Below, piece by piece: positions 1 to 64,000 of a DNA stretch of 64,000 nucleotides. The notes under the pieces are model-generated. The model was not told the DNA's origin. It worked only from the letters and a program-made list of their open reading frames with translations, and searched no databases. Position 1 is the stretch's first letter; each line of letters opens with the position of its first letter. The DNA is from an uncultured Paracoccaceae bacterium (GTDB lineage: Bacteria; Pseudomonadota; Alphaproteobacteria; Rhodobacterales; Rhodobacteraceae): assembly GCA_947501555.1 (NCBI GenBank), contig CANMWG010000001.1:496001-560000 (forward strand), given 5' to 3'. Position numbers and translations under genes: made by a program.

Positions 1-809
1 ACGATTTCCGGTGTCACTAGAAGGTAGAACAGCAAGATGACGGGGAAGGCGAGGATCAGGTTGGCGATGAAAGACAGGGTCGTATCAAGCCGACCTGAGT
101 AGTACCCTGCTGGCAGCCCCAGTGTGATCCCAACCATGAAGGCAAAGATCGTGGCCAATGGTGCGATTGCGATCACAAAGACGGAGCCGGATACCACCCG
201 GCTGAATACATCGCGCGCGAGGTTGTCGCCGCCGAGCAGGTAATGTGGGGTCAGGCCTGCGGTGCCTTCGGGCACGGGTACGCCCGGTACCTTATTCTTC
301 AGACCAGAGACCTGTGACAGGTAGTCGTGCGTCGCGATCATATCGAAGACGCCGACGAAGAACGCTGTGAATACCCAGAACATCACCAGTCCAAAGCCAA
401 TCATGCCGACGGTGCTGTCGAATAGTTTGCCGTAAAGCCCCAGCCGCCGCTTGTATTTGATCGACAGGGAGTAGGTCAGGACCAATGCGATCCAGACCGG
501 AAGGAACCGTTTGGATATCTCGCCCACGATCCCGGCGCTGCCATAGGGTATGAACAACGGGATCACGATATAGGCGGCCACACCGCCGACGATGGCCACC
601 AGGAGGTATTTCATTGCCAGTTCCAGGATGCCCAGCACGCCGCCCCGTGTTTGCAATGTGCCGTCTGGGTTTGCCTGAAGCGTGACCGCTGGGGCAAAGA
701 GCCCGCCGACGGTCTGTGCGACAAGTGAGACGAGAAATAGCACTGTCACGATGCCCAAAAACGGGTTGAGGACGATGCCGAGGCTGCCTGTCCATGTAAG
801 AGGTTCCAT
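1..809 (-). CDS. ABC transporter inner-membrane permease, DppC/OppC type (partial, 3' end outside window)
   Basis: Second permease of a peptide/opine-type (family 5) ABC importer. The frame is open from ATG at 809 to the window edge, giving 269 residues without the C-terminus. The region encoded near 240-60 carries the family signature (GGDNLARDVFSRVVSG, then a glycine-rich turn before AGYYSGRLD), which is the start of the binding-protein-dependent transport domain. Before it lie about 190 residues with four hydrophobic stretches (roughly residues 12-40, 64-85, 98-113, 128-152), much longer than the single N-terminal helix of classical DppC. It starts 12 bases after the upstream permease stops, so it belongs to the same operon. 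The substrate cannot be read from the sequence. Family assignment is firm; the subtype is not. Confidence 0.88.
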   Translation of the reverse strand, partial: MEPLTWTGSLGIVLNPFLGIVTVLFLVSLVAQTVGGLFAPAVTLQANPDGTLQTRGGVLGILELAMKYLLVAIVGGVAAYIVIPLFIPYGSAGIVGEISKRFLPVWIALVLTYSLSIKYKRRLGLYGKLFDSTVGMIGFGLVMFWVFTAFFVGVFDMIATHDYLSQVSGLKNKVPGVPVPEGTAGLTPHYLLGGDNLARDVFSRVVSGSVFVIAIAPLATIFAFMVGITLGLPAGYYSGRLDTTLSFIANLILAFPVILLFYLLVTPEI

Positions 810-821
810 GTCCCTGTCCCT

Positions 822-1868
822 TTAAGAAATACGAATGCGTGGGTTCAAGAACACGTAGCCGATGTCGGATATCAGCTGTGTCAGAAGCACCACGAAGACA
901 GAAATGACCGAGACGCCAAGCAGCATCTCAATGTCGTTGTTGGAGGCGGCCCGGACCAGTTCCCAGCCGAACCCTTGATAGGTGAAGAGTGTCTCCACGA
1001 TCACAACCCCGTTCAAGAGCCATGGGATTTGCAACATGATCACCGTAAAAGGTGCGATCAGCGCGTTGCGCAGCGCGTGTTTCAGCACGATTTTGGGGAA
1101 GCTGACCCCCTTCAATCGGGCGGTGCGGATGTATTGCGCGGTCATCACTTCGGCCATGGAGGCCCGTGTCATCCGTGCGATATAGCCCATCCCGTAAAGC
1201 GCGATGGTCATCACGGGGAGAAAGAAATTCTCAAACGTGGCGTCTTGCACCGCACTGCTAGCAGAGCCTTTGAACCATTGCATCCCAAAGGTGTTGGTGG
1301 CGAAAAGGGCGATGAAGACAACACCTGACACATATTCTGGTGTCGCGGTGGAGACGATGGAAACGGTTGAGAGTGACCGGTCGGTGCGTGACCCTTCGCG
1401 CATGCCCGCAAGCACCCCGATGATCAGCGCGCCAGGCACCATGACCATCATCACCCAGAACATCAGCTTGCCGGTGTTGGCCAGTCGTTGGGGGAGAACT
1501 TCGCTGACGTTTTCTTTGGCGACAGTGGAAAACCCCCAGTCCCCCTGCAGGATGCCGCAAAAACTGGGTGCTTCGCCAACGGGTTGGCCTGGATCGATGC
1601 AGCGTCCGCGGACTTGTCCATCGGATCCTTCGATCACGTAGCCGGGCGCCACACCAAGCCATTGCGCGTATTTGACGGGCAGGGGTTGTGCGTACCCTCG
1701 GTTGGCCAGCCAAGACACCACGGCATCGTCGCTCATCCGTGCGTTGCCTTGCGTTTTGGCAAGCTTTTCAAGGTTTGGTGCCAGGTTCGTCAGCCAGAAA
1801 ACGATAAACGTCAGGCAAAGTGCCGTGAGGAACATCACCCCAAGGCGTCGCAAAATAAACAGTCCCAT
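822..1868 (-). CDS. ABC transporter inner-membrane permease, DppB/OppB type
   Basis: First permease of the family 5 ABC importer, 348 residues. The N-terminus (MGLFILRRLGVMFLTALCL) is the usual DppB opening helix. The C-terminal half holds the transport domain with the EAA-like segment YIRTARLKGVSFPKIVLKHALRNA and the final ETLFTYQGFGWELV stretch. About 60 extra periplasmic residues between the first and second helices, with two cysteines, are longer than in E. coli DppB. I chose ATG at 1868 because AGGGG lies about 5 bases upstream; a TTG directly before it would add one residue. It lies between the binding-protein gene and the second permease, with a stem-loop in the gap upstream. Confidence 0.92.
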   Translation of the reverse strand: MGLFILRRLGVMFLTALCLTFIVFWLTNLAPNLEKLAKTQGNARMSDDAVVSWLANRGYAQPLPVKYAQWLGVAPGYVIEGSDGQVRGRCIDPGQPVGEAPSFCGILQGDWGFSTVAKENVSEVLPQRLANTGKLMFWVMMVMVPGALIIGVLAGMREGSRTDRSLSTVSIVSTATPEYVSGVVFIALFATNTFGMQWFKGSASSAVQDATFENFFLPVMTIALYGMGYIARMTRASMAEVMTAQYIRTARLKGVSFPKIVLKHALRNALIAPFTVIMLQIPWLLNGVVIVETLFTYQGFGWELVRAASNNDIEMLLGVSVISVFVVLLTQLISDIGYVFLNPRIRIS

Positions 1869-1952
1869 CAAGACCCCTGTTGGTCGGTTGCGGGCATTTT
1901 AGAACCCGCGTTGTCTGCCTGCCGTTCACCGGAAGTGCAGGGAAATGGAGAA

Positions 1953-1978
1953 GGCCGCCCGCTTTTCAGCGCGCGGCC
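1953..1978 (-). terminator. Stem-loop between binding-protein and permease genes
   Basis: An 11-base stem (1953-1963 with 1968-1978, one mismatch) and a TTTC loop lie just after the binding-protein stop codon (1989). There is no clear T-run after it on the minus strand, so it probably acts as an mRNA-stabilising or partial-stop hairpin that keeps binding-protein levels above permease levels, as is common in ABC importer operons. The role is inferred. Confidence 0.5.
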
Positions 1979-1988
1979 CAATGTCGTT

Positions 1989-3647
1989 TTAGGCTGCCAG
2001 GCCGATCTTGTATATCTGTGGCAGGTAGGCGATGTGCATATCCCAGCCCACGAACCCAGGCTTGGCGTGCCGGTAGAGTGACCGCCAGTAGGGCTGCAGT
2101 GTCACGCCTTCGTCGCTCATGATGGTTTGCAGTTTACCCATCACCTCGCGGCGTGCCTCTGCGTCGGCCATGCTGTTGGCCTCGGCCAGCAGCGCGTCAA
2201 ACTCGGCATTTGCAAAACCGGATTCGTTCCAGGCTTCGCCGGACCGGTAGGCCAGCCCAAGGATCTGCGTATCCAGTGGCCGGTGGTTCCAGTTCGTCGA
2301 TGAGAACGGGTATTTGGTCCAGTCGTTCCAGAAGGTCGACCCTGGGATGATTGTCCGTTTGACGTTGAACCCGGCGTCGCGCAGCTGGGCTGCAACAGCG
2401 TCGGTGGTGTTCTTGCGCCAGTCATCATCGATGGACGTGATTTCCATCTCAAAGTCGGCCATGCCTGCTTCGGTCAGCAATTCCAGCGCCTTGGCCGGGT
2501 CGTAAGGCAGGCCTGGAACATCCGCCCAAGCAGGGTGCATTGGCCCGACGTGCTGGTTGCGTGCCACTTCGCCCAGGTTTGAGTAGCCCAGTTCCAGGCA
2601 AACCGCAGGATCAACCGCCATGGCGATCGCCTGACGTACCCGCTTGTCTGCATAGGGTGTTGTGCCGTCGACTTCGGCCAGCTGGTTTGGACGGATCGCG
2701 ATTGTTGCCGCAGAGGCGACTTCAGAGCCTTCCCAGCCGATCCCTGAGAAGATGTCGACGAATTCGCCAACAGTCTCATAGGTCATGTCTACTTCGTCGG
2801 CCGCAGCGGCCGCGACCCAAGCGGATGGATCTTGGCCGTAGTCGATATATTCGATCCGGTCCAGGAACCCGCCTTTGCCAGCTGCATAGCCCCACCATTC
2901 GTGGTCTTCGTTGCGCACGATCACAGCACGGACCCCAACTTCGAGGCTTTCGGGCAGGTATGGCCCTGTTCCAACGGGATTGTCGAGCATGGTTTCTGGG
3001 TTGAAGCCTGCAGGCGTGATTGCTGCGGGGTAGTCAGACATGCCCGCGATTAGCGAGATATCAGAGGCCGGCAAGTTCAGACGCACCGTGTAAGGGTCAA
3101 CAATTTCGATGCCGCCGTCGACAGCTTTTTCTGTTGTCGCGTCAACCAGCACGGCGAAACGACCGGCCATGGAGTTGCCTTCAACCGTCTTGTCACACCA
3201 CATTTCAATGTTGCGTGCCACGTCTTCAGCCGTGAAGTCGGTGCCGTCGTTCCATTTCACGCCCTGACGCACGTTCAATGTGTATTGCGTGGCGTCTTCG
3301 TTCACTTCCCAGCTGTCCAGCAGCATCGGGGCAAAGGACCCGTCCGAGTTATATTCTACCAGATATTCCAGCCAACCTGCGGTGATATAGGCAATCTGAG
3401 TCCAGTCATATGTGCGTGGATCCTTCAGCGCACGGACTTCCATTTGCATCCGCAAAGTGCCGCCCTGTTGTGCGTGCCCTGCCGCATGTGCCGGTGCAGT
3501 CATGCCCAGCAAACCATAAGCTGCAGCAGAGGTGACACCCAACGCGGTGGTGCGCGCCATGAATTCCCGGCGGCTGAGTTGCCCGGATTTCGCTTCCTCG
3601 GCATACATCAAAGCGGCTGGGTGGATTGAGTTTCGTGATGACGTCAT
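1989..3647 (-). CDS. ABC transporter periplasmic substrate-binding protein, family 5, Tat-exported
   Basis: Extracytoplasmic receptor of the dipeptide/oligopeptide/opine class, 552 residues. The N-terminus has a twin-arginine signal: SRREFM at residues 25-30, a hydrophobic stretch, and a likely cleavage after APAHA (residue 55). Family 5 hallmarks follow, including WEVNEDATQYTLNVRQGVKWNDGTDF and DNPVGTGPY. I chose ATG at 3647 because it is preceded by AGGGAG and places the Tat motif normally; an open extension to 3794 looks non-coding. It is first in the operon, ahead of both permeases, with an AraC-family regulator gene upstream. Tat export suggests the protein folds before export. The ligand is unknown. 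Confidence 0.93.
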   Translation of the reverse strand: MTSSRNSIHPAALMYAEEAKSGQLSRREFMARTTALGVTSAAAYGLLGMTAPAHAAGHAQQGGTLRMQMEVRALKDPRTYDWTQIAYITAGWLEYLVEYNSDGSFAPMLLDSWEVNEDATQYTLNVRQGVKWNDGTDFTAEDVARNIEMWCDKTVEGNSMAGRFAVLVDATTEKAVDGGIEIVDPYTVRLNLPASDISLIAGMSDYPAAITPAGFNPETMLDNPVGTGPYLPESLEVGVRAVIVRNEDHEWWGYAAGKGGFLDRIEYIDYGQDPSAWVAAAAADEVDMTYETVGEFVDIFSGIGWEGSEVASAATIAIRPNQLAEVDGTTPYADKRVRQAIAMAVDPAVCLELGYSNLGEVARNQHVGPMHPAWADVPGLPYDPAKALELLTEAGMADFEMEITSIDDDWRKNTTDAVAAQLRDAGFNVKRTIIPGSTFWNDWTKYPFSSTNWNHRPLDTQILGLAYRSGEAWNESGFANAEFDALLAEANSMADAEARREVMGKLQTIMSDEGVTLQPYWRSLYRHAKPGFVGWDMHIAYLPQIYKIGLAA

Positions 3648-3794
3648 TCTGTTCTCCCTGTGACACATCATTTTTTTGTTCTTGTCGAAAACATGTTTTT
3701 GGGCCGTCCCGGGCCGGTAATTTGTTTCCGTCCGCGCCATTGCGCATCTTTTAGGGGGGGAGGTCAACCAAGCGATTAGAGAATCGTATGACAA

Positions 3795-3824
3795 TTACGA
3801 CACATTAATTGTCGTAAAACGACA
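3795..3824 (-). promoter_or_regulatory. Operator-like repeats upstream of the family 5 ABC importer
   Basis: A perfect 8-base inverted repeat, TTACGACA (3795-3802) and TGTCGTAA (3810-3817), has a 7-base spacer. A further ACGACA at 3819-3824 repeats the one at 3797-3802 in the same direction 22 bases away, which is two helical turns. The site lies about 150 bases upstream of the binding-protein start and just past the 3' end of the AraC-type gene. That spacing fits an AraC-family dimer site. Binding by that regulator is inferred. Confidence 0.45.
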
Positions 3825-3880
3825 TTTCGACGGGCTGGTCGGGCGGTTCTGTGGGGGCAGACCGCAAACTTGCGGCTTGA

Positions 3881-4696
3881 TCAGCCTCTGACCGCGATGC
3901 CGCCCATCTGTCTGAAGTCAGTGGGCGTTTGTCCCGATTTTTCCTGAAAACTGCGTGTGAAATAGGCGGCTGATTGAAATCCTAGGCGCTGTGCAATGTC
4001 CTGAACAGGCGATTTTGTCTCGCGCAGCAGAACGCATGCTTCGTAGTGAATACGATCATTGAGTAGCTTGAGCGCCGTGCGCCCGCAGGTTTGCTGGCAC
4101 ACCCGTGTCAGATGGGTCGGAGTGACCCCAAGTGCGGCTGCGTAGTCAGCCACGCTCCTGTCGCTGGAAAACTCTTGCGCGATCATGCTTGTGTATCTGG
4201 CAACGAGACGTCCCGCTGCTGACGTCCGGCGCTTGTCGATGCTGGCAGGGTCCCGCGCTGCAAGTTGCCGTTCGACAAAGATCGCCAAAAGCCCGAGATG
4301 ACACGCAGCCGCCCGGCTGTCCCCATCGGGCTGCAGTTCTCGTTCGATCGCTTCGATGTGGCCTTGCAATGCCTTTTGTGGGGCGACATCCAGCAAACGT
4401 AGGTGAAAAGGGACGTCTGGCCAGCTTGTATGGTCAGGCAGTGTTAGGATTTGTCCAAAAACCATGGGGCCCACCTCGAGCCCGTACATTGTGTGCGCTG
4501 GAATGAAGATCAGATTGTTGGGTCCGTATCCGTTGGTCAGCCCAGCCACCGTGATCCGCCCCTGTCCCTTGGTGATGTGGATCAGCCGGGGTGCGCTGTG
4601 GCTGCGCATCGCTTCGGTCCGCCAGCGCGCTGCCGGTCCGCCATAGGTCAAGGAGGCCAGCGCAAGCGCTGGCAGATCATTCACTGTTGTTGTCAT
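3881..4696 (-). CDS. AraC-family transcriptional regulator
   Basis: 271-residue DNA-binding protein. The N-terminal half is a cupin-like sensing domain (RLIHITKGQGRITVAG, IFIPAHTMYGLEVG). The last about 100 residues are the two-helix-turn-helix AraC domain, with VADYAAALGVTPTHLTRVCQQ as the first helix pair and VQDIAQRLGFQSAAYFTRSFQEKSGQTP as the second. I prefer ATG at 4696, with GAGG upstream; an in-frame TTG at 4726 is possible. It is transcribed toward the family 5 ABC importer and is a plausible local regulator of it, supported by the repeat-rich site in between. The effector is unknown. Confidence 0.9.
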   Translation of the reverse strand: MTTTVNDLPALALASLTYGGPAARWRTEAMRSHSAPRLIHITKGQGRITVAGLTNGYGPNNLIFIPAHTMYGLEVGPMVFGQILTLPDHTSWPDVPFHLRLLDVAPQKALQGHIEAIERELQPDGDSRAAACHLGLLAIFVERQLAARDPASIDKRRTSAAGRLVARYTSMIAQEFSSDRSVADYAAALGVTPTHLTRVCQQTCGRTALKLLNDRIHYEACVLLRETKSPVQDIAQRLGFQSAAYFTRSFQEKSGQTPTDFRQMGGIAVRG

Positions 4697-4750
4697 CAAC
4701 TTTGCCTCAATGTTGATTTTAGGCAAGTCTGTCCAGAAAGATGTTTGAAA

Positions 4751-5653
4751 TCAATCCGCTGTTGAGGTTGTCAATCGTAGTGTTGCGGATATGTCAGCGC
4801 TGTCGATGGCGAGATGGTTCCAATCTTTGTGCCGCGACCTGAACCACGTGCGTTGCCGTTTGGCATATTGTCGCGATGCGATGATCGCGGCTTCCCGCGC
4901 TTGGTCCAGTGTCACTTCTCCTTTAAGATGTGCGATCAGTTCGGGGGCCCCAATAGCTTTGGCGGATTGATGCAAGGGATTCCAGTGGGGCAACATTGCG
5001 CGCGCCTCGTCCAGGGCCCCCTGTGTCAGCATCTGGTCAAAGCGTCGTGTGATCCGGTCGTTTAGCCAGTCTTTGGGCGCATCCAGCGTGATGCAGACGG
5101 CTTGATCGCAGGGCAGGAGGGGCGGCGGTGTTGCGTCTTGCCAGTCGGCCATACTGCGCCCGGTGCTTTGCAGGACCTCCCACGCCCGTTGCACCCGCAT
5201 GCGGTTTTGGGTGTCGATCCGGGAGGTTGTTTCAGGGTCCAATGCTTCGAGCAGTTGGTTGTGGGGCAGACTATTGCCTTGATCGCGGATCGTAGCCGGG
5301 GTTGGCGGGATTTCGGCCAAACCTTGTGTCAGCGCGTTGAAATTGAGCCCTGTGCCTCCGACGATGATGGCGCGTTTTTCCCCCTGCAGGTAAGGTTTTA
5401 AGTCGCGCAGCCAGTGCCCGACTGAGTAATCCGCGTCATGAGCGACATGCCCATAAAGCGCGTGCTCAGCTTGTTCCAGATCGTTGTCATCAGGCCGGGC
5501 TGTCAGAACGCGCCAGCCATCGAAGACCTGCAGTGCGTCGGCATTCACGATGATGCCGCCCTGCGCCTTGGCGATTTCCAATGCGAGGGCGGATTTCCCT
5601 GACGCCGTGGGCCCCGCAATCAGGACTGGTTTATCTGCTTCAATAGGTATCAT
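4751..5653 (-). CDS. miaA: tRNA dimethylallyltransferase
   Basis: Transfers a dimethylallyl group from DMAPP to N6 of A37 in tRNAs reading UNN codons. 300 residues, normal for the family. The P-loop GPTASGKS is at residues 14-21, followed by [11 protein letters not shown], the conserved [15 protein letters not shown] and the C-terminal [14 protein letters not shown] motif. I chose ATG at 5653; an upstream TTG (5689) would add 12 residues of no apparent value. It is divergent from pyrH, with about 100 bases between the starts. Confidence 0.95.
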
Positions 5654-5756
5654 CGCGCCATTACTGCAGTCTGTCGCCAATATCGGCAAGCGGCCATTGA
5701 ACCCGGCCCCGATTTACGACATTTTGCGCGCTAACAAAATACATCAGGGGATCGCC

Positions 5757-6482
5757 ATGAGTGAGACAGAGAAAACGGCCTATAAGCGGGTCATGCTGAA
5801 AATCTCGGGCGAGGCGCTGATGGGCGATACCTCATTCGGCTTGCATCCGCCAACTGTGCAGCGCGTGGCCCGCGAGGTGAAATCCGTCCATGATTTGGGC
5901 GTTGAGATTTGCATGGTCATTGGCGGCGGGAATATTTTTCGCGGCTTGCAAGGCTCGGCTCAAGGGATGGAGCGTACAACCGCCGATTACATGGGCATGC
6001 TGGCCACGGTCATGAATGCGCTGGCCATGCAATCTGCCCTAGAAGAGTTGGCTATTCATACCCGCGTCATTTCCGCGATCACCATGAACGAAGTGGCCGA
6101 GCCTTATATTCGCCGTCGCGCTGTGCGTCACCTTGAGAAGAAGCGTGTTTGCATTTTTGCTGCAGGGACGGGCAACCCGTATTTCACCACAGACACAGCC
6201 GCCGCATTGCGCGCCAGCGAGATGGCTTGCGAGGCTATCTTGATGGGCAAGAATGTTGATGGTGTCTATGATAAAGACCCCAAGAAACACGCAGATGCCG
6301 TCCGTCTTGATCGCATTGGCTATGACGAGGTTCTGCAAAAGCGGCTGGGCGTGATGGATGCCAGCGCCATTGCCTTGGCCCGTGACAATGATTTGCCGAT
6401 TGTCGTTTTTTCCCTGGATGAGCCCGGCGGCTTCAAAGGGATCATGGCCGGTGAAGGCGTTTATACGATGGTGAAAGACTGA
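5757..6482 (+). CDS. pyrH: Uridylate (UMP) kinase
   Basis: Phosphorylates UMP to UDP with ATP in pyrimidine nucleotide synthesis; hexameric amino-acid-kinase fold. 241 residues. It shows [10 protein letters not shown] near the N-terminus, the nucleotide-binding [10 protein letters not shown], the UMP-site segment [16 protein letters not shown] and the aspartate-rich [21 protein letters not shown] at 5757 matches the family's usual start; a longer open frame upstream overlaps miaA on the other strand and is not used. It heads the plus-strand run leading to frr, uppS and cdsA, an order common in Proteobacteria. Confidence 0.96.
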
Positions 6483-6732
6483 TTGAGCGTGATCGCGCGC
6501 ATACGTCGTTCTTGCGGCGCGTTCGCGCTTTCCTCATCCCGGCTGGACGGTCGTTCGCGAAGCGCTCAAGTGACAAGGGTAATGGCTGAGGTCTTAGGTC
6601 ATCGTGATCGGTTTACACATGCACCCGTCGTGAACCGTCTGATCAGAACCTGCACATCTTCTGCACCCCAACGCTATACAAGGGCCGGTTGTTAGCGGTA
6701 TAGACGGGCGAACGAAAGAAAAGAGCAGACCA

Positions 6733-7296
6733 ATGTCAGACGATTTTATGCTGGATACCGATGATTTGACCCGCCGCATGGATGGTGCGATCGCCAATTT
6801 GCGCACCGAACTTGCGTCGTTGCGCACAGGCCGCGCCTCGGGTTCAATGCTGGAGCCGATCATGGTGGATGCCTATGGGGCCATGACCCCCATTAACCAA
6901 GTTGGCACCGTCAACGTACCCGAACCCCGCATGGTCACCATCAATGTGTGGGACAAGGGCCTGGTCGGTAAAGTGGAAAAAGTCATTCGTGAGAGCGGCT
7001 TAGGGATCAATCCTCAGCTTAATGGTACCATCATCATGCTGCCGATCCCTGAATTGAACGAAGAACGCCGCCGCGATCTGACCAAAGTGGCCGGCGGTTA
7101 TGCCGAAAGCGCCCGGGTCTCGATCCGCAATCTGCGCCGCGATGGTATGGATCAGATAAAAAAGGCGAAGAGTGACGGCCTGTCTGAGGACGACCAGAAA
7201 TTCTGGGAAGCCGCAGTGCAGGAACTGACCGACGAACATATTAAGGCTGTTGATGAGACGCTTGAAGTCAAACAAGCTGAGATCATGCAGGTCTAA
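6733..7296 (+). CDS. frr: Ribosome recycling factor
   Basis: Releases ribosomes from mRNA after termination, with EF-G. 187 residues, the normal length. Signatures are [14 protein letters not shown] in the first helix of the long bundle, the domain II stretch [23 protein letters not shown] and the C-terminal [30 protein letters not shown]. It follows pyrH after 250 bases in which I see no convincing gene; that gap may hold a separate promoter. uppS follows closely. Confidence 0.96.
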
Positions 7297-7326
7297 ACGC
7301 AGTTTGGAATAATGAAGGGGCCTGTT

Positions 7327-8052
7327 ATGCCCAAGGATGCCGACCCTAGAAAGACGCCGGGCCATGTCGCTATAATCATGGATGGCAATGGCCGATGGGC
7401 CCAACAACGTGGCCGCCCACGGTTGTTTGGTCACCATGCCGGTGCGCGTCGCGTTCGCGAAATTGTTGAGGCCTGTCCAAATTTAGGCGTCAAATATCTG
7501 ACGATATTTGCGTTCTCGACCGAAAACTGGAAGCGTACCCAGACCGAAGTGGCTGGCCTGATGAGCCTGTTCCGCAAGTATATCGAGCGTGAAGCCCAAG
7601 CTTTGTTGAAAAACGGTGTCCGAGTTCGCTTTATCGGCGACCGCATCCGTCTGGATGACAAGCTGGTGTCGATGATGGATGAGTTGGAACTACTGACTTC
7701 GGGCAATGATCTGATCCACCTGACGATTGCTATCAACTATGGTGGCCGCGATGAGGTGACCCGTGCCGCCAAACGCCTGGCTTATGAGATCGAGCAGGGC
7801 CGTTTGACCCATGAAGACGTTGATGCAGAGACCCTCTCGGGGTTTTTGGACACCCATGTGCTGCCTGACCCTGATCTGGTCATCCGTACCAGCGGCGAGG
7901 CCCGCATTTCAAACTTTCTGCTCTGGCAGTCCGCTTACGCGGAGTATGAGTTTGTCGACACCCTATGGCCCGACTTTACGGCAAAGGAATTCGCCAAGGT
8001 TCTGGCCAGTTACGGTGACCGGACACGTCGATATGGCGCGGTTCTTGCCTGA
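7327..8052 (+). CDS. uppS: Undecaprenyl (di-trans,poly-cis) diphosphate synthase
   Basis: Condenses isopentenyl diphosphate units onto farnesyl diphosphate to make the C55 carrier for peptidoglycan and LPS. 241 residues. The N-terminal AIIMDGNGRWA holds the catalytic aspartate; FSTENWKR and DLVIRTSGEARISNFLLWQ are family hallmarks. I take ATG at 7327, because AAGGGG lies 6 bases before it; an in-frame ATG at 7312 lacks such a site. It sits between frr and cdsA. Confidence 0.95.
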   Translation: MPKDADPRKTPGHVAIIMDGNGRWAQQRGRPRLFGHHAGARRVREIVEACPNLGVKYLTIFAFSTENWKRTQTEVAGLMSLFRKYIEREAQALLKNGVRVRFIGDRIRLDDKLVSMMDELELLTSGNDLIHLTIAINYGGRDEVTRAAKRLAYEIEQGRLTHEDVDAETLSGFLDTHVLPDPDLVIRTSGEARISNFLLWQSAYAEYEFVDTLWPDFTAKEFAKVLASYGDRTRRYGAVLA

Positions 8053-8054
8053 CT

Positions 8055-8858
8055 ATGACTGCCCCGGACGCCAATCCAACAAAATGGGATGATCTGACGG
8101 TCCGCCTGATGTCTAGCGCCGCAATGGTTTTTGTGGGTGCGATTGCCGTCATTCTGGGTGGCATCTGGTTTCAGATGTTGGTGGTTTTTGTCACTGCTGT
8201 GATGGTGTGGGAACTGTGGATGATGATCCGCCCAGCCGAACCCACCAAGGGCATGTTACTGGCTGCATTGGTTGCATCTGTGATGTCCGGCCAATTGGCC
8301 GATGGCAGCTTGTGGGGCATGGGCCTGTTTTTGATTGTACCTGTGATTGGTGCCACCCAGTTGAAGACAGAGATCAAGACGTTCTTTGTCTTTGCCTTGG
8401 GTATTCAGCTGGCCGGGTGGGGCCTTGTCCATTTTCGCATGGATTACGGGTTTACCTGGATTTTATGGCTGATGCTGGTTGTCATCGTCACGGATATCTT
8501 TGGCTATTTCGCTGGTAAGGCCTTTGGTGGTCCCAAATTTTGGCCGCGTATCAGCCCGAAAAAGACCTGGAGCGGTACGGTCGCAGGCTGGATTGGTGCA
8601 GGCATTGTTGGCCTTGTCTTCACGTTGTTTACCAATGCGGGGCTGTGGATCATCGTTATTTCTATGGTCCTTAGTTTTGCTGGCCAAATGGGTGACATTG
8701 CTGAAAGCGCGTTAAAGCGCCGGATGGGTGTCAAGGATAGTTCAACCCTGATCCCTGGTCATGGTGGCTTGTTTGATCGCTTTGATGCGTTGCTGGGGGC
8801 TGCCTTGTTCCTAATCCTTGTGGCAGACGTGTTTGACGTGCCCGGAGTTGTCTTTTGA
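8055..8858 (+). CDS. cdsA: Phosphatidate cytidylyltransferase (CDP-diglyceride synthase)
   Basis: Makes CDP-diacylglycerol from phosphatidic acid and CTP in the inner membrane, the branch point for phospholipids. 267 residues with about seven hydrophobic segments. The family region is WPRISPKKTWSGTVAGWIGA in the middle and the C-terminal signature DSSTLIPGHGGLFDRFDALLGA. It begins 2 bases after uppS stops; its stop overlaps the TTG start of dxr. Confidence 0.95.
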   Translation: MTAPDANPTKWDDLTVRLMSSAAMVFVGAIAVILGGIWFQMLVVFVTAVMVWELWMMIRPAEPTKGMLLAALVASVMSGQLADGSLWGMGLFLIVPVIGATQLKTEIKTFFVFALGIQLAGWGLVHFRMDYGFTWILWLMLVVIVTDIFGYFAGKAFGGPKFWPRISPKKTWSGTVAGWIGAGIVGLVFTLFTNAGLWIIVISMVLSFAGQMGDIAESALKRRMGVKDSSTLIPGHGGLFDRFDALLGAALFLILVADVFDVPGVVF

Positions 8859-10024
8859 GGCGGATTACCCTGTTTGGTGCAACCGGATCCGTGGGCCAGA
8901 GTGCGATTGATTTGATTGCCCGCGATAAGGATTCTTATGACGTTGTGGCCCTGACAGGGGGCCGCAATATCACGCAACTCGCCAAGGACGCCGTCGCGTT
9001 GGACGCTGATCTGGCCGTGACCTGTTATCCCGCACTTTATGATGACTTGAAGGACTTGCTGGCCGGCACGGGTGTTGCCGTTGCCGCGGGGCCGGATGCT
9101 ATTGCCGAGGCCGCCGCCCGCCCGGTTGATTGGGCGTTGTCAGCCATTGTGGGCGCTGCTGGCTTGGTTCCAGGGTTAGAGGCTTTGACCCATGGCACGA
9201 CGCTGGCGCTGGCCAATAAGGAATCGCTAGTCACCGCCGGCCCGTTGCTTTTGGGCCGCGCCAAGGCCCATGGTGCCACGATTTTACCGGTAGATAGCGA
9301 GCATTCTGCCGTGTTTCAGGCGTTGGTTGGTGAAAAGATGTCGGCCGTTGAGCGGGTGGTTATTACCGCAAGCGGTGGTGCATTCCGCGATTGGCCGATA
9401 GAGAAATTGGCCAATGCAACGCTGGATCAGGCTTCGAGCCATCCCAATTGGGATATGGGCCAGCGAATCACGATTGATTCAGCTTCAATGTTTAACAAGG
9501 CGATGGAACTGATTGAAACGAAAGAGTTCTTTAACGTCTCATCTGATATGATCGAGGTGCTGGTGCATCGCGAAAGTCTAGTGCACGCGATGGTTGGATT
9601 TCACGATGGGGCGTTGATGGCGCATGTGGGGCCCCCTGATATGCGCCACGCGATTGGCTATGCGTTGCATTGGCCCGAACGCAAGACCTTGCCGGTTGAA
9701 AGGCTTGATCTTGCCAAGATCGGTCGATTGACGTTTGAAGCCCCCGACGAAGCACGTTATCCCGCCCTTGGGATTGCAAATCGTGTCATGCAAGAGGGCG
9801 GGTTGTCCGGTGCTGTGTTCAATGCTGCAAAGGAACATGCGCTGGATGGGTTTATCGCCCGCGAGATCGGGTTTTTGGATATGGCGCGGGTTGTACAAGT
9901 GACGCTCGATAAAATTTCATCACAGGGCGGGCTGCAAAATGCCAGCATCACCCTAGATAACGTCTTGGAAACAGACCGGCTGGCGCGCATATATGCGGGC
10001 GAAGCCATCAAGCAGTTGGGATAA
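8855..10024 (+). CDS. dxr: 1-deoxy-D-xylulose-5-phosphate reductoisomerase
   Basis: Second step of the MEP isoprenoid pathway (DXP to MEP, NADPH dependent). 389 residues, standard length. The NADPH-binding GATGSVGQSAIDLI is at residues 8-21; ALANKESLVTAG, PVDSEHSAVFQ and the metal/substrate region ITASGGAFRDWP and MGQRITIDSASM are all present. The start is TTG at 8855, which shares the sequence TTGA with the cdsA stop; no in-frame ATG fits better, so a non-ATG start with translational coupling is likely. It supplies precursors used by UppS upstream. Confidence 0.95.
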   Translation: MRRITLFGATGSVGQSAIDLIARDKDSYDVVALTGGRNITQLAKDAVALDADLAVTCYPALYDDLKDLLAGTGVAVAAGPDAIAEAAARPVDWALSAIVGAAGLVPGLEALTHGTTLALANKESLVTAGPLLLGRAKAHGATILPVDSEHSAVFQALVGEKMSAVERVVITASGGAFRDWPIEKLANATLDQASSHPNWDMGQRITIDSASMFNKAMELIETKEFFNVSSDMIEVLVHRESLVHAMVGFHDGALMAHVGPPDMRHAIGYALHWPERKTLPVERLDLAKIGRLTFEAPDEARYPALGIANRVMQEGGLSGAVFNAAKEHALDGFIAREIGFLDMARVVQVTLDKISSQGGLQNASITLDNVLETDRLARIYAGEAIKQLG

Positions 10025-10037
10025 CGCTTTGGATCTG

Positions 10038-11363
10038 ATGCAGTTCGTGCCGCTCTTTGGCAATTTCGCCTTCATGATTGTGGCCTTTGTTGTGGCCCTA
10101 TCGGTGATTGTGGCGATCCATGAATATGGCCATTATATCGTCGGCCGCTGGTGTGGGATCCATGCCGAGGTTTTCTCGCTCGGATTTGGGCCGGTGGTCT
10201 ATCGTCGTACCGACAAACGCGGGACGCAGTGGCAGATTGCTGCTTTGCCGTTGGGCGGCTATGTGAAATTTCTGGGCGACGCCAATGCAGCGAGTGTTGG
10301 GTCAGATGGCACGATCGCCTCGTCCGACGCGCGCCGCACGATGTTGGGTGCCCCTTTGTGGGCTCGTGCCGCGACTGTTTTGGCGGGTCCTGTGTTCAAC
10401 TTTATTTTGGCGATTGCCATTTTTGCAGGCTCGATCATGTATCAGGGCCGCTCGATTGAGCCGCTGACATTCGGCGAAATGCGCGATCTGCCGCCGAGCT
10501 ATGCCACGGATTTGCAGCAAGGTGATGTGATGCTTTCGGTCGACGGCGTGGCCTTTGATGACCCGGAGCGCCAGACCAGCTTGGTTGATGCGGTGCCGTT
10601 GAGAGAACGTCTTTCCTATACTGTGCTGCGTGATGGCGATGAGATCACAGTTGAGGGTCCGTATTTGATGCCGACGGCCGTCGCGTCGGTTATTCCGCGT
10701 TCGGCTGCTGATGACGCGGATATGAAGGTAAATGACGTCATCATGGCTGTTGACGGTACGCCCGTCTTTGCGTTCCCCCAGTTGCAGCGCATCGTTCTGG
10801 GGGCGGAAGGTGGCCCGTTGGAGTTGTTGTTGTGGCGTGATGGTCAGGAGCAGACTGTGATGCTTGAGCCGCGCGCGACGGATGAGCCGCAGCCAGATGG
10901 TACATTCCGCACGACCTATCGCATTGGGATTTCGGGACAGCTGTTTTTTGATGCGGAAACGATGTCGATTGGCCCCGTTGAGGCGGTACGCATGGGAGCG
11001 GAGGGGCTATGGAATACGCTGACGACATCAATCTCGGCGCTGAAGCATATCATCAACGGTCAGATTTCGACCTGTAACCTATCGGGTCCCGTTGGCATTG
11101 CCGAGACAAGCGGTTCGATGGCAGAGCAGGGCGCGCAGAGCTTTATCTGGTTTATTGGTGCCTTGTCGGCGGCTGTCGGCCTGATCAACCTCTTCCCAAT
11201 CCCAGTCTTGGACGGGGGGCACTTGGTGTTTTATGCTTATGAGGCTGTCGTTCGTCGCAAGCCGAGCGAACGCGCCGTACAGGTGTTTATGTTTGTCGGG
11301 CTCGCGCTGATCCTGTCGATGATGTCCTTTACAATCCTAAACGATACGTTGCTGTGCCCATAA
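10038..11363 (+). CDS. rseP: RIP metalloprotease RseP (site-2 protease family)
   Basis: Inner-membrane zinc protease that cuts anti-sigma factors within the membrane in envelope stress signalling. 441 residues. HEYGH at residues 28-32 lies in the first membrane helix; FNFILAIAIF follows the first PDZ region; two PDZ-like domains occupy the centre (about 150-300); NLFPIPVLDGGH near the C-terminus carries the third zinc ligand. ATG at 10038 is preferred; an in-frame TTG 9 bases upstream is possible. Its position between dxr and bamA is typical. Confidence 0.95.
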   Translation: MQFVPLFGNFAFMIVAFVVALSVIVAIHEYGHYIVGRWCGIHAEVFSLGFGPVVYRRTDKRGTQWQIAALPLGGYVKFLGDANAASVGSDGTIASSDARRTMLGAPLWARAATVLAGPVFNFILAIAIFAGSIMYQGRSIEPLTFGEMRDLPPSYATDLQQGDVMLSVDGVAFDDPERQTSLVDAVPLRERLSYTVLRDGDEITVEGPYLMPTAVASVIPRSAADDADMKVNDVIMAVDGTPVFAFPQLQRIVLGAEGGPLELLLWRDGQEQTVMLEPRATDEPQPDGTFRTTYRIGISGQLFFDAETMSIGPVEAVRMGAEGLWNTLTTSISALKHIINGQISTCNLSGPVGIAETSGSMAEQGAQSFIWFIGALSAAVGLINLFPIPVLDGGHLVFYAYEAVVRRKPSERAVQVFMFVGLALILSMMSFTILNDTLLCP

Positions 11364-11428
11364 GGGTTTGACACTTTTCCGCCACAATTGTCCCTTAACC
11401 TAAGGGCGTTGTATAGCTGAGATATCCA

Positions 11429-11566
11429 ATGGGAACCCAAGTCAGAACACTCGGAGGCTTTCGTCTGTTGCTTCGTATGAGCATGGACTGGTTGTGTTTT
11501 GCTGTGGTGATTTTGATTGCACTTTATTCTGCAACCTTCCTAATTTTGACCTTGTCTGCCACTTAG
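11429..11566 (+). CDS. Possible 45-residue single-span membrane protein between rseP and bamA
   Basis: The only coding candidate in the 310-base gap between rseP and bamA. The product begins MGTQVRTLGG, has a basic arm and then a hydrophobic span (about residues 21-43), and ends SAT. A weak GAG lies 8 bases before the ATG. I do not recognise a family. It could be a real small envelope protein in this envelope operon, or a chance frame; the rest of the gap shows nothing clear to me. Confidence 0.35.
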   Translation: MGTQVRTLGGFRLLLRMSMDWLCFAVVILIALYSATFLILTLSAT

Positions 11567-11673
11567 CACCCCAGCGTCGTCAAAAGACCACAAATCCTTT
11601 CGTTGTCGTTTTGACATCCCTCTTGAGAGCGGATAATCCGGTCGTGACTGGGTTGTGAGAGCGGGCAAAGAAA

Positions 11674-14001
11674 ATGCAAAAATATTTAGGGTGGCTTTTG
11701 GCTCGAAACGTAGACGCGGCCCGCCGCATTTTGATTTCGCTTCTGTTGCTGGTATGTGCCGCAACGGCTGCTACGGCTCAATCGGTGACTGTTGGTTCTG
11801 TCACGATCGAGGGCAATCAACGCGTTGCGGATGGCACGATCCTGACAATCGCAGGTATTGATATCGGGGATAGCCTGAACACGGCTGAATTGAATGATGC
11901 CGCGCAAGCCATTCGCGGGTCCGGCCTGTTTGAAAGCGCCAATATTATTCCGCGTGGCAACAGCTTGCTGATCCAGGTCGTTGAGTACCCCACGATCAAT
12001 CAGATCAACATCGAAGGAAACGCGCGCTTGCGTGACGCACAGCTACTGCAATTGGTCCAATCGCAGCCGCGTCGCGTCTATAGCCCAACCCAAGCTGAGG
12101 CCGACACTACCGCAATTACGCAAGCCTATGCACAGCAAGGCCGCATCAATGTGATTGTTACCCCGCGCATCATTCCTTTGCCGGAGAATCGCGTAAATCT
12201 GGTATTTGAAGTTATCGAGACTGCGGTCACCGAAGTTGAGCGCGTGTCGTTTATTGGTAACCGGACGTACTCGGAAGGTCGGTTGCGTCGTGTGCTGGAG
12301 ACAAAACAAGCCGGTGCGCTGCGCGCTTTGATCTCCCGTGATACATACTCGCCCGAACGCATCGCGGCCGACCGCGAATTGTTGACGGATTTTTACCGTT
12401 CGCGTGGCTACATCGATTTTGTCATCCAAAACGTAGATGTTGCCCTGACCCGCGAACGAGATGCTTACCTGGTGACATTCAATATCCGCGAAGGGCAGAA
12501 GTTTGAATTCGCCTCTGTCTCTGTGCGCAGCGAGATTGCTGGCGTGAGTGGCGCTGACTTTGAAGATACCATCCGGGTCCGTCGTGGCGCGACCTATTCA
12601 CCAGTTCCAATTGACAACGATATTGTCCGTCTGGAACGTGCGGCACTGCAACGAGGCCTGAACTTTGTACAGGCCCAGCCGCGCATTACGCGCAATGATC
12701 GTGATTTGACACTGAATCTTGAATACGTGTTGGTTTCGGGCCCACGCGTGTTTGTTGAACGTATCGATATTGAAGGTAACGGCACCACCCTTGATCGGGT
12801 GATCCGTAACCAGTTTGATATTGTGGAAGGTGATCCCTTTAATCCGCGTGAGATCAGCGCGAGCGCCCGCCGTATTCGTGCCCTCGGCTTCTTTGAAAAC
12901 GCCGCTGTTGATACGCGCCAAGGATCGTCCCCAAATCAGGTGATTGTTGATGTGGACGTGGTCGAAGGCCCAACGGGGACATTGAGCTTTGGTGCGAATT
13001 TCAACAGCGACACGGGTGTCGGTTTGCTTGCCTCGTATCGCCAGAGTAATTTTCAAGGCCGTGGCCAGCGGTTGAACTTCCAAATCTCAACCGCTGAGTC
13101 AAACCGCAGCCTATCGTTTGGCTTTACCGAACCGCAGTTGTTGGGCCGTGATTTGCGTTTTAGCTTTGATGCCTCATATGCCATTACCGACAATGAGAAT
13201 GCGCTCTATGATACCGAGTCTTTGCGCCTGAGCCCCTCTCTAAGCTTTCCAGTCAGCGAAAACGGTCGTTTGGCTTTGTTCTATGCCCTCGAGTTTAACG
13301 ATCTGACCGATGTCGATGAAGATGCCAGCCAAATCGTTCAAAACGAGGCGCTGGAAGAAGGTGTTGTGACAAACTCGATTGGGTATACCTATAGCTTTGA
13401 TAACCGTCGCACAGGCTTGAACCCCAACGCCGGCATCGTACTACGCTTTGGTCAGGAGTTCGGGTTTGGTGACACGCAATTCATCAAGTCAACCGGGCTT
13501 GCGGGAGCTGAGACCTCAATTCTGAATGAAGAGGTCACCTTGCGTGCCGTGTTGGAAGCCGGTCATTTGAGTTATCAAGAAGGCAGTAGCCGTGTTACCG
13601 ACCGCTTCTTTCTGAACTCCAGTCTGATGCGTGGCTTTGAGGCCGGTGGTGTTGGGCCGCGATCAACAGATCTGGATACTGATGGGGACATCACGGATGA
13701 TGCGCTTGGCGGCAACTCATTCGCGGTGATCCGGCTTGAGGCTGAATTCCCATTGGGTTTGCCCAGTGAATATGGGATCTCGGGGGGGGCGTTTATAGAC
13801 TATGGTTCGGTCTGGGATGTTGGTGAGACCTATGGTTTTGATGTCTTGTACAACGAATTCACGCCCCGCGCGATTGCTGGTTTATCGATTTTCTGGACGA
13901 CCCCGATTGGCCCTCTGCGCTTTAACTTTACCGAGCCGTTGGATGTGCAGGAATTTGACAATTCCAGGTCCTTTGATGTGACGATTTCGACCAATTTCTG
14001 A
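11674..14001 (+). CDS. bamA: Outer membrane protein assembly factor BamA
   Basis: Central component of the BAM complex, which inserts beta-barrel proteins into the outer membrane. 775 residues: a signal peptide ending near ATAATAQ, five POTRA repeats (openings such as VTIEGNQRV, INIEGNARL, VSFIGNRTY, IDIEGNGTT), and a C-terminal barrel ending in a phenylalanine (SFDVTISTNF), the usual outer-membrane signal. The conserved SLMRGFEAGGVGPR contains the lid-loop arginine. A run of eight G residues (13782-13789) lies inside the barrel region in frame. The stop overlaps the start of the Skp-like gene by one base. Confidence 0.96.
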   Translation: MQKYLGWLLARNVDAARRILISLLLLVCAATAATAQSVTVGSVTIEGNQRVADGTILTIAGIDIGDSLNTAELNDAAQAIRGSGLFESANIIPRGNSLLIQVVEYPTINQINIEGNARLRDAQLLQLVQSQPRRVYSPTQAEADTTAITQAYAQQGRINVIVTPRIIPLPENRVNLVFEVIETAVTEVERVSFIGNRTYSEGRLRRVLETKQAGALRALISRDTYSPERIAADRELLTDFYRSRGYIDFVIQNVDVALTRERDAYLVTFNIREGQKFEFASVSVRSEIAGVSGADFEDTIRVRRGATYSPVPIDNDIVRLERAALQRGLNFVQAQPRITRNDRDLTLNLEYVLVSGPRVFVERIDIEGNGTTLDRVIRNQFDIVEGDPFNPREISASARRIRALGFFENAAVDTRQGSSPNQVIVDVDVVEGPTGTLSFGANFNSDTGVGLLASYRQSNFQGRGQRLNFQISTAESNRSLSFGFTEPQLLGRDLRFSFDASYAITDNENALYDTESLRLSPSLSFPVSENGRLALFYALEFNDLTDVDEDASQIVQNEALEEGVVTNSIGYTYSFDNRRTGLNPNAGIVLRFGQEFGFGDTQFIKSTGLAGAETSILNEEVTLRAVLEAGHLSYQEGSSRVTDRFFLNSSLMRGFEAGGVGPRSTDLDTDGDITDDALGGNSFAVIRLEAEFPLGLPSEYGISGGAFIDYGSVWDVGETYGFDVLYNEFTPRAIAGLSIFWTTPIGPLRFNFTEPLDVQEFDNSRSFDVTISTNF

Positions 14002-14525
14002 TGGGCGTTTGGCGTGCGATTGTTGTTTGGTTGCTGTTGGCCTTGTCGGCGGCTGCCCAAGAACAAGCCCCGCCACAGGTTCTGATTATCAACAGCGACC
14101 GTCTTTATCTTGAAACCCTTTTTGGCCGCCGTTTGGCCGCAGATTTGGCTGTTGAAATCACCGAAGTCCAGCTTGAGAATGATCGTATCGTTGCGACATT
14201 GACCGAGGAAGAACGCAGCCTGACCCAGCGCCGCCCTGACATGACCCCCGAGGCATTTCGGGCAGAGGCCGAAGCGTTTGACGAGAAAGTGCAAGAGGTC
14301 CGCCGCGCCCGGGATTCCAAGAATGCTGAATTGCAAGAAAGCAGCGCACAAGCCCGTGCCGCATTTGAGGCGCGTACCCAGGGGATCATCGCGAATGTCA
14401 TGCTTGAACGTGGCGCCGCAATGGTGATGGAAGAGCGCAATGTTCTGTTGTCCGTCCGCTCTGCCAATATCACCGATGAGGTCATCGCACGCATTGACGC
14501 TGCTTTGGGGGATGGCACAGAGTAG
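14001..14525 (+). CDS. OmpH/Skp-family periplasmic chaperone
   Basis: Holds unfolded outer-membrane proteins in the periplasm on the way to BamA. 174 residues: a signal peptide ([13 protein letters not shown]), a short strand region ([19 protein letters not shown]), then a charged helical arm from about residue 55 to 125 rich in E, R and Q, as in the Skp tentacles. It overlaps the bamA stop by one base, and fabZ follows. The bamA-skp-fabZ-lpxA order is common in Proteobacteria and supports the call. Confidence 0.85.
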
Positions 14526-14610
14526 CCCATGCTTGCCCGGCCTTGCTTGGCTTGTTAGTCATAAAAAAAGCGGGCAGGGACCTGCAGTAACAACAAGGAA
14601 TTGCAGATTT

Positions 14611-15072
14611 ATGTCCGATGCTGTGACCGAAGCTGATATCCAGCTGATCCAAAATATTTTGCCCCATCGTTATCCGTTTTTGCTGGTCGATAAGGTCCAT
14701 AGCATCAATGGCACGACATCTGCCGTAGGCATCAAGAATGTGTCGATGAATGAGCCGCATTTTCAGGGCCATTTTCCAGGCAACCCGATTATGCCCGGTG
14801 TCACCATTGTTGAGGCGATGGCCCAGACGACGGCTGTCATGGTTGGTGCGTCCCTTGGACTGACAGACGGCAATTTGCTGGTTTATTTCATGGCCATCGA
14901 CGGCTGCAAGTTCCGCCGCAAGGTGGTCCCCGGTGATGTGCTGGAAATGCATGTTGAAACCACCCGTGGGAAACCCGGCGGTAAGGTATGGCGGTTCAAA
15001 GGCGTGGCGACTGTTGATGGTGAAATGGCTGCTGAGGCTGAGTTTACTGCGATGATGGACATGCAGGGCTGA
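14611..15072 (+). CDS. fabZ: 3-hydroxyacyl-[acyl-carrier-protein] dehydratase
   Basis: Dehydrates 3-hydroxyacyl-ACP in fatty-acid elongation; hot-dog fold. 153 residues. The catalytic histidine is in [10 protein letters not shown] (H54) and the acidic residue in VEAMAQ (E68); [13 protein letters not shown] is the usual N-terminal signature. ATG at 14611 is chosen over longer open starts because it matches the family length. Its stop overlaps the lpxA start (TGATG). It uses the same 3-hydroxyacyl-ACP pool as lpxA. Confidence 0.96.
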
Positions 15073-15857
15073 TGTCGGGCATTCACCCTTCGGCCATAAT
15101 AGAAGAGGGCGCACAGATTGGCCCGGATTGCGTAATCGGCCCATTTTGTGTCGTGGGTCCAGATGTTACGTTGGGCGCCCGTGTGACGCTGAAAAGCCAT
15201 GTGGTGCTGGCGGGTGATACGCATATCGGAGATGATACCGAAATCTATCCTTTTGCTGTCATCGGTGAGATCCCCCAAGACTTGAAATTTGACGGTGAAC
15301 TGACCCGCCTGCGCATTGGTGCCCGCAATCGCATTCGTGAGCACGTGACGATGAACACGGGCACCGTTGGTGGCGGTGGTGAGACCCGGATTGGCGATGA
15401 TGGATTGTTCATGGCTGGGTGCCATATTGCCCATGACGCACAGGTCGGGGATCGGGTGATTGTTGTGAATTCATCTGCCGTCGCCGGGCATTGCGTGATT
15501 GAGGATGATGTGATCATCGGCGGTCTTTGCGGTGTGCATCAGTGGGTCCGCATCGGGCAAGGTGCTATTATTGGCGCCGTGACCATGGTGACCAAGGATG
15601 TTGTCCCGCATGGTTTGGTACAGGGCCCGCGCGGGGTGCTGGATGGGCTGAATCTGGTTGGGTTAAAGCGCAAAGGGGTTGATCGTGCGGATATCACGGC
15701 GCTGCGGGCGGCGTTTCAGATGCTGAAGGATGGCGAAGGTACGTTTCAGGATCGCGCCCATCGTTTGGCCGATGAAAGCGACAGCGCTTATGTCCAGCAG
15801 ATGGTGGCCTTTATCCTAGGCGACACTGACCGCAATTTTCTGACACCGGGCGGCTGA
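15072..15857 (+). CDS. lpxA: Acyl-ACP--UDP-N-acetylglucosamine O-acyltransferase
   Basis: First step of lipid A synthesis: moves a 3-hydroxyacyl chain to UDP-GlcNAc. 261 residues. The hexapeptide-repeat left-handed beta-helix is evident (IGPDCVIGPFCVVGPDVTLG), with GEIPQDLKF and the catalytic-histidine region CHIAHDAQVGD, and a C-terminal helical part beginning VGLKRKGVDRADI. One-base overlaps join it to fabZ before and lpxI after. Confidence 0.96.
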   Translation: MSGIHPSAIIEEGAQIGPDCVIGPFCVVGPDVTLGARVTLKSHVVLAGDTHIGDDTEIYPFAVIGEIPQDLKFDGELTRLRIGARNRIREHVTMNTGTVGGGGETRIGDDGLFMAGCHIAHDAQVGDRVIVVNSSAVAGHCVIEDDVIIGGLCGVHQWVRIGQGAIIGAVTMVTKDVVPHGLVQGPRGVLDGLNLVGLKRKGVDRADITALRAAFQMLKDGEGTFQDRAHRLADESDSAYVQQMVAFILGDTDRNFLTPGG

Positions 15858-16756
15858 TGCTGGCGTTGATTGCAGGAACGGGTGATTTGCCGCCGGCCCT
15901 TGTGGCCCGCCTGCCAGAACGACCGTTGGTTTGTGCTTTGGCTGGTTTTGAGCCTGCTGTGCCTGTTGATGTCACCTTTCGTTTAGAACAATTGGGTACG
16001 TTTCTGCAGGATTTGCAGAAGCGCGGTGTGAGCCGGATTTGTATGGCGGGTGCTGTACGGCGTCCGCAGATTGATCCTACCGCCATTGATGCTGCGACGA
16101 TCCCGTTGATCCCCAAGGTGCAAGCGGCGATGGCCCAAGGTGATGATGGTGCGTTACGTGTGATTATCGCCTTGCTAGAAGAGGCCGGGTTTTCGGTTGT
16201 CGCAGCCCATGAGATTGCACCCGATTTACTGCCTGACGTTGGTGTCCTAACGCAGGCTGCCCCGGAGGACTGGCACAAGGCCGATGCGGCAGAGGGTGAG
16301 GCTTGTGTTGCGGCCATGGGCGCTGCCGATGTGGGGCAGGCCTGTATTGTCCGGGTTGGACAGGTCCTGGCCAAAGAGGGCCCCGATGGCACCGATGCGA
16401 TGCTGTCCGCGTTCTTTGAACCCTATGATCCGCCGATTGCCGATGATCCGTTGACCTATGTGATGGATTTGGGCGCGGCGGCGGTTGAGACGGTGACCAA
16501 ATGGATGTCCGGGTTGCAAGATGTGCCTGCCACGGCTGACGATGGGGTTTTGTTCAAAGCGCCAAAGCCCGATCAGGACAGGCGTGCTGATTTGCCGTTG
16601 ATTGGCCCTGACACGGCGATGCGCGCGGCAGAGGCGGGCTTATCTGGTATCGTGATCGAAGCGGGGGGCGTCATGGTTTTGAACCGATCTGCCGTCGTGG
16701 ATGTTCTGGATGCGCAAGGCATGTTTCTCTGGGTCCGCCCCAAAGGTGACGCATGA
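15857..16756 (+). CDS. lpxI: UDP-2,3-diacylglucosamine pyrophosphatase LpxI
   Basis: Hydrolyses UDP-2,3-diacylglucosamine to lipid X; the alphaproteobacterial replacement for LpxH. 299 residues. It shows the family start (LALIAGTGDLPPALV), the central GVSRICMAGAVRRPQ and the C-terminal segment GIVIEAGGVMVLNRSAVV. It lies in the standard place between lpxA and lpxB, overlapping lpxA by one base and lpxB by four (ATGA). Confidence 0.94.
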   Translation: MLALIAGTGDLPPALVARLPERPLVCALAGFEPAVPVDVTFRLEQLGTFLQDLQKRGVSRICMAGAVRRPQIDPTAIDAATIPLIPKVQAAMAQGDDGALRVIIALLEEAGFSVVAAHEIAPDLLPDVGVLTQAAPEDWHKADAAEGEACVAAMGAADVGQACIVRVGQVLAKEGPDGTDAMLSAFFEPYDPPIADDPLTYVMDLGAAAVETVTKWMSGLQDVPATADDGVLFKAPKPDQDRRADLPLIGPDTAMRAAEAGLSGIVIEAGGVMVLNRSAVVDVLDAQGMFLWVRPKGDA

Positions 16757-17904
16757 GGGTATTTGTGATCGCGGGCGAAGCATCGGGCGATAAGCTGGGG
16801 GCGGCTTTGATGGCCGGACTAAAACAATTACGCTCGGACGTCACGTTTGACGGTGTGGGTGGTCCACTGATGCAGGTCGAGGGCCTGACTAGCCGCTTTC
16901 CGATGGATGAGCTGAGCGTGATGGGCTTGGCAGAGATATTGCCAAAGTATCGCGCGCTAAAGGCGCGTATCCGGCAGATGGCTGATGCGATCCTTGAGAC
17001 GAAACCTGATATTCTGATCACGATTGATAGCCCCGATTTTTGCTTGCGCGTGGCCCGTTTGGTCAAAGCCGCCAGCGATATTCGCACGGTGCATTATGTG
17101 GCCCCAACCGTTTGGGCTTGGCGTCCCGGGCGGGCCGCGAAGATGGCGCAGCATATTGACCATGTGCTGGCGCTGTTCCCGTTTGAGCCGCCCTATATGC
17201 AAGCGGCGGGCATGGATTGCGATTTTGTCGGGCATCCGGTTGTTGCCGAACCCGTGGCCGCCGATGCGGAAGCTGCGGCCTTGGGCAAGGGGACTGTCGT
17301 GCTGGTCTTGCCGGGTAGTCGCAAAGGTGAAGTTGGACGTCTGGCAAAGCGGTTTGGCAAAGTTGTTGCGCAAATTGCAGTTGCGGTCCCTGACGCGATG
17401 TTTGTGATCCCGACGACGGGCGGCGTGCATGATCTGGTGCGCGAGCAGGTCGCGCATTGGTCTGTGCCCGTGATGGTGCTTGAACCTGATACGACTGAGA
17501 AGGCCGCTTGGTTTCGGCGGGCGGATGTGGCCTTGGCTGCCTCGGGCACGGTGTCGTTGGAACTGGCCGCGAATGCGACGCCGATGGTGATTGCCTATGA
17601 CATGGCCTGGCTGAGCCGCATTATCATCAGCCGTATGTTGCGCGTGGATACAGTGACGCTGGTCAATCTGGTGAGTGAGACCCGCACGGTACCCGAGTTC
17701 ATTGGCAAGAACTGCGAACCGGGGCCGATTGCCGATGCGGTCTTGCAGGTGCTGGCTGATCCCGGCGCGCAGAAAGAGGCGATGGCGTTGACCATGGAGC
17801 GCCTTGGGGTCGGGGGGCAGCCCCCCGGTTTACGTGCGGCACAGGCGGTTTTGGATCGGTTTGAGCAGGCGTCCGTCGAGGATGATCAACCCGAGGGCAA
17901 GTAG
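16753..17904 (+). CDS. lpxB: Lipid-A-disaccharide synthase
   Basis: Glycosyltransferase (GT19) joining lipid X to UDP-2,3-diacylglucosamine to form the lipid A disaccharide. 383 residues. Signatures are AGEASGDKLGA at the N-terminus, PDILITIDSPDFCLRVA, YVAPTVWAWRPGRA and LVLPGSRKGEV. Its last 75 bases overlap the 3' end of a convergent EamA-family gene, and a GC hairpin lies in that overlap. It is the last gene of the envelope run. Confidence 0.95.
   Translation: MRVFVIAGEASGDKLGAALMAGLKQLRSDVTFDGVGGPLMQVEGLTSRFPMDELSVMGLAEILPKYRALKARIRQMADAILETKPDILITIDSPDFCLRVARLVKAASDIRTVHYVAPTVWAWRPGRAAKMAQHIDHVLALFPFEPPYMQAAGMDCDFVGHPVVAEPVAADAEAAALGKGTVVLVLPGSRKGEVGRLAKRFGKVVAQIAVAVPDAMFVIPTTGGVHDLVREQVAHWSVPVMVLEPDTTEKAAWFRRADVALAASGTVSLELAANATPMVIAYDMAWLSRIIISRMLRVDTVTLVNLVSETRTVPEFIGKNCEPGPIADAVLQVLADPGAQKEAMALTMERLGVGGQPPGLRAAQAVLDRFEQASVEDDQPEGK
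17811..17827. terminator. Short GC hairpin in the lpxB / EamA convergent overlap
   Basis: CGGGGGG (17811-17817) and CCCCCCG (17821-17827) form a 7-base stem with a CAG loop, within the lpxB coding region and 3 bases past the stop codon of the minus-strand EamA gene. There is no T-run. It may pause or stop transcripts coming from the EamA side; the role is inferred. Confidence 0.3.
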
Positions 17905-18753
17905 ACCGAAACCGGCGTATGCGCGCAGGGGCAGGGCTTCTCCTAGAACCAACGCCCCAAGGATGATGGCGACCGGTGCAACGAGCAGCGTGCAGAGCAT
18001 CAGGTTTCCGCTGCCCGCCATGGCCAGCACGCGGTAATACAGCAGGTAGGCGACGGCGGTGGCGATGATCGCGTAGTAAGCGATGGCTGCCCATGTTTGC
18101 GGGGTTAGTTGCAGATTGATTGGCCCTTCGATGATCCAGGCGGCGGGCAGCGTGATCAGACTTGATCCGGTCAGCATGCCGGCGGCGGCCATTTGCGGTG
18201 TCAGCCCACCCAGCATTTTGCGTGCCCAGACCCCGGCCAATGCGTAGCTGATCGTGCCGCCGATGACGGCCAATTGCCCCAATGATCGGATGTCAAATTG
18301 CGTCAGTGCGGACAGTCCGATGGCGGTGGCCACGCCAAAGAACCCCAGTGTGACCCCGATGGCCTTGCGTGCTGTCAGTCGTTCGTCTGCAAAAAAGAGC
18401 GCGGCGGCGATGACCCCGAAGATGGCCGTGGCCGCGTTCAAGATGGAGGTGAGCCCGGTTTCGATATGGAGCTGCCCCCAGGCCATGAGACTGAAGGGAA
18501 TGACGTTGTTGAGCAGGCCCATCACCAGGAACGCGCCCCAGATGCGCGGGGTTTTTGGCAAGGGCAGCCGCGCGGCAATAACATAGGTCCACAAAATCAG
18601 CATTGCCCAGACTGTCCGGTGTGCCACGGCTGTGAGCGGGCCGATTTCGTTTAGCGCGATGCGGATAGACAGAAAGGATGCGCCCCAGATCAGGCTGAGG
18701 ATGGTCAGTTCTGCCCATGCGCGAGGCGATATTGTTTTTTGGACCGGGGACAT
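17830..18753 (-). CDS. EamA/DMT-family transporter
   Basis: Inner-membrane metabolite exporter-like protein of the drug/metabolite transporter superfamily, about 307 residues with roughly ten hydrophobic helices in two repeated EamA halves. Markers are ELTILSLIWGASFLSIRIAL in helix 1, SILNAATAIFGVIAAALFFADERLT before the midpoint and LLVAPVAIILGALVLGEAL in the second half. The start is uncertain: ATG at 18753 or 18798, neither with a good ribosome site. It converges on lpxB with a 75-base overlap. The substrate cannot be told. Confidence 0.85.
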   Translation of the reverse strand: MSPVQKTISPRAWAELTILSLIWGASFLSIRIALNEIGPLTAVAHRTVWAMLILWTYVIAARLPLPKTPRIWGAFLVMGLLNNVIPFSLMAWGQLHIETGLTSILNAATAIFGVIAAALFFADERLTARKAIGVTLGFFGVATAIGLSALTQFDIRSLGQLAVIGGTISYALAGVWARKMLGGLTPQMAAAGMLTGSSLITLPAAWIIEGPINLQLTPQTWAAIAYYAIIATAVAYLLYYRVLAMAGSGNLMLCTLLVAPVAIILGALVLGEALPLRAYAGFGLLALGLIILDGRLLKPIQNRLCRT

Positions 18754-18814
18754 GGGCGGACTTGATCCGGTTGGGCGCGCGGGTGCAACCCGGATCATGC
18801 GGTTGAAACGAAAA

Positions 18815-18839
18815 AGCCCCGCCGGCTGAGGGCGGGGCT
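18815..18839 (-). terminator. Intrinsic terminator of the FadL-like gene
   Basis: A perfect 9-base GC stem (18815-18823 with 18831-18839) and a 7-base loop are followed on the minus strand by a T-run (TTTTT). It lies 25 bases after the FadL-like stop codon and just before the EamA gene, so the two genes are probably separate transcripts. Confidence 0.85.
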
Positions 18840-18864
18840 CGTTCTTTATTTGTTTAACTGCAGT

Positions 18865-19953
18865 TTAGAAGCTGTAGCCGACCTTCATGCCGACGGCGAC
18901 CGCCGAGCTATCGGTGAAGTCTGCGCGCGCCGTATCAGCTGTCGCTGACGACGCATCACCGGGAACGATATAGCGGATGCCGCCTGACAGTGTGACATTG
19001 TCAATGCTGTACTGGCCGCCCAAACCAACGGAATAGTTCCCATTCGTTGGCGCAAGTGGTGATACAAGACTGCTGCTGCCTTCAGGTTCAAAACCAACAG
19101 ATATCGATCCGGAGAAATCGTCGCTAAACCGACGCCCGAGACCGAGTGTATAGCCGGTAGCGTCATCAATATCTGTGAGTGACCCGCCAAGGAAGCCCTC
19201 AGGCTCAACTAATACAACGCTATATTCTGCCCACCGTACCGAGCCAAATAGCAATGTGTCTGCAGCGATACCAGTCTGAAAGTCGAGGTTGATCGCTTGA
19301 GGTGTCGTGACCTCGGTGTCAGCAACTGAGCCTGCGTTATCAGATGTACCAAATTCATGTTCGATCTCTGAGATATAAGTCAGTGCAACACGCAAGGCGA
19401 TCTCGGGTATCTCGTAAGCAGCGCCAACGGTGTACCCATAACCGGTATGCCGTTCTAGATCGACACTGTAGCCAGCCAAAGGCCCATAAGCCAAACCATC
19501 TAGCGTAACCGAGGCTTCGGTTGATTGTGCACGGATGCCGCCAAAGACACTGATGTTGGTGTCAATTTTGTAGCGGAGCAGGCCAGTGACTGCGACTGAG
19601 TCCAACGTAGCTTCAGTGCCGCCGAGTGCCAGCGACTCACCGGTGGGATAGCTAACGTCCGCGCCGTAAGGTTCATCGATTATAATAGCAAAGGAGAATT
19701 CCTCGTTGATATCTCGTTTGTATCCTAACCCAATAATGCCGAAATCTTCGGCAATATTTCCTGTGTCTGAGTTGCCGAAAACGTCCGCATCCGTACCTTC
19801 AAGAGACGGTGTGACAAAGCCAAAGCTCAGCTCGGCGTAGCTTCCTTCTTCAAAAATAATGCCACCCGGCTGGCCAGAACGGTCCAGCCCGACGGCATAT
19901 GCCAAAGAAGTCGTGAGCAGCAGCGCTGCCCCTGCTGTAAGTGTTTTTTTCAT
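18865..19953 (-). CDS. FadL/OmpP1-family outer membrane transport protein
   Basis: Outer-membrane beta-barrel for uptake of hydrophobic compounds such as long-chain fatty acids. 362 residues, slightly shorter than E. coli FadL. It has a signal peptide (MKKTLTAGAALLLTTSLAYA), alternating strand patterns throughout and an aromatic C-terminus (GMKVGYSF). Early segments such as GIIFEEGSYAELSFGFVTPSLEG match the family hatch region. A clear terminator follows, and upstream lies a region with palindromes that may hold its operator. Family assignment is good; the substrate is inferred only. Confidence 0.83.
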   Translation of the reverse strand: MKKTLTAGAALLLTTSLAYAVGLDRSGQPGGIIFEEGSYAELSFGFVTPSLEGTDADVFGNSDTGNIAEDFGIIGLGYKRDINEEFSFAIIIDEPYGADVSYPTGESLALGGTEATLDSVAVTGLLRYKIDTNISVFGGIRAQSTEASVTLDGLAYGPLAGYSVDLERHTGYGYTVGAAYEIPEIALRVALTYISEIEHEFGTSDNAGSVADTEVTTPQAINLDFQTGIAADTLLFGSVRWAEYSVVLVEPEGFLGGSLTDIDDATGYTLGLGRRFSDDFSGSISVGFEPEGSSSLVSPLAPTNGNYSVGLGGQYSIDNVTLSGGIRYIVPGDASSATADTARADFTDSSAVAVGMKVGYSF

Positions 19954-20015
19954 GTCCTCATCCCTGTCATGAATAAAATATGTGCGGTCAACCCTAAGGA
20001 TTGCCTAACGTTTGG

Positions 20016-20050
20016 GTCAATTATTGACGCCACGTCACTCGGAACGTGGC
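20016..20050 (-). promoter_or_regulatory. Adjacent palindromes upstream of the FadL-like gene
   Basis: GTCAATTATTGAC (20016-20028) is a 13-base palindrome. Next to it GCCACGT (20029-20035) pairs with ACGTGGC (20044-20050). They lie 63-97 bases before the FadL-like start and after the stop of the upstream EamA gene. The first looks like a repressor operator; the second could be an operator or an mRNA hairpin. Both roles are inferred. Confidence 0.35.
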
Positions 20051-20110
20051 ACCGTAGCGTCACAAAAATACACTCCTGGGCCTATTAGCGCAATTTTTGA
20101 ACCGAACTGT

Positions 20111-20977
20111 TTAGTTTTGTTTAGTTAGTTCTGCGTGTTTGATATTCACATAGTTGGCCGCAAAGATCAGTGCGGCACCTGCAAAAACAACAAGTTCGAT
20201 AGGCTCATCGTAAAGTATCATGCCTACCAAGGCTATTGCAGGAAGTCGTACAAAATCAATAGGCATTACAACTGCAGCGGGTGCAATGCTGAGTGCTTTG
20301 GTCAGACAGAAATGCGCCAAAAGCCCTGCGATGCCAATTGAGATGACCCAAGGCGTCATCAACAAAGAAGGGACCTGAATGTCTCCGTCATAGCCTGCGC
20401 TGATTAGGCCAAAAACCGCCTGCATTACCGTCAAGTAAAACAGGATCGAGGAGATCGTTTCGGTCCTTGTCAGGATCCGTGTGAAGATCGCTGTAAGTGC
20501 AAAAAATACCGCACAGGTTGCAGCGGCGATAAGTCCTGGGCTGATGCTGCTTGGATCGGGACGGGTCACGAGCAGGATGCCGATGAACCCGAGTGTTGCA
20601 CTAAGCGCACCGATTACAGTGATCCGCTCTTTCAGCAAGAGCGGCGATAGAAGGATCACCCAGATTGGCGAGGTGAATTCGAGCGCGAAAAGCTGCGCCA
20701 AGGGGATCAGGGGAATTGCGAAAAACCACAGATTCTGCCCTATGAAATGGCAGATATTGCGTAGAAAGTGCAGCGCCGGTTTTTCAGTATGGAATTGCCC
20801 GATCGTTCCGGAAATTTTGGCGACTGTCACAACGATCACGATCCCAACGAGGCTGCGGTAGAGCATGATTTCAAACGTATCAAGCTCGACACTCACTGTC
20901 CTCCCGGCGATGGCCATGGCAGTGAATGAGGTGATTGCGCCGAGCATCCATAGGGCGGCCTTGAAGATGGGGCTCAT
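20111..20977 (-). CDS. EamA/DMT-family transporter
   Basis: Second drug/metabolite transporter in the window, 288 residues and about ten hydrophobic helices. The opening AALWMLGAITSFTAMAIAG, the central ALEFTSPIWVILLSPLLLKERIT and the second-half PIDFVRLPAIALVGMILYDEP are typical of the RhaT/EamA group. ATG at 20977 overlaps the stop of the 118-residue gene upstream (ATGA), so it is translated with it and with the ydcF-like gene. Codon use looks AT-richer than in neighbouring genes. The substrate is unknown. Confidence 0.88.
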   Translation of the reverse strand: MSPIFKAALWMLGAITSFTAMAIAGRTVSVELDTFEIMLYRSLVGIVIVVTVAKISGTIGQFHTEKPALHFLRNICHFIGQNLWFFAIPLIPLAQLFALEFTSPIWVILLSPLLLKERITVIGALSATLGFIGILLVTRPDPSSISPGLIAAATCAVFFALTAIFTRILTRTETISSILFYLTVMQAVFGLISAGYDGDIQVPSLLMTPWVISIGIAGLLAHFCLTKALSIAPAAVVMPIDFVRLPAIALVGMILYDEPIELVVFAGAALIFAANYVNIKHAELTKQN

Positions 20978-21330
20978 GGTGTGGCCGTGCAGCAGCCGGT
21001 CAGCAGGATCGGTGTTTCGCCGCGTTGGGTCAGGACTTGGGCAGAGTAGGCCGCGCTGCCGCAGCTTTGTTGATCGATGATCACGATGGCTGTGTCGTTT
21101 CGGCTGATCAGCGTCATGGCGCGCGGCCAGTCCTGCCCTTCGGCTGCTGTCTGGTGCGGGATTGTCATTTCGCTGCGCCTTTGGAAATTCAACGTTGCAA
21201 TGTCCTCCTGCAGTGTCAGGGTCCAATCAGGCGCCGTGCCTTCGCACAGAAAACCAGAGTGTTCTTGTCCGAAGGTCACTGATGGCAGCGCGGCGCAAAT
21301 GACCACGGCCTTTTTCCACATGCCTATCAT
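20974..21330 (-). CDS. Small secreted protein, unrecognised (COG3650-like motif)
   Basis: 118 residues with a signal peptide (WKKAVVICAALPSVTFGQ). The mature part has four cysteines. The pattern C-x-G-x-x-P-x-W-x-L near the start and a C-terminal L-x-GCC recall periplasmic COG3650-type domains, but I cannot confirm this by eye. ATG at 21330 overlaps the ydcF-like stop (ATGA), and its own stop overlaps the EamA gene start, so it is the middle gene of a coupled trio. Confidence 0.6.
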   Translation of the reverse strand: MIGMWKKAVVICAALPSVTFGQEHSGFLCEGTAPDWTLTLQEDIATLNFQRRSEMTIPHQTAAEGQDWPRAMTLISRNDTAIVIIDQQSCGSAAYSAQVLTQRGETPILLTGCCTATP

Positions 21331-21950
21331 CTTAACCAATCATCGTTCTTCTGGCCGCTTGCCGACCATAGCGTTGCCCGCCCAAGGTTGAACCAGACTG
21401 CCAAGGTTTCCCGCCCGAGCATTCGCAAGCTGATACGCCCATCGCGGGTGCGTCTGAACCTATCGGAATGTTCGACCTGAATGTTGTTGTATCCCATCCA
21501 CCAAAAACTGGCCGCAGCGCGCGGTAGGTGGAACGCTTCGCTGACCAAGATAATGCTGTCTACTTCCGTCAGCATAGGTTTTGAAAACAAGGCGTTTTGT
21601 AAGGTGGAGAGCGATCTGTTTTCTGTGCTGATCGCCGATGCCGGCACGCCCATTTCAATCGCCCGCAAGGCCATTTGATCACCAGCGCCGGGCCCTTCTG
21701 GGCGCGCTTTGCCGCCGGTGAAGTGCATGTGCGTTGCCGCCCCTGATTGATAAAGCGCCACCCCTTTTTCCACCCGTCCTATGCTGTCTTGACCTAAAGT
21801 TCCATTGCCGCTCATGCCGCCGCCAAGCACGACAATCGCATCTGCTGTTGGGTTGGTGGATGGCCGCAGCCCCGTGTAGGCTGCAACAGCGATAAAGGTG
21901 ACAATGAAGACAAACAGTCCCGCTAGGCATATCGTAACTAGAATGCGCAA
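21327..21950 (-). CDS. YdcF/SanA-family (DUF218) membrane-anchored protein
   Basis: 207 residues: one N-terminal membrane helix (about residues 3-27) followed by a DUF218 domain with DAIVVLGGGMSGNG, RVEKGVALYQSG and the conserved ENRSLSTLQNA and LVSEAFHLPRAAASF. E. coli members act in envelope integrity, but the reaction is not known. The start is TTG at 21950, preceded by GGGGGA; I see no better in-frame ATG. It is first of the coupled ydcF-like / 118-residue / EamA trio and divergent from the peptidase-like gene at 22006. Confidence 0.85.
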   Translation of the reverse strand: MRILVTICLAGLFVFIVTFIAVAAYTGLRPSTNPTADAIVVLGGGMSGNGTLGQDSIGRVEKGVALYQSGAATHMHFTGGKARPEGPGAGDQMALRAIEMGVPASAISTENRSLSTLQNALFSKPMLTEVDSIILVSEAFHLPRAAASFWWMGYNNIQVEHSDRFRRTRDGRISLRMLGRETLAVWFNLGRATLWSASGQKNDDWLR

Positions 21951-22005
21951 CTTATCCCCCGCCTCATCTTACCCGGCAAGTTGCGACCAAACCGGAGGAA
22001 ACGCA

Positions 22006-22614
22006 ATGCGAACCACTCTATGCGCGTGTATTTTCGCGTTTCCGCTGAGCGCGGATCCTGCAACGGATGTCGTAAATGCCGCCCGCATGGCGTTTGATGG
22101 TATGCCTGTGGTGCGCCGCGTCGATGAGATCGCGGGGAATTGTGGTGCAGATGAGACAGTTCATCCCCATGTTGCCTATTGCACCAGTCGCAATCAGATT
22201 TTTCTGACCCGTGATGTCACGGCATTGCCGGAAGCTGCGTATTTGGTGGCCCATTCATATGGTCACGCTGTGCAGGTACGCCAGGGCGTGGCGGATTTTG
22301 CATTGGCCCAGATCCGCGCCCGCCGCCCCGAAGAAGAGATGTTGCGTGGGCTTGTGGAGCGGCAGGTCGATTGTATCGCTGGTTTTTTGGTGGCCCGTGC
22401 CGGTTTGTCGCCCGCGTCCCTGACCGATTGGTTCTTGGAGGACCGCTTTGCAGGTCCGCATTGGGGCCGTGATCCGCTGCGTATTGGTCCCGAAGTCAGT
22501 GTCGATCTTGTCACGCGTGACGCATGGTTTGCCATCGGGCAGGGCGGTGACATTGCCGCCTGTGCCCCCGGTGAATTTTCGTCGGATTTGTTGGTTGCGG
22601 CTTTAAAGAACTAG
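22006..22614 (+). CDS. Neutral-zinc-metallopeptidase-like protein with altered active site
   Basis: 202 residues with a short signal-like N-terminus ending SADP. The centre aligns with the YpfJ-type neutral zinc peptidase pattern: AYLVAHSYGHAVQVRQG (about 78-94), then VERQVDCIAGFLVARAG (117-133), matching the usual AHExGHHVQ and ERQADCxAG blocks. The catalytic glutamate of HExxH is serine here (H83-S84-Y85-G86-H87, bases 22252-22266), so it probably does not cut peptides although both histidines remain. ATG at 22006 has GGAGGA 7 bases upstream. The stop converges with, and overlaps by 12 bases, the ABM gene. Confidence 0.7.
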   Translation: MRTTLCACIFAFPLSADPATDVVNAARMAFDGMPVVRRVDEIAGNCGADETVHPHVAYCTSRNQIFLTRDVTALPEAAYLVAHSYGHAVQVRQGVADFALAQIRARRPEEEMLRGLVERQVDCIAGFLVARAGLSPASLTDWFLEDRFAGPHWGRDPLRIGPEVSVDLVTRDAWFAIGQGGDIAACAPGEFSSDLLVAALKN

Positions 22615-22875
22615 TTTTGTGAAGTCGCGGGTCAGGTCTTTGCTTGCGGCCCCCCAAGGCCGCGCTGCGCCCGCTGACTGGTGATGCGCAAATGCGGCTT
22701 CGTCCGCAAACAGTTCGTCCACGTGGAACAACGTCTCGTCGTCCACATCCTGTGTCACTTCGAATTTGAGGCAACCCGGTTCTTGTCGTGTCAGGGTCTT
22801 ATGTTGTGCGAGCAACGGCAGTAAATCGTCCTGGATATCCTGCGGAATGACGATTGTGCCAGTCAGCGCGACCAT
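22603..22875 (-). CDS. ABM-domain (antibiotic biosynthesis / quinol monooxygenase-like) protein
   Basis: About 90 residues: a small ferredoxin-like alpha/beta domain. Family markers are TRQEPGCLKFEVTQD and LFHVDELFADEAAFAHHQSA. Members are cofactor-free oxygenases or stress proteins acting on quinones, but many have no known role. I take ATG at 22875, 14 bases after guaA stops; an ATG at 22899 would overlap the guaA end. It follows guaA on the same strand and may be read from the same transcript. Confidence 0.78.
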   Translation of the reverse strand: MVALTGTIVIPQDIQDDLLPLLAQHKTLTRQEPGCLKFEVTQDVDDETLFHVDELFADEAAFAHHQSAGAARPWGAASKDLTRDFTKLVL

Positions 22876-22889
22876 CCCTGGTTGAGCTG

Positions 22890-24449
22890 TTATTCCCATT
22901 CGATTGTGCCAGGTGGCTTGCTGGTGATGTCATAGGTGACCCGGTTGATCCCCTGCACCTCGTTAATGATCCGCGTGGCGGTTTCGCCCAAGAATTCATG
23001 GCTGAAGGGATAGTAGTCAGCCGTCATCCCGTCGACGGATGTGACCGCCCGCAGCGCGCAAGCGAAATCATAGGTGCGCCCGTCGCCCATGACCCCGACC
23101 GTGCGGACGGGCAGGATGGCCACGAACGCCTGCCAGATGTCGTCGTAAAGCCCATGTTTGCGGATTTGGTCGATATAGACTGCGTCGGCCTTGCGCAGGA
23201 TTTCCAGTTTCTCGCGGGTGATCTCGCCGGGGCAACGAATTGCGAGGCCAGGACCGGGGAAAGGATGCCGCCCGATGAAAGATTTTGGCAGGCCCAGTTC
23301 GACGCCAAGTGCGCGGACTTCGTCTTTGAAGAGCTCGCGCAGCGGTTCGACCAGTTTGAGCCCCATTTTTTCGGGCAAACCGCCAACGTTATGATGGCTT
23401 TTGATCGTGACCGATGGCCCGCCCGAGAAGCTGACGCTTTCGATGACATCAGGATAAAGCGTGCCTTGGGCTAGGAATTCGGCCCCTTCGATTTCATTGG
23501 CGTATTTTTGGAAGACGTCGATGAACAGTTTGCCGATGATCTTGCGCTTGGTTTCGGGGTCGGACTGCCCTTCGAGTTCACCGAGGAAGAGTTCGGTCTC
23601 GTCCGCGTGAATCACTTTCAGGTTCATGTTGTCGCGGAACATGCCGACGACTTCTTCGGCCTCGTTCAGGCGCAGAAGGCCGTGGTCGACAAAAACGCAA
23701 GTGAGTTGATCACCAATGGCTTCGTGCAGCAGCGCTGCGGCCACGGACGAATCGACCCCGCCGGACAGTGCGCAGATGACCTGTTTGTCGCCCACTTGCT
23801 CCTTGATCGCAGCGATCGCCTGCTCGCGGTAGGCGCCCATGGTCCAATCGCCGGTGAAACCAGCGATCCGTACGAAGTTCTCATAAAGCTTGGCACCGTT
23901 AGGTGTGTGGTGCACCTCGGGGTGGAATTGCACGGCATAGAAGTGGCGCGCAACGTCAGCTGTGATCGCAAATGGTGCGTTGGGTGATGTGCCGTAAACC
24001 TCAAAACCCGGAGCGATTTCAGAGACATGGTCGCCATGGCTCATCCAGACTTGTTCTTTATCGGTGGCGAACCAACCGTTGAGGAGGTCCAGACTATCCT
24101 GCGGTGTCACAAAGGCCCGACCAAATTCGGCGGTGCCATGTCCGCTGATCACTTTGCCGCCCAGTTGGGTCATCATTGTCTGTTGGCCGTAGCAGATGCC
24201 CAGGACCGGGACGCCAAGCGTGAAGACGGTGTCTGCCGCGCGGGGTGATCCTTCGCGAGTCACGCTGTCGGGTCCGCCGGACAGAATAACGGCCTTGGGT
24301 CTGAAATCCGCAAGAAAGCTGTCGGTGACGTTCTGATAGGGGTGGATTTCGCAGTAGACGTTTAATTCGCGCAGGCGCCGCGCGATCAGCTGCGTAACCT
24401 GGCTGCCGAAATCAATGATGAGAAGGCGTTCGTGGGTGCTGTTTTCCAT
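22890..24449 (-). CDS. guaA: GMP synthase (glutamine-hydrolysing)
   Basis: Converts XMP to GMP with glutamine and ATP. 519 residues. The N-terminal class I amidotransferase domain has GICYGQQ with the nucleophile C86 and [11 protein letters not shown] with the catalytic His/Glu. The synthetase domain has the P-loop [18 protein letters not shown], and the dimer domain ends with the usual [11 protein letters not shown] at 24449 begins [17 protein letters not shown]; longer open starts reach into the divergent gene and are rejected. hpt lies elsewhere in the window for purine salvage. Confidence 0.97.
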
Positions 24450-24588
24450 GGCCGCCTCTATATCCGCTCTGAAAACCGGCGCAAGAGAGGTCGATGTCGC
24501 TTTTGCCCGCCAAGAGGCGCAAAAACAGCAGGGCTTTGCTGGGGCCAAATGTATGAATGCCGCAAAGAGCTTAGTTGGGGGACCTATT

Positions 24589-26139
24589 ATGTCAGATGCA
24601 CCGGTCAGAGAAGGACGCCGTACCCGCGGTGGTGGTGGTGCTGCGCGCCGGGCTGCACGGACAGCCGTCAGTGTGGAAACCGAGAAGTTTATCACGCGCA
24701 ATGTTCCCAATTATGAAGTACTGACCGAAGAGGCGTTGGATGTCATCGAGGCGAATGCCGAAACCGTCTTGGCCGAGATTGGTGTGAGCTTTGTCGATAA
24801 TCCCGAGGCGCTGGAACGCTGGCGCAAGGCCGGGGCGCAGGTGGATGGCGAGCGCGTGCGCATTCCGCGTGGTTTGGCCCGCAAATTATGTGCGACCGCC
24901 CCGTCTACATTTACTCAGGTGGCCCGTAACCCAGAACGCAATGTGGAAATCGGCGGTAAGAACCTTGTGTTGGCCCCCGTATATGGCCCGCCTTTTGTGC
25001 GCGATGCTGAAGGTGGCCGCCGCTATGCAACCATGGCTGATTTCGAAAAATTCGTAAAGCTGGGCTACATGTCCAAATGGCTGCATCACTCTGGTGGTAC
25101 CGTCTGCGAGCCCACAGATGTTGCGGTCAATAAGCGGCATCTTGATATGTTGCTGACCCATATGGTGTATAGCGACAAGCCGTTTATGGGGTCCGTTACA
25201 GAACCAAGCCGCGCACAGGATTCGGTTGAGATGTGCGAGATTCTGTTCGGAAAAGAGTTTGTTCAGGAAAACACGGTGATGACATCGCTCATCAACATCA
25301 ACTCGCCCCTGACATTCGACAATATCATGATGGGCGCGTTGGAGGTCTTTGCGAAGAACAATCAGGCCTCGATCATTAGCCCGTTCATTGTCGGCGGTGC
25401 GATGGCACCTGTTTCCGTGGCCGGGACTTTGACCCAAGTTTTGGCCGAAGTTTTGGCCGGCGTTGCCTATAGCCAGATTATCCGTCCCGGCGCGCCCGTG
25501 ATCTTTGGGGCCTTTGTGACGTCTATTGATATGAACTCGGGCGCGCCGACGTTTGGGACGCCAGAGGCTAGTCATGTGACGTATGGGGCAGGGCAGTTGG
25601 CCCGGCGTTTGGGATTGCCGTATCGGTCGGCGGGCTCATTCTGTGGATCGAAGCTGCCGGATGCCCAGGCCGCTTATGAAACCGCGAATAGTCTGCAGAT
25701 GGGCTTGCTGTCTGGTGTCAATTTCATGCTGCATTCATGTGGCTGGCTGGAGGGTGGTCTGGTCGCGTCATTTGAAAAGTTTGTGATGGACGCGGATCAA
25801 TTGGGCACGTTGCACCATTTCGCTAAGGGCGTTGATATGACTGAGAACGCGCAGGCGATGGGCGCCATCGCAGAGGTAGGCCCCGGCGGGCATTATTTGG
25901 GGTGCGAGCATACCCAGAAGAATTTCAAGACGGCCTTTTGGCGGTCGGAGCTGATGGACTACAAGCCCTACGAGACATGGTATGAAGAAGGTGCGCGCGA
26001 TACGCAGGTCTTGGCCACCGCACGGGTCAAGAAATTGCTGGATACGTACCAGCAACCGGCCCTTGACCCTGAGATCGAGGCACGATTGCGTGCGTATGTC
26101 GCGGAGAAGAAAGCCAGTATGCCGGATGCCTTTACATAG
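24589..26139 (+). CDS. Trimethylamine methyltransferase (MttB) family protein, non-pyrrolysine
   Basis: 516 residues; TIM-barrel methyltransferase of the COG5598 family. The N-terminus is an arginine/glycine-rich tail ([15 protein letters not shown]), common in roseobacter members. The body contains [21 protein letters not shown] and [18 protein letters not shown]. The frame reads through with no in-frame TAG, so it is not the archaeal pyrrolysine enzyme; related non-Pyl proteins demethylate betaines. No corrinoid protein or reductive activator is adjacent. ATG at 24589 has GGGGGA upstream. It diverges from guaA. The substrate is unknown. Confidence 0.88.
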
Positions 26140-26428
26140 GCCTGCAGCTGGTGTTCTGCATCAACTGCGCTTCGCCCGAGAGCGCGATCAGGATCTCAAC
26201 GTGGCGCGCAATGGAGTAATTGCCTGATTTGGACTCGCGTAGGCTGTTTGCCTCCGCTTCCAGATCAAGCAACTGCATGACGGCGTCCGCAGGGCGCGGC
26301 ATCTGGTCGCAGTGTAGCAGCCGTTTGAGGTGCATTTCACGGCGGTAATCATCGACCCCAAAGCGCACGGCGCGGACGAGCAGGCTGGGCCGTTTGAGGG
26401 TGCTGAGGCGCGTCTTGATGTCAAACAT
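26132..26428 (-). CDS. DUF6477-family small protein
   Basis: 98 residues, cytoplasmic, no signal. I recognise it as the Rhodobacteraceae DUF6477 type from FDIKTRLSTLKRPSLLVRAVRFGVDDYRR and the C-terminal GNYSIARHVEILIALSGEA. The function is not known. ATG at 26428 has AGG about 7 bases upstream. It overlaps the 3' end of the mttB-like gene by 8 bases (convergent) and faces the DUF6456 gene across a 247-base divergent region in which I see no gene. Confidence 0.72.
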   Translation of the reverse strand: MFDIKTRLSTLKRPSLLVRAVRFGVDDYRREMHLKRLLHCDQMPRPADAVMQLLDLEAEANSLRESKSGNYSIARHVEILIALSGEAQLMQNTSCRPM

Positions 26429-26675
26429 GTTCATACCTTTCAAAGTATTGCTGAGTCGCCACAACATGACACAACCTATAGGGGTGTTGCTGAATCTTGA
26501 TTAGTTAAGAACGCTCCCATTAGGATTGTTTATCCTTTGGAAAGAATAGTTGACGGGCGACTTGAAGCGTTAACATTTGAGTAACCATACACGCATAGGC
26601 TGAAAGGCCGATAGAATTGCAACTTTGACTACCTATTTGTTTGCGTCTCGGAATTTCGGAATAAGGACGAGTGAC

Positions 26676-27809
26676 ATGACTGAACCACAAGGATCTATTG
26701 GGTCCGATGCGCTTCCTGTTTGGGTACCTGATGCCGCCCGCCACTATCTGGCACATACAGAAAAAGGCCAATCAATCCGTGCATTGGCGCGTCAAAGTGA
26801 TTGTCATCCGTCCACAGTTTTGCGCCAGGTCCGACGGTTTGAAGGACGTCGCGATGATCCGCTGATCGATGCGGCGCTAAAGTCTCTATCGACCTGCGTT
26901 TCCAAGCTAGACGACGACCACAAGAGGAAAAATGTAATGATGAATGTGGATTGCCTTAAGGTGGCACCCGGTCAAAATACTGGCCAAGCCATTGGATTAA
27001 CACAGAAACAGATCGATCAGGATGCAAAACGTATCCTGCGCCGCCTGTGCGAACAGGGCGCGGTGCTGGCCGTCGCCCGCGAGATGGAGACGGCTGTTGT
27101 CGTCCGTGAAACCCAAGCCGGTGAGCAATTGCGTACCGCCGTGGTGGACCGTGAAATTGCGCAAGCCATGGCTTTGAAAGATTGGATCACCTGTCCCGAT
27201 CCTGAGGGTCGCCTGGCCAGGTATTTTATCACGAATACAGGCCGTGCTGCGTTGCGCCGTCTGACCGCTGAGGACGAAAATCGCGCAAGTGGTTTTGCGG
27301 AAAAGCGCATCGACAATGATAGCGACTCCAGCTGGGACATTGCATCCATAGAGGGTGAGCCCGCGCAAGCCAACCGCTATCACAACACAGAAAGCCCCTT
27401 GGTTGGTTTGGCTCGCCGCCGCGACCGTGACGGTGAGTTATTTCTCAAACGTGAATTGGTTGCGGTCGGTGAACGTCTGCGCGAAGATTTTGAGCTGGCC
27501 CAGGTTGGCACCAGTGCTGTCGAAAGCTGGGATGCCTATGTCACAGGTGATGTCGTTGAACTGCGCCCGGACGGCCCTGATGGTGCCATCGCTGCCCGTA
27601 TCCGTGTCCGTGATGCTCTGCGCGATTTGGGTCCAGGTCTGGGGGATATTGTATTGCGCTGTTGCTGCTATCTGGAAGGGCTTGAACAGACTGAAAAATC
27701 CATGGGTTGGTCTGCTCGCTCGGGCAAGATTGTTCTACGGATCGCCTTGCAGCGTCTCAAGCGCCACTATGAAGAGACCCAAGGCAAATTTGGTCCAATG
27801 ATTGGTTAA
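26676..27809 (+). CDS. HTH / DUF6456 domain protein, probable DNA-binding regulator
   Basis: 377 residues. The N-terminal region (about 12-60) holds a helix-turn-helix of the replication/transposase-like kind (GQSIRALARQSDCHPSTVLRQVRRFEG). The C-terminal about 140 residues are the DUF6456 domain (SPLVGLARRRDRDGELFLKREL to SGKIVLRIALQRLKRHY), characteristic of Rhodobacteraceae. The middle (about 105-210) is charged and includes a second possible helical motif. ATG at 26676 has AAGGA about 10 bases upstream. The target and signal are unknown. It diverges from the DUF6477 gene. Confidence 0.75.
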   Translation: MTEPQGSIGSDALPVWVPDAARHYLAHTEKGQSIRALARQSDCHPSTVLRQVRRFEGRRDDPLIDAALKSLSTCVSKLDDDHKRKNVMMNVDCLKVAPGQNTGQAIGLTQKQIDQDAKRILRRLCEQGAVLAVAREMETAVVVRETQAGEQLRTAVVDREIAQAMALKDWITCPDPEGRLARYFITNTGRAALRRLTAEDENRASGFAEKRIDNDSDSSWDIASIEGEPAQANRYHNTESPLVGLARRRDRDGELFLKRELVAVGERLREDFELAQVGTSAVESWDAYVTGDVVELRPDGPDGAIAARIRVRDALRDLGPGLGDIVLRCCCYLEGLEQTEKSMGWSARSGKIVLRIALQRLKRHYEETQGKFGPMIG

Positions 27810-27932
27810 GATGAGCGCTTTGCGCGGCCGGGCCTATGCGCGTTTCGCAGGCCCGCCATGCAACGCCCCGTCTTGATTGGACAAACCAACCCAAGGGCGC
27901 TACGTAAGCTTTAGACGTACTGGAGTTCCGTA

Positions 27933-28892
27933 ATGTCCCCTCGTGACCTGAAAATTCCCGCGCAGCGCCATCCTGAAAAGCAGCGCAGGCCGGATGCGCC
28001 ACAGCCGAAAAAGCCTGATTGGATTAGGGTGAAAGCCCCGACCTCTGAAGGTTACAAGGCCACGCGGGATACTTTGCGCGAGCACAAGCTTGTTACCGTC
28101 TGCGAAGAGGCAGGCTGCCCGAACGTTGGTGAATGTTGGTCGCAGGGCCATGCCACTATGATGATTATGGGAGAAGTGTGCACCCGCGCGTGTACCTTCT
28201 GCAACATCGCGACAGGTAAACCGCCCGAAGACTTGGACGTTTTTGAACCTGGTCGTGTGGCTGATGCCGTCAAGAAGCTGGGCTTGAACCACGTTGTGAT
28301 TACATCGGTTGATCGTGACGATATCTTGGATGGCGGCGCGGCCCATTTCGCCCAGACCATCCGCGCTATTCGCCGCCAATCGCCTGGCACAACGATTGAG
28401 ATTTTGACACCGGACTTCATTCGCTGCGATCCAGCGGTGCTTGAAATTGTTGTTGAAGCCAAGCCTGACGTATTCAACCATAATCTGGAAACCGTTCCTG
28501 GGCTGTACCCACAGGTCCGACCGGGTGCCCGCTATTTCCATTCTTTGCGCTTATTGCAGCGGGTTAAAGAGCTTGATCCGACAATATTCACCAAATCGGG
28601 CATTATGGTTGGCTTGGGCGAGGACAAGCAGGCAGTGACGCAGGTCATGGAAGACATGCGCGCGGCCGATATCGATTTTCTGACGATCGGCCAATATCTG
28701 CAGCCGACCCCGAAGCATCACAAAGTGGACCGCTTTGTCACGCCGGAAGAATTCAAATCCTACGAGAAGGCAGCCTTTGGCAAAGGGTTCCTGATGGTTT
28801 CTGCTACACCGTTGACCCGGTCATCCTATCATGCCGGGGAAGACTTTGCCCGGCTGCGAGAGGCCCGATTGAAGAAGTTGAGCGCGGTGTAA
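27933..28892 (+). CDS. lipA: Lipoyl synthase (radical SAM)
   Basis: Inserts sulfur at C6 and C8 of octanoyl groups on E2/GcvH proteins. 319 residues. The auxiliary cluster cysteines are C57, C62 and C68 ([12 protein letters not shown]) and the radical SAM cluster is C83/C87/C90 (CTRACTFC). The later [17 protein letters not shown] and the C-terminal [10 protein letters not shown], with the conserved serine, complete the family set. ATG at 27933 begins [16 protein letters not shown], a normal start. No lipB is adjacent. Confidence 0.97.
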
Positions 28893-29051
28893 CCGTAAGA
28901 CTTCGGTCAAAATTGGCGTAATCCGCCGGTTTGCGCAGGAAGGCCTTGCTTAAACCTGCGACATATTTCATTTTAAAAATGTAATAACCTGTTCGTCACG
29001 ATTCTTGTTGCTAGGGCAAGGACACAAGGGCGTACGTATAACGGGGTTCAG

Positions 29052-29633
29052 ATGAAAATGATGTATCGACTGATGATTATCGGTTGCGTCAGTATGACGA
29101 TGGCCGCACCTGTGGTTGCGGATGAAACACAAGACCTTGCTGCCGAAGGTGGCCAGGTGATCATGCAACTGGGCGGCGCGCTGATGACTGAATTGCAGGC
29201 CGCGATGCAATCGGGTGGCCCGGCCGCTGCAGTGGACATCTGTAATCTTGAGGCGCAATCCATCACCTACGGTGTCTCTGATGCAAATGACGGTTGGGAG
29301 ATCAGCCGCTCAAGCCACCTGTTGCGTAATCCAGCCAATGCGCCGGACGCTTACACCGCTGATGTCATCGCGAATTTTCTTGATCGTGTTGACGGTGGCG
29401 AGAGCTTTGAGACCTTGGTGAATGCCGAGATCCTGGAGGAAGATGGCGAGCGCATCTTTCGCATGACCCGCGCCATTCCAACAGCCGGGGCGTGCCTGAA
29501 TTGCCATGGCGGAAGTGAGGTGAGTGCGGAAGTTGAGACTATCTTGTCTGACCTTTATCCCGAAGATCAGGCCCGTGGTTTCTCGGAAGGGGATATGCGC
29601 GGTGTCTTCGTTCTCAGCAAGGTGCTGGAGTAA
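29052..29633 (+). CDS. Periplasmic DUF3365 / Tll0287-like haem-domain protein
   Basis: 193 residues: a signal peptide (cleavage near APVVADE), then a DUF3365-type domain with a single CxxCH at 148-152 (CLNCHG), so one covalent c-type haem is expected. Other conserved-looking parts are VDICNLEAQSI and ISRSSHLLRNPANAPDAY. Members are thought to sense redox state or small gases, often fused to signalling domains; this one stands alone and ends with GMR/GVFVLSKV-like residues. It converges on hpt with one base between stops. The role is unknown. Confidence 0.8.
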   Translation: MKMMYRLMIIGCVSMTMAAPVVADETQDLAAEGGQVIMQLGGALMTELQAAMQSGGPAAAVDICNLEAQSITYGVSDANDGWEISRSSHLLRNPANAPDAYTADVIANFLDRVDGGESFETLVNAEILEEDGERIFRMTRAIPTAGACLNCHGGSEVSAEVETILSDLYPEDQARGFSEGDMRGVFVLSKVLE

Positions 29634-29634
29634 C

Positions 29635-30180
29635 CTAGCTTTCGTCTTCAAAACGCACCTTGCCAATGTAGGGCAGGTTGCGATTGCGTTGGGCGAAATC
29701 GATCCCGTAGCCCACAACAAATTCATCGGGAATCTCAAAGCCAGTATAGCTGGCTTTGAAATCGACCTCGCGACGGGCCGGTTTATCGAGTAAGGCGATT
29801 GTTTGCATCCGGGCTGGTTTGCGGGATTTCAGTAATTTCGTGACGTGAGTCAAAGTATGCCCCGTATCAACGATATCTTCGACGATCAGTACATCGCGCC
29901 CTTCAATTTGGCCGCGCAGGTCTTTGAGAATACGAACTTCTCTGCTGCTTTCCATGCCGTCACCATAGGAGGAGGCTTCAAGAAAATCGACCTCAACCGG
30001 CAAAGAAAGCTCGCGCACCAGATCGGCGATAAACACGAACGACCCCCGCAAGAGCCCCACGACAACCAGTTTGTTGGTGTCGGCGAATTCCGAGCTAATA
30101 TCGCGGGCGAGATCTTCAATCCGAGCAGCGATTGCTTTGGCGCTGATCAATTCGTCGATCACATAGGGGCGGTGCGTCAT
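29635..30180 (-). CDS. hpt: Hypoxanthine phosphoribosyltransferase
   Basis: Salvages hypoxanthine (and guanine) to IMP/GMP using PRPP. 181 residues. The PRPP-binding signature [14 protein letters not shown] is present, preceded by [19 protein letters not shown] and followed by [23 protein letters not shown], the purine-specificity loop. It starts at ATG 30180, divergent from the Coq10/RatA-like gene with about 80 bases between starts. Confidence 0.95.
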
Positions 30181-30259
30181 TGGGGTCTCAGTTCATGGGT
30201 TGATTTTCCGCGCGGAGTTTACGACATCCTATCCCGAAGTCACCCGTGAAAGCCCCAAT

Positions 30260-30703
30260 ATGCCGATCCATTCCGAAACAAAGCTGCTGCCTTATACGGC
30301 CCAGCAAATGTATGATCTGGTGGCGGATGTCGCGAACTACCCAAAGTTCCTGCCTTGGACAGCTGCAGCCCGGATCAGAAGCACGAAGGTTGAGGGCAAC
30401 AAGGTGGTGATGCTGGCCGATTTGGTCATTTCTTTCAAAGTGTTCCGCGAACGATTTGGGAGCCGTGTCACGATGTGGCCGGAAGAGATGAAAATAGAAA
30501 CAGCCTATCTGGACGGTCCGGTCCGCCACCTGGAAAGCGACTGGCATTTCAAGGATGTCGAGGGCGGGTGCGAGGTTGCATTCTCGGTTGATTTCGAATT
30601 CAAGAGCCGGCTGCTGCAGGGGGCCGCGACGATGTTCTTCAATGATGCAATGCAGCGGGTCGTTCGGTCATTTGAACGGCGCGCGTCAGAGCTTTATGGC
30701 TAG
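30260..30703 (+). CDS. Coq10/RatA-like START-domain protein
   Basis: 147 residues, a single START/polyketide-cyclase-like domain. Signature parts are YTAQQMYDLVADVANYPKFLPWTAAARI near the start and FFNDAMQRVVRSFERRA in the long C-terminal helix. Homologs include mitochondrial Coq10 (ubiquinone chaperone) and bacterial RatA; in alphaproteobacteria a ubiquinone-related role is more likely than a toxin, but this is inferred. ATG at 30260 fits the family length. It diverges from hpt and is followed by a 150-base gap with no visible gene. Confidence 0.85.
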   Translation: MPIHSETKLLPYTAQQMYDLVADVANYPKFLPWTAAARIRSTKVEGNKVVMLADLVISFKVFRERFGSRVTMWPEEMKIETAYLDGPVRHLESDWHFKDVEGGCEVAFSVDFEFKSRLLQGAATMFFNDAMQRVVRSFERRASELYG

Positions 30704-30853
30704 GCCCCACTGCGATGATCACTGCGTCCAATTCGAAAAGCTGCTAAAAAAATGCCACCTGGGATTGCACATATAGCAAGCGTATCGTGCTGGAGGTGCC
30801 TAAAATTCATTCGGGTGATCGGTGAAGGCGGTGCTACGTGTCTTCGTTCTGGA

Positions 30854-31342
30854 TTAGTTTTTGATCGAAAATGAATCTACGGCGGATCGCAGCATGCCAA
30901 GTGCCGTTTTTGTGACCTGCTGACGCACGACATCCCGCCCCAACGCCCCGAAATCGATGGTCTGGGTGGTGCAGCCGCCAAGTGTCGCCAACCCAAAACA
31001 CGTCCGGCCTTCGGGTTTGTGCGCGGATCCGCCTGGACCTGCGATCCCGGTGACAGATACCGCAATTTGTGCGTTTGACGCCGACAGTGCACCTTTTGCC
31101 ATTTCGGCGGCGACTTCCTCAGATACGGCACCATATGTGTCCAACGTGGCCACTTTGACCCCAAGCATCTGGGCCTTCGCCGCGTTTGTGTAAGTCACAA
31201 AGCCCCGGTCGAATACCGCTGAGCTGCCCGGGATGTCGGTGATGGCAGCACTTATCATGCCGCCAGTGCAGCTTTCGGCGGTGGCAATCATCACATGCTT
31301 GTTTTTTGCTGTTTCCAGCAGCTCTGTCACCGCGGTCTTCAT
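30854..31342 (-). CDS. CinA C-terminal domain protein (nicotinamide-nucleotide amidohydrolase, PncC type)
   Basis: 162 residues. Hydrolyses nicotinamide mononucleotide to nicotinate mononucleotide in NAD recycling, by family. It shows IATAESCTGGMISAAITDIPGSS (with the active-site serine region), GFVTYTNAAKAQMLGV and VSVTGIAGPGG. It lacks the N-terminal molybdopterin-like half of full CinA, as is usual for PncC. Its ATG overlaps the pgpA stop (ATGA), so it is last in the ispDF-pgpA-pncC set. Confidence 0.92.
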   Translation of the reverse strand: MKTAVTELLETAKNKHVMIATAESCTGGMISAAITDIPGSSAVFDRGFVTYTNAAKAQMLGVKVATLDTYGAVSEEVAAEMAKGALSASNAQIAVSVTGIAGPGGSAHKPEGRTCFGLATLGGCTTQTIDFGALGRDVVRQQVTKTALGMLRSAVDSFSIKN

Positions 31343-31821
31343 AGCAAATGGAAGAGGCCAGCAAGCCCTATCACCCCGATGGCCGCGAACAGCCCTGCGA
31401 TGACATCATCCAGCATCACGCCTGTTGGCCCGTGCATCCGGTCCGCCCAGCCAATGGGCCCCCATTTGGTGATGTCAAACAGTCGAAACAGCACGAATGC
31501 AGCAATCCAGCCAGGCCAGAGTGCTGTGATATTGGCGCCCATCATATGCGCCCCGAAGGCCACCGGGAGTAGGGCGATCCATTGTCCAGCCACTTCATCG
31601 ATGACGATTTCCGATGGATCGTGATCGTCTTTTCCGCGCGTCTCAACTGCGGTCGCCCAGACCCCGAGGATGTAGGACAGGATGACACCAACCAACAAAC
31701 CCCAAGGCCCGCTGACCATATAGATCAGCCATGCGCAGGGCAGGGCGGCGAGTGATCCCCAAGTGCCCGGCGCAGGCCGCATGTGCCCGACATAGAAGAA
31801 GGTGGCGATAAGATGGGTCAT
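31339..31821 (-). CDS. pgpA: Phosphatidylglycerophosphatase A
   Basis: Inner-membrane phosphatase making phosphatidylglycerol from PGP. 160 residues with four hydrophobic stretches. The family region [17 protein letters not shown] is near the N-terminus, [19 protein letters not shown] holds the conserved acidic residues, and [18 protein letters not shown] is near the C-terminus. ATG at 31821 overlaps the ispDF stop by four bases; longer open starts run antiparallel to the IspF frame and are rejected. It links functionally to cdsA, which makes the upstream lipid intermediate. Confidence 0.93.
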
Positions 31822-32957
31822 GATTTTACCAATGTTGCGGTTGCAAGTGCGGCGATGCCTTCTTCCCGACCTGTGAAGCCAAGCCGTTCGGAGGTTGTGG
31901 CTTTGACGCTGATCCGGTCTGCATCGATCCCGATGATCTGGGCGAGTGCTGATTTCATCGCCATTTGGTGCGGTCCAATCTTGGGATGTTCGCACACAAG
32001 AGTGCAATCTATGTTGCTGATACGGAAACCCTTTTCTGCGGCCAGGGCGGTCGCGTGTTCAAGGAATATGTGGCTCGCTGCCCCTTTCCATTGCGGATCA
32101 GAGGGCGGGAAATGTTGTCCGATGTCCCCCATCCCAAGCGCCCCGTAGATCGCATCGGTGATCGCATGCATGCCGACATCCGCGTCCGAATGCCCCTGCA
32201 GGCTGCGGCTGTGCGGTACATTGATCCCGCACAGCCAAACGTGATCGCCGGGTCCAAAACGGTGCACGTCATAGCCGTTGCCGCATCTGATATCCATGTC
32301 GCCCCTCATCAGCTTGGCCGCGCGCGCGAAATCGCCGGGCGTCGTGATCTTAATGTTGTCTTCATCGCCCGCCACGATGGTCACGTCCAGCCCTGCGGCG
32401 CGTGCCACGGCCACATCGTCGGTGGCGTCTGCGGCGCTAGAATGATGGGCCGCGCGCAATGGCTTGAGCTGAAAGCCCTGCGGCGTTTGCGCCCGGAATA
32501 GCCCATTGCGGTCCTGCAGGCCGGTCACGCGGGCATCTTGTCCGTGCCACAGCGTATCTGTCACAGGCACTGCGGGGGCTGCACCTTGATGTGTTATTAA
32601 CGCGTCAAGCACCCGGTCAATCAGGTCGCGACCTACCAATGGGCGGGCCCCATCGTGGATCAGAACGGCTTGGGTGTCATCATTGCATGCCGCAAGTCCT
32701 GCAAGGACCGAGGCTTTGCGCGTGTCGCCGCCTGCGACGATTCGATCTGTACCTAGGTTTCCCCCAAGGCCCGCAGCGATGTCGTCCGCATGCATGACCA
32801 GAATGATCTGCGCCACTCGTGGGTGGCTTCGAAACGCTGCAATTGCATGGGAAACGACGCTTTTTCCGTCCAGTTTTTGCCACTGCTTTGGCAGCGTCCC
32901 GCCAGCGCGCGTGCCACGCCCTGCGGCGACGATAATAGCGGCTACTTGCATCTGCAT
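31818..32957 (-). CDS. ispDF: Bifunctional MEP-pathway enzyme IspD/IspF
   Basis: 379 residues, two fused enzymes. IspD (about 1-218) has the CTP-binding [16 protein letters not shown], followed by HDGARPLV. IspF (about 222-379) begins [11 protein letters not shown], with metal ligands in GYDVH and [14 protein letters not shown], and ends with [13 protein letters not shown]. Fusion is usual in alphaproteobacteria. Together with dxr (8855-10024) it gives three MEP-pathway activities in the window. ATG at 32957; a second ATG lies two codons on. Confidence 0.96.
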
Positions 32958-33139
32958 CCTGTTAATTTGGCTCTCGGCGGTTTTAAGATGCCATCAGGGC
33001 AGGCGCAATTCGTCTATTTATGCACATTACTGCATAATTTTTAGGCGATTGCTGATTTTCAGGGAGATTTGCGGCCTGGATGCGTTGTGGTGGGCCTCAA
33101 TTCATCTTATTTCAAAGGCACTGCACACCCTTTGAGCGA

Positions 33140-34141
33140 ATGACTGTTCCTTTGGCAACGAGCGAATCCCTGGTTTTAGATGATGTGGGTCTGACCCCGC
33201 CTGTGGCCCTCGCGCCTTTGGCTGGCATTACAGATTTGCCTTTTCGTCAGTTGGTCGCGTCATTTGGGGCGGGTTGGGTCGTCAGTGAAATGGTCGCAAG
33301 CCAAGAGATGGTCCAAGCAAAGCCCGGTGTGCGCGAGCGTGCTGAATTGGGTTTTGATCAAGCGGGGACGGCTGTTCAAATCGCTGGTCGTGAAGCCTAT
33401 TGGATGGCCGAGGCTGCCCGGATGGTTGAGGCGAATGGGGCGGCCATGATTGACATTAACATGGGATGCCCTGCCAAGAAGGTTACGAATGGCTATTCAG
33501 GTTCAGCTTTGTTGCGCACCCCTGATCATGCGTTGACGCTTATTGAGGCTGTTGTGCAGGCGGTAGATGTGCCTGTGACTTTGAAAACCCGTTTGGGCTG
33601 GGATGATGATTGTTTGAACGCAGCTGACGTGGCGCACCGGGCTGAAAATGCCGGGATCAAGCTTGTCACGATCCATGGTCGTACCCGTTGCCAGTTTTAC
33701 AAAGGGTCAGCCGATTGGGCTGCGATCCGCGCTGTGAAAGATGCAGTGTCAATTCCGGTTGTTGCAAACGGAGATATTGTGGATGCCCAAAGCGCCAAGG
33801 AAGCACTGCGTTTGTCAGGCGCAAATGGCGTGATGATTGGCCGGGGCGCGCAGGGGCGGCCTTGGGTCTTGGCGCAGATTGCTGCGGCTCTCTATGACCG
33901 ACCCGCCCCCGTGATCCCGCAATTTGGAGCGTTAACAGATATGGTCTGCGGACATTACGAAGCTATGCTTTCCTTCTATGGCCGTGATCATGGCCGCAAA
34001 GTCGCCCGCAAACATTTGGGTTGGTATATGGACGACGCCGGAACTGATCCGGTGATGCGGAAGGCCATACTCACCCAGGCGGAGCCAGCCCATGTACTGC
34101 GTGATTTGCCCGAGGCGCTTATGATGCAGGTGGCCGCATGA
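33140..34141 (+). CDS. dusB: tRNA-dihydrouridine synthase DusB-type
   Basis: FMN enzyme reducing uridine to dihydrouridine in tRNA. 333 residues. It opens with [19 protein letters not shown], the FMN/substrate region [21 protein letters not shown] follows, and [17 protein letters not shown] and the phosphate-binding VVANGDI and [13 protein letters not shown] complete the barrel. ATG at 33140 fits the family; a longer open frame upstream is not needed. The stop overlaps ntrB by four bases. dusB (nifR3) ahead of ntrBC is the classic alphaproteobacterial arrangement. Confidence 0.95.
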
Positions 34142-35214
34142 TCCTTGATACGGCCCTGTGGAATTCGCTGCCTGTGCCTGCTTTGATGCTGGACGGTGAA
34201 GATGTGATTATTTCCTCCAACCCCGCCGCCGAGGCGTTCCTGAACTTGTCGACCAAAGCGCTGCTTGGACAAAAAATGTGGGAAATGGTGCTGATCGATG
34301 CCCCTCTGGAGGCCCCCTTTGTCCGTGCCCGCAAGAACCGGACCTCGCTGTTTGTGAATGATGTGGATGTGGGGAGTGGCGAGCGTGCGCCGCGTTTGTG
34401 CAATCTGCAGTTCGCCCCATTGCAGGGCACCGAAGACGCCATGATCGCGATGTTTAGTCCGCGTGAAATTGCAAGCCGCATCAATCAGAATCATTCCTCT
34501 GAAAAGGCGGCGAAATCAGCGATTGGTATGGCTGAAATGCTAGCCCATGAAATCAAGAACCCGCTGGCGGGCATCACCGGAGCGGCGCAGCTGCTGTCGA
34601 TGGGGCTTAGTTCGGAAGATCTGGAAATGACCGATCTGATCGTCGAAGAAAGCCGCCGGATCGTCAAGCTGCTTGAACAGGTCGAGCAATTCGGGAACCT
34701 CCGCCCCCCATTGTTAAAACCGGTGAACCTGCATGATGTTCTGGACCGCGCCCGTCAATCTGCCGCGGTAGGTTTTGGTGCGCATATGCTGTTCATCGAA
34801 GAATACGATCCCTCATTGCCACAGACTTTGGCCGATGCTGATCAATTGTTGCAGGTCTTTTTGAACCTGCTCAAGAACGCATCTGAAGCGAATAAGGATG
34901 GCGGTGCGATCAGGTTGCACACCTTCTACGACACATCGCTACGTGTCCGGCGCTCTGACGGGACCCAAGCCCGGCTGCCGCTTCAGATTGAGATTATCGA
35001 TGACGGTCCGGGGCTTCCCCCTGAGATCGCCGATGATGTGTTTGAACCCTTCATTTCGGGCCGTGAAAACGGCACCGGCCTGGGTTTGGCCCTTGTATCA
35101 AAGCTGATTGGTGACGTCGGTGGCTGGATCTCAGTTGAGAGCGTCCCGGGCCGTACCGTCTTTCGCATATCCCTACCGCTTGCACCCAAAGAATTCGAGA
35201 CAGGAGAGAATTAA
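34138..35214 (+). CDS. ntrB: Nitrogen regulation sensor histidine kinase NtrB
   Basis: Cytoplasmic kinase/phosphatase that sets NtrC phosphorylation, normally under PII control. 358 residues: an N-terminal PAS domain (about 8-110), the dimerisation/phosphoacceptor helix [18 protein letters not shown] with H137, and a HATPase domain with the N-box [11 protein letters not shown] and G-boxes DDGPGLPPE and GTGLGLAL. No membrane segment. The ATGA overlap with dusB and one-base overlap with ntrC show coupled translation. Confidence 0.95.
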
Positions 35215-36587
35215 TGGACGGAACCGTTCTTGTTGCAGATGATGATCGGACGATCCGCACTGTGCTGACCCAAGCATTGACCCGTGCGGGCTGCAAGGTC
35301 CATGCGACGTCTTCGCTGGTCACGCTGATGCGCTGGGTGGACGAGGGGAAGGGCGACTTGGTGATCTCGGATGTTGTCATGCCCGATGGCAATGGCTTAG
35401 AGCAGCTACCGCAGATATCCCAAGCCCGGCCTGGCCTGCCTGTGATCGTGATTTCTGCCCAGAATACGATCATGACAGCCATTCAGGCCGCTGAGGCGGA
35501 TGCATATGACTATTTGCCCAAGCCTTTTGATCTACCCGATTTAATGAAGCGTGCCGCCCGTGCGCTGGAGGTGAAGCGCCGTGCGCCCATTACCCGCGCG
35601 CCTGATGTCACATCGACTGAGCAGGGGGGCGATTTGCCTCTTGTCGGCCGGACGGGCGTGATGCAAGCGCTCTATCGCCTTGTTGCACGTGTGATGAACA
35701 CCCATTTGCCGGTCTTGATCACGGGTGAAAGTGGTACGGGTAAATCGCTGATTGCCCGGGCTGTGCATGATTTCTCTGACCGGCGCAGCCTTCCGTTCGT
35801 TGTCGTCGCTGCAGCTGATTTGGAAGGTATGGATGGTCCGTCTGCCGTGCTGAGCCGTGCCAAAGGTGGGTCCATCCTGTTTGACGAAGTCAGTGACCTG
35901 TCCGAACAAGCGCAGGCGCGTATTGTTCGGATGCTTGATAGTTTGGGCGACAATGCGCCACGGATCATGGCGACCTCACAATCGGATTTGATGGCACGCA
36001 TGGAGGAAGGCCAATTCCGGGAAGATTTGTTCTACCGGCTTGGTGGTGTGACCGTCGATGTGCCGTCACTGCGCGAACGCGTTGATGATATCCCGCTGCT
36101 GGCCGATCACTTTCTGGCCCGTGCTGAGCGTGACGGTGCGCCCGTGCGTCGGTTTGGGTCTGCTGCCCTTGATCTTGTCCGGGCTTACAGTTGGCCTGGC
36201 AACGTCCGTCAATTAGAGAATGCCGTGCGCCGACTGGTGTTCACAGCTGCGGAAGAAGAGATCACCCGTGCCGAAGTTGAGATGGTGCTTGGCAACCAGC
36301 CGGCTATCGAACCACTGCGCTCAGGTGGTGAAGGTGAAAAGCTTTCTGCGAGCGTCGCAAAGCACTTACGCCGTTACTTCGATCTGCACGGGGGTGTTTT
36401 GCCACCGCCTGGGCTGTACAACCGTATCCTGCGCGAGGTTGAGGGCCCGTTGATCGAAATTGCATTGGATGCGACTGGTGGAAATCAGGCGAAATGCGCG
36501 GATTTGCTTGGGATCAACCGCAATACGCTGCGTAAGAAAATCACTGATCTCGATATCCGCGTGACACGCCGCCGCAAGTTGATGTAA
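35214..36587 (+). CDS. ntrC: Nitrogen response regulator NtrC lacking the sigma-54 contact loop
   Basis: 457 residues. The receiver domain has phospho-acceptor D53 in [12 protein letters not shown]. The AAA+ domain has Walker A GESGTGKS (171-178) and Walker B SILFDEV (220-226). Between them, where sigma-54 activators carry GAFTGA, the sequence runs [19 protein letters not shown], so the loop is missing. The C-terminal Fis-type helix-turn-helix (about 425-450, [19 protein letters not shown]) is intact. Rhodobacter capsulatus NtrC also lacks GAFTGA and is known to activate sigma-70 polymerase; the same is inferred here. It lies directly after ntrB. Confidence 0.95.
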
Positions 36588-36691
36588 AACCGCAACATAA
36601 CCGTGGCTCTGATGCGTCAGCGTGTCAGTAGAACCACAGATTTTGGCGGTATCGACGGGCTAGCCCCCGTCCTAAATGCAGGGCTTTGCGC

Positions 36692-38947
36692 GTGCAGAGG
36701 ACCCGTTTGGGCTTTAACTTCAACCGGTTCAGCCGGTGGCAAAGGCAGCGTCACGTGCAAAGCGCGCTGACTGCAGGGTTGGTTCTGGCCGGCCCAGTTC
36801 TGGTGCTGTTGACCTATGTGGTGATCGTGCCGATGGAACGTGGTGCGTCATCGCGCCTGTTACGTTTGGTGCTGCTGACCGATTTCATCTATGTGCTGAT
36901 TGTTTTCGCCTTTGTCATGCGCCAGATCGCGCGCATGGTGGCGGCACGCCGGGCAAAATCAGCGGGGTCACGCCTGCATTTGCGGCTGACGGGTGTTTTC
37001 GCCATGGCCGCTTTGGTTCCGACGGTCATGGTTGCTGTTTTCTCGGTCGTGATGATTTCGGTTGCCCTTGATGGGATGTTTGCAGAACCGGTGGGCAACG
37101 TGCTGCGGACCTCATTGACCACTGCGCAGGCCTATGAGGACGAACATGTGCAGGAACTGACCCGCGATGGACGGGGCCTTGCGGCCTATCTGAACCGGGA
37201 ACGGCAATCGAATTTCTTCATGGATGACGGAGAGATCCGTCGCGCTTTGGGGGATGTGCAGTCGCAAATTGATCGCGGTCTCAGCGAAGCCTTTGTGCTG
37301 AATGACCAAGGTGGCATCGCGGCCCGCGGTGCGGGGTCATATGACTTTGATTTTGAAAGACCTGACGCGGATGCCTATAGGATCGCAGATGAAACCGGCT
37401 TAGCGATCATCGAAGACCTTGAGAACAACGAATTCCGAGCACTGATCCCGCTTTCCGCATTTCGAAGCCTGCCGCGGTATCTCTATGTGACGCGTGAAGT
37501 GGATGGCAGTGTGCTGTCCTTGTTGGACAACACGACGGAAACCGTTCAGGAATACGAAGAACTGGCGAATGAACGCGGCCAAATCCTGTTGCAGTTCGGC
37601 CTGTTGTATCTTGGTTTTGCTGCCGTCTTGATCCTAGGCGCGATCTGGGGCGGGCTTTGGTTTGCCGAGCGTTTGTCGCGCCCGATTGGTCGCTTGGTTT
37701 CTGCGTCGCAACGGGTCGGGTCTGGTGATCTGGACGTGCGTGTGATCGAAGAAGATGGCGACGATGAGATTTCACAGCTGGGCCTCTACTTTAACCAGAT
37801 GACGGGACGTTTGAAGGGCCAACGCGATCAGTTACTTGAGACAAACAGGCTGACAGAACGCCGCCGCCGGTTGTTTGATTCCGTGCTAAGCTCGGTGACC
37901 TCAGGTGTTGTTGGGTTGGATGCTGATGGCCGTGTAACCTTTGTGAACCCTTCGGCGCGGCGTTTGCTATCGGTTGGGCCGGATCAGGCCGATAACGCCT
38001 TGGCTGTGGCCATTCCGGAATTTGGCAATTTGTTTGATCAAGTGCGTCAGGCTGAAAGTGACAGTGTTCAAGATCAAGTAAACTTGGTGCGTAAAGGTCA
38101 GCAAGAAAGCCTATTGGTGCGCATGTCGCCCCGCCGGAATGCCGATGGTGCGCTTGAAGGTTATGTGGTTGCCTTTGACGATGTGACTGATCTTGTCAGC
38201 GCGCAACGCATGGCCGCCTGGGGTGATGTGGCCCGCAGGATCGCCCATGAGATCAAGAACCCGCTGACCCCGATCCAGCTTTCTGCGGAACGCATCAAAC
38301 GCAAGTTCAGTGGTCAGGTTGGGGAGGAATCGGCCAAACTGGACCAGATGACCGATGTGATTGTGCGCCAGACCAATGATCTGCGCCGGATTGTGGATGA
38401 GTTTTCCAAGTTTGCACGGATGCCCGAGCCACTCTTGAAAGTTGCCGATCTGACCAAGGTTGTTGAGGATGCGATTACATTGCAGGTGGCCGGGCTGCCC
38501 AAGGTGAAAATCCGTTCAGACCTGCCGGACGCGGCCATTCTCGCAGATATGGACTCAACGATGATCAGTCAGGCGCTGACCAACTTGATCAAGAATGCGG
38601 GCGAGGCGACGGGAACCTATGCCAGCAAGTTTGGATCTGACGATTATGAGCCCGAGGTACGTATTTCCCTGCATCAGGATGGTGCCTTTAACATGATCAT
38701 GGTCGCAGACAACGGTATCGGGCTGCCAGAGGACCGTGCCCGATTGTTTGAACCCTATGTGACCACACGGGACAACGGCACCGGCCTTGGTCTGCCCATT
38801 GTGAAGAAAATTATCGAAGAACACGGCGGCCTCCTGACGTTGACGGATGCCGACATTTTTGAAGGACAGGACCACGCGGGCGCCTGTGCAATCATTCAAC
38901 TACCAGTCATGTCGGCATCGGCACAGACTGCAAAAATACCAGCATGA
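36692..38947 (+). CDS. ntrY: Nitrogen regulation membrane sensor kinase NtrY
   Basis: 751 residues. Four hydrophobic spans lie at about 28-50, 60-80, 103-130 and 300-325, enclosing a periplasmic sensor part (about 130-300). A HAMP domain follows (SRPIGRLVSASQRVGSGDLDV), then PAS, the phosphoacceptor [23 protein letters not shown] (H519) and the HATPase domain with GTGLGLPIVKKII. I prefer GTG at 36692, since GCAGGG lies 8 bases before it; TTG at 36686 is the alternative. Partner of NtrX just downstream. It follows ntrC after about 100 bases. Confidence 0.93.
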   Translation: MQRTRLGFNFNRFSRWQRQRHVQSALTAGLVLAGPVLVLLTYVVIVPMERGASSRLLRLVLLTDFIYVLIVFAFVMRQIARMVAARRAKSAGSRLHLRLTGVFAMAALVPTVMVAVFSVVMISVALDGMFAEPVGNVLRTSLTTAQAYEDEHVQELTRDGRGLAAYLNRERQSNFFMDDGEIRRALGDVQSQIDRGLSEAFVLNDQGGIAARGAGSYDFDFERPDADAYRIADETGLAIIEDLENNEFRALIPLSAFRSLPRYLYVTREVDGSVLSLLDNTTETVQEYEELANERGQILLQFGLLYLGFAAVLILGAIWGGLWFAERLSRPIGRLVSASQRVGSGDLDVRVIEEDGDDEISQLGLYFNQMTGRLKGQRDQLLETNRLTERRRRLFDSVLSSVTSGVVGLDADGRVTFVNPSARRLLSVGPDQADNALAVAIPEFGNLFDQVRQAESDSVQDQVNLVRKGQQESLLVRMSPRRNADGALEGYVVAFDDVTDLVSAQRMAAWGDVARRIAHEIKNPLTPIQLSAERIKRKFSGQVGEESAKLDQMTDVIVRQTNDLRRIVDEFSKFARMPEPLLKVADLTKVVEDAITLQVAGLPKVKIRSDLPDAAILADMDSTMISQALTNLIKNAGEATGTYASKFGSDDYEPEVRISLHQDGAFNMIMVADNGIGLPEDRARLFEPYVTTRDNGTGLGLPIVKKIIEEHGGLLTLTDADIFEGQDHAGACAIIQLPVMSASAQTAKIPA

Positions 38948-38955
38948 GGGCGAAT

Positions 38956-40359
38956 ATGAGCGATATTCTAATCACCGACGATGAACGCGATATCCGAGAG
39001 TTGATTTCGGACATCCTCCAGGATGAAGGGTTCACAACCCGGCTGGCCGGCACGTCTGATGACTGTATGGCCGAGATCGAAAAAGAGCCCCCGGCGCTGA
39101 TGATCCTTGATATCTGGCTCAAAGACAGTGGGATGGACGGGATCGATATTCTCAAAGCCGTCAAGCGGGACCATCCTGATATTCCGATTGTGATTATTTC
39201 GGGCCATGGGAATATTGAGATTGCCGTCGCAGCGATCAAGCAGGGTGCCTATGACTTTATTGAAAAGCCCTTCAATATTGACCAGTTGCTGGTTGTTATT
39301 CGCCGTGCGATGGAAACGTCACGTTTGCGCCGCGAGAACCTTGAACTGAAGCGCGGTGAGGTGTCGAGTGCGGAGATGCTGGGCGATAGTGCCGCATATC
39401 GGACGCTGAAATCGCAGCTCGACAAGGTCACAAAATCAAATGGACGCGTGATGTTGACCGGACCTGCTGGCGCAGGCAAGGAGATCGCGGCCCGCTATAT
39501 CCATGCCAACTCAAACCGCTCTGGTGCACCATTCATTACGGTCAATTCCGCGTCAATTGAGCCTGAGCGCATGGAAGAGGTTCTGTTCGGTCGCGAAGAC
39601 AGTGGCCGCGGGGTAGAGCCGGGGTTGCTGGAAGAGGCCAATGGCGGTGTCATCTATTTTGACGAGGTGGCGGATATGCCCCTGGGCACGCAGTCTAAGA
39701 TCCTGCGCGTCCTTGTTGATCAACGTTTCCAGCGCGTGGGCGGTACCGATAAGGTACAGGTTGATTTGCGTGTGATTTCCAGCACCAACCGTGATCTGTC
39801 AGATGCGATCACTGTGGGCACTTTCCGCGAGGAACTGTATCATCGACTGAACGTGGTGCCGATTGCAGTGCCTTCGCTTGAGGAGCGCCGCGAGGATATT
39901 CCGCTTTTGGCAGAGCATTTCATCGAAGCCTGCAATAAGTCCCAAGGCCTGCCACTGCGCAAATTGGCGGATGATGCCCGGGCGCTTTTGCAAACTATGT
40001 TGTGGCCCGGAAATGTACGTCAGTTAAAGAACGTCATCGAACGTGTTCTTATTTTAGGAGAAAATACAGGTGATATTGCGGCCAAGGAGCTTCCTGCTGC
40101 TGACGATGCCAGTGATGATGAAAGCCGGATTGTCTTGGCCGGTGGCCTTGCCACATTGCCACTGCGCGAGGCGCGTGAATTGTTTGAGCGCGAATATCTG
40201 CTGACCCAGATCAATCGTTTCGGCGGGAACATCAGCCGGACGGCCTCATTTGTCGGCATGGAACGATCCGCCCTGCACCGTAAGTTGAAGTCACTGGGCG
40301 TGGTGACCACCAATAAGGCGGGCGGTCGCGTGGCCTATGTTGAAAGCGAAGATACATGA
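38956..40359 (+). CDS. ntrX: Nitrogen regulation response regulator NtrX lacking the GAFTGA loop
   Basis: 467 residues. The receiver has D52 in LMILDIWLKDSGMDG. The AAA+ domain has an altered Walker A, GPAGAGKE (169-176), and Walker B GVIYFDEV (231-238). Where GAFTGA should be, it reads EEVLFGREDSGRGVEPGLLEE, so it probably does not engage sigma-54. The C-terminal Fis-type helix-turn-helix (GNISRTASFVGMERSALHRKLKSLG) is intact. ATG at 38956 has GAGGG 6 bases upstream; an ATG at 38944 overlaps the ntrY stop and is also possible. The stop overlaps trkA by four bases. Confidence 0.94.
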   Translation: MSDILITDDERDIRELISDILQDEGFTTRLAGTSDDCMAEIEKEPPALMILDIWLKDSGMDGIDILKAVKRDHPDIPIVIISGHGNIEIAVAAIKQGAYDFIEKPFNIDQLLVVIRRAMETSRLRRENLELKRGEVSSAEMLGDSAAYRTLKSQLDKVTKSNGRVMLTGPAGAGKEIAARYIHANSNRSGAPFITVNSASIEPERMEEVLFGREDSGRGVEPGLLEEANGGVIYFDEVADMPLGTQSKILRVLVDQRFQRVGGTDKVQVDLRVISSTNRDLSDAITVGTFREELYHRLNVVPIAVPSLEERREDIPLLAEHFIEACNKSQGLPLRKLADDARALLQTMLWPGNVRQLKNVIERVLILGENTGDIAAKELPAADDASDDESRIVLAGGLATLPLREARELFEREYLLTQINRFGGNISRTASFVGMERSALHRKLKSLGVVTTNKAGGRVAYVESEDT

Positions 40360-41732
40360 AAGTCATTATCTGTGGCGCGGGCCAGGTTGGTTGGCAGATC
40401 GCCCGGCATTTGTCGGGTGAAAACAACGATGTAACCGTCGTTGACAACAATCCCGAACTGGTGCGCCGCGCAACGGACACTTTGGACGTCCAAGGCATTG
40501 CTGGCTTTGCTAGCCATCCAGATATTCTGGACCGGGCAGGGGCCCGCGATGCAGATATGGTGATCGCCGCCACCCATTCTGATGAAGTGAATATGGTCAC
40601 CTGTCAGGTGGCCCATTCGGTTTTTGCTGTCCAACGCAAAATTGCACGGGTGCGCGCCCAGAGTTATCTGGATGCGGTCTATTCCGATCTTTACCGCCGT
40701 GACCATCTGCCCATTGACGTCGTGATCTCGCCGGAAAAAGAAGTGGCGGATGCTGCCCTGCAACGTCTGGCCGCCCCAGCGGCCTTTGACACTGAGAGTT
40801 TTCTGGAGGGGCGTGCCCAGCTTTTGGGCATTACAATTGATGACGAATGTCCGGTGATTAATACGCCCCTGCGTCAACTTACAGATTTGTTTTCCACGCT
40901 GCGTGCCATTGTCGTTGGCATTCGTCGTGATAACGCGTTGTTTGTGCCTGCCTCGGGTGACCAGATTTTCCCTGGTGATGAATGTTATATCTTCTGCGAC
41001 ACAGAAGACATGACCCGTACGCTTGAAATTTTCGGCAAAACCCAATCAAAACAGGAGCGTGTGGTCATTATTGGCGGCGGTAACGTGGGGCTTGCGGTTG
41101 CTTTGGCGCTTGAGACCCGCACCGAACGCGTGCGCGTTAAGATGATTGAGAAAGAGCGTATTTGCGCCGAACTTGCTGCAGATGCGCTGGACCGGACCAT
41201 TGTGTTGAATGGTGACGGGTTGAACAGTGAACTGTTGGAAGAGGCGAATATTGCCACGGCGGATGCTGTTCTGGCGGTGACCGACGATGATAAGACCAAC
41301 CTTCTGGCCTCTGTTCGTGCCAAGGAAATGGGCTGCCCGATGGCCATTACGTTGATCAACGACCCGACGTTGGTGCCCTTGATGGGGCCATTGGATATTG
41401 ATGCCTATATCAACCCGCGTGCAACAACCGTCAGCTCAATCTTGCGCCACATCCGGCATGGCCGGGTGCGCGGGGTATACTCAATCGGGGACGCCGAAGC
41501 AGAGGTGATCGAAGCGCAGGTGCTGGGCACATCGCCAATTGCTGGGCAGCGGATCAAGGACGTGTCCTTCCCCGAAGGTACGCTTGTCGGCGGTGTCATG
41601 AAGCAGGGCAAAGTGATCAAGCCAACCGGTGAGACGCGCATTGAAGAGGGTGATGTCATCGCGATTTTCGCCATGACCGACGATGTGCCGGAAGTTGAGC
41701 GGCTCCTTCAGGTATCGATCGACTTTTTCTGA
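40356..41732 (+). CDS. trkA: Trk potassium uptake regulatory protein TrkA
   Basis: Peripheral NAD(H)/ATP-binding gating subunit of the Trk potassium transporter. 458 residues with two RCK (Rossmann) halves: MKVIICGAGQVGWQIARHLS at the N-terminus and RVVIIGGGNVGLAVALALE near residue 230, each followed by a TrkA-C domain. Overlaps join it to ntrX (ATGA) and trkH (TGATG). A location after ntrX is typical of alphaproteobacteria. Confidence 0.96.
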   Translation: MKVIICGAGQVGWQIARHLSGENNDVTVVDNNPELVRRATDTLDVQGIAGFASHPDILDRAGARDADMVIAATHSDEVNMVTCQVAHSVFAVQRKIARVRAQSYLDAVYSDLYRRDHLPIDVVISPEKEVADAALQRLAAPAAFDTESFLEGRAQLLGITIDDECPVINTPLRQLTDLFSTLRAIVVGIRRDNALFVPASGDQIFPGDECYIFCDTEDMTRTLEIFGKTQSKQERVVIIGGGNVGLAVALALETRTERVRVKMIEKERICAELAADALDRTIVLNGDGLNSELLEEANIATADAVLAVTDDDKTNLLASVRAKEMGCPMAITLINDPTLVPLMGPLDIDAYINPRATTVSSILRHIRHGRVRGVYSIGDAEAEVIEAQVLGTSPIAGQRIKDVSFPEGTLVGGVMKQGKVIKPTGETRIEEGDVIAIFAMTDDVPEVERLLQVSIDFF

Positions 41733-43252
41733 TGAATTGGATCGTTCGCCTGCCATTTTTTGTCGTGCTCATGGGGCTCGGGTCGCTGGCGATGATCGTG
41801 CCTTCGGCCCACGCTGTGATCATGGAAGATTTTACCACGATGCGGGTATTCTTCTACGGCTTCATCCTGTTCTCGATCCTGACATTGACGGTTGGATTGG
41901 CGACCGCTGGCTACGCGCCGCACAATATCGCACGCAGCCAATTGATTGGGCTTTTATCCGCTTTCACAGTCTTGCCGCTGATGTTTGCAGTGCCCTTCTA
42001 TGAGGCCGTGGGCAGCACAACTTACCTGAATGCTTGGTTCGAAATGGTGTCCAGTTTCACCACAACGGGTGCCACCGTTTATGACACTTCGGGCCGGCTG
42101 ACACCCTCATTGCATCTCTGGCGGGCGCTGGTTGGTTGGCTGGGTGGATTGCTGATTTGGATTACGGCTGTGTCCATTTTCGCGCCAATGAATTTGGGTG
42201 GCTTTGAAGTGCGCGCCACATCGCAAATCGGATCAGGGGCGGTGAAGTCCTTTACCCAGATTGCGCGTATCGCGGACCCGCAAGAACGTCTTGTGCGCTA
42301 CACGCTATCGTTGACCCCGATTTACGCAGGTTTGACGGTGTTTTTATGGATCGGCTTGGTGATCATGGGCGAATTTCCTTATATTGCCCTGTGTCATGCG
42401 ATGTCGACCATGTCGACTTCGGGCATCTCACCGATCAACGGGCTTTATTTTGCAGCTTCCCGGTTTTGGGGCGAAGTGTTGATCTTTGCGTTCTTTGTCT
42501 TTGCGCTCTCCCGGCTGACGTTCAGCAGGGGCCTGATTGGTGAAAAGCAAAAAGGCATTCTGCGAGATCCTGAGTTCCAAACAGCACTGGTGCTGATCGG
42601 TAGCGTCACGGGACTGCTGTTCTTACGGCATTTTCTGGCCTCTTCTGATCGGGAAGAGGCCGCGACTTTGCTCGAAATCGGACAGGCGTTGTGGGGCGCG
42701 TTGTTCACGGTCACATCCTTCCTGACAACAACAGGATTCGAGTCGCATTATTGGGACGGCGCTGCGGATTGGTCTGGTTTGCAGACCCCGGGGCTTTTCC
42801 TAATCGGGATGGCCTTGATCGGCGGAGGTGTCGCGACAACGGCGGGTGGGGTGAAACTGTTGCGCATTTACGCGCTTTACCGACATGGTGAACGGGAACA
42901 ACAACGCCTGCTGCATCCGTCTTCGATTGGGGGCGGTGGCCGCGAGGCGCGCCGGATTCGCAAACAAGGTGCTGTGATCTCATGGGTGTTCTTCATGCTC
43001 TTTGCATTGAGCATTGCAGCCATCATGTTGATGCTGTCATTGACGGGCGTGCAATTTGAAACGTCGATGGTTCTTGCCGTTTCGGCCCTGTCGACGACCG
43101 GACCGTTGGCGTCAGTTGCGGCAGAGACACCCATCGCCTATTCGGGTATCCCTGATCCGGCAAAGGCGATCCTGGCAGTTGCGATGGTGTTGGGCCGCCT
43201 GGAAACCCTGGCAATCATTGCCCTTTTCAACCCAGAAATTTGGCAACGATGA
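41732..43252 (+). CDS. trkH: Trk potassium uptake channel subunit TrkH
   Basis: Potassium-translocating membrane subunit working with TrkA. 506 residues with roughly ten to twelve hydrophobic segments. The four selectivity-filter loops are visible as SSFTTTGATVYDT, MSTMSTSGISPI, TSFLTTTGFESH and SALSTTGPLASV. The start overlaps the trkA stop by one base. hfq follows after 114 bases, in which I see no gene. Confidence 0.95.
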   Translation: MNWIVRLPFFVVLMGLGSLAMIVPSAHAVIMEDFTTMRVFFYGFILFSILTLTVGLATAGYAPHNIARSQLIGLLSAFTVLPLMFAVPFYEAVGSTTYLNAWFEMVSSFTTTGATVYDTSGRLTPSLHLWRALVGWLGGLLIWITAVSIFAPMNLGGFEVRATSQIGSGAVKSFTQIARIADPQERLVRYTLSLTPIYAGLTVFLWIGLVIMGEFPYIALCHAMSTMSTSGISPINGLYFAASRFWGEVLIFAFFVFALSRLTFSRGLIGEKQKGILRDPEFQTALVLIGSVTGLLFLRHFLASSDREEAATLLEIGQALWGALFTVTSFLTTTGFESHYWDGAADWSGLQTPGLFLIGMALIGGGVATTAGGVKLLRIYALYRHGEREQQRLLHPSSIGGGGREARRIRKQGAVISWVFFMLFALSIAAIMLMLSLTGVQFETSMVLAVSALSTTGPLASVAAETPIAYSGIPDPAKAILAVAMVLGRLETLAIIALFNPEIWQR

Positions 43253-43366
43253 GCTGTTCTGGCTGTTTGTGTTTTTGGACTGGAAAGTCTTGAAACTGCA
43301 CGACATACTGCGCACACAACCAGGGGGGCCGTTGCGCGGCCGCAATAACAAAAAAAGGAAGTCGCA

Positions 43367-43600
43367 ATGGCTGCCGACAAAGCAAATCTGCAAGACGCAT
43401 TTCTCAACCATGTGCGTAAGACAAAGGTACCTGTGACGATCTTCCTTGTGAACGGCGTCAAGCTGCAAGGCGTGATCACATGGTTTGATAGTTTCTGTGT
43501 GCTGTTGCGCCGTGATGGTCAATCGCAGCTTGTCTACAAGAGTGCGATTTCCACGATTATGCCCGCACAGCCCATCAGTCTTTATGAAGGCGAAGAGTAA
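43367..43600 (+). CDS. hfq: RNA chaperone Hfq
   Basis: Sm-like hexameric protein that pairs small RNAs with mRNAs. 77 residues, a normal alphaproteobacterial length with a short C-terminal tail. It shows the Sm1 region [21 protein letters not shown] and the Sm2 [10 protein letters not shown] (the KH motif of gammaproteobacterial Hfq reads KS here, as is common in alphaproteobacteria). AAGGA sits a few bases before the ATG. hflX follows 2 bases after its stop, the classic hfq-hflX order. Confidence 0.97.
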
Positions 43601-43602
43601 CT

Positions 43603-44877
43603 TTGCTTGAACACGACCGGCCCATCACTCGGGCTTGGGTGCTACATCCTGATCTGAAATCAGACCAGAGCCGCCGTGACGCAGGTCCGGCGCTTGAAGA
43701 AGCTGTGTCGCTGGCCGCCGCTTTACCTGATCTGGACGTCTGCGGTGCGGACACCGTCCGTCTACCCCGGATTCATCCAGGCATGTTGTTTGGTAAGGGA
43801 AAAATCGAGGAATTGGCCGGTGTCCTGAAGGCCGCTGAGATCGAATTGGTATTGATTGACGGTCCTGTCACCCCTGTCCAACAGCGCAATTTGGAAAAGG
43901 CGTGGGGCGTCAAGTTATTGGACCGAACAGGTCTGATTCTCGAAATTTTCAGCGACCGCGCCCGCACGTCCGAAGGCGTGCTGCAGGTCGAAATGGCCGC
44001 CTTGTCCTATCAACGCACAAGGCTTGTCCGCGCCTGGACCCACCTTGAGCGGCAACGCGGCGGTTTGGGCTTCGTCGGTGGCCCTGGGGAGACCCAGATT
44101 GAGGCTGACAGACGGGCCATTGATGATCAGCTGAACCGTTTGCGCAAGCAGCTCGCTAAGGTCGTCAAAACCCGCGAATTGCACCGCGCCTCGCGTGCCA
44201 AGGTCCCGTTCCCGATTGTGGCTTTGGTGGGTTATACAAATGCGGGCAAGTCGACACTGTTTAACCGGCTAACAGGTGCGCAGGTTTTTGCCAAAGATAT
44301 GTTGTTTGCAACCCTTGACCCCACGATGCGCAAGATTGTGCTGCCCACCGGGGATGAGGTGATCATGTCAGACACGGTGGGCTTTATCTCTGACCTGCCG
44401 ACTGAGCTTGTGGCGGCATTCCGCGCTACATTAGAGGAAGTGCTGGATGCGGACCTGATCGTGCACGTTCGCGATATCAGCCACCCGCAGTCCGAGGAAC
44501 AGGCGCAGGACGTCATGGCGATCTTGCAGGGTCTGGGCATTGGCGAAGGCGCGCCGTTGATCGAGGTCTGGAATAAGATTGATTTGATGGACGGGGATGC
44601 GCGCGATGCGACCTTGAATCAGGTTGAGCGGACAGATGAGCTCTTCGCTGTCTCCGCATTGACCGGTGAAGGTATGGAGGGTTTGCTTGCCGCGATCCCG
44701 GACAAGCTGAAAGACCCGCGGCATGAAGCTAAACTCCATTTGCCCTTTTCCGATGGGCGCAAACGGGCGTGGCTGTTTGAGGCGGGTATCGTGACCGAGG
44801 ATATCATGACCGAGGATGGATATGATCTGACCGTGTTTTGGACGGAATTGCAAAAGCAACGGTTTGATCGGCTGTAG
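43603..44877 (+). CDS. hflX: Ribosome-associated GTPase HflX
   Basis: GTPase that binds the 50S subunit and rescues stalled or heat-damaged ribosomes. 424 residues. The N-terminal HflX domain includes RIHPGMLFGKGKIEEL and QRGGLGFVGGPGETQIE; the G domain has G1 GYTNAGKSTLFN, G3 DTVGF and G4 NKID. The start is TTG at 43603, 2 bases after hfq; no better in-frame start exists near. A decayed, colinear copy of its last 87 codons lies at 45976-46254, about 1.1 kb downstream. Confidence 0.95.
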   Translation: MLEHDRPITRAWVLHPDLKSDQSRRDAGPALEEAVSLAAALPDLDVCGADTVRLPRIHPGMLFGKGKIEELAGVLKAAEIELVLIDGPVTPVQQRNLEKAWGVKLLDRTGLILEIFSDRARTSEGVLQVEMAALSYQRTRLVRAWTHLERQRGGLGFVGGPGETQIEADRRAIDDQLNRLRKQLAKVVKTRELHRASRAKVPFPIVALVGYTNAGKSTLFNRLTGAQVFAKDMLFATLDPTMRKIVLPTGDEVIMSDTVGFISDLPTELVAAFRATLEEVLDADLIVHVRDISHPQSEEQAQDVMAILQGLGIGEGAPLIEVWNKIDLMDGDARDATLNQVERTDELFAVSALTGEGMEGLLAAIPDKLKDPRHEAKLHLPFSDGRKRAWLFEAGIVTEDIMTEDGYDLTVFWTELQKQRFDRL

Positions 44878-44981
44878 CATCGCCCGCCTGTGAACCGGTC
44901 ACCCCACATTTTGCCGCCCGCGTCGTATTGCCGTTACCAAATGCGTGCAGATGGAGTTTCTGACCATAAGGATGTGACGCA

Positions 44982-45806
44982 GTGCATTTTGAAACGCTCC
45001 AATCAATAAGTGTTAACGGAACCCCGACCAGAGCGAATGACGACCGATGCGGATCGACGGCGCAGTTGGCCTGGGTCATTGATGGTGCGACCGATTTGGC
45101 GCCATCCGGCCTATTAGGAAAACAGGGCGGTGCTGCTTGGTTGGCATCAAATGCGAACACCGCCTTTAACACGGTGCTGGCGGGGAACATTCAAGACACG
45201 TGTCAGTCAGTCTTTCATTGGATAGAAGAGCGGTTTGAAAGCCAAAAAACGCGAGATGTGGTGGCAGCCTGGGAAGTGCCCAAAGCCGCATTTGGTGTAG
45301 CTCAGCTAACGGACAATGGGCTGTCGGTCGCCTGGGCTGCTGACTGCCCGATTTTGCGGATGTCTGGGGGCGATGCCTTATGGTGCACTGGAGAGCCCGA
45401 TACCAGCGCAGAAGCGGAGGACGCCCGCGCATTGGGGGATGGGGTTGGTGCGGCGCGGGCGCTGTCGGGTGCTGTCCTAGAGGATCGAAGGGCCCATCGC
45501 GGGCAAGAAGGCCACGCAGCGCTTAGTCCTAATGCGCAGGCCGCCGCCGCGATCACGCGCTATGCGCATCATGACATCGGGGTCGGGGATGAGTTGCTTT
45601 TGATGAGCGATGGTTTTGCCAGTCTTGTCACTGATTACCAAAGATACACTGCAAAGGAACTAGCCGCCGCAGTCCGATCAGATGGTTTGGCAATGTTGGC
45701 ACATGAGATTCGAAGGATCGAGAATGAGGATTCTGCTTGCCTGCGTTTCCCGCGGTTTAAGGTGAGTGACGACGCCACTGCCATTTGGCTTAAGATTGCG
45801 GGTTAG
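44982..45806 (+). CDS. PP2C-family protein serine/threonine phosphatase-like protein
   Basis: 274 residues, soluble. PP2C metal-binding motifs are visible: RANDDR (18-22), VIDGATDL (32-39), LLLMSDGFASL in the C-terminal third and the closing DDATAIWL. It is short but has all four conserved aspartate blocks, so an active metal phosphatase is plausible. The start is GTG at 44982 with AAGGA about 11 bases upstream. It follows hflX by about 100 bases, and its stop coincides with the end of a decayed acylase fragment on the other strand, suggesting it was once convergent with an acylase gene. The target is unknown. Confidence 0.75.
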   Translation: MHFETLQSISVNGTPTRANDDRCGSTAQLAWVIDGATDLAPSGLLGKQGGAAWLASNANTAFNTVLAGNIQDTCQSVFHWIEERFESQKTRDVVAAWEVPKAAFGVAQLTDNGLSVAWAADCPILRMSGGDALWCTGEPDTSAEAEDARALGDGVGAARALSGAVLEDRRAHRGQEGHAALSPNAQAAAAITRYAHHDIGVGDELLLMSDGFASLVTDYQRYTAKELAAAVRSDGLAMLAHEIRRIENEDSACLRFPRFKVSDDATAIWLKIAG

Positions 45807-45975
45807 GGTCCTTCCGGCATCAGTACCGTTACCCCAATTGCTGCGGCGCGTGCCAGCTCCGGATCTAGTGACATGGGGGTACATTCGCTCCGCCGCTACA
45901 GTTCGCGTAGATTATCGTTGTCGCAGGTGCCCCGATTGCCCGGTTGGACTGACAAGGACCAAACTGTCATGATCC
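45803..45975 (-). pseudogene. Decayed 3' fragment of the penicillin-acylase-family gene
   Basis: About 170 bases match the 3' end of the intact acylase gene (47095 onward) in the same orientation. Shared stretches include CTGCGGCGCGTGCCAG and CCCCGATTGCCCGGTTG. Read on the minus strand, its end translates PMSLDPELARAAAIGVTVL, against PMSLDPDLARAAAVGITVL in the intact gene. A tryptophan codon has become TAG and a small deletion breaks the frame further in. Its stop (TTA on plus, 45803-45805) overlaps the PP2C stop. The opposite edge joins the hflX fragment at a shared GATCCG. Confidence 0.88.
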
Positions 45976-46254
45976 GTCCGCGAGGTGACGTTGAACCAGG
46001 TTGGGCGTGTTGACGAACTTTATGCGGTTTCAGCACTGACAGGGGCAAAGATGGAGCCGCTACTGGCCGCGATCCTTGATAAATTGGAGGACTAGTAGCA
46101 TGAAGCCGTGCTGCGTCCGCCCTTGGCAGATGGGCGCAAGCGGGTCCGGCTGTTTGATGCGGGGATCGTCACCAAGGATGCGATGACCGGGGATGGTTAT
46201 GGCATGACGATGAAGTGGATGGATTTACAGAAGCAACGGTTTGGCCACTCGTAG
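45976..46254 (+). pseudogene. Decayed 3' fragment of hflX
   Basis: The last 87 codons, from LNQV to the stop, are colinear with intact hflX without a single insertion or deletion; by hand about 57 of the 87 residues are the same (for example DELYAVSALTG, HEA, DGRKR, AGIVT, LQKQRF). Two neighbouring TAG codons (46093-46098) replace the PR of the intact protein, so it is non-functional. It has no start. It abuts the acylase fragment upstream and the orphan gene at 46370 downstream. Confidence 0.9.
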
Positions 46255-46261
46255 CGGGAAA

Positions 46262-46283
46262 GTGTCTCCGCTTTGCGGGACAC
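46262..46283. repeat. Short hairpin next to the hflX fragment
   Basis: GTGTCTCCGC (46262-46271) pairs with GCGGGACAC plus one G-T wobble (46275-46283 area) around a TTT loop, 7 bases after the fragment's stop. There is no T-run. It may be a leftover end of transcription signal; I cannot assign a role. Confidence 0.3.
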
Positions 46284-46369
46284 AGTTGCCATCCAAAAGT
46301 GGAATTCGAGTGTCCGCTTTCACATTTCAGGTTAACGTCTGGCGTCAGAAGGCAACTGGATTAGACATC

Positions 46370-47008
46370 ATGACACAAGACTTATTCGTTTCGGCGAGCG
46401 TTGAGGAGCAGGAAATGATGTCCGCGCCCATTCCTAGAGGCGCGAGTTGGGGGGTCGACTGGCATAAACTCAATCAGATGTGGCTTGCCGCTCTAGTGGA
46501 TCGTTCGATCCCCGCAAAAGGCTGGGCAATGTTTATGAGCGTAGACACGAGCCATCCAAAGTTCGTGACGGGACGACGAGATTTTGACGTTTTTCTATTA
46601 AACCAAGGCGAGCATCCAGTCTGGTCTCCACGTTGTTCCTATTATTCCGCGTTCAATTCGAGCGAATGCCCCGGTTGGGCAGAGTTTTCAGCAGAACTGG
46701 ATACATTCTATCGAGAGCAACCGAACGATCTACCTTTTGGCTTCAAAGATGACGGAGAATGGTTCGTAGATTGCATGGTTAATCGAATTGCACTTGAGAC
46801 ATTGCAGAAAGTGAATTGGCGACCGGGCAACTCAGTTGGGAGCCACTTTTTGTCCCCAAACACTGGCCAAGACATCATACTGCGTCCGCTCCACCCGTCG
46901 GGCGGACAATTGTTCGCTGCTACTCGCGGTTCGACCTATGAAGAGGCTGTCAACTTTTCGATCATGCATTCACAAAAAATCATCGTCCAGGATTTTGCTG
47001 CTGACTAA
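46370..47008 (+). CDS. Hypothetical protein, orphan in the duplication scar
   Basis: 212 residues, soluble, no signal peptide or membrane span. I do not recognise a family. It is rich in W, F and Y (HKLNQMWLAALVDRS, WSPRCSYYSAFNSSECPGW, DDGEWFVDCMVNRIALETLQ) and has four cysteines. The base composition is visibly richer in A and T than the flanking genes, hinting at transfer. ATG at 46370 is chosen over longer open starts that run back into the hflX fragment. It stands alone between the hflX fragment and the convergent acylase gene, with 86 bases to the latter. Confidence 0.6.
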   Translation: MTQDLFVSASVEEQEMMSAPIPRGASWGVDWHKLNQMWLAALVDRSIPAKGWAMFMSVDTSHPKFVTGRRDFDVFLLNQGEHPVWSPRCSYYSAFNSSECPGWAEFSAELDTFYREQPNDLPFGFKDDGEWFVDCMVNRIALETLQKVNWRPGNSVGSHFLSPNTGQDIILRPLHPSGGQLFAATRGSTYEEAVNFSIMHSQKIIVQDFAAD

Positions 47009-47094
47009 CTTTTATAGTTACCAATGCGGTCATTCGTGCATTCTGCAGCATCTGACAATTTGGGCTCAAAGCCGACATTGGTCTCGTGGAGAAC

Positions 47095-49560
47095 CTAAGG
47101 CGGCTCTGGCGTCAGCACCGTTATCCCAACTGCTGCGGCGCGTGCCAGGTCCGGGTCGAGCGACATGGGGATATATTCCCCCCGCCGCCAAAGCTCGCCC
47201 AGATTATCGTAGTAGCGTGACAATGGATGCCCCGATTGCCCGGTTGAGCTGATAAAGACCGAGCTGTCCGGATCCGCAAAGTCGTAAACCCCCCGATAGC
47301 CCGCCGCGTTTACATTCTGGAACGGGTCATCGCCGGTCCCAGATGTCTTGCCCCGTTGCAGCGTATTGTCACCGCCGCTGGTGGATTGTCTGATGTTCAC
47401 AACCCAATGTAGGATTGGTGTATTGCCCAGCACGGGATGATCATGCGTCGCAACATGGGCGTCTCCCCAACGCAAGGCTTCAACCGCGTCTCCGTAATGT
47501 TCGTTGATCCACAAAAGTGCATCGTCCAAGGATTGTCGCGCGATGTCGGTACATGTTTCGACCGGGGCCGATTGGATGACGTCACACCAGACGCTTGCAC
47601 CGTTGATGTCGCGGAATACCCGTTCGATGAAGATGGGGTCCGCATGGGTGAACTCGGCGGCGAGCGGGCCCAGCTCATCGCGGATCAGCCGTTGCTGGAA
47701 GGCGCGGACCCAGGCCGCATAAATCAAGGGCTCGGGCAGGTGTTCGTTCATCTCACCGTTCCAGGCCGACAGCAGGTCTAAAGCGATTTGTCGTTGTCTT
47801 TCAGGGGTGCCTTCGGGTGCGGCATCTCCGGTAAACCAAAGGTCTGCGCCCATGAGTGTCGACAACGTCAGGGCCGAAAAACTGACGGTGTCCAGCTGCG
47901 CCTCGATAAAGCTGTCGCGCGTGTGCACTTCGCGGGCCTGCATGAGCCTGCGCCAACGGTTGATCCGTTGCGTATCGCCCCACAGATGCGACACATGCAT
48001 CGGGAATGGTCGGTCGATTGTCTTATTATTGGTGTTGCCAATAATCCCGCCATCGGGGTTCAGGAACTCAGGATTATCATCGTAGGAAAAGCGACCTTGC
48101 CAGCGGTTCTCGGGCAGGTATCCAAAAGAGGGAAAGCGCCCTTGGCTTTGGTGATTGGCGTCGCGGGCGGGCAGCGCACCGATGGTTTTCATCGCGATCC
48201 GATTCCGGTCCGCCATGGTCAGGTTTTGGGCTGGTGCGATATAGTCTTCGCCTGCCGCAATCATGTCATCGACGGTCCGCGCGCGCATGATCCTCATCGC
48301 CGCTGACATGGACGTATCCCGGTCAGAAAGCGCGCTCCACGCGATAGAGGTCACATGGCCGGGTGGAGTGATAGTGCCAAGGTTGAATTGATCCCCGGGC
48401 ATGACCGGCCCATTCACTGTCCAGCGCAGACGCAACGTGACCGCTGGCGCGTCTTTGATTGTGATGATGCTGTTACGTGTCTGAAAAGGCACCCATCCGT
48501 TCAGCCCACGGTATTCGGATGGGTTATCCGGGTTCACTTCCTCGATGTAGATATCCTGGTCATCCACATAACTGCTTGTCAGCCCCCAGCCGATGCTGTC
48601 GCCACGTCCGCTGAGCACGAGTGGCATTCCCGGGATCGTCCCGCCGATCACACCGCCTGAGGACAATTCCAACCGTGCCAAATACCAGATCGCAGGTGCG
48701 GTCAGCTCAAGATGCGGATCATTGGCAAGTATCGTGGCGCCGCTGGCAGAGCGTGTCGCATTGGCTGCCCAAGCATTTGACGCACCAGCCAGCGCTGGGG
48801 GTTTGAACGGGGCGAGTGGATCGTCATCCGCGCGCATGTTGGCCGTGTAGGTTGGCACGTTCGGGACCAATTGGGCGTATTCCGGCAGTGCGGCGACCCC
48901 TTGGGTCGGGTCATCAGGTAATATATCAGCGAGCCTTTCATTGCTGACGACAAGTGATGTGCGTGCCCGCAAAACTTCGTTTTCCAGATGTGATGACAGC
49001 TGCAAGGCCATCAGCTTCAGGATCGCCAAAGAATCCGCTGGTTGCCAAGGAGATATCGGATGGCTGAACAACCACATCTCGGGCGCGCCTCGGCCACGTG
49101 CGCCAGCATTCACCTCTCCTAGCCAGGCATTTACGCCATTTGAATAGGCCTGCAATGCTGAGGTGGTTTCGTCATCCTGTGCCGCAACGGATGAGACTGC
49201 CAAAGTATAGAAATCATATCGGCGCAGCACTTCGTCGATCCCCACGGTCCGTTCGCCGAAGAGTTCTGACAGCCTGCCTTGGGCCGTCCGCCGCAACATG
49301 GTCATCTGCCACAACCGGTCTTGGGCATGCGCATAGCCGAGCGCAAAGAAGACATCCGCGTCTGTTTCGCCAAAGATATGGGGGACGTTGGCGTTGTTGC
49401 GCACAATCTCAACCGGGGCCGATATACCGGCGACCATGCTGGTGCTGTCGTATTCGGGCAATGATCGCGAGGCGAAGTAATACACCAACACCACAGCGCA
49501 GACGCTGAGAAAAATAAGCGCAGAGGCCAAACGTACCAGCCAGCGAAAGATGAATGCCAT
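47095..49560 (-). CDS. Penicillin acylase family protein (Ntn hydrolase)
   Basis: Secreted or membrane-tethered amidase precursor, 821 residues, normal for the family. The N-terminal hydrophobic stretch (about 5-28) serves as signal or anchor. The pro-region contains VPHIFGETDADVFFALGYAHAQDRLWQM. After a spacer the autocleavage site GASNAW exposes S261 as the N-terminal nucleophile of the beta chain; NDPHLELTAPAIWYLARL follows. Relatives act on beta-lactams, acyl-homoserine lactones or other amides; which applies here cannot be told. A decayed duplicate of its 3' end lies at 45803-45975. It follows livM on the same strand. Confidence 0.9.
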   Translation of the reverse strand: MAFIFRWLVRLASALIFLSVCAVVLVYYFASRSLPEYDSTSMVAGISAPVEIVRNNANVPHIFGETDADVFFALGYAHAQDRLWQMTMLRRTAQGRLSELFGERTVGIDEVLRRYDFYTLAVSSVAAQDDETTSALQAYSNGVNAWLGEVNAGARGRGAPEMWLFSHPISPWQPADSLAILKLMALQLSSHLENEVLRARTSLVVSNERLADILPDDPTQGVAALPEYAQLVPNVPTYTANMRADDDPLAPFKPPALAGASNAWAANATRSASGATILANDPHLELTAPAIWYLARLELSSGGVIGGTIPGMPLVLSGRGDSIGWGLTSSYVDDQDIYIEEVNPDNPSEYRGLNGWVPFQTRNSIITIKDAPAVTLRLRWTVNGPVMPGDQFNLGTITPPGHVTSIAWSALSDRDTSMSAAMRIMRARTVDDMIAAGEDYIAPAQNLTMADRNRIAMKTIGALPARDANHQSQGRFPSFGYLPENRWQGRFSYDDNPEFLNPDGGIIGNTNNKTIDRPFPMHVSHLWGDTQRINRWRRLMQAREVHTRDSFIEAQLDTVSFSALTLSTLMGADLWFTGDAAPEGTPERQRQIALDLLSAWNGEMNEHLPEPLIYAAWVRAFQQRLIRDELGPLAAEFTHADPIFIERVFRDINGASVWCDVIQSAPVETCTDIARQSLDDALLWINEHYGDAVEALRWGDAHVATHDHPVLGNTPILHWVVNIRQSTSGGDNTLQRGKTSGTGDDPFQNVNAAGYRGVYDFADPDSSVFISSTGQSGHPLSRYYDNLGELWRRGEYIPMSLDPDLARAAAVGITVLTPEPP

Positions 49561-49579
49561 GCGGCCCTCGGGTCATTAA

Positions 49580-49605
49580 GTCTGCCTTGTTCTATCAAGC
49601 CAGAC
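49580..49605 (-). terminator. Stem-loop between the Liv-type operon and the acylase gene
   Basis: A 10-base stem with one mismatch (49580-49589 with 49596-49605) and a 6-base loop lie 13 bases after the livM-type stop codon. No T-run follows on the minus strand, so termination may be partial or need Rho. Confidence 0.42.
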
Positions 49606-49617
49606 CGCAGGGGCAAG

Positions 49618-50919
49618 CTAGCGTTCGGGGATTAGTCCACGCGGGCTGAACCGCAGGACAAGAAGCAGTACAAGCCCCATCGTCAGCAGTCGCATATGTG
49701 CGGCAGATTCGATCATCCGATCTTTCAGGGCACTGCCATCTTCCAGCCCGCTGCTGAGGATGTTCATTAGCCCAAGACCCAGCGGCTCCACCTGCACCCA
49801 AAGCCACCAGATCAACATACCGCCCAGAACGGCCCCAAAGTTGTTGCCCGACCCGCCAACGATCACCATCACCCAGATCAGGAACGTAAAGCGCAGCGGC
49901 TGATAGGTACCCGGCGTCAATTGCCCATCCAGCGTCGTCATCATCGCGCCCGCGATGCCGCAGATCGCTGACCCAAGAATGAAGATTTGCAGATGGCGGG
50001 CGGTGACATCTTTGCCCATCGCTTCGGCGGCGACTTCATTGTCGCGGATGGCGCGCATCATGCGGCCCCACGGGCTATTTAGCGCCTGTTGCGCGAGCCA
50101 GAGCAGGATCAGCAGGACAACTGTGAATAGGATCGCATAGCCCATTTTGGTATAAAGAGTTGAGGCCGTGACCGGATCAAGCCCGAGGCTGGCCGCCCTT
50201 TCTACAAACCCCGGATCACTTTGCAGATCGATCTCGTAAGGTACGGGGCGGGGCAGGCCGATGACGTTTTTGACGCCGCGCGCCAACCAGTCTTCGTTTT
50301 TCAGGATGGCGATGATGATTTCTGCGATGCCCAATGTCGCAATGGCCAAATAGTCAGAGCGCAAGCCAAGTGCGGTTTTCCCGATGATCCACGCCGCACC
50401 TGCAGCGAGTAACCCACCCACTGGCCAACTGAGCAGAATCGGCAGGTTCAAGCCGCCGAGGTTACCCGTGGATGCGGGATTTATCGCCTCGACCGCCGCC
50501 TTGCCGGGGTCAAAGACGGATCGGAAAAGGAAAAAACCGCCAATCAAGATGATCAGTGTCGCAATGGTCCGGGTGCGTCCTGTCAGCTGCTTTTGTGCGA
50601 TGACAGCGGCCACCACAGTTGCAGCCCCAAGAGCCAACCCTGCGAAAATGCGCAAACCGCCGGCCTGCCACGCACCGGGCACTGGCGAGGTTGAGATCAG
50701 CACGGTGGCCAATCCACCTAATGCAACGAACCCCATCACGCCAATATTGAACAGCCCTGCAAAGCCCCATTGCAGGTTCACACCCAGGGCCATGATGGCC
50801 GATATCAGACCCATATTCAGGATCAACAGGGCAGAGTTCCATCCTTGAACTACGCCTGTACCAAGCAGCAAGATGCCCACAAGCCCAAAGAGCGCGGTGT
50901 TTTTGATGGCAGGGTTCAT
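49618..50919 (-). CDS. livM: Branched-chain amino-acid-type ABC permease, LivM-like
   Basis: Inner-membrane permease of a HAAT-type importer, 433 residues, with about ten hydrophobic helices. Markers are ALGVNLQWGFAGLFNIGVMGFVALGG near the start, LRSDYLAIATLGIAEIII in the centre, and MRAIRDNEVAAEAMGKDVTARHL, the cytoplasmic loop contacting the ATPase. It is longer than E. coli LivM core (extra residues around 95-140). The start overlaps the livH-like stop (ATGA). It is last in the operon. The true substrate may be an amide or urea rather than leucine. Confidence 0.92.
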   Translation of the reverse strand: MNPAIKNTALFGLVGILLLGTGVVQGWNSALLILNMGLISAIMALGVNLQWGFAGLFNIGVMGFVALGGLATVLISTSPVPGAWQAGGLRIFAGLALGAATVVAAVIAQKQLTGRTRTIATLIILIGGFFLFRSVFDPGKAAVEAINPASTGNLGGLNLPILLSWPVGGLLAAGAAWIIGKTALGLRSDYLAIATLGIAEIIIAILKNEDWLARGVKNVIGLPRPVPYEIDLQSDPGFVERAASLGLDPVTASTLYTKMGYAILFTVVLLILLWLAQQALNSPWGRMMRAIRDNEVAAEAMGKDVTARHLQIFILGSAICGIAGAMMTTLDGQLTPGTYQPLRFTFLIWVMVIVGGSGNNFGAVLGGMLIWWLWVQVEPLGLGLMNILSSGLEDGSALKDRMIESAAHMRLLTMGLVLLLVLRFSPRGLIPER

Positions 50920-51926
50920 ACGGATTGCCCCTTGAACAGGCCGGTCGGTTTGAACAGCAACACGATAATAAGGATCGCAAAACTGACGGCGAATTTATAG
51001 TCGGTGGATAGAAGCTGGACCAAGCCGTCAGGCTCTAGGCTTTCAGGCATCATATATACCAGCACCTTTTTCCACGCATAGGTGATGGTGACCTCACTGA
51101 AGGCAATCACAAAACCACCTGCGATAGCACCGAGCGGATTGCCAAGGCCTCCGACAATAGCAGCTGCAAAGATGGGGAGTAGCAATTGGAAATATGTGAA
51201 GGCCTTGAAGGACTTATCAAGGCCATAAAGGACGCCTGCCGTCGTCGCGAGCGCGGCTACAATCATCCATGTGACTTTGACCACCCAATCGGGGTTGATG
51301 CCGGACAGCAGGGCAAGGTCTTCGTTGTCTGAGAAAGCGCGCATGGATTTGCCGGTTCGGGTTTTGTTTAGGAACCAGAACAGCAGGGCCACAGCGATGA
51401 CAGCCACAACCACGGTGATGACCTGTGTTGTTCGGATGGCGAGACCCTCGCGCAGGCCGGTCATATCGCGGAATTCACGCGCTGTGATAATGAAGCGTTC
51501 CCCGTCCGCGAAACGAATGTCGTTCACCCCAATGATAAAGCGGACGATCCCGTTCATCACAAACATCACGCCCATGGAGACGATGACAAGAATGACAGGC
51601 TTGGCCTTTTGATCGCGGTAAAATTTATAGACAAGCCAGTCGACGCCAAGGACCAGAAAGACGGTCATACCGATCCCAAAGGGCAAGGCGAGAAGGGCGG
51701 TCGGCAGCGGCCCAAAGGTGATCCCAAGCGCAAGCAAGGCGTTCGTGCCGATGATGGTCATGGCCGTGCCAAAGGCCATTGTGTCGCCATGGGCAAAGTT
51801 GGAAAAGCGCAGGATGCCGTAGATCAGCGTGACACCAAGCGCGCCGATGGCTAGCTGAGCCCCATAGGCGAGGCCCGGCACGATGACAAAGTTTGCGAGG
51901 GCAACGATGGCGTTCAGAAAGTCCAC
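50916..51926 (-). CDS. livH: Branched-chain amino-acid-type ABC permease, LivH-like
   Basis: Partner permease of LivM, 336 residues, about eight hydrophobic helices. Signatures are ALGVTLIYGILRFSNFAHGD near the start, MRAFSDNEDLALLSGIN in the ATPase-coupling loop and FAAAIVGGLGNPLGAIAGG near the C-terminus. I choose GTG at 51926 (GTG GAC TTT CTG), with GAGGA about 10 bases upstream; it shares one base with the TAG stop of the 188-residue gene before it. A longer open start at 51971 lies inside that gene. It is coupled to livM by ATGA. Confidence 0.92.
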   Translation of the reverse strand: MDFLNAIVALANFVIVPGLAYGAQLAIGALGVTLIYGILRFSNFAHGDTMAFGTAMTIIGTNALLALGITFGPLPTALLALPFGIGMTVFLVLGVDWLVYKFYRDQKAKPVILVIVSMGVMFVMNGIVRFIIGVNDIRFADGERFIITAREFRDMTGLREGLAIRTTQVITVVVAVIAVALLFWFLNKTRTGKSMRAFSDNEDLALLSGINPDWVVKVTWMIVAALATTAGVLYGLDKSFKAFTYFQLLLPIFAAAIVGGLGNPLGAIAGGFVIAFSEVTITYAWKKVLVYMMPESLEPDGLVQLLSTDYKFAVSFAILIIVLLFKPTGLFKGQSV

Positions 51927-52492
51927 TATTCGAATTCCTCGCAGGTACCGTGATAGATCAAGTCGCGCCACTGGTCAGCGCCAACAACAAACGTCGCGTC
52001 GAAGTCGTTGTGGATGGAAAGTACCATTTTGGGCTGTGTCAAAGCTCCCGTGTTATTTACCACATTGCTATAGGCGATCACTTTAAGACGATCATCATCG
52101 TCTGCCGTGGCTTCCCTCGTTCGCTTCGTCATGTTTAGTCGAACCGCTGTGCGCCGGAAACCATCCGGGAAAGACTGTCGCAAACTCGCGGGAACACTTT
52201 CGCCAGGCAAAATTCCCGGCGTTCCAAAAACATTGGTATCCCCGATAAAATTTTGAATGTCGGGGTCAGGAATGAATGAACGAAAGTCTGCGTGTGGTGG
52301 CGTGCGAACAAAGATCATCTCGTTCGTTTCTGTACATTCCTCTGACTGGGTAAGAACTGTACAGGTTTCGTCGAAGCTACAAAGGAACTGGGCCGCAACG
52401 GCTGTTTGAGTGCTGGCCAATAGCCCCAAAATGCAAAAGACGGCTCCCTTTCGCGAGCAGGAGGGATTTAGTTTATGGTTCATCTTGGTCAT
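51926..52492 (-). CDS. Secreted protein of unknown function within the Liv-type operon
   Basis: 188 residues, no family recognised. A signal peptide is clear (basic start, then GAVFCILGLLASTQTAVAAQ), so the mature protein of about 155 residues should be periplasmic. It has four cysteines in the mature part (CSFDETC, EEC, and GTCEEFE at the end). The rest is mixed alpha/beta with no membrane span. Its ATG overlaps the livF-type stop (ATGA) and its stop overlaps the livH GTG by one base, so it is made with the transporter. A role as an accessory to the receptor or permease is only inferred. Confidence 0.7.
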   Translation of the reverse strand: MTKMNHKLNPSCSRKGAVFCILGLLASTQTAVAAQFLCSFDETCTVLTQSEECTETNEMIFVRTPPHADFRSFIPDPDIQNFIGDTNVFGTPGILPGESVPASLRQSFPDGFRRTAVRLNMTKRTREATADDDDRLKVIAYSNVVNNTGALTQPKMVLSIHNDFDATFVVGADQWRDLIYHGTCEEFE

Positions 52493-53202
52493 CCGCCCAG
52501 AAAACTCCGACGTACTTCAGGATCGGCCAGTAGCTCTTTTCCTGTCCCAGTATGCGCATTGCGACCTTGCACCAATACATAGGCTTTGTCTGCAATTTCA
52601 AGTGCTTGCCGGGCGTTCTGTTCCACCATCAGGATAGGAATGCCGGTGCGGGCGACCTCAATGATCCGGTCGAACAGCTCGTCCATCACAATGGGGCTGA
52701 CCCCTGCGGTAGGTTCGTCCAGCATCAGGACCTTAGGCTGGGTCATCAGCGCCCGGCCAACAGCCACCTGCTGGCGTTGACCGCCTGAAAGCTCACCTGC
52801 GGCCTGCAATCGTTTTTCTTTCAGGATTGGGAACAGGTCATAGACCTGTGCCATCGTGTCCTTGAAATCGTCACGCCGGATAAAGGCACCCATTTCTAGG
52901 TTTTCTTCCACCGTCATCGACGTAAAGATGTTCGAGGTCTGCGGGACAAACCCCATGCCCTTCACAACGCGTTCTTGGGGAGACAGCGCCGTAATGTCTT
53001 CGCCATCCAGCCGGACGGCCCCTTTGTTGACATTGAGCATGCCAAAAACGGCCTTCATCGCAGTCGATTTGCCAGCCCCGTTGGGGCCAACAATCACGGC
53101 AATTTCGCCCCGTTCGGCGGCAATGGTACACCCATGTAGAATATCAGGGCCTTTGCCATAACCACCGGTCATGGCGTCGCCGATCAGGAAAGGCTCACTC
53201 AC
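52489..53202 (-). CDS. livF: Branched-chain amino-acid-type ABC ATPase, LivF-like
   Basis: One of two ATPases of the importer, 237 residues. Walker A GPNGAGKST, Q-loop region MGFVPQTSNIFTSMTVEENLEMG, signature LSGGQRQQVAVGRAL and Walker B VLMLDEPTAG are all present. I choose GTG at 53202, which overlaps the stop of the 52-residue gene (GTGA); it gives the usual LivF length. Longer open starts run through that small gene in another frame and are rejected. Confidence 0.93.
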   Translation of the reverse strand: MSEPFLIGDAMTGGYGKGPDILHGCTIAAERGEIAVIVGPNGAGKSTAMKAVFGMLNVNKGAVRLDGEDITALSPQERVVKGMGFVPQTSNIFTSMTVEENLEMGAFIRRDDFKDTMAQVYDLFPILKEKRLQAAGELSGGQRQQVAVGRALMTQPKVLMLDEPTAGVSPIVMDELFDRIIEVARTGIPILMVEQNARQALEIADKAYVLVQGRNAHTGTGKELLADPEVRRSFLGG

Positions 53203-53357
53203 GGATTGATATATTCCGCCATGAATGGGGCGTAAGTCGTGATCGTGTCGCGCATCAGGGCTTGCTCGGACGGATCTGCGTGATTGACGTAAATATAATA
53301 AAGCGTACCAGCGGCACCCAAGATGGCACCCAATAGGATTGTCAGCAGAAATTTCAT
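53199..53357 (-). CDS. 52-residue membrane protein between livG- and livF-type genes
   Basis: A small gene of 52 residues. It opens with a hydrophobic span (KFLLTILLGAILGAAGTLYYIYV, about residues 2-24) and ends with a short polar tail (HADPSEQALMRDTITTYAPF then AEYINP). Its ATG overlaps the livG-type stop (ATGA) and its TGA overlaps the livF-type GTG start (GTGA), so it fits exactly into the operon's chain of overlaps. That fit is strong support that it is translated. I do not recognise a family. It could tether or modulate the transporter. Confidence 0.72.
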   Translation of the reverse strand: MKFLLTILLGAILGAAGTLYYIYVNHADPSEQALMRDTITTYAPFMAEYINP

Positions 53358-54139
53358 GTCGCACTTACCTTATCTTTGTTCTTCAATCCGGTGCCGAGAT
53401 AGGCCTCGATCACCTGTTCGTTCGCCTTGATTTCAGCCAAGGTTCCTTCGGCCAATACATGACCTTCCGCCATGCAGATCACGGGATCGCATAGGCGGCC
53501 AATAAAATCCATGTCGTGTTCGATGACAACGAATGTGTAGTTACGTTCTTTGTTCAGGCGAATAATCGCATCGCCGATTGTATTGAGCAGGGTACGGTTC
53601 ACCCCGGCGCCCACTTCATCCAGAAACACGATCTGTGCGTCGACCATCATGGTCCGGCCCAGCTCAAGCAGTTTCTTTTGGCCGCCAGAAAGGTTGCCTG
53701 CTTTTTCGTCCTTCAGGTGGTCGATGGTCAAAAACTCGAGCACCTCGTCCGCCTTGGCCTGCAGCGCACGTTCCTCATCCGCGATCCGGCGCCGTCCGAT
53801 CCAGGCATTCCAGAGCGTTTCGCCCGATTGGTCGCCGGGCACCATCATCAAGTTTTCCCGAACGGTCATGGATGAAAATTCATGCGCGATTTGGAATGTG
53901 CGCAGCAGGCCTTTGTGAAACAGGGTGTGCGGCGGAAGGCCCGTGATATCCGCGCCCTGCATAGTGACCCGCCCTGACGTGGGTTTCAGAACGCCCGCTA
54001 TCACATTGAAAAGGGTTGTTTTTCCCGCCCCGTTCGGCCCGATCAGTCCGGTGATTGATCCCTCTTGAATCGTCAAAGACGCCCCATCAACGGCGTGGAA
54101 ACCTCCAAAGGTTTTCACCAAGTCTTCAACGATAATCAT
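53354..54139 (-). CDS. livG: Branched-chain amino-acid-type ABC ATPase, LivG-like
   Basis: Second ATPase, 261 residues. Walker A GPNGAGKTTLFN, the LivG-type RTFQIAHEFSSMTVRENLM, signature LSGGQKKLLELGRTMM and Walker B IVFLDEVGAGV are present (the usual DEP reads DEV). The C-terminal tail (IKANEQVIEAYLG) is typical of LivG. It starts at ATG 54139, 94 bases after the binding-protein stop, with a stem-loop between. Its stop overlaps the 52-residue gene. Confidence 0.93.
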   Translation of the reverse strand: MIIVEDLVKTFGGFHAVDGASLTIQEGSITGLIGPNGAGKTTLFNVIAGVLKPTSGRVTMQGADITGLPPHTLFHKGLLRTFQIAHEFSSMTVRENLMMVPGDQSGETLWNAWIGRRRIADEERALQAKADEVLEFLTIDHLKDEKAGNLSGGQKKLLELGRTMMVDAQIVFLDEVGAGVNRTLLNTIGDAIIRLNKERNYTFVVIEHDMDFIGRLCDPVICMAEGHVLAEGTLAEIKANEQVIEAYLGTGLKNKDKVSAT

Positions 54140-54188
54140 TCACTTCCCCTCGCGCGCTGTTTTTTGTTGCGCGTCTGTTTTGAAAGAC

Positions 54189-54211
54189 GGCGCGGGATTG
54201 TGGCCCGCGCC
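54189..54211 (-). terminator. Stem-loop after the Liv-type binding-protein gene
   Basis: A perfect 8-base GC stem (54189-54196 with 54204-54211) and a 7-base loop lie between the binding-protein stop (54234) and the livG-type start (54139). On the minus strand only a weak T-rich stretch follows, so it likely acts as a partial terminator or 3' stabiliser that favours binding-protein mRNA. Confidence 0.55.
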
Positions 54212-54233
54212 GCCCCTTTGTCAATCCTGACGG

Positions 54234-55418
54234 TTAACGGTAACCGATTGTGGAATATACGCCATCCGCAAATTCGACTTCCTGATAGTTGCCCGCACTT
54301 TCGCCAGGTCCGATCAGTTCCACCGCAGAGGCGCCAACGTAGTCGATTTCTTCACCCGCCGCGAGCAATTCAAGACCTTTTTGCAGTTCACCAGGCATGA
54401 TCTCGACGCCGGGGGCGTTGGCCACATCAAACACGTGGTCTTTGAAATCAGCGGAATCGGAGGAACCCGCAGCCTGCATCGCCAGCATGATCAAGGCAGC
54501 TGCGTCGTAGGATTCAGGTGAGAACGCGCCTGTGCCATCAAATCCGGCAGCCTCGGCCAGTTCTACATAAAGTCCAGCACCGGCATTGTCAGTACCTGGG
54601 TAGGCCCCGAAGGAACCTTCTAGCTCATCACCGAAGTTTTCGTTCAGTTTTTCACCGATCATCCCATCTGGCATGTAGAATGTGTCAAATGCACCGCTAT
54701 CCAGCGCGGACCGGATCACACCGGACCCACCTTGGTCAACATATCCAGCGACAACCAGAACTTCGCCACCTGCAGAGGCTAACGCACCAACTTCTGCAGA
54801 GTAGTCGGCTTTGCCGTCTTCATGCGCTGCAGAGATTGTGACAGTCCCGCCAGCCGCTTCGAATTCCGCTTGGAATGCGTCTGCCAGACCTTTGCCGTAG
54901 TCATTGTTGGTGTAAGTCAGGGCGACTTCGCTGACGCCGCGATCTTGCAAAATGTTGGTGATAATTACACCCTGACGCGCGTCAGAAGGGGCTGTCCGGA
55001 AGAACAACCCGTCATCTTCCGCTGTGGACAGGCCAGGCGATGTGGCGGAAGGTGAAATCATAACAACGCCATTGGCACGCGCCACATTGGCGAGGATCGC
55101 GCCGGTGACACCGGAACAATCTGCCCCCATGATCGCGTTCACCCCATCGGAAGTGATCAGACGCTCAGCCGCAGCCGTTGCCGCACCTGCATCAATACAT
55201 GTGCTGTCACCCCGGACAGACGTGACTGTCGAACCATCTAATAGCGCGCCAGATGCAGTGACTTCTGCCATAGCCAGTTCGGCGCCGGAACCCATGGCGG
55301 GGGTGATGGATTCAAGTGGCCCCGTAAAGCCAAGAATCACACCGATTTTGATGTCTTCCGCTTGTGCGCCACCTGCGATCATCGCCACGGCCGATGTGGC
55401 CAATAGTAGATTTCTCAT
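54234..55418 (-). CDS. livK: Branched-chain amino-acid-type ABC substrate-binding protein
   Basis: Periplasmic receptor of the importer, 394 residues. It has a Sec signal peptide (MRNLLLATSAVAMIAGGAQAE, cut after AQA), then the type I fold start IKIGVILGFTGPLESITPAMG, MGADCSGVTGAILANVARANGV and ALTYTNNDYGKGLADAF. ATG at 55418 has AGGGAG upstream; the longer open frame to 55739 is non-coding and runs into the DUF1499 gene region. It is first in the operon; the ligand may be an amino acid or amide. Confidence 0.94.
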   Translation of the reverse strand: MRNLLLATSAVAMIAGGAQAEDIKIGVILGFTGPLESITPAMGSGAELAMAEVTASGALLDGSTVTSVRGDSTCIDAGAATAAAERLITSDGVNAIMGADCSGVTGAILANVARANGVVMISPSATSPGLSTAEDDGLFFRTAPSDARQGVIITNILQDRGVSEVALTYTNNDYGKGLADAFQAEFEAAGGTVTISAAHEDGKADYSAEVGALASAGGEVLVVAGYVDQGGSGVIRSALDSGAFDTFYMPDGMIGEKLNENFGDELEGSFGAYPGTDNAGAGLYVELAEAAGFDGTGAFSPESYDAAALIMLAMQAAGSSDSADFKDHVFDVANAPGVEIMPGELQKGLELLAAGEEIDYVGASAVELIGPGESAGNYQEVEFADGVYSTIGYR

Positions 55419-55497
55419 TTTAGTCTCCCTGTTCACTCTCTGTACATTGGAGAAGAGATTATCAGGCAGTTTCCAAAAGGAAAGCCGGAAGGCGCAT

Positions 55498-56244
55498 TTA
55501 GGAACTGCTGCCAAACGCGTTAATAAAGCCACGCACCCGCTTTGCATTCTGACCGCGGTCTCCGCGACCAACCCGTGAAACGCTGCGCAGGTCCACGCGG
55601 CTGCCTGCGTCATCTTCGGACACAACGACAACAATATCGTCAATAAACGCAAAGAATGGGGTCTTGTCCGAGGCTTCAAAGCGCAGCGCATCATCGTCTT
55701 GCGCCACGATATCCCAGCCAAGCGTTTGTGCAGTTGCAATCGCTTGGTCGAATGCCTCGGCAGGCGCGAGGCCGGTTATGATGGGTGCGATATCCGGAAA
55801 CGCGGATTCCTGATGGGCTGCGACTTCGGCACCACCGTAAACAAGCGTATTCCGCGCACCGGGCCGATTATCGTCAAGAAAGGTGAAGACGGGTGGGTTG
55901 ACCGTATCGGTGCTGATGTCGTGGATCGGGGGGAAACGTTGTGGCGGATTGATCTTGTTGATGATCGTCGGCGACAGCACCATAAGTCCGAGCACCAGTC
56001 CCATAATCGGTTTAGCGACGCCTGACCGGTCTTTACGGCCCAAAACATAAATCAGACACACAATAGACAGTGCGCAGATGGCGTAACCGATGGGATCATT
56101 TCCCTGTCGGCTGTATTGCATCCCTGTGATGGGTTCCCAGAGACCCAACTGCGCTCCAAAAACAAACATTGCCGCCGTAACGGCGCCCAGAAGCGCCAAG
56201 AGCAACGTGATTGTCGCAAATTTCGATTTCTTGATGGTCTGCAT
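55498..56244 (-). CDS. DUF1499 domain membrane protein
   Basis: 248 residues. Three hydrophobic spans (about 10-33, 50-67, 76-95) are followed by a DUF1499 domain from about 110 to the end, with RFPPIHDISTDTVNPPVF, the domain's usual opening, and ARVRGFINAF-like closing residues (NAKRVRGFINAFG). The function of the domain is unknown. ATG at 56244 has AGGAGA about 9 bases upstream. It lies between the GlxA-type regulator and the Liv-type operon on the same strand, with separate spacing. Confidence 0.82.
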   Translation of the reverse strand: MQTIKKSKFATITLLLALLGAVTAAMFVFGAQLGLWEPITGMQYSRQGNDPIGYAICALSIVCLIYVLGRKDRSGVAKPIMGLVLGLMVLSPTIINKINPPQRFPPIHDISTDTVNPPVFTFLDDNRPGARNTLVYGGAEVAAHQESAFPDIAPIITGLAPAEAFDQAIATAQTLGWDIVAQDDDALRFEASDKTPFFAFIDDIVVVVSEDDAGSRVDLRSVSRVGRGDRGQNAKRVRGFINAFGSSS

Positions 56245-56359
56245 GTTGCGTATCTCCTGTGGCGCATTTGTTTCGTGAAATAACAATGACCTAGATACGC
56301 TTGTGGGTTAGCCTTTACAGGCCGCGATACCACTCTGTCCACCCGATATTATGCATTCG

Positions 56360-57376
56360 TTAGACGGAGAGTCGCCCGGCATGGCTGCCACGTTCCCGGT
56401 AAGGCGTGGTGTCATAATGCGACCGATAGCATTTGGAAAAATGCGATGGTGACGCAAAGCCGCAAGCCAGCGCGACGTTGATCACGGTCATATCTGTCTG
56501 CATAAGCAGATTGCGCGCCTTTTGCAGCCGCAGCTCCATGTAATAGCGCTTTGGACTGCGGGATAGATAACGCCGGAACAGCCGTTCCAGCTGGCGGGTG
56601 GACATGCCAACGTCTTTGGCCAGTGTTGCAGGGCTAATCGGCTCCTCGATGCTTTGCTCCATCATCTGAATGACGCGGGACAGTTTTGGATGCCGCACAC
56701 CAATGCGTGTCGGGATCGAAAGACGTTGGGTGTCCTGATCGGTGCGGATTGACGAATAGATCATGATATCAGCCACTGCATTGGCCAAATCCTCACCGTG
56801 ATCATCAGCGATGATTTTCAACATCAGATCAATTGAAGCGGTGCCACCAGCGGTTGTGATCCGGTTGCCATCAACCACGAAGACTGACTTTGTCAGGTCC
56901 ACATCTTCAAACTCTTCTGCAAAGCTGTCTTGATTTTCCCAATGGATTGTCGCGCGCTTGCCATCCAACAAACCGGCGCGCGCCATTGTGTAACCTGCCG
57001 TGCAGAGCCCGGCAATTGTGACGCCCCGACGTGATTCACGGCGCAACCAGCCCAACAGCTTTTTTGTCGTGGCGTCCTTGATGTTGAGACCACCGCAAAG
57101 AACGATTGTGTCATCACGCTCAAGTTCGGCTAGATCATCTTGCAGGCGAAATTCGCACCCGTTGGAACAGACAACATGTGTTCCGCTTTCACCGACAATT
57201 TGCCAACTATAAAGCGTCTTGGCCGCCGTCTGGTTTGCGATGCGCAGGCTATCAAGGGCTGAGGCGAATGAGAGCATTGTAAAATCTTGCATCAACACAA
57301 AGACAAACCGGCGTGGTTTGCCGCTATGTTCAACGTCGACGATATGCTGGTCTGTTTGCATGGTTGCCTGTGCCAT
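56360..57376 (-). CDS. GlxA-family transcriptional regulator (DJ-1/PfpI + AraC)
   Basis: 338 residues. The N-terminal amidotransferase-like DJ-1/PfpI domain (about 22-195) contains FVFVLMQDFTMLSFASALDSLRIAN and AGLCTAGYTMARAGLLDGKRATIHW with a cysteine at the nucleophile elbow. The C-terminal AraC domain (about 230-335) has ISPATLAKDVGMSTRQLERLFRRYLSRSP and MTVINVALACGFASPSHFSKCYR. Known relatives (GbdR, CdhR, ArgR) control betaine, carnitine or arginine use. The target is unknown; nearby candidates are the Liv-type operon and the MttB-like gene. It diverges from the DAHP synthase gene. Confidence 0.92.
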   Translation of the reverse strand: MAQATMQTDQHIVDVEHSGKPRRFVFVLMQDFTMLSFASALDSLRIANQTAAKTLYSWQIVGESGTHVVCSNGCEFRLQDDLAELERDDTIVLCGGLNIKDATTKKLLGWLRRESRRGVTIAGLCTAGYTMARAGLLDGKRATIHWENQDSFAEEFEDVDLTKSVFVVDGNRITTAGGTASIDLMLKIIADDHGEDLANAVADIMIYSSIRTDQDTQRLSIPTRIGVRHPKLSRVIQMMEQSIEEPISPATLAKDVGMSTRQLERLFRRYLSRSPKRYYMELRLQKARNLLMQTDMTVINVALACGFASPSHFSKCYRSHYDTTPYRERGSHAGRLSV

Positions 57377-57543
57377 ATGTTTGTTGGGCGGACCTCATCA
57401 GTTTTGTTCTGATCGTTCAAGAGGGATAATTTAGTCGTGCTTCGATCCGATATCGATTTGCCATTGGCCCGCGTGGTTGCACGCGTTATACGCAGCCACC
57501 GAAGGCGCATTAGGCCCTTCACATATTGATATGGAGCAAGACG

Positions 57544-58914
57544 ATGACTGACTGGCAAAAATCTGACTGGCGCAACAAGCCCCGGGTTCAGATGCCTGAG
57601 TATACTGACGCAGCCGCCCTTAGCGCTGTTGAAGCGCGCCTTGCCAGCTATCCACCCTTGGTATTTGCCGGTGAGGCCCGCAAGTTGAAATCCGAACTGG
57701 CTGCTGTCAGCCGTGGCGAGGCATTCTTGTTGCAGGGCGGCGATTGTGCCGAAAGCTTTGCGGAATTCGCAGCAGACGGCATTCGTGACACGTTTAAGGT
57801 CATGTTGCAGATGGCGATGGTCTTGACCTATGGTGCCAAAGTTCCCGTGGTCAAAGTCGGCCGGATGGCCGGTCAAATGGCCAAGCCGCGCTCGGCCCCG
57901 ACTGAGACCGTCGATGGCGTCGAGCTGCCAAGCTACCGTGGTGATATCATCAATGGTTTTGACTTTACTTCTGACAGCCGCATTCCTGATCCTGAGCGGA
58001 TGCTGCAGGCCTACCTACAGGCTGCCGCCACGCTGAACCTGTTGCGCGCATTCTCGACCGGTGGTTTTGCCAATGTGCATGAGGTCCACAAATGGACCCT
58101 GGGCTTTACTGACCAAAATGAGGTTAAGAAATACAGCGATATGGCGGGTCGGATCAGCGATACACTTGATTTCATGGAGGCCGCCGGTCTGACCACTGAA
58201 ACCAACCACGAATTGCAGACGGTTGATTTCTACACAAGTCATGAAGCGTTGTTGCTGGAATATGAAGAAGCGCTGTGTCGTCTGGATTCGACCTCTGGCA
58301 AATGGCTTGCAGGCTCAGGGCACATGATCTGGATTGGCGACCGGACCCGTCAGCCTGATGGGGCGCATGTGGAATTCTGCAAAGGTGTGCAGAACCCCAT
58401 TGGTCTGAAATGCGGACCGTCCATGACGTCCGGCCATCTCAAATCGTTGATGGCGTCTTTGAACCCGCAAAACGAAGCTGGGCGTCTGACGTTGATTGCC
58501 CGTTTTGGGGCCGGGTCTGTGGGTGAGCATTTGCCACGTCTGATCCGTGCTGTCGAAGAAGAAGGTGCCAACGTTGTTTGGACCTGTGATGCGATGCACG
58601 GCAACACGATCAAATCCTCAACAGGGTACAAGACCCGCCCGTTTGAAAGTGTGCTGCGCGAGGTGAAGGAATTCTTCGCTGTCCACAACGCAGAAGGCAC
58701 AATCCCAGGCGGTGTGCATTTTGAAATGACAGGCAAGGATGTCACCGAATGCACGGGCGGCGTGCGCGCTGTTACGGATGAGGATCTGTCCAGCCGGTAT
58801 CACACGGCTTGTGATCCACGCCTGAACGCATCGCAATCGCTAGAACTTGCATTCTTGGTGGCGGAAGAGCTTTCGGCCCGCCGCACAACCATGCAGCAGG
58901 CCAAAGCGGGTTAA
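57544..58914 (+). CDS. Class II 3-deoxy-7-phosphoheptulonate (DAHP) synthase
   Basis: First step of the shikimate pathway: phosphoenolpyruvate plus erythrose 4-phosphate to DAHP. 456 residues, plant-type (class II). Motifs are [48 protein letters not shown] and the metal-site region [16 protein letters not shown] at 57544 has GGAG 9 bases upstream; an in-frame TTG at 57526 is not needed. Its stop faces the PAS-protein stop across a single base. Regulation by aromatic amino acids is not visible here. Confidence 0.96.
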
Positions 58915-58915
58915 A

Positions 58916-59557
58916 TTACCCGTTATTGACGACCAACCGAAGGACGCGGCCTGCTGGGCTGCGTTCTTTTGGTTTTTCAGGGCGCGGGATTGACTGGACA
59001 CTGGCCAACTGCGGGGCCTGAGGTTCGTGGCGAATAGGGACGCCTTGTGCGATTTCAAACCGGCGCGGGCGGTTGCCGCGGTTGCCGTCTGTGACCAGTG
59101 CACCAAGGATCCGCGTCGTGTCACCCTTTGCATCGCGCAATGGCAGCAACAACATCGTGCCGGTCACCTCATTGCGCAGTAACGAGCCGTGCGAAACCAC
59201 CTGAATGGATACAATCGCAGGCGATTTAAACGCGCTTTCGACAAGTTCGGCGATCTGGTCGCGGGCATCAGGTACAAAGAATGCGCTGACAGGCATGCCG
59301 CGTGCATCCATTTTCAACAGATCGTGCAACTGCTGACCGGCGACCCGCATCCGGGCGACGCCAGGGGCTACACGCTGCAGGATAAATGCATGCGGCAGGG
59401 CTTCGTCGATTTGACGTGGTTCGATATCATTGCGTGATGGGATCCGCTGTGCATGACGCAGGGCGCGCCAGTACTTCTCGAGGCTCTGCAGTGTTGGGTT
59501 CCGTGGTGTCGCGGAATCGGTACGGCGGCGTTGCGGTATTTCGGTAACAATGTTCAT
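58916..59557 (-). CDS. PAS-domain (PAS_5 type) protein
   Basis: 213 residues, soluble. The PAS_5 region runs from about 24 to 165 (LEKYWRALRHAQRIPSRNDIEP, then ALPHAFILQRVAPGVARMRVAGQQLHDLL), a layout widespread in alphaproteobacteria. The C-terminal about 50 residues are proline-rich and basic and end RVLRLVVNNG. There is no output domain, so it may bind a ligand or a protein partner. The role is unknown. It is convergent with the DAHP synthase gene, and 194 bases of non-coding DNA separate it from yicC. Confidence 0.8.
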   Translation of the reverse strand: MNIVTEIPQRRRTDSATPRNPTLQSLEKYWRALRHAQRIPSRNDIEPRQIDEALPHAFILQRVAPGVARMRVAGQQLHDLLKMDARGMPVSAFFVPDARDQIAELVESAFKSPAIVSIQVVSHGSLLRNEVTGTMLLLPLRDAKGDTTRILGALVTDGNRGNRPRRFEIAQGVPIRHEPQAPQLASVQSIPRPEKPKERSPAGRVLRLVVNNG

Positions 59558-59751
59558 AATGACCTCAAGTGGCTGAGCGGTAGCCGGTGTCCCGACTGTC
59601 GCAGATTTTCGTTAATAGGAATTTAACAAATCTTACCGCCCAGTTCACTTAATTAAGTGTTAAACGGTTAATCTGGGTTTCAAGGCGGACTTGCCCCGCA
59701 TGCTGTTTTTCACGTAGGTCCTGTTCCAGACAACGTAAAACAGGACACTTC

Positions 59752-60642
59752 ATGACGAAATCGATGACTGCATTTGCGAGCCGAACTGGCGCGCTTGGCC
59801 TTGTGTCTTGGAGCTGGGAAATGCGCGGTGTGAACGCCCGCGGGCTTGATTTGCGTATTCGGGTGCCTGATGGATTAGCCGGGCTTGAACAGAACCTGCG
59901 CACCACATTGACCAAAGCACTGACGCGCGGCAACGTGACGGTCAATCTACGCTTTACCCGTGAAGAAACCAGCAAAGGTCTGGCTATCGACGAAGCGCAG
60001 CTGGAAGGCGTCCTGTCCGCCTTGGATGCGGTACAGGAACGCGCCTTTGCGATGGGCGTCACCTTGGGTCAGCCCACAGCCGCTGATGTCTTGGCCCAAC
60101 GTGGGGTCTTGGTTGCGGCGCAGCCCGACGATGATTCCGAGGCGCTCGTGGAAGCATTGATCGCAGATGTTGGCCCCTTGGTGTTTGACTTTGCAACAAT
60201 GCGTGAAAGTGAGGGCGCGGTTTTGGGCCAACTTATCGCAGATCAGTTGACACAGATTGCTGCGCTGACGGAACGTGCGATCCAAGCGTCCGAGGATCGT
60301 GCGCCTCAGGTCAAAGCCAACCTGACCGCAGCGCTGCAGCGCGTTATGGAAGATGTCAGCGGTGTAGATGAAGGGCGGGTCGCCCAAGAGCTTGCGGTGC
60401 TTGCTGTCAAATCCGACGTGACCGAAGAAATCGACCGGTTGCGGGCCCATGTGGCCGCCGCGCGCGCACTTTTGGCAGCACCCGAGGCGTCGGGACGAAA
60501 ACTGGATTTTCTAGCACAAGAATTTAACCGTGAGGCGAATACCCTTTGCGCCAAAGCGCAGTCCACGGATCTGACAGCGATTGGATTGGATTTGAAAGCT
60601 GTGATCGACCAGATGCGTGAACAGATTCAGAATGTGGAGTAA
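59752..60642 (+). CDS. yicC: YicC/YloC-family endoribonuclease
   Basis: 296 residues. The start (TKSMTAFASRTG) and N-terminal WEMRGVNARGLDLRIRVPDGLAGLE, with the C-terminal GRKLDFLAQEFNREANTLCAKAQ, are the family hallmarks; the last segment is the DUF1732 region with conserved acidic residues. Members cleave RNA and affect small-RNA turnover. gmk follows 3 bases later, the usual yicC-gmk pairing. Confidence 0.93.
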   Translation: MTKSMTAFASRTGALGLVSWSWEMRGVNARGLDLRIRVPDGLAGLEQNLRTTLTKALTRGNVTVNLRFTREETSKGLAIDEAQLEGVLSALDAVQERAFAMGVTLGQPTAADVLAQRGVLVAAQPDDDSEALVEALIADVGPLVFDFATMRESEGAVLGQLIADQLTQIAALTERAIQASEDRAPQVKANLTAALQRVMEDVSGVDEGRVAQELAVLAVKSDVTEEIDRLRAHVAAARALLAAPEASGRKLDFLAQEFNREANTLCAKAQSTDLTAIGLDLKAVIDQMREQIQNVE

Positions 60643-60645
60643 CTG

Positions 60646-61284
60646 ATGTCGCGACGTGGCCTTTTGATCATCCTTTCATCGCCCTCTGGGGCTGGGAAAT
60701 CCACGCTGGCAAGGCGCTTGCGCAATTGGGACGATACGCTGCGCTTTTCGGTGTCAGCCACAACCCGACCCGCGCGAGAAGGCGAAGTTGAGGGGCAGGA
60801 TTACTTTTTTGTGTCGGTCGCAGACTTTCAGGCGGGGGTGGCGGAGGGCGAAATGCTGGAACATGCACGGGTCTTTGGCAACTACTATGGCTCGCCACAA
60901 GCCCCGGTAAAGGCGGCCGTTGATGCGGGGCGTGACGTCCTGTTTGATATCGACTGGCAAGGCGCACAGCAGATCAGTAACTCGGCTCTACAAGAACATG
61001 TCTTATCGATCTTCATTCTGCCTCCTTCGATCACCGAATTGCATAGGCGCTTGGTTAAACGGGGGCAGGACGCCGAGGATGTCATTGAGAAGCGGATGCA
61101 AAAGAGTTGGGACGAGATTAGCCATTGGGACGGGTATGACTATGTTTTGGTGAATGACGACCTGGACCAAACTGAGGATAAGCTGAAGACGATCATCGGT
61201 GCCGAACGCCTGCGCCGGTCACAGCAACCTTCCTTGGTTGATCATGTGCGTCAGCTGCAGACGGAATTCGGGGAACGGGTATGA
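60646..61284 (+). CDS. gmk: Guanylate kinase
   Basis: Phosphorylates GMP to GDP; it pairs functionally with guaA (22890-24449) and hpt. 212 residues. The P-loop is [10 protein letters not shown], followed by the GMP-binding [21 protein letters not shown] and [11 protein letters not shown]. The start is ATG at 60646 just after yicC. Its stop overlaps the next gene by four bases (ATGA). Confidence 0.96.
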
Positions 61285-61802
61285 GCCTTTATGCGCTTGG
61301 CAATATTGCACCACAGGTTGCAGCGGAGGCTTGGGTTGCTCCGGGCTGTCACATTATTGGACATGTGAGCTTGGCTGCCAAAACCTCGGTTTGGTTCGGC
61401 AGCACGCTGCGCGGCGACAATGAATTGATCGCGGTGGGTGAGGGCAGCAATATTCAGGAAAACTGCGTACTGCATACAGACATGGGGTTTCCGCTGACGA
61501 TCGGCGTTGGTTGCACGGTGGGCCATAAAGCGATGCTGCATGGATGCACCATCGGTGAAAACAGCCTGATCGGGATGGGGGCGACGGTATTGAATGGTGC
61601 GGTGATCGGGGCCAATTGCCTGATCGGGGCAGGGGCGTTGATTACAGAAGGCAAGGTGATCCCGGATGGCTCTCTTGTGATGGGCGCGCCTGGCAAAGTG
61701 ATCCGCGAACTGGATGCGAATGCCATCAACGGGCTGAAGATGTCCGCACTCCATTACCAAGAGAATGCAGCACGCTTCGCGCAAGAATTGCGCCCGCTTT
61801 AG
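61281..61802 (+). CDS. Gamma-class carbonic anhydrase family protein
   Basis: 173 residues, left-handed beta-helix trimer fold. Hexapeptide repeats are clear ([23 protein letters not shown]). The three zinc histidines fall in the pattern of this family ([20 protein letters not shown]), along with the conserved RGDNE. Close relatives include YrdA/PaaY, often with weak or no carbonic anhydrase activity. ATGA overlap with gmk. The stop overlaps the stop of the convergent 129-residue gene by four bases. Confidence 0.9.
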
Positions 61803-62188
61803 AATTCGGCGGGCATGAGTAACAGATCAAAATCAAGTTCCGGTGCAAAGGACCTGATTTCGCTGCGGATCAGATCAGCATCGGGCAAATCATCGGCAAT
61901 TGCGCGGTATTTTCCGTTGAACTGCAGCTCTGTCAGCTTGGCCGCAACGTCTACGGCGTCAAAATCATCGCCAACCAAGGGCGATAAGATGATTTCTGGT
62001 TCCACGTCCTGCACAACCTCGGCGGTAAGTGACTTAATTTCGATATATCGATAGTCAGCGAGGGTGGTTTTCATACGACCTTCGGCTTCCCAACGGGCTA
62101 AGTCGCCAACAATCAGTGTGTTGTTAGAAAGGTGGCCTATGACCTCAGGGAGTTGAGTGTTGGTCTTCCGCTGCGATTGTGGTGACAT
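61799..62188 (-). CDS. Hypothetical protein, possible degenerate receiver-like fold
   Basis: 129 residues, soluble, no signal. Not recognised. The order of hydrophobic strands and helices ([71 protein letters not shown]) resembles a response-regulator receiver domain in which the phospho-acceptor position carries no aspartate (IILSPLVG). That reading is an inference from pattern only. It is convergent with the carbonic anhydrase gene and divergent from phoR, so a link to phosphate control is possible but unproven. Confidence 0.55.
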
Positions 62189-62346
62189 GTTAGCCTCAAC
62201 AAAATAATTTATACTATGAGTGGTTCAGTGATGAGTTAACGCTGGGGTTGCACGGTTTGTTCCCTGAGTATGAAAAATTATTTAACCAAGCTGTGGACAT
62301 ATACCCGAAAGCGAGACCAGTATTTGCAAAAATTTGGGGATCGCAG

Positions 62347-63375
62347 ATGACAGCAGAACGTATTGCCACAGTCTTAGAGGCATTGCCGATGCCGGTCCTT
62401 TTGATCGGACCGGATGAACGCGTGCGCGCGGCCAATGCGCCGCTGGATGTGGTGTTGGGGACAAACTTGATTGGACGGCACTACATTACGGCCTTGCGCC
62501 AACCGGCACTGATCGATGCAATTGCCAAGGTCCGGCAATCCGGCGGCACGGCGGCTACTCGCTTTGTCGGCCGGGATGGGGACAGGGATACGACCTACCG
62601 AGTGTCATTGGCTGCCGCTGAGGGTGATATCGTTTTGTCATTTGAAGATCAGACAGCGGCCGAGGAGGCTGGTAAGATGCGCCGCGATTTTGTTGCCAAT
62701 GTCAGCCACGAACTGCGCACACCTTTGACCGCGCTATTGGGGTTCATCGAAACGCTCAGCGGTGCGGCCCGTGATGATGCCAAGGCCCGAGAAAGGTTTC
62801 TGGAAATCATGGCGCATGAGGCTAGTCGAATGACCCGTTTGGTCGATGACTTGCTGTCGCTAAGCCGTGTGGAAGAAGACGAACGGGTGCGCCCGCGCGA
62901 GCATGTTGATTTGGCCGCACTTTTATCGTCCGTGATCAAAGGGTTGGAACCCCAGGCTGAGAGTGCCGGTGTGACCGTAACACTCGCTGGGGCCGGCCAA
63001 GACGAAATGGTGCCCGGTGATGCAGGCCAGCTGGTGCAAGTGTTTACGAACCTTGTTGAGAACGGGATAAAGTACGGTGCCGCAGGAAAATCCGTGACGG
63101 TCACCCTTTCGCCAAAGGAACAGCATCCGCGTTTGCGGGCGGAAGGTGTGCAAATTAGCGTCGCGGATCAGGGGGAAGGCATTGCGTCCCACCATCTGGC
63201 GCGCTTGACCGAGCGGTTCTACCGCGTCGATAATCACCGCTCACGCGAGGTTGGGGGCACCGGGTTGGGGCTTGCTATCGTCAAGCATATTGTGAACCGG
63301 CACCGGGGCCGTTTGCTGATTGAAAGTGAACAGGGTGAGGGCACCACGGTGTCTGTTTTTCTACCCTCAAGTTGA
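62347..63375 (+). CDS. phoR: Phosphate-regulon sensor histidine kinase, PhoR-like
   Basis: 342 residues: an N-terminal PAS domain (about 5-105), phosphoacceptor FVANVSHELRTPLTALLGFIETL with H121, and a HATPase domain with LVQVFTNLVENGIKYG and GGTGLGLAIVKHIVNRHRG, matching PhoR in detail. No membrane span is visible at either start considered (ATG 62347 with GGGGA upstream, or TTG 62248), so it appears cytoplasmic, unlike E. coli PhoR. A Pho box and pstS follow directly, supporting the call. Confidence 0.9.
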   Translation: MTAERIATVLEALPMPVLLIGPDERVRAANAPLDVVLGTNLIGRHYITALRQPALIDAIAKVRQSGGTAATRFVGRDGDRDTTYRVSLAAAEGDIVLSFEDQTAAEEAGKMRRDFVANVSHELRTPLTALLGFIETLSGAARDDAKARERFLEIMAHEASRMTRLVDDLLSLSRVEEDERVRPREHVDLAALLSSVIKGLEPQAESAGVTVTLAGAGQDEMVPGDAGQLVQVFTNLVENGIKYGAAGKSVTVTLSPKEQHPRLRAEGVQISVADQGEGIASHHLARLTERFYRVDNHRSREVGGTGLGLAIVKHIVNRHRGRLLIESEQGEGTTVSVFLPSS

Positions 63376-63376
63376 G

Positions 63377-63409
63377 TGTCATAAAACTTTTACACAACTG
63401 TCACAAAAG
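63377..63409 (+). promoter_or_regulatory. Pho box, three 11-base repeats
   Basis: Three successive 11-base units begin at 63377 (TGTCATAAAAC), 63388 (TTTTACACAAC) and 63399 (TGTCACAAAAG). The first and third match the PhoB half-site TGTCA plus an A-rich six-base spacer; the middle is weaker (TTACA). They start 2 bases after the phoR stop and 82 bases before the pstS ATG. Binding by PhoB is inferred from the match and the position. Confidence 0.85.
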
Positions 63410-63490
63410 CGTTGGGCAAGCCCACGTAAACGGGCCGAGATGATGGCACGGCTCGCGTGCGATCAATGTTTGACTGACAGGAGTGATTTG

Positions 63491-64000
63491 ATGTCGATCA
63501 TGAAACTGACCGCGACAACCGCGGTTATTGCCCTTACTGCCACAACTTCATTTGCACGTGACAACGTGCAAGTTGCTGGTTCTTCCACCGTTTTGCCATA
63601 TGCATCAATCGTTGCTGAAGCATTCGGCGAAAACTTTGAATTCCCAACACCTGTTGTCGAATCAGGCGGTTCATCTGCCGGTCTGAAGCGTTTCTGCGAA
63701 GGCGTCGGTGAAAACACCATCGATATCGCAAACGCATCCCGTGCGATCCGTCCTGCAGAAGTCGAAGCCTGTGCCGCTGCTGGCGTGACAGACATCGTTG
63801 AAGTTCGCATTGGCTACGATGGGATCGTCTTCGCATCCCAGCTGGATGGCCCCGCATATACTGCGTTTGAGCCTGCCGATATCTTCAACGCATTGGCCCC
63901 TAAGGTTGTGGTCGATGGTGAGTTGGTCGACAACCCGTATACAATGTGGTCCGACTTCAACGCGGATCTGCCGTCCGAAGAAATCTTGGCCTTCATCCCG
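63491..64000 (+). CDS. pstS: Phosphate ABC transporter substrate-binding protein PstS (partial)
   Basis: Periplasmic phosphate receptor; the first 170 codons are present and the rest lies beyond the window. It has a signal peptide (MSIMKLTATTAVIALTATTSFA), then VQVAGSSTVLPYASIVAEAF, the PstS N-terminal phosphate loop, followed by ESGGSSAGLKRFCEGVG and IDIANASRAIRPAEVEAC, which supply further phosphate contacts. ATG at 63491 has AGGAG 8 bases upstream. Controlled by the Pho box just before it. This is probably the start of the pst operon. Confidence 0.93.
   Translation, partial: MSIMKLTATTAVIALTATTSFARDNVQVAGSSTVLPYASIVAEAFGENFEFPTPVVESGGSSAGLKRFCEGVGENTIDIANASRAIRPAEVEACAAAGVTDIVEVRIGYDGIVFASQLDGPAYTAFEPADIFNALAPKVVVDGELVDNPYTMWSDFNADLPSEEILAFIP

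Follow-up and report, generated by a model that had tools for sequence, protein, structure and literature searches.

Genes and relics between hflX and the acylase

Within the window, by which we mean the whole 64,000-nucleotide stretch analysed from an uncultured Paracoccaceae bacterium (genome G000), the decayed and fused tails of two housekeeping genes, hflX and a penicillin-amidase-family acylase, sit between those same two genes. The features of the locus, in window coordinates, are:

43603–44877, plus strand: intact hflX (GTPase HflX), with Pfam GTP-bdg_N, GTP-bdg_M, MMR_HSR1 and HflX_C
44982–45806, plus strand: PP2C-like gene (cargo 1), Pfam PP2C_2 below the cut-off (E 0.029)
45803–45976, minus strand: acylase′, relic of the acylase 3′ end, with 137 of 172 columns identical to 47105–47276, an 8-base deletion and an internal TAG
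45971–45978, no strand: relic–relic join, reading GATCCG (acylase-like), TC, then hflX′; compared with the intact genes and seven relatives
45979–46254, plus strand: hflX′, relic of the hflX 3′ end, ungapped against 44602–44877, with two in-frame TAGs and its own terminal TAG retained
46267–47067, plus strand: orphan-gene module (cargo 2), with the orphan gene at 46370–47008; aligned over 801 columns to part of genome G434, at 91.6% identity
47095–49560, minus strand: intact penicillin-amidase-family acylase (Pfam PF01804, E 2.9e-194)

A preliminary description had matched bases 45803–45975 to the acylase end and 45976–46254 to the last 87 codons of hflX, with about two-thirds of residues in common, and both matches are real. 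Local alignment of acylase′ covers 45813–45976, with 8 gap columns, and global alignment extends it to the stop codon, a TTA at 45803–45805 that is the reverse complement of TAA. The hflX′ match spans 91 codons plus the stop, with 67% amino acid identity to intact hflX over 88 codons. Local scores at a mismatch of -2 were 192 and 223, compared with 35 and 43 for the best of 500 mononucleotide shuffles; similarity no better than chance, which the description had named as fatal to its reading, is thereby ruled out as the source of the matches. A search of the relic region against its own genome (E ≤ 0.001) returned three places, namely itself, the intact acylase and intact hflX. Both relics are dead, with internal stops in each and the 8-base deletion in acylase′, and this deletion also removes the absence of indels as an argument for a foreign homolog.

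As had been claimed, the stops of the PP2C-like gene (TAG at 45804–45806) and of acylase′ overlap, in a shared TTAG. The claim that the relics join at a GATCCG common to both genes did not hold: this motif (45971–45976) is present in the relic and the intact acylase, but intact hflX reads GATGCG, two bases out of register, and GATCCG was found in hflX of none of the seven relatives compared. At the join the two relics may overlap by 0–1 bp, the divergence precluding a firmer statement.

The hflX–acylase junction in the genus and family

Comparison of synteny showed hflX and the acylase to be convergent neighbours across the genus, facing each other over the junction in 49 of 56 genomes. In the 49 genus genomes with a readable junction, the two stops overlap or lie no more than 4 bp apart in 14, the barest form being one in which the stop codons overlap, while 28, this genome included, hold 418 bp to 31 kb between the genes. 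Likewise, where both genes lay on one contig in a family sample, they were convergent in 36 of 43 genomes, two of these 36 having them more than 160 kb apart. The cargo at the junction is of many kinds, and the best reading is that the junction is a site where small cargo genes are gained in bacteria of this family. Its variability in genus and family makes it a natural experiment on cargo turnover. A literature search did not find a paper on this junction, which may nevertheless have been published.

Junction gaps of at least 60 bp were searched for relics of this type using each genome's own hflX and acylase genes. None was found in 49 other gaps, leaving this genome alone among the 50 tested. 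The remaining blastn hits were 16–34 bp long, and tblastn gave a single match, of 20 residues, in G065 (E 0.006).

The order hflX, PP2C, acylase end′, hflX end′, orphan, acylase was confirmed and is what duplicating, or recombining with, an hflX-to-acylase segment would leave. The gene ends form a direct A B A B repeat (hflX end, acylase end′, hflX end′, acylase end), and the order and orientation of the parts match two cassettes in tandem. Since hflX and the acylase are convergent neighbours with a variable junction in the genus, the locus can be read as a pair of versions of the same junction placed end to end, hflX–PP2C–acylase′ followed by hflX′–orphan–acylase.

The two cargo genes

The PP2C-like gene is also present in the nearest relative, G022, in the same place after hflX and with 83% amino acid identity, these being the only 2 of 56 genus genomes that carry it. 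The proposal that hflX–PP2C–acylase was the original arrangement can therefore stand at most within the G000–G022 group and not beyond, where bare junctions (14 of 49) speak against it. The PP2C–acylase junction is preserved at the relic, and the genome holds no second PP2C copy (single match). Neither hflX nor the acylase was found in the flanks of eight PP2C loci outside the genus, five of which had ~1.5 kb of flank per side and one of which ended 355 bases past the gene, apart from a weak 46-residue match to the HflX GTPase part at one locus, L027 (E 4.6e-4). Third-position divergence from G022 was 0.40 for PP2C, 0.50 for hflX and 0.47 for the acylase; the PP2C-like gene, shared with G022 at a divergence ordinary for the pair, thus probably predates the relics.

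The orphan module starts 12 bases past the hflX′ stop. Its match, G434, belongs to another genus of the family and is the one other genome with the orphan among 394 family genomes (own included); by its divergence from this copy, the split seems to postdate the relics (p 0.028 or 0.125, depending on the reference). At the limits used, the orphan matched nothing in Pfam, PADLOC, NCBIfam, PHROGs or viral contigs, and nothing by tblastn among 72,556 plasmid records. Pfam, PADLOC and NCBIfam searches identified neither cargo protein as an integrase or transposase.

Kinship of the relics

Phylogenetic trees, which the preliminary description had proposed, placed both relics in the G000+G022 group, with the position of hflX′ inside it shifting with sampling. 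In the genus-only tree hflX′ is sister to G022 (97/77), with a grouping of G000 and relic not rejected (AU p 0.44), whereas in the widest tree, built from the genus rows, 16 other-genus rows and G068, it is sister to the intact G000 hflX (92/68, unstarred). Acylase′ groups with the intact G000 acylase under both samplings (91/82 genus, 96/77 widest). Even with the 16 other-genus genomes both relics stay within the G000+G022 group (hflX′ 99/98, acylase′ 94/90, unstarred), so that an origin as copies from another genus is not supported, and 'foreign' can mean only a sister lineage because any source falls inside this group.

Third positions, counted over 88 codons of hflX, show the three sequences to be near-equidistant, with 40 differences between intact gene and relic, 44 between intact gene and G022, and 43 between relic and G022. 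At positions 1 and 2 (176 sites) the corresponding counts were 37, 23 and 39, the excess of the relic being due to its decay. We compared in-place duplication with immediate decay against a model with added earlier divergence, using a simple likelihood ratio (Jukes–Cantor, third positions nearly saturated, 264 + 174 sites). The in-place model fitted worse, with p 0.015–0.021 when the earlier divergence was equal for both genes and 0.003–0.005 when it was allowed for hflX only; for acylase′ alone the extra divergence was not significant (bootstrap share 0.28–0.33). Decay estimated separately for each relic was 0.15 and 0.16, as expected from one event. The earlier suggestion of a foreign homolog rather than in-place decay thus gains from the codon positions of hflX′, but its tree position, first with G022 and then with the intact gene, leaves it only partly upheld. 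Divergence from G022 along intact hflX and the acylase was flat, with no sign of a crossover, and equally distant lineages would leave none visible.

Origin of the relic fusion

The relic fusion is probably the scar either of imperfectly spliced-in DNA of a related strain or of an old local duplication. We give close to an even chance to the first, in the form of one-sided recombination with a sister-lineage allele, for which we infer both route and direction. In an ancestor, DNA from a sister lineage whose junction was of another version would have recombined at hflX–acylase, one end entering by ordinary homology in or beyond either gene and the other being joined illegitimately, so that the inside of the acylase end in one version became linked to the inside of the hflX end in the other. 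The product would have been hflX–PP2C–acylase end beside hflX end–acylase, with the orphan either already in the second version or a later arrival; the outer genes would have been kept whole, and the inner ends, being functionless, would have decayed. Both inner ends are retained as relics between the two cargo genes. One-sided recombination is favoured by the third-position divergence of hflX′ and the worse joint fit of in-place duplication, and by the PP2C-like gene and acylase′ overlapping at their stops like a working pair with no second PP2C. It is weakened by the grouping of hflX′ with the intact gene in the widest tree, as in-place duplication predicts, by that of acylase′ with the intact G000 acylase at no significant extra divergence, and by the flat divergence along the intact genes, the younger-looking orphan split and the lack of a second case in 49 gaps.

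The strong rival, to which we give rather more than one chance in three, is in-place tandem duplication. A segment from the hflX end through PP2C to the acylase end would have been copied within the lineage through illegitimate joining; the extra PP2C would have disappeared, with the orphan module taking up its position, and the inner ends would have decayed. This would yield exactly the observed order and does not require a second lineage; acylase′ joins the acylase of the same genome at a divergence that fits in-place decay, and hflX′ either joins the intact gene or is allowed to do so by the genus tree. However, hflX′ has a third-position divergence close to that between species (40 of 88, compared with 44 for G022), and the model gives a poorer joint fit. 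The genome retains no trace of a second PP2C, although later loss is possible, and the orphan module begins 12 bases past the stop of an hflX end that by then would have been dead.

It is improbable that a ~450 bp tandem duplication over a bare hflX–acylase junction came first, with PP2C and the orphan inserted later, one per junction. Bare junctions exist in the genus and insertion at the junction is common, and the orphan does look younger than the relics, but PP2C would have had to land base-exact at the stop codon of an acylase end that was dead, it is probably older than the relics, and the codon-position objection holds here too. About as improbable is that the fusion arrived preformed, carried by a circle or mobile element that entered via a single crossover in hflX or the acylase: one crossover with a circle carrying hflX end, cargo and acylase end would by reasoning give the same order, but the two cargo proteins, to which the searches among the ORFs between hflX and the acylase were confined, are no integrase or transposase, and the orphan is without a match in the plasmid records searched.

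Relation to known systems and wider reading

The gene-end fusion is a fossil of an already known kind of event. In homology-facilitated illegitimate recombination the illegitimate end forms at short microhomology; here there is only an old scar to go by, and its join appears to have little or no microhomology. The merodiploids that transformation produces in Streptococcus pneumoniae are reportedly large and recent, unlike the relic fusion, an old and decayed structure of a few hundred bases. The likeness to these merodiploids lies in partial tandem duplication during DNA uptake, in the part of the work cited (PMC3784515). Homology-facilitated illegitimate recombination, described in Acinetobacter, Pseudomonas stutzeri and S. 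pneumoniae, shares with one-sided recombination at this locus a homologous anchor at one end, an illegitimate other end and new genes beside resident sequence, as set out in the cited sections (PMC2884548, PMC5361080). In the Vibrio cholerae T6SS clusters, which carry arrays of orphan immunity genes as well as 3′ ends that have been displaced, incoming cassettes are proposed in the cited passages to displace a resident gene end, which is left downstream, in a manner akin to this process; those clusters keep immunity genes and effector ends, whereas here the fused ends come from two convergent housekeeping genes, and both are dead (PMC5361080). Small variable segments, which hold differing small contents at the same place across genomes and which the authors, in the portion cited, think arise largely by illegitimate recombination, come from a within-species survey of other species, while here one convergent junction varies across genus and family (PMC2884548).

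The scar is roughly datable and shows how small genes can accumulate at a core-gene junction at which no integrase or transposase was identified. If the two-version reading is true, back-to-back gene-end relics could be used as a signature to count one-sided recombination events. More speculatively, and in our view unlikely, the junction could be a long-lived, integrase-free, family-wide exchange site, its cargo swapped by recombination in both flanking genes, perhaps via gene-transfer-agent (GTA) particles, with the relic a caught misfire. For the one GTA family considered, GTA_TIM (PF13547), the genome has a match with E 4.3e-150 in an open frame of 1300 aa, and 1 of 14 control genomes (Caulobacter vibrioides) also matched.

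Relics between hflX and the acylase

Between intact hflX and the intact acylase, which converge, lie decayed 3' ends of both genes (hflX' and acylase') and, as cargo, a PP2C-like gene and an orphan module.

Features of the hflX-acylase junction
43603-44877, + strand: intact hflX, left flank
44982-45806: PP2C-like gene, between hflX and acylase'
45803-45976, acylase orientation: acylase', relic of the acylase 3' end
45979-46254, + strand: hflX', relic of the hflX 3' end
46370-47008: orphan gene, within the orphan module (46267-47067)
47095-49560, - strand: intact penicillin-amidase-family acylase, right flank

In local alignments acylase' was identical to the intact acylase at 137 of 172 columns (8 columns being gaps; score 192) and hflX', including its left edge, to intact hflX at 193 of 273 (2 gaps; score 223), while the maxima from 500 shuffles each were 35 and 43, respectively, which confirms that both relics are real. 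From 45979 on, hflX' aligns ungapped with intact hflX over 91 codons plus the stop and carries two in-frame TAGs, and acylase' has an 8-base deletion and an internal TAG. A search of the genome with the relic at E <= 0.001 matched only itself and the two intact genes. The overlap of the PP2C and acylase' stops noted in the preliminary description is present as TTAG (45803-45806). The GATCCG that it took to be common to both genes is found in the intact acylase as well as the relic, but intact hflX reads GATGCG at the closest position, with the register shifted by two bases, and hflX lacks GATCCG in all seven relatives inspected. The join between the relics may have involved minimal microhomology or none.

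The junction across the genus and family

We sought both genes in 56 genus genomes, and 49, including the genome under study (G000), were readable across the junction on one stretch. The other seven had the genes on different contigs (G001, G018, G047, G058) or about 200 kb apart (G017), or were incomplete with no full-length match to either gene (G053, G063). The two genes were convergent in all 49. Bare junctions numbered 14, with stops overlapping by 4 bases in eleven and lying within 4 bp in three; a further 7 had 45-98 bp between the stops, and 28 had 418 bp-31 kb, from single small genes up to inserts of 9-31 kb. Contents varied in kind, some being common to closely related genomes (a comparison made without G068), and ten of 22 junction ORFs were scanned, giving DUF7674, GGDEF, AAA_33, alpha/beta hydrolase, TetR, SNase, LysR, NADAR and Beta-lactamase, with one matching no family. 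Among 60 further genomes of the family, 56 had hflX and the acylase at strict limits (one being used where a gene was split or multiple); 43 of these had both on one contig, convergent in 36 and not in 7, and the convergent pairs were <=250 bp apart in 18, 250-2500 bp in 16 and >160 kb in 2. Given the varied spacing and contents in the genus and the convergence in the family, hflX and the acylase form a long-standing convergent neighbourhood into which DNA has been inserted repeatedly. The junctions of G015 and G065 (L124, L126) have ~9.1 kb of inserted DNA in common at 90.5% identity, and that of G065 has ~7.6 kb of additional DNA on the hflX side.

Source and age of the relics

In a tree of 50 hflX 3' ends from the genus (G043, whose hflX end is altered, was excluded), hflX' grouped with G000 and its nearest relative, G022, at 100/99. 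Inside this trio it leaned to G022 (97/77), and forcing it with G000 was not rejected (AU p 0.44). In the acylase tree (49 rows), acylase' joined G000 (91/82), then G022 (94/86). The widest trees added G068 and 16 genomes from other genera to the genus rows, and with bootstraps not fully settled they again gave the trio for hflX (99/98) and the acylase (94/90), with acylase' again beside G000 (96/77) and hflX' now joining the intact G000 gene (92/68). As the trio recurs in all trees, the source of the relics is placed by them within the G000-G022 group; as the position of hflX' shifts, topology does not separate a copy from a sister-lineage allele, and in the widest tree the balance tips towards a copy.

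At hflX third positions (88 codons), differences numbered 40 between intact gene and relic, 44 between intact gene and G022 and 43 between relic and G022, and at positions 1 and 2 (176 sites) 37, 23 and 39, respectively. On a plain reading, hflX' would be a once-working hflX end, about as distant from the intact gene as G022, that decayed afterwards. Acylase third positions (56) gave 17, 27 and 35, which appears nearer to what a copy gives. The divergence of hflX' split roughly into 0.55 constrained and 0.15 decayed (G022 reference), the bootstrap share with constrained <= decayed being 0.029 (G022), 0.016 (G018) and 0.015 (G019), and that of acylase' into 0.23 and 0.16, with shares of 0.32 (G022), 0.33 (G012) and 0.28 (G041). 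The two relics have similar decayed components, as a single event would give. Joint likelihood ratios against in-place duplication with immediate decay gave p 0.015-0.021 with equal earlier divergence in both genes and p 0.003-0.005 with it in hflX only; the earlier divergence of the two genes did not differ significantly (p 0.05-0.08). The split and the likelihood ratios alike apply Jukes-Cantor corrections to short stretches of partly saturated sites, and the evidence from them is moderate. The earlier interpretation is upheld in part; codon positions favour its view of hflX' as a homologue brought in from outside, and the widest tree leans the other way.

Origin of the arrangement

Read from left to right, the locus would comprise two junction versions, hflX-PP2C-acylase end and then hflX end-(orphan)-acylase, joined interior to interior of the two gene ends. 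An incoming sister-lineage allele, entering by homologous recombination at one end and illegitimately at the second, would yield this order in one step. We give such a two-allele recombination scar close to an even chance, having put it slightly above even before the widest trees. The PP2C-less version is somewhat more likely to be the newcomer, because PP2C is common to G022. Duplication in place, with an hflX end-PP2C-acylase end segment repeated in tandem, had a little less weight with us before the widest trees and is a serious if less probable contender: it yields the same gene order and agrees with the union of hflX' and the intact G000 gene in the widest tree, but requires loss of a second PP2C and leaves the hflX third positions unexplained.

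For the recombination scar, a gene transfer agent is a possible carrier, and particle action here a candidate route; the genome encodes a GTA marker, a complete GTA_TIM domain within an open frame of 1300 residues, and RcGTA is described as moving ~4.5-kb fragments that are integrated by allelic replacement (PMC9690577). The displaced effector ends and retained immunity genes of V. cholerae have been proposed to result from a mechanism resembling homology-facilitated illegitimate recombination (PMC5361080), illegitimate recombination is held to lie behind much small-segment variation (PMC2884548), and merodiploids made by transformation are the subject of PMC3784515. The present locus would be one more case of this general kind, and an older one. 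Literature searches on the hflX-acylase junction turned up nothing judged relevant.

Cargo genes

The PP2C gene was found in 2 of the 56 genus genomes (G000 and G022), directly 3' of hflX in both, and in G022 a NADAR gene sits between it and the acylase. Its third-position divergence between the two (0.40) is ordinary for the pair (hflX 0.50, acylase 0.47). Among 393 other family-sample genomes 5 also have it, two of these with weak matches, and so do three that are named (Tateyamaria, Candidatus Rhodobacter lobularis and Ruegeria haliotis); as far as the available flanks reach, relatives outside the genus are not beside hflX or the acylase. Taken with the GTA marker, the named carriers suggest that G000 probably belongs to the Rhodobacteraceae. 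The protein has a Pfam match below cut-off (E 0.029) and a weak PADLOC match to PDC-M21C (E 0.0002), where PDC presumably stands for defence candidate.

The orphan module starts 12 bases past the hflX' stop, ends 27 bases short of the acylase stop and shares 91.6% identity with part of G434, a genome of another genus (L148 6345-7144), with neither hflX nor the acylase in the 14 kb examined there. Putatively neutral divergence between the two copies is 0.147, both branches summed, and relic age is ~0.15 (95% interval 0.09-0.22 or 0.07-0.21); since the former is less than twice the latter (equality p 0.028 or 0.125, depending on the reference), the orphan, taken at face value, would postdate the relics, except if the G434 copy came from the G000 lineage. 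Judged from their translations, ORFs near the G434 copy look ArdC-like, ParB-like and Fic-like, which would point to accessory DNA.

Between the orphan and the acylase, a 61-bp stretch (47021-47081) starts with CCAATG and ends with CATTGG; it was absent from the results of the inverted-repeat scan. It has diverged matches in the genome at C1:86841-86894 (80%) and C1:2624583-2624643 (75%), and a 36-bp match inside the G019 junction.
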